From Candidatus Atribacteria bacterium (GTDB lineage Bacteria > Atribacterota > JALVIU01): a stretch of DNA of 9,443 nt. The stretch's first letter is position 1. Each line of letters starts with the position of its first letter. The stretch lies in contig JALVIU010000282.1 in NCBI GenBank assembly GCA_027028665.1, positions 1-9,443 on the forward strand, given 5' to 3'. Positions 1 to 9,443 of this stretch are shown here, one piece after another. The notes beneath the pieces were generated by a model. The model ran no database searches. It saw nothing but the letters and a program-made list of their open reading frames with translations, and was not told the DNA's origin. Both the position numbers and the translations under genes were made by a program.

Positions 1-488
1 TCAAAAGGAAATTCGCCTAAATTATTTATTCTTTCCCCCCTTCCATAAACGTATTTCAATCCTCCGTATACAAAAAATACTACATCCATACCTATATTTT
101 CTGCTACTTCCGCAAGCTCTTCCTTATTAAGATCTAATTCATAAAGTTCATTGAGAGCTATAAGGGTGGCTGCTGCATTAGAAGAACCCCCACCTAATCC
201 TGCGGAAATGGGGATATGTTTATCTATTTCGATCCTTAGGCCAAATTCCTTTTCAGCATAAAGGGCAAGCTGGTTGTATGCCTTGTATATAAGATTTCTT
301 CTATCTATGGGTAGATATTGATGATCAGATATGATTTCTATACCTTTTTTTATCCTTTTAAATCTTAAAACATCATATATATCTATAGTTTGTATAATAG
401 ATTCAATATTGTGATAGCCATCCTTTCTTCTGTTCTTTATGTCCAATGTAAAGTTTATTTTACCATAAGATTTTATCTCTAAGTCCAT
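1..488 (-). CDS. ispE: 4-diphosphocytidyl-2-C-methyl-D-erythritol kinase (partial, N-terminal 162 codons)
   Basis: GHMP-family kinase that phosphorylates CDP-methylerythritol with ATP in the cytosolic MEP pathway to isopentenyl diphosphate. The visible residues start MDLEIKSYGKINFTL, placing Lys10 where the family has its catalytic Lys. The glycine-rich ATP loop GLGGGSSNAA lies at about 97-106, and Asp135 in GMDVVFF matches the catalytic Asp, although the usual Pro after DV is Val here. A YGRGERI segment at 148-154 fits the family's GRGE element. The reading frame is open to the window edge, so about 110-120 C-terminal residues are missing. The ATG at 488-486 overlaps the 3' end of ispD by 10 nt out of frame. 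It is preceded by AAGGA at 502-498, so translational coupling with ispD is likely. Confidence 0.93.
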   Translation of the reverse strand, partial: MDLEIKSYGKINFTLDIKNRRKDGYHNIESIIQTIDIYDVLRFKRIKKGIEIISDHQYLPIDRRNLIYKAYNQLALYAEKEFGLRIEIDKHIPISAGLGGGSSNAAATLIALNELYELDLNKEELAEVAENIGMDVVFFVYGGLKYVYGRGERINNLGEFPF

Positions 489-1186
489 GTCTCTTCTTCC
501 TTTATAATTATTTCTGCAAGTCTAAGATCAAAAGGGGTAGTAATTTTAATATTACTTGCCTCACCCCATATTACTTTTATTTTATGTCCCATCTTTTCTA
601 CTAAAGAGGCCTCATCTGTATTTTTGAAACCCTCCTTTACACCTAATTTCTCATAAGCTTCTTTTATTATTTCTGTTTTAAATACCTGAGGTGTTTGAAC
701 TCTCACATATTTCTCCCTGGGAAGGGTTCCTTTTATATAGTTATTTCCATCTATTTCTTTTAAAGTATCAAAGAGAGGTATAGCAAGGATTGATGCACCG
801 GTATCATAAGCACCTTTAATTACCTCTTCTATTTTTTCTTTTGATACAAATGGTCTTGCTCCATCATGAATGCTTACAAATTTTGTTTCTCTGGGTATCT
901 CTTTTAGTCCTTTATATACTGACTCTCCTCTAGTCTTTCCTCCTACTATAATTTTTTTTAGTTTTTTTATCCCGAAATTTTTTATGTCTTTTTCTTGAGA
1001 CTCTATGCTTTCTTTATCTAAAACTAAATATATTTCATCAATAAGATTACATTCTTCGAATCTATTTAGTGTATAAAAGATAATAGGTTTCCCTTTTATA
1101 TTGATAAATAACTTATTTTGTATATACTGAGGGTGATGTTTCATTCTATTCCCTTTTCCTGCACCTGCTATTAATGCTACTACCAT
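479..1186 (-). CDS. ispD: 2-C-methyl-D-erythritol 4-phosphate cytidylyltransferase
   Basis: Transfers CMP from CTP to methylerythritol 4-phosphate, the MEP-pathway step just before IspE. The 235-residue length is normal. The N-terminal nucleotide-binding loop AGAGKGNRM (7-15) contains the catalytic Arg14. Lys25 lies in NKLF, a variant of the usual PKQF/Y. The substrate motif HDGARPF is at 107-113, QTPQVF at 164-169, TDEASLVE at 190-197 and NIKITTPFDL at 212-221, all IspD hallmarks. The start ATG (1186-1184) lies 7 nt after a modest GGGG ribosome-binding stretch (1197-1194) and about 34 nt downstream of the predicted transcription start. It ends in TAG overlapping ispE. The adjacent ispD-ispE pair gives two consecutive enzymes of one pathway under the promoter at 1227-1255. 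Confidence 0.96.
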   Translation of the reverse strand: MVVALIAGAGKGNRMKHHPQYIQNKLFINIKGKPIIFYTLNRFEECNLIDEIYLVLDKESIESQEKDIKNFGIKKLKKIIVGGKTRGESVYKGLKEIPRETKFVSIHDGARPFVSKEKIEEVIKGAYDTGASILAIPLFDTLKEIDGNNYIKGTLPREKYVRVQTPQVFKTEIIKEAYEKLGVKEGFKNTDEASLVEKMGHKIKVIWGEASNIKITTPFDLRLAEIIIKEEETWT

Positions 1187-1226
1187 TTATCTACCCCATT
1201 TCTTGTAAAGAGTAATGTGCAGCTAA

Positions 1227-1255
1227 ATTATAGCATTTGATAGATTAAATGTCAA
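1227..1255 (-). promoter_or_regulatory. Consensus sigma70-type promoter for ispD-ispE
   Basis: On the minus strand a perfect -35 TTGACA (1255-1250) is followed by a 17-nt spacer and a perfect -10 TATAAT (1232-1227). The spacer ends in TGC, giving an extended -10 (TGn). The predicted start of transcription is near 1220, leaving a leader of about 34 nt before the ispD ATG. Both hexamers and the spacing match the housekeeping consensus exactly. Confidence 0.85.
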
Positions 1256-1262
1256 ACTTGAC
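1251..1262. repeat. Inverted repeat made by back-to-back -35 boxes
   Basis: GTCAA-AC-TTGAC is a perfect 5-bp inverted repeat with a 2-bp centre. It arises because the -35 of the minus promoter (1255-1250) and the -35 of the plus promoter (1258-1263) are separated by only two bases (1256-1257). It could simply reflect two promoters meeting, or double as an operator; the sequence cannot distinguish these. Confidence 0.7.
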
Positions 1263-1286
1263 TAATTTACTAATATATGATATACT
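1258..1286 (+). promoter_or_regulatory. Sigma70-type promoter for CoA-binding protein; leaderless
   Basis: The -35 TTGACT (1258-1263), a 17-nt spacer and the -10 TATACT (1281-1286) each differ from consensus by one base. The -10 ends only 6 nt before the ATG at 1293, so transcription should start at or within a base or two of the start codon. No Shine-Dalgarno sequence precedes the gene, which agrees with a leaderless transcript. Confidence 0.8.
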
Positions 1287-1292
1287 CTTTTT

Positions 1293-1670
1293 ATGAATAT
1301 AGGGATAATTGGAGCTACTACAAATAAAAGTAAATACGGGTATAAGGTACTGAGGAATTTAAAAAAGAGGGCAATTGGCAATATTTATCCTATAACACCT
1401 AAATATCAAAAAATAGAAGACATAAGGTGTTATAAGGACGTAACTTCTGTGCCTGATAAATTGGACTTACTGATTTTTATTGTGCCACCTCATATAGGAA
1501 TCAAAATTCTTAAAGAGGGAAGTGATAAAGGAATAAAAAACTTCTGGTTTCAACCAGGGGCAGAGAGTTCAGATATAGAAGAGTTTTGTAAAAAATATAA
1601 CCTAAATTGCTCTCTTTTTAAATGTGTAATGGTGGCAGATGACGAGGAAGTAAAGAGGTTTATTATATAA
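1293..1670 (+). CDS. CoA-binding domain protein (CoA_binding_2 / YccU-like)
   Basis: A 125-residue cytosolic protein with a single Rossmann-type CoA-binding fold, the stand-alone form related to the N-terminal domain of acyl-CoA synthetases (NDP-forming). The N-terminal nucleotide-binding segment is GIIGATTNKSKYGYKVLRNL (4-23). IYPITPK (31-37) corresponds to the family's VYPVNP strand, LDLLIFIVPP (57-66) to the DLVVVVVPP strand, and FWFQPGAES (84-92) to the typical W-x-QPGAE motif. The family binds CoA, but its physiological role is generally unknown. The first in-frame ATG begins right after the -10 element, with no ribosome-binding site, so translation is probably leaderless. Its 3' end overlaps the convergent gene by 8 nt. 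It is a single-gene unit between two minus-strand blocks. Confidence 0.85.
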   Translation: MNIGIIGATTNKSKYGYKVLRNLKKRAIGNIYPITPKYQKIEDIRCYKDVTSVPDKLDLLIFIVPPHIGIKILKEGSDKGIKNFWFQPGAESSDIEEFCKKYNLNCSLFKCVMVADDEEVKRFII

Positions 1671-2253
1671 AGATCGCATATCCTTCTCTTAATATAATTT
1701 TTCCATCTGATATAACAAGATAGGGGATCAAGGAAGAAGGTATATGTTGATCATATACATCCCATATCGTCAAAGAGGCATATGCCCCTTCATTGAGAGT
1801 ATTGGGAATAGCATATAATTTTGTAAAATATTCTTTTGGATTACTTATATCCTCTCTTATTGCCACAGATATATAATCTCCTTTTATAGAAGCTCCAGTA
1901 TTTTTTATGAATAGTCCTTTTAAGTATGAAGACTCAAATAATTCTTCTATTTCTTTTATATATTTATTCAAGACCCTTGTATTTTCTATATTAAATATGA
2001 AGTTTGGATATCCTCTTTTTATGCCATTTATAAGAGTATTTTTTAACAACTTAGTACTTGTTGGATCTACAGATTCTGGATAGTAAAATATAGGTGCAGG
2101 TGTTATGATTCTTTCCTCCATATCCAGATAGAAATCAAAATCCTTTTCATCTATAATATTATTATTTATCTTCATAACTTTTTTATCTTCTATTAGTAAA
2201 TCGAATAGCTCTTCTTTATGTAGTAATTTTATATTTTTTAGTATAACCTTCAT
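1663..2253 (-). CDS. Shortened amidohydrolase-like protein lacking metal ligands
   Basis: A 196-residue protein with no confident family assignment. Residues 1-55 resemble the beta-sandwich start of dihydroorotase/amidohydrolase enzymes: MKVILKNIKLL, then FDLLIEDKKVMKI, then ERIITPAPI, which parallels the usual VTPGLID. Residues about 156-190 resemble the C-terminal sandwich: EGAYASLTIWDVYD parallels G-x-DADLVIWDP, and YLVISDGKIILREG parallels the VIVNGKIV-x-DG strand. The HxH metal motif expected after ITPG is absent (IFYYPESVDP instead), and no Lys/His/His/Asp barrel ligands are recognisable. The central barrel is reduced to about 100 residues. The frame is intact without stops. The start ATG lies 3 nt after the xylB stop, with a strong AGGAG sequence inside the end of xylB, so it is coupled to the kinase. 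It may be a pseudoenzyme or a scaffold protein. The family link is inferred from motifs only. Confidence 0.7.
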   Translation of the reverse strand: MKVILKNIKLLHKEELFDLLIEDKKVMKINNNIIDEKDFDFYLDMEERIITPAPIFYYPESVDPTSTKLLKNTLINGIKRGYPNFIFNIENTRVLNKYIKEIEELFESSYLKGLFIKNTGASIKGDYISVAIREDISNPKEYFTKLYAIPNTLNEGAYASLTIWDVYDQHIPSSLIPYLVISDGKIILREGYAIFI

Positions 2254-2256
2254 TAT

Positions 2257-3750
2257 TCACTCTCCTTTTGTATATAGAGAAAATAGGCGATAATCCAAAT
2301 CCCGCTGACTTTCATAGATATCCTTGTATATATCATAGAGTTTATTATAAAATACATATCTTTTTTCATCTGGTTTTATTAACCTTTCTACCTTGGGCTC
2401 TATATTTTCTATCTTTTTTCCCTCTATTCCGTTTAATGCCAAAAGGGCTGCGCCATATACAGCCTTTTCTTCTCCTTCCAATATCCAGAGTTCCTCTCCT
2501 AATATATCAGATAATAGCTGGCTCCATGTTTTGCTTTTTGTGATACCCCCTGCAAGTAAGAATTTGTCGGGAGAGAGACCCAATTCTATTATTATATCTT
2601 TTACCTGTTTTATGGCAAAGGAGACGCCTTCCATGATTGCGCGAACAAAATCTTCTCTTTTATGTGTAAATGATATGCCTACGAATGCACCCCTTATTTT
2701 ATCATCCATATAGGGACTTCTCTCTCCAAAAAGATAAGGTGCAAAGAGGAGACCATGAGCTCCAGGCACAGAAATAGGGAGATGATCAATATCTGTATAG
2801 CTTAACTCATTGGTAATATTATCCATCCACCACTTAAGGGATGCCCCTGCTGCCTGAATAGCACCCATTATATAATATGTATCTTTTATTGCATGCAAAA
2901 GGGTATGGACTCTTAAACCAGAATCGACTTTAAGCCCATTGGTAGGGAAGAATAGTTGCCCACCTGTTCCCACAGTAATAAGGGCCATACCTTTATTTAT
3001 TACTAAATTTCCTATAGCTGTACATGGTTGATCCCCGCCTCCTGCTACAACAGGTGTACCTTGGGGGATATTCGTAAGTTCGGAAAAGTCTTTCTTTACT
3101 TCTCCTATTATACTATTTGAATTTACTATATTGGGAAATTTTTCTATATCCAGTTCCAATATTTTTAGCATTTCCCAAGACCAATTCTTTTCCTTTAAAT
3201 CAAAAAGTAAACTTGCAGATGCATCAGAATATTCTGTGTATAAATCACCTGTAATTTTGTGTCTTATAAAGTCCTTTGGGAATAAAAATTTGTGTGTTTT
3301 ATTATAAAGGTTCCTTTTATTTCTTTTGAACCAGAGTACCTTTGGAGCCGTAAAACCTGAATTGGGGAAGCTGCCCAATCTTTCTGTAAGCAATTTTTTC
3401 GATACATTGGCTTTTATAAACTCCACCTCTTTGTGTACCCTTTGATCTGCCCATATTATTGCATTTATTAATGGATTTTGCATATTATCTACAGCAATAA
3501 GACCATGCATTTGTCCAGAAAAGCCTATTCCTTTTATATCTTTTCCATTTATTTTTGTCTTTTTTATTATTTTATTTACAACAGTTATTGTTTTTTTCCA
3601 CCATATAAGAGGATCTTGTTCTGCCCATCCTGGATGAGGAGATAGAATAGTATAACTTTCTCCTTCTGAATCCATGTATTCTCCATATTCATCTATAATA
3701 CCTGCTTTTATGTTCGTAGTTCCTAAATCTATCCCTAAAAAATATTTCAT
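2257..3750 (-). CDS. xylB: Xylulokinase-type FGGY carbohydrate kinase
   Basis: ATP-dependent cytosolic sugar kinase, most likely converting D-xylulose to xylulose 5-phosphate for the pentose phosphate pathway. The 497-residue length is typical. The FGGY N-terminal domain begins YFLGIDLGTTNIKAGI, with Asp8 in the first phosphate loop. GQMHG (79-83) and WADQR (100-104) are xylulokinase sugar-site motifs. GGGD(240)Q supplies the presumed catalytic Asp, and GTGGQ (261-265) follows. The second FGGY signature spans YLFGERSPYMDDKIRGAF (339-356), and the adenine-site GGITKSKTWSQLLSD lies at 401-415. The start ATG has AGGAG 8 nt upstream (3763-3759). No xylose isomerase or transporter is nearby. A related ketose or polyol cannot be excluded as substrate, because DQPCTAIGN at 240-248 departs from the common DNAAGAVG. 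Confidence 0.88.
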   Translation of the reverse strand: MKYFLGIDLGTTNIKAGIIDEYGEYMDSEGESYTILSPHPGWAEQDPLIWWKKTITVVNKIIKKTKINGKDIKGIGFSGQMHGLIAVDNMQNPLINAIIWADQRVHKEVEFIKANVSKKLLTERLGSFPNSGFTAPKVLWFKRNKRNLYNKTHKFLFPKDFIRHKITGDLYTEYSDASASLLFDLKEKNWSWEMLKILELDIEKFPNIVNSNSIIGEVKKDFSELTNIPQGTPVVAGGGDQPCTAIGNLVINKGMALITVGTGGQLFFPTNGLKVDSGLRVHTLLHAIKDTYYIMGAIQAAGASLKWWMDNITNELSYTDIDHLPISVPGAHGLLFAPYLFGERSPYMDDKIRGAFVGISFTHKREDFVRAIMEGVSFAIKQVKDIIIELGLSPDKFLLAGGITKSKTWSQLLSDILGEELWILEGEEKAVYGAALLALNGIEGKKIENIEPKVERLIKPDEKRYVFYNKLYDIYKDIYESQRDLDYRLFSLYTKGE

Positions 3751-3779
3751 TTTAAATGCTCCTATTTTTATTTAGTTAA

Positions 3780-3808
3780 ATTTTATAGATTTTTTAAAGA
3801 GTTGTCAA
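3780..3808 (-). promoter_or_regulatory. Sigma70-type promoter for xylB
   Basis: A minus-strand -35 TTGACA (3808-3803), a 17-nt spacer and the -10 TAAAAT (3785-3780) precede xylB. The expected start is near 3773, giving a leader of about 22 nt with AGGAG at 3763-3759. An alternative -10 TATAAA with a 15-nt spacer overlaps it and fits less well. Confidence 0.7.
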
Positions 3809-3810
3809 AT

Positions 3811-3842
3811 GGATTTTATATATTTAAATTTTGTAAAAATCC
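3811..3842. repeat. Imperfect AT-rich dyad between divergent xylB and rpmE promoters
   Basis: GGATTTTA (3811-3818) and TAAAAATCC (3834-3842) are inverted copies with a one-base bulge. They flank a near-central palindrome ATTTAAAT (3822-3829). The dyad lies just upstream of the -35 of both flanking promoters, where an operator or activator site would be expected. The high AT content makes chance dyads common, so a regulatory role is only a suggestion. Confidence 0.35.
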
Positions 3843-3853
3843 CCCTCTTCTTT

Positions 3854-3883
3854 TTGACATATTAGTTATTTTTGTGATATAAT
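3854..3883 (+). promoter_or_regulatory. Consensus sigma70-type promoter for the rpmE-btpA operon
   Basis: Perfect -35 TTGACA (3854-3859), an 18-nt spacer and a perfect -10 TATAAT (3878-3883) preceded by TGA, making an extended -10. The predicted start is near 3890, giving a leader of about 31 nt with GAGGTGG (3908-3914) as ribosome-binding site. The leader is too short for a riboswitch. This is the only convincing promoter seen for the eight-gene plus-strand operon. Confidence 0.85.
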
Positions 3884-3920
3884 TACTCCTGCAATTTTAA
3901 AGAAAGCGAGGTGGAAATAA

Positions 3921-4127
3921 ATGAAAAAGGGTATTCATCCTAAATATGTAGATTCAGTTATTATATGTGCATGTGGTGCTACTTACCATACTAAGTCTAC
4001 AAAAAAAGAGATAAAAGTAGAGGTCTGTTCAAACTGTCATCCATTTTTTACAGGTGAGAGTCAAAGATTTGTAGATACTGCTGGAAGAGTAGAGAAGTTT
4101 AATAAGAAATATGCAAGGAAGAACTAA
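3921..4127 (+). CDS. rpmE: 50S ribosomal protein L31, zinc-binding form
   Basis: Small protein of the large ribosomal subunit, helping to bridge the 50S and 30S subunits. The 68-residue length matches the family. The start MKKGIHPKY and the segment [10 protein letters not shown] (36-45) are L31 signatures. Cys16, Cys18, Cys36 and Cys39 form the zinc ribbon, so this is the C+ type rather than the zinc-independent paralogue. The basic tail [12 protein letters not shown] contacts rRNA in known structures. It is the first gene of the operon, with a good GAGGTGG site 6 nt before ATG. The DUF1385 gene follows after 3 nt. Confidence 0.97.
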
Positions 4128-4130
4128 TTT

Positions 4131-5012
4131 ATGTCAAATCCATTAATAGGCGGTCAGGCAGTTATTGAAGGGGTGATGATGAGGGGGAAGAACCTCATAT
4201 CTGTAGCAGTAAGAAGACCAGATGGAGGGATCTCCCTCATGAAAGAACATATCATCCCTACTTCTAAAAAGATTAAGGTATTGGGTCTTCCTTTTTTGAG
4301 GGGAACAGCTGTACTTGCAGATGCCCTCTATCTGGGGATAAAAGCCCTTTCTTACTCTGCTAATGAGGCATTAGGAGAAGAGGAAAAGCTAAATGCATGG
4401 AGTATGACAGTTGCATTTACCATGGCCATAGGGATGTTTATATTGCTTTTTGTCTTTTTGCCTCTTTCTGTTGCTCAGATTACATCAAAGTTCTATGCAA
4501 ATAATGTAATAATGTTTAATCTTGTAGAAGGGTTGGTAAGGATTGCTATCTTTTTGGGTTATATCTGGATTATATCTTTGTTTCCAGATATAAAGAGGGT
4601 TTTTCAGTATCATGGTGCAGAACATAAAACAATCCATGCCTATGAAAATAATGTTCCCCTTACTCCTGAAGAAGCGAAAAGATATACTACTTTACATCCA
4701 AGATGTGGAACAAGCTTTTTAATGGTCTCTATGATAGTGATGATTATTCTTTATTCTTTTTTAGGTAGACCTTCATTTTTGATAAGGTTTACATCTCGAA
4801 TTTTACTTATTCCTGTAGTGGTAGGGGTTTCTTATGAATTTTTAAGATTTTCCTCTGATAATCTTAAAAATATATTTGTAAAGATACTCATTGCCCCTGG
4901 GCTCTGGCTTCAGAAACTTACAACAAAAGAACCAGATGAAAAACAGTTAGAAGTTGCAATAGAGGCCCTAAAGGCGGTTTTAGACGAGGAGGGAGTTCTT
5001 TACCGTGTTTGA
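4131..5012 (+). CDS. DUF1385 / YqhQ-like integral membrane protein
   Basis: A 293-residue membrane protein of a widespread family without an established biochemical function. Conserved family motifs are [13 protein letters not shown] (7-19), [13 protein letters not shown] (160-172) and HPRCGTSFL (189-197), whose His, Glu and Cys residues are invariant enough to suggest catalysis or metal binding. About four hydrophobic segments lie near 92-115, 130-151, 194-212 and 222-238. The C-terminal [18 protein letters not shown] is also a family feature. The gene begins 3 nt after rpmE with AAGGA inside the rpmE end, and its stop overlaps prfA by 8 nt. In many Firmicutes it also sits beside rpmE, prfA and prmC, which hints at a link to translation or membrane stress; that is inference. 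Confidence 0.9.
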
Positions 5013-6072
5013 GAAGTTGAAGGAAGTAGAAGAAAAGTTTGAAGAAGTAGAGAGACTCATGTCTCTGCCTGAAAATATATCAAATAGAGAAAAATTCATG
5101 AGCCTCTCAAAAACTTATAATGAATTAAAAGAGATTGTAGATACATATAGGGAATATAAAGAAGTAAAGAAAGATATAGAAGAAAATGAGGAACTCCTTC
5201 GGGAAGAAAAAGACCCTGAAATGAAAGAGCTTGCAAGGGAAGAAATAAAGACTTTGCAGGAGAAGCTTCAGGATTTGGAGTATAGACTCAAGATATTGCT
5301 TCTCCCTAAAGACCCCAATGATGAAAAAGGCGTAATTATAGAGATAAGATCTGGAACAGGAGGAGAGGAAGCGGCACTTTTTGCAGGGGATTTATTTAGG
5401 ATGTATTCTAAGTATGTAGAGAAGAAGGGTTGGAAATTAGAGGTTGTAGAGGCAAATCCCACAGAGCTTGGTGGCTTTAAAGAGGTTGTATTTATGGTAG
5501 AAGGTAATGGGGCCTTTAGTAAACTTAAATATGAGAGTGGAGTCCACAGGGTGCAGAGAGTGCCAGAGACAGAGGCAGGGGGAAGAATTCATACATCTGC
5601 TGCAACAGTTGCAGTTCTTCCTGAAGCTGAAGAAGTAGATATAGAGATAAAACCAGAGGATCTCAGGATAGATGTTTATAGATCTATGGGACACGGGGGT
5701 CAGAGTGTAAATACTACAGATTCTGCTGTAAGAATTACACACCTTCCCACAGGTATTGTAGTTACCTGCCAAGATGAGAAGTCTCAACTCAAGAATAAGG
5801 CAAAGGCCTTAAAGGTTTTGCGTGCCCGCCTTTTGGATATAGAGCTGGAAAAGCAGCAAAAAGAAAGACGGGACTTAAGACGTATTCAGATTGGATCAGG
5901 GGATAGAAGCGAGAGAATTCGTACCTATAATTTTCCTCAAAACAGGGTTACAGATCACAGGATAGGTTTAACTCTTTACAAATTGGATAGTATTTTGGAA
6001 GGAAATCTCGATGAAATCATAGACCCCCTAATTGCCTCAGATACAGCAGAAAAGCTTAAGAAGGTGATATAG
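5005..6072 (+). CDS. prfA: Peptide chain release factor 1 (RF1)
   Basis: Terminates translation at UAA and UAG. The 355-residue length is normal. The codon-recognition PxT motif is P187-E-T189 in [20 protein letters not shown], the RF1 type (RF2 has SPF). The catalytic GGQ lies at 231-233 in [16 protein letters not shown]; Gln233 is the residue methylated by PrmC. The coiled-coil-rich N-terminus (1-100) is domain 1. The C-terminus [27 protein letters not shown] is a normal RF1 ending. The start is GTG at 5005, overlapping the DUF1385 stop by 8 nt, with AGGAGG at 4987-4992 upstream. The stop codon is TAG, one of RF1's own codons, and the prmC coding sequence continues in the same frame directly after it. 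Confidence 0.97.
6060..6068 (+). promoter_or_regulatory. Strong Shine-Dalgarno sequence at prfA end, aimed at prmC
   Basis: GAAGGTGAT matches the anti-Shine-Dalgarno complement GGAGGTGAT at 8 of 9 positions, with AGGTGAT contiguous. Eight bases separate its GG from GTT at 6073, the same distance as between AAGGAGG and the rpiB ATG in this operon. It therefore points to initiation immediately after the prfA stop, although no canonical start codon is present there. Confidence 0.65.
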
Positions 6073-6927
6073 GTTTATCTCTTTGAATTATTACAATATG
6101 GAGTTTCATACCTTAAATCTAAAGGTATAGAGAGTGGAGAAAGGGAAGCAGAGCTTTTACTAATATATATATTAGGAAAAGATCGAGCTTTTTTGTATAG
6201 TAATTATAGAGAAGAGATAGATTCAGCTTATATTTTAAAATACAAGGAACTCTTAGAAAAAAGAGGTAGTCGTTTCCCACTTCAGTATATTTTAAAAGAA
6301 ATAGATTTCTACTCTATAAAATTAAAGGTTTCTCCTCATGTATTTATTCCTCGTCCTGAAACAGAGTTATTGGTGGAAGAGATATTGTATTATACATATA
6401 ACACCTCTTTTTCAGCTCCCATTCATATATTGGATTTAGGTACAGGAACTGGTGCCATAATCCTTGCTTTACTAAAAGAAATAAAAGGTTCAGAGGGCAT
6501 AGGAATTGATATAAGTGAAGATGCCATCTCCCTTTCGAAAGAAAATGCAGCTATAAATGGTATAAAAAATGTATCCTTTATAAAAGGGGATATTTTTTAT
6601 CCAGAAGAATTTACTAATTCCGAAAAATTTGATATTATAGTATCAAATCCTCCCTATATACCAGAGAGAGATATGGAAAGTCTACAAGAAGAGGTGAAGT
6701 ATGACCCTTTGATTTCTCTGGTAGGGGGAGAAGATGGATTGTTGTATTATAGGTATATATTTAAATGGGCGGTAAAGTTTCTAAAGAATAAGGGAATTTT
6801 GGGCTTTGAGATAGGTGAAGGAGAAGGAGTAGAGCTTAGAGAGATAGCAAAATCATATGGATTTTCTAATATCTATGTAAGAAAGGATTTTAATAATATA
6901 GAGAGGGTTATGATTATATGGAAGTAA
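6073..6927 (+). CDS. prmC: Release factor glutamine methyltransferase, start codon non-canonical or unresolved
   Basis: SAM-dependent enzyme that N5-methylates the Gln of the GGQ motif in RF1 and RF2. Counting from GTT at 6073, the protein has 284 residues, the normal family size. Residues 1-70 form the N-terminal helical domain: LFELLQYGVSYLKSKG and EREAELLLIYILGK align with IFEALKWASSYL and AELLL of Bacillus PrmC. FIPRPETELLVEE (91-103), the SAM loop DLGTGTGAI (121-129), acidic GIDIS (144-148) and catalytic NPPY (192-195) follow. The first canonical start in frame is TTG at 6193 (codon 41), which would cut away half the helical domain and has no good ribosome-binding site. A strong one precedes 6073. 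Its stop overlaps tsaC by 10 nt. The gene identity is certain; the start is not. Confidence 0.85.
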   Translation, partial: VYLFELLQYGVSYLKSKGIESGEREAELLLIYILGKDRAFLYSNYREEIDSAYILKYKELLEKRGSRFPLQYILKEIDFYSIKLKVSPHVFIPRPETELLVEEILYYTYNTSFSAPIHILDLGTGTGAIILALLKEIKGSEGIGIDISEDAISLSKENAAINGIKNVSFIKGDIFYPEEFTNSEKFDIIVSNPPYIPERDMESLQEEVKYDPLISLVGGEDGLLYYRYIFKWAVKFLKNKGILGFEIGEGEGVELREIAKSYGFSNIYVRKDFNNIERVMIIWK

Positions 6928-7523
6928 AAGAGCTTGAGAGGATAAGTGACATACTTAAAAGGGGAGGTGTAGTAATATTCCCTACAGAAACAGTATATGG
7001 TATTGGCGCAGATCCATCTAACAGAGAGGCCATTAAAAAGCTCTATAACATAAAAAAAAGGGACCGAAAAAAGCCACTTACATTGCATATTGCAACACTC
7101 TCAGATATATATAAGTTCTCATATGTAGATGGAAGATTTAAACCTATTATAGAAAGGTTCTTGCCTGGACCCCTTACTGTAATCTTCCCAAAGAAAAGAA
7201 ATATACCAAGATATGTAGTTGCAGGGAAGAAAAAAGTAGGATTTAGATTTCCTAAGTGTCCTGTAGCTTTAGAGATTATAAGATATTATGGATATCCTAT
7301 AGCTGCAACAAGCGTAAATATATCAGGTATGCCACCCATTAATGATATTTCTAAGATAAAGACATTATTTGGAGATAAGGTGGATTATATAGTAAAAGAT
7401 GTCTGTGAACTAAGCAAGATCTCTTCTACGGTGGTAGATTTTACAGTGAAACCCTTTAAGCTATTAAGAGAAGGAGAGGTAGGTTACAAAGAAATCGAAA
7501 ATGCCTTGAAAGGAGGAGTATAA
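6918..7523 (+). CDS. tsaC: L-threonylcarbamoyladenylate synthase (TsaC/YrdC/YwlC type)
   Basis: Makes threonylcarbamoyl-AMP from threonine, bicarbonate and ATP, the first step of t6A37 synthesis on ANN-decoding tRNAs. The 201-residue length covers only the YrdC domain; the extra Sua5 C-terminal domain is absent. Motifs are [15 protein letters not shown] (18-32), [14 protein letters not shown] (45-58) with the substrate-binding basic residues, [10 protein letters not shown] (81-90), VGFRFPKCP (107-115), AATSVNISG (129-137) and SSTVVDF (169-175). The SVN triplet replaces the commoner SAN. ATG at 6918 overlaps the prmC stop by 10 nt. Bacillus subtilis ywlC is also downstream of prfA-prmC. Confidence 0.93.
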
Positions 7524-7524
7524 C

Positions 7525-7980
7525 ATGAAGATTGCCATAGGGGCAGATCATGGTGGATATAGATTAAAAGAAGAAATAAAAGAGTTTCTTGTAAATGAGG
7601 GATATAAGGTTTCAGATTTTGGCACAGATTCAGAGGCATCTGTGGATTATCCAGATATTGCCTATCCTCTTGCTAAGGCAGTTTCAAAGGGGGAATTTGA
7701 AAGAGGTATATTAATATGTGGTACAGGGATAGGGATGAGCCTTGTAGCAAATAAAGTGAAGGGGATACGAGCTGCACTTTGTAGTGATGTATATTCTGCA
7801 AGACATTCTGTCCTCCACAATAATGCTAATGTACTTGCCCTTGGTGGAAGGGTACTTGGACCAGGTCTTGCAAAGGAGATTGTAGATGCATGGCTCAAAG
7901 AAAAGTTTAGTGAAGGGGAAAGACATATAAGAAGGGTAAATAAAATCTTAGATTTAGAAAAGGGGTGGAAAGATGAATAA
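7525..7980 (+). CDS. rpiB: Ribose 5-phosphate isomerase B
   Basis: Interconverts ribose 5-phosphate and ribulose 5-phosphate in the pentose phosphate pathway (RpiB/LacAB fold). The 151-residue length is standard. GADHGG (6-11) contains substrate-binding Asp8 and His9. SVDYPD (39-44) follows. The anion hole and catalytic base lie in [10 protein letters not shown] (63-72) with Cys65. [12 protein letters not shown] (98-109) carries His98, and [11 protein letters not shown] (131-141) is the C-terminal phosphate-binding region. It starts 1 nt after the tsaC stop, with a very strong AAGGAGG (7510-7516) 8 nt from ATG, and overlaps upp by 8 nt. It could also accept related aldose phosphates such as allose 6-phosphate, as some members do. 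Confidence 0.95.
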
Positions 7981-8602
7981 TGTTGAGGTAATTAGTCATC
8001 CTCTTATTCAGCATAAGTTGGGACTTATAAGGGATAAAAATACTGGAGTAAAGGAGTTTAGAGAATTAGTAGAAGAGATAGCAACACTTATGGCTTATGA
8101 AGTAACAAGAGATTTACCCTTAGGAGAAAAGAAGATAGAGACTCCTATAGGTCCCACTACAGTAAAAATGGTGCCTGGAAAGAAAGTTGCCATTGTTGCT
8201 ATCTTGAGAGCAGGTCTTGGGATGGTAGAAGGTATGAGCAAACTTATACCTATTGCAAAGATAGGGCATATTGGTCTCTATAGGGATCCAAAAACTCTTC
8301 ATCCAGTAGAGTATTATTGTAAATTGCCGGGCGATATTAATGAAAGAGAGGTTATATTAGTAGATCCTATGCTTGCAACAGGTGGATCTGCTATTATGGC
8401 AGTGGATTTATTAAAAAAAGAGGGGGCAAAGAATATAAAGTTTGTATGTCTCATAGCAGCACCTGAAGGAATAGAGGCCTTTCATGAAAAGCATCCTGAG
8501 ATAAAGATCTATGCAGCTGCGATAGACGAGAGACTCAATTCTCATGGATATATTGTACCAGGGCTTGGTGATGCAGGAGATAGATTATTTGGTACAAAAT
8601 AA
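7973..8602 (+). CDS. upp: Uracil phosphoribosyltransferase
   Basis: Salvages uracil with PRPP to give UMP. The 209-residue length is exactly typical. [13 protein letters not shown] (76-88) is the family's Arg-containing loop. The PRPP-binding motif is [13 protein letters not shown] (128-140). The uracil-binding C-terminus [18 protein letters not shown] (192-209) is diagnostic. Its ATG overlaps the rpiB stop by 8 nt, with GGGGTGG (7962-7968) upstream inside rpiB. In Bacillus subtilis upp lies a few genes beyond rpiB (ywlF) in the same region with glyA between; glyA is absent here. RpiB and Upp are linked metabolically because ribose 5-phosphate is the precursor of PRPP. Confidence 0.97.
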
Positions 8603-8612
8603 GAGGCGTAAA

Positions 8613-9410
8613 ATGCTTTCGATAAAAGATCTTAAAGAAAAAAAATGGATATTTGGCATGGTTCACCTGGGGCCCTTACCAGGGAGTCCCAATTACAAAT
8701 TTAACAATGAGGAAATTATAAGTAATGCGCTAAAAGATGCAGAAAACCTTATATCTTCTGGAGTGGATGGTATAATTGTAGAAAATTATGGAGATTGGCC
8801 TTTTACAAACAAAACGAATCTTTCTCAAATAATGCTCCAGTCTATAGCCTCATATGAAGTAAGAAAGAAATACCCTGATATCCCTCTGGGAGTAAATGTA
8901 CACTATAACGCCTTTCAGGAAGAGGCGCACCTTGCCAGTGTAATTGATGCTGATTTTATAAGGGTAGAGGTATTTGTGGATACAGTAGTATATGATGGAG
9001 GTATTCTCTATCCTGTAAGTGGAGATATACTGAGATTGAGGAGTGCCTTTAGAGGCAAATTTTTGATCTTTGCAGATATTCACCCAAAACATACACAACT
9101 TATATTACCTAAAACTATTGCAGATTCTGCACATGGGGCAGAAAAGGCTATGGCAGATGCAATAATAGTGACGGGAAAGGAGACAGGAAGTCAGACCCCT
9201 ATTTCTGCGATAAAAGAGGCAAGAGAAGTAGTAAGTTTGCCTATATTTGCAGGAAGTGGAGTTACCTTAGAAAATGTATTGGATACCTTAGAAGTAGCAG
9301 ATGGAATCATAATAGGGAGTTATTTTAAGTACAATGGTAACGTATTTAATCCTGTAGAGAAAAATAGGGTAGTAGAATTTATGAAAGAGGTGAGAAAACA
9401 TTATAAATAA
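8613..9410 (+). CDS. BtpA/SgcQ-family TIM-barrel protein
   Basis: A 265-residue cytosolic protein of the BtpA family, named for a cyanobacterial photosystem I factor but widespread in non-photosynthetic bacteria and archaea, where its reaction is not firmly established. Motifs are GMVHLGPLPGSPNY (15-28), DGIIVENYGDWPF (52-64), PLGVNVHYNA (91-100), ADFIRVEVF (113-121), FADIHPKHTQ (153-162), ADAIIVTGKETGS (181-193) and PIFAGSGVTLENV (210-222), the last two resembling phosphate-binding strands of TIM barrels. HYN replaces the usual LRN of the family. ATG at 8613 is chosen because GAGG (8603-8606) precedes it, the gap to upp is 10 nt and the protein then starts like its family. An upstream ATG at 8544 would overlap upp by 59 nt. 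It is the last gene of the operon in view. The context with rpiB and upp suggests nucleoside or pentose-phosphate metabolism. Confidence 0.9.
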   Translation: MLSIKDLKEKKWIFGMVHLGPLPGSPNYKFNNEEIISNALKDAENLISSGVDGIIVENYGDWPFTNKTNLSQIMLQSIASYEVRKKYPDIPLGVNVHYNAFQEEAHLASVIDADFIRVEVFVDTVVYDGGILYPVSGDILRLRSAFRGKFLIFADIHPKHTQLILPKTIADSAHGAEKAMADAIIVTGKETGSQTPISAIKEAREVVSLPIFAGSGVTLENVLDTLEVADGIIIGSYFKYNGNVFNPVEKNRVVEFMKEVRKHYK

Positions 9411-9443
9411 GATTTTAAGAATTTTTTTCTATACGCTGATTTT

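Follow-up and report, generated by a model that had tools for sequence, protein, structure and literature searches.

The closest precedent for the prmC start described here is sigR of Streptomyces. In this gene a GTC start codon was proven by mutation together with the mature N-terminus, and for S. griseoflavus and S. griseorubens the predicted start is GTT; conservation of the codon extends across the genus, and initiation on this codon was measured to be repressed by IF3 and is raised in IF3 fidelity mutants (PMC5472188). In both sigR and the prmC gene of the present genome, the GTY codon follows a strong Shine-Dalgarno with a misleading GTG in it, the operon also holds a coupled partner, and a low yield is expected. 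They differ in that sigR encodes a sigma factor and prmC a translation-factor methyltransferase, and the prmC GTT is known from the sequence of one genome.

Weak starts have also been described in ccpN (AUA) and cvfC1 (AUU) of S. aureus (PMC13009471). These two genes and infC (ATT/ATC/ATA) resemble prmC in that a weak start is backed by a strong or extended Shine-Dalgarno. However, all three use AUN codons that depart from AUG only in the third base, whereas the GTT of prmC is two bases off and lies outside table 11. The gene pair itself is familiar, since in bacteria prmC is found close behind prfA, as it is here. Across 71 such loci from many phyla the prmC start was mostly near the prfA stop, but all 71 starts were canonical (47 ATG, 14 TTG, 10 GTG) and none was GTT, unlike the gene studied here. 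A phrase search of the literature for earlier reports of GTT or GUU starts returned one insect paper only, although such searches miss cases, sigR among them. The preliminary description of this locus had called the start rare, which holds, but with GTC proven and GTT predicted in sigR it is not without parallel. The prmC GTT is a candidate addition to the known genes with non-canonical starts, and the mechanism is not new.

The prfA-prmC junction

The window, meaning the whole stretch of 9,443 nucleotides analysed, corresponds to contig C282 in the draft metagenome-assembled genome (1.79 Mb in 413 contigs, 90% complete) of a Candidatus Atribacteria bacterium. At the junction (Table 1) the order is GAAGGTGAT, A, TAG, GTT, and prfA and prmC share one frame with TAG as the sole separator. 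Reading of the sequence bore out the earlier account that the prmC frame, open from 6073 to a stop at 6925-6927 (284 residues), is without ATG, GTG or TTG until TTG 6193 and is directly preceded by the prfA stop.

Table 1. Features at the prfA-prmC junction, in window positions
Feature	Position	Strand	Remarks
prfA (release factor 1)	5005..6072	+	GTG start, TAG stop at 6070-6072; NCBIfam NF001859 559 bits, TIGR00019 554 bits
prmC Shine-Dalgarno GAAGGTGAT	6060..6068	+	within the prfA 3' end; read directly
In-frame GTG	6064..6066	+	within the Shine-Dalgarno; separated from prmC by TAG 6070-6072
GTT, apparent prmC start codon	6073..6075	+	immediately 3' of the prfA stop; aligns gap-free with the GTG starts of five relatives
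prmC (release factor glutamine N5-methyltransferase)	6073..6927	+	284 codons plus stop; TIGR03534, PF17827
TTG, first canonical start of the prmC frame	6193..6195	+	codon 41; a start here removes more than half of PrmC_N

At the codon use of this genome, the chance of 40 codons without ATG, GTG or TTG is 0.17, and the gap alone is unremarkable. What is remarkable is that the codons in the gap specify conserved protein and that their upstream boundary is a stop. The full-length protein scored 266 bits against the NCBIfam equivalog TIGR03534, above the curated cut-off of 199.1. When the frame was read from GTT 6073, residues 5-74 matched PF17827 (PrmC_N) at 69.3 bits, and this score fell to 25.2 bits when the protein was begun at TTG 6193. 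Judged by these matches, the 40 codons upstream of TTG 6193 encode real, conserved protein, which agrees with their earlier assignment to the PrmC N-terminal domain, and their codon use was likewise coding-like. A decaying prmC gene was ruled out by the intact domain scores.

The TAG that bounds the frame is an ordinary stop in this genome, where it terminates 100 of the 372 genes in the sampled sequence. Since the prfA C-terminus stops at the same place in relatives (for example EKVG-stop as against KKVI-stop), TAG 6070-6072 is the ordinary end of prfA. The Shine-Dalgarno upstream of it lies at a normal distance from GTT and had been described as strong; its duplex energy of -11.5 kcal/mol, set against a genome median of -10.2 (values that assume the standard anti-Shine-Dalgarno, no 16S gene having been found in the assembly), makes it as strong as the genome average. 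The Shine-Dalgarno before TTG 6193 was weaker than that before GTT 6073. Two other entries into prmC were considered and rejected: the GTG at 6064-6066 lies inside the Shine-Dalgarno, two codons ahead of TAG, and the other two frames, which would have to carry an out-of-frame or frameshifted entry, are open over 6068-6128 only in one case and 6060-6084 only in the other.

Comparison of the junction in related genomes had been proposed as a check. A PrmC scan of genome contigs for close relatives found none, and the nearest relatives compared share only the phylum with this genome, none being of the same class. In five of them (L018, L019, L022, L023 and L024, all of one genus), the codon opposite GTT 6073 in a gap-free alignment was the GTG start, and the alignment of prmC extended to its first residue. 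The GTG start in these five genomes is one base 3' of the prfA stop; where this 1-nt spacer is present, prmC is in a different frame from prfA. The agreement of five relatives puts the likely ancestral start at this place, with GTT one base away from GTG, and placement of the prmC start at position 6073 is well supported by homology.

The assembly error rate and other weak starts in the genome

The error rate of the assembly was estimated from the genome itself, by searching 372 well-scoring genes (~121,000 codons) for in-frame stops with coding sequence on both sides. There were 63 cases, including the prfA-prmC junction itself; by reading of the cases, the rest were short shadow frames and ordinary tandem genes in which a start follows within a few codons. 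No clear premature stop or broken gene was found among the ~121,000 codons, which means that random substitution errors are rare. With a stop-producing opportunity of ~17,000 base-equivalents, the substitution error is at most ~1.8e-4 per base (95%), a bound that could be ~1.4x higher since a nonsense change soon before an in-frame ATG, GTG or TTG may pass as a tandem gene. The expected number of starts lost by error is then below 0.15 in the sample and below 0.5 in the genome, and the probability of two or more such losses is at most ~0.01 and that of three or more ~0.0005.

The sample comprised 140 other stretches and, with the window, 632 kb (~555 kb readable), or roughly a third of the genome. 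Its 372 genes were scanned independently of annotated starts for a coding score and a Shine-Dalgarno located well before the first canonical codon. The top genes were phoH (ATA, -13.5 kcal/mol), prmC (GTT, -11.5), hisIE (ATT, -11.1) and prfB. The high rank of prfB (L121, G000:C227, ~73-1125, minus strand) is due to its own RF2 programmed frameshift site, which is of the usual kind (CTT TGA C). The start calls for phoH and hisIE rest on the limits of protein alignments, the Shine-Dalgarno and the coding score. The phoH-like gene (L155, G000:C281, 4428-5387, plus strand) has no ATG, GTG or TTG in its first 64 codons; alignments with the PhoH proteins of relatives begin at residue 10-12 of the open frame, adjoining an ATA that is preceded by AAGGAGGT and is the likely start. 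In hisIE (L034, G000:C1, 1845-2486, minus strand) there is no canonical start until codon 19 of the open frame. Alignments with relatives and with the curated profile begin at residues 2-10, and the likely start is an ATT that overlaps the end of hisF. In addition, infC (L174, G000:C385, minus strand) has, like infC of E. coli, an ATT start; here it lies behind GAAGGGGTGAT, with in-frame stops just before it.

Since errors at the bounded rate do not account for phoH and hisIE together, the lineage uses weak, IF3-type start codons, and this tips the balance towards a real GTT start in prmC. In a relative, the phoH gene (G031:C83:62373-63168, minus strand) matched in pieces only and had several in-frame stops, and is either broken or badly assembled.

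Probable initiation on GTT and its alternatives

We propose that prmC probably does initiate on GTT 6073 as a weak, non-canonical start codon. Of the preliminary claim that the ribosome starts on GTT, the placement at 6073 stands by homology, and its actual use has the indirect support of the low error rate and of the other non-canonical starts. Several points weigh against a real GTT start. The ATA and ATT of the companion genes are already in table 11, so that GTT is one step beyond them, and no close relative shows GTT, the starts compared being GTG in the five relatives of the phylum and canonical in the 71 more distant prmC genes. A single isolated start error is also still possible, the upper bound giving an expectation of up to ~0.5 in each genome.

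The latter point bears on the alternative that the codon at 6073 is truly GTG and that position 6075 carries a wrong consensus base (G to T) from a draft-assembly error or a strain mixture. One substitution would restore the GTG start of the five relatives, the genome comes from a metagenome and its assembly is fragmented, and first-stage screening across many windows favours the catching of just such errors. We nevertheless regard this explanation as rather unlikely, since ~121,000 codons free of clear premature stops hold substitution error to ~2e-4 per base, and the sample contains two independent genes whose non-canonical starts are not explained by errors at such a rate. If GTT is instead the true sequence, PrmC might still be made short from TTG 6193, with prmC weakened in the lineage. 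This codon is canonical, and the 244-residue product, which scored 253 bits against TIGR03534, would retain the complete catalytic domain. But an untranslated part would decay, and in the 40 upstream codons PrmC_N conservation is complete and codon use coding-like. The better Shine-Dalgarno is also the one before GTT, and a short PrmC is improbable. The shared frame, interrupted by TAG alone, raises the further alternative that PrmC is produced by readthrough as a PrfA-PrmC fusion, most of all when RF1, which itself reads TAG, is scarce. Such a fusion seems highly improbable, as GTT has a dedicated Shine-Dalgarno at the normal distance, TAG is in ordinary use as a stop, and the fusion frame is not conserved in the relatives with a 1-nt spacer.

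With initiation on GTT, the Shine-Dalgarno AAGGTGAT would position the ribosome on the codon, and ribosomes ending prfA at the adjoining TAG would probably feed much of prmC initiation by translational coupling. The initiator tRNA would pair with the G, by wobble as on GTG, and with the U, leaving the third base mismatched; because of this mismatch, initiation is expected to have low efficiency and to be held back by IF3. PrmC would then be scarce relative to RF1, a situation that should be tolerable for a catalytic modifying enzyme. By analogy with sigR, infC, ccpN and cvfC1, the yield of prmC should be low and IF3-sensitive; the presence of infC, itself ATT-started, only makes control by IF3 possible. 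B. subtilis pays a cost when PrmC is strongly overproduced (PMC8073009), which makes a weak prmC start plausible.

If real, the prmC case is a translation gene of near-universal distribution that naturally starts on GTT, which gene callers leave out of account. Known GTY starts, of which there are very few, would gain one more, and initiation would be shown to be a step at which the supply of PrmC can be limited. A broader and more tentative idea, which we rate as possible but doubtful, is that this Atribacterota lineage uses non-canonical starts more widely than usual (infC ATT, phoH ATA, hisIE ATT, prmC GTT), so that several housekeeping genes, including the release-factor activator, would be set by IF3-dependent start-codon discrimination and tied to the state of the translation machinery. 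The companion cases suggest that in such lineages gene callers shorten several proteins at the N-terminus.

A prmC without an in-frame canonical start also occurs in a second draft genome of this phylum (L007, G037:C70), the single other such case among ~30 loci from the phylum and outgroups. There the ATG is shifted out of frame by one base relative to its neighbours, just upstream of prmC, and this is probably an indel.
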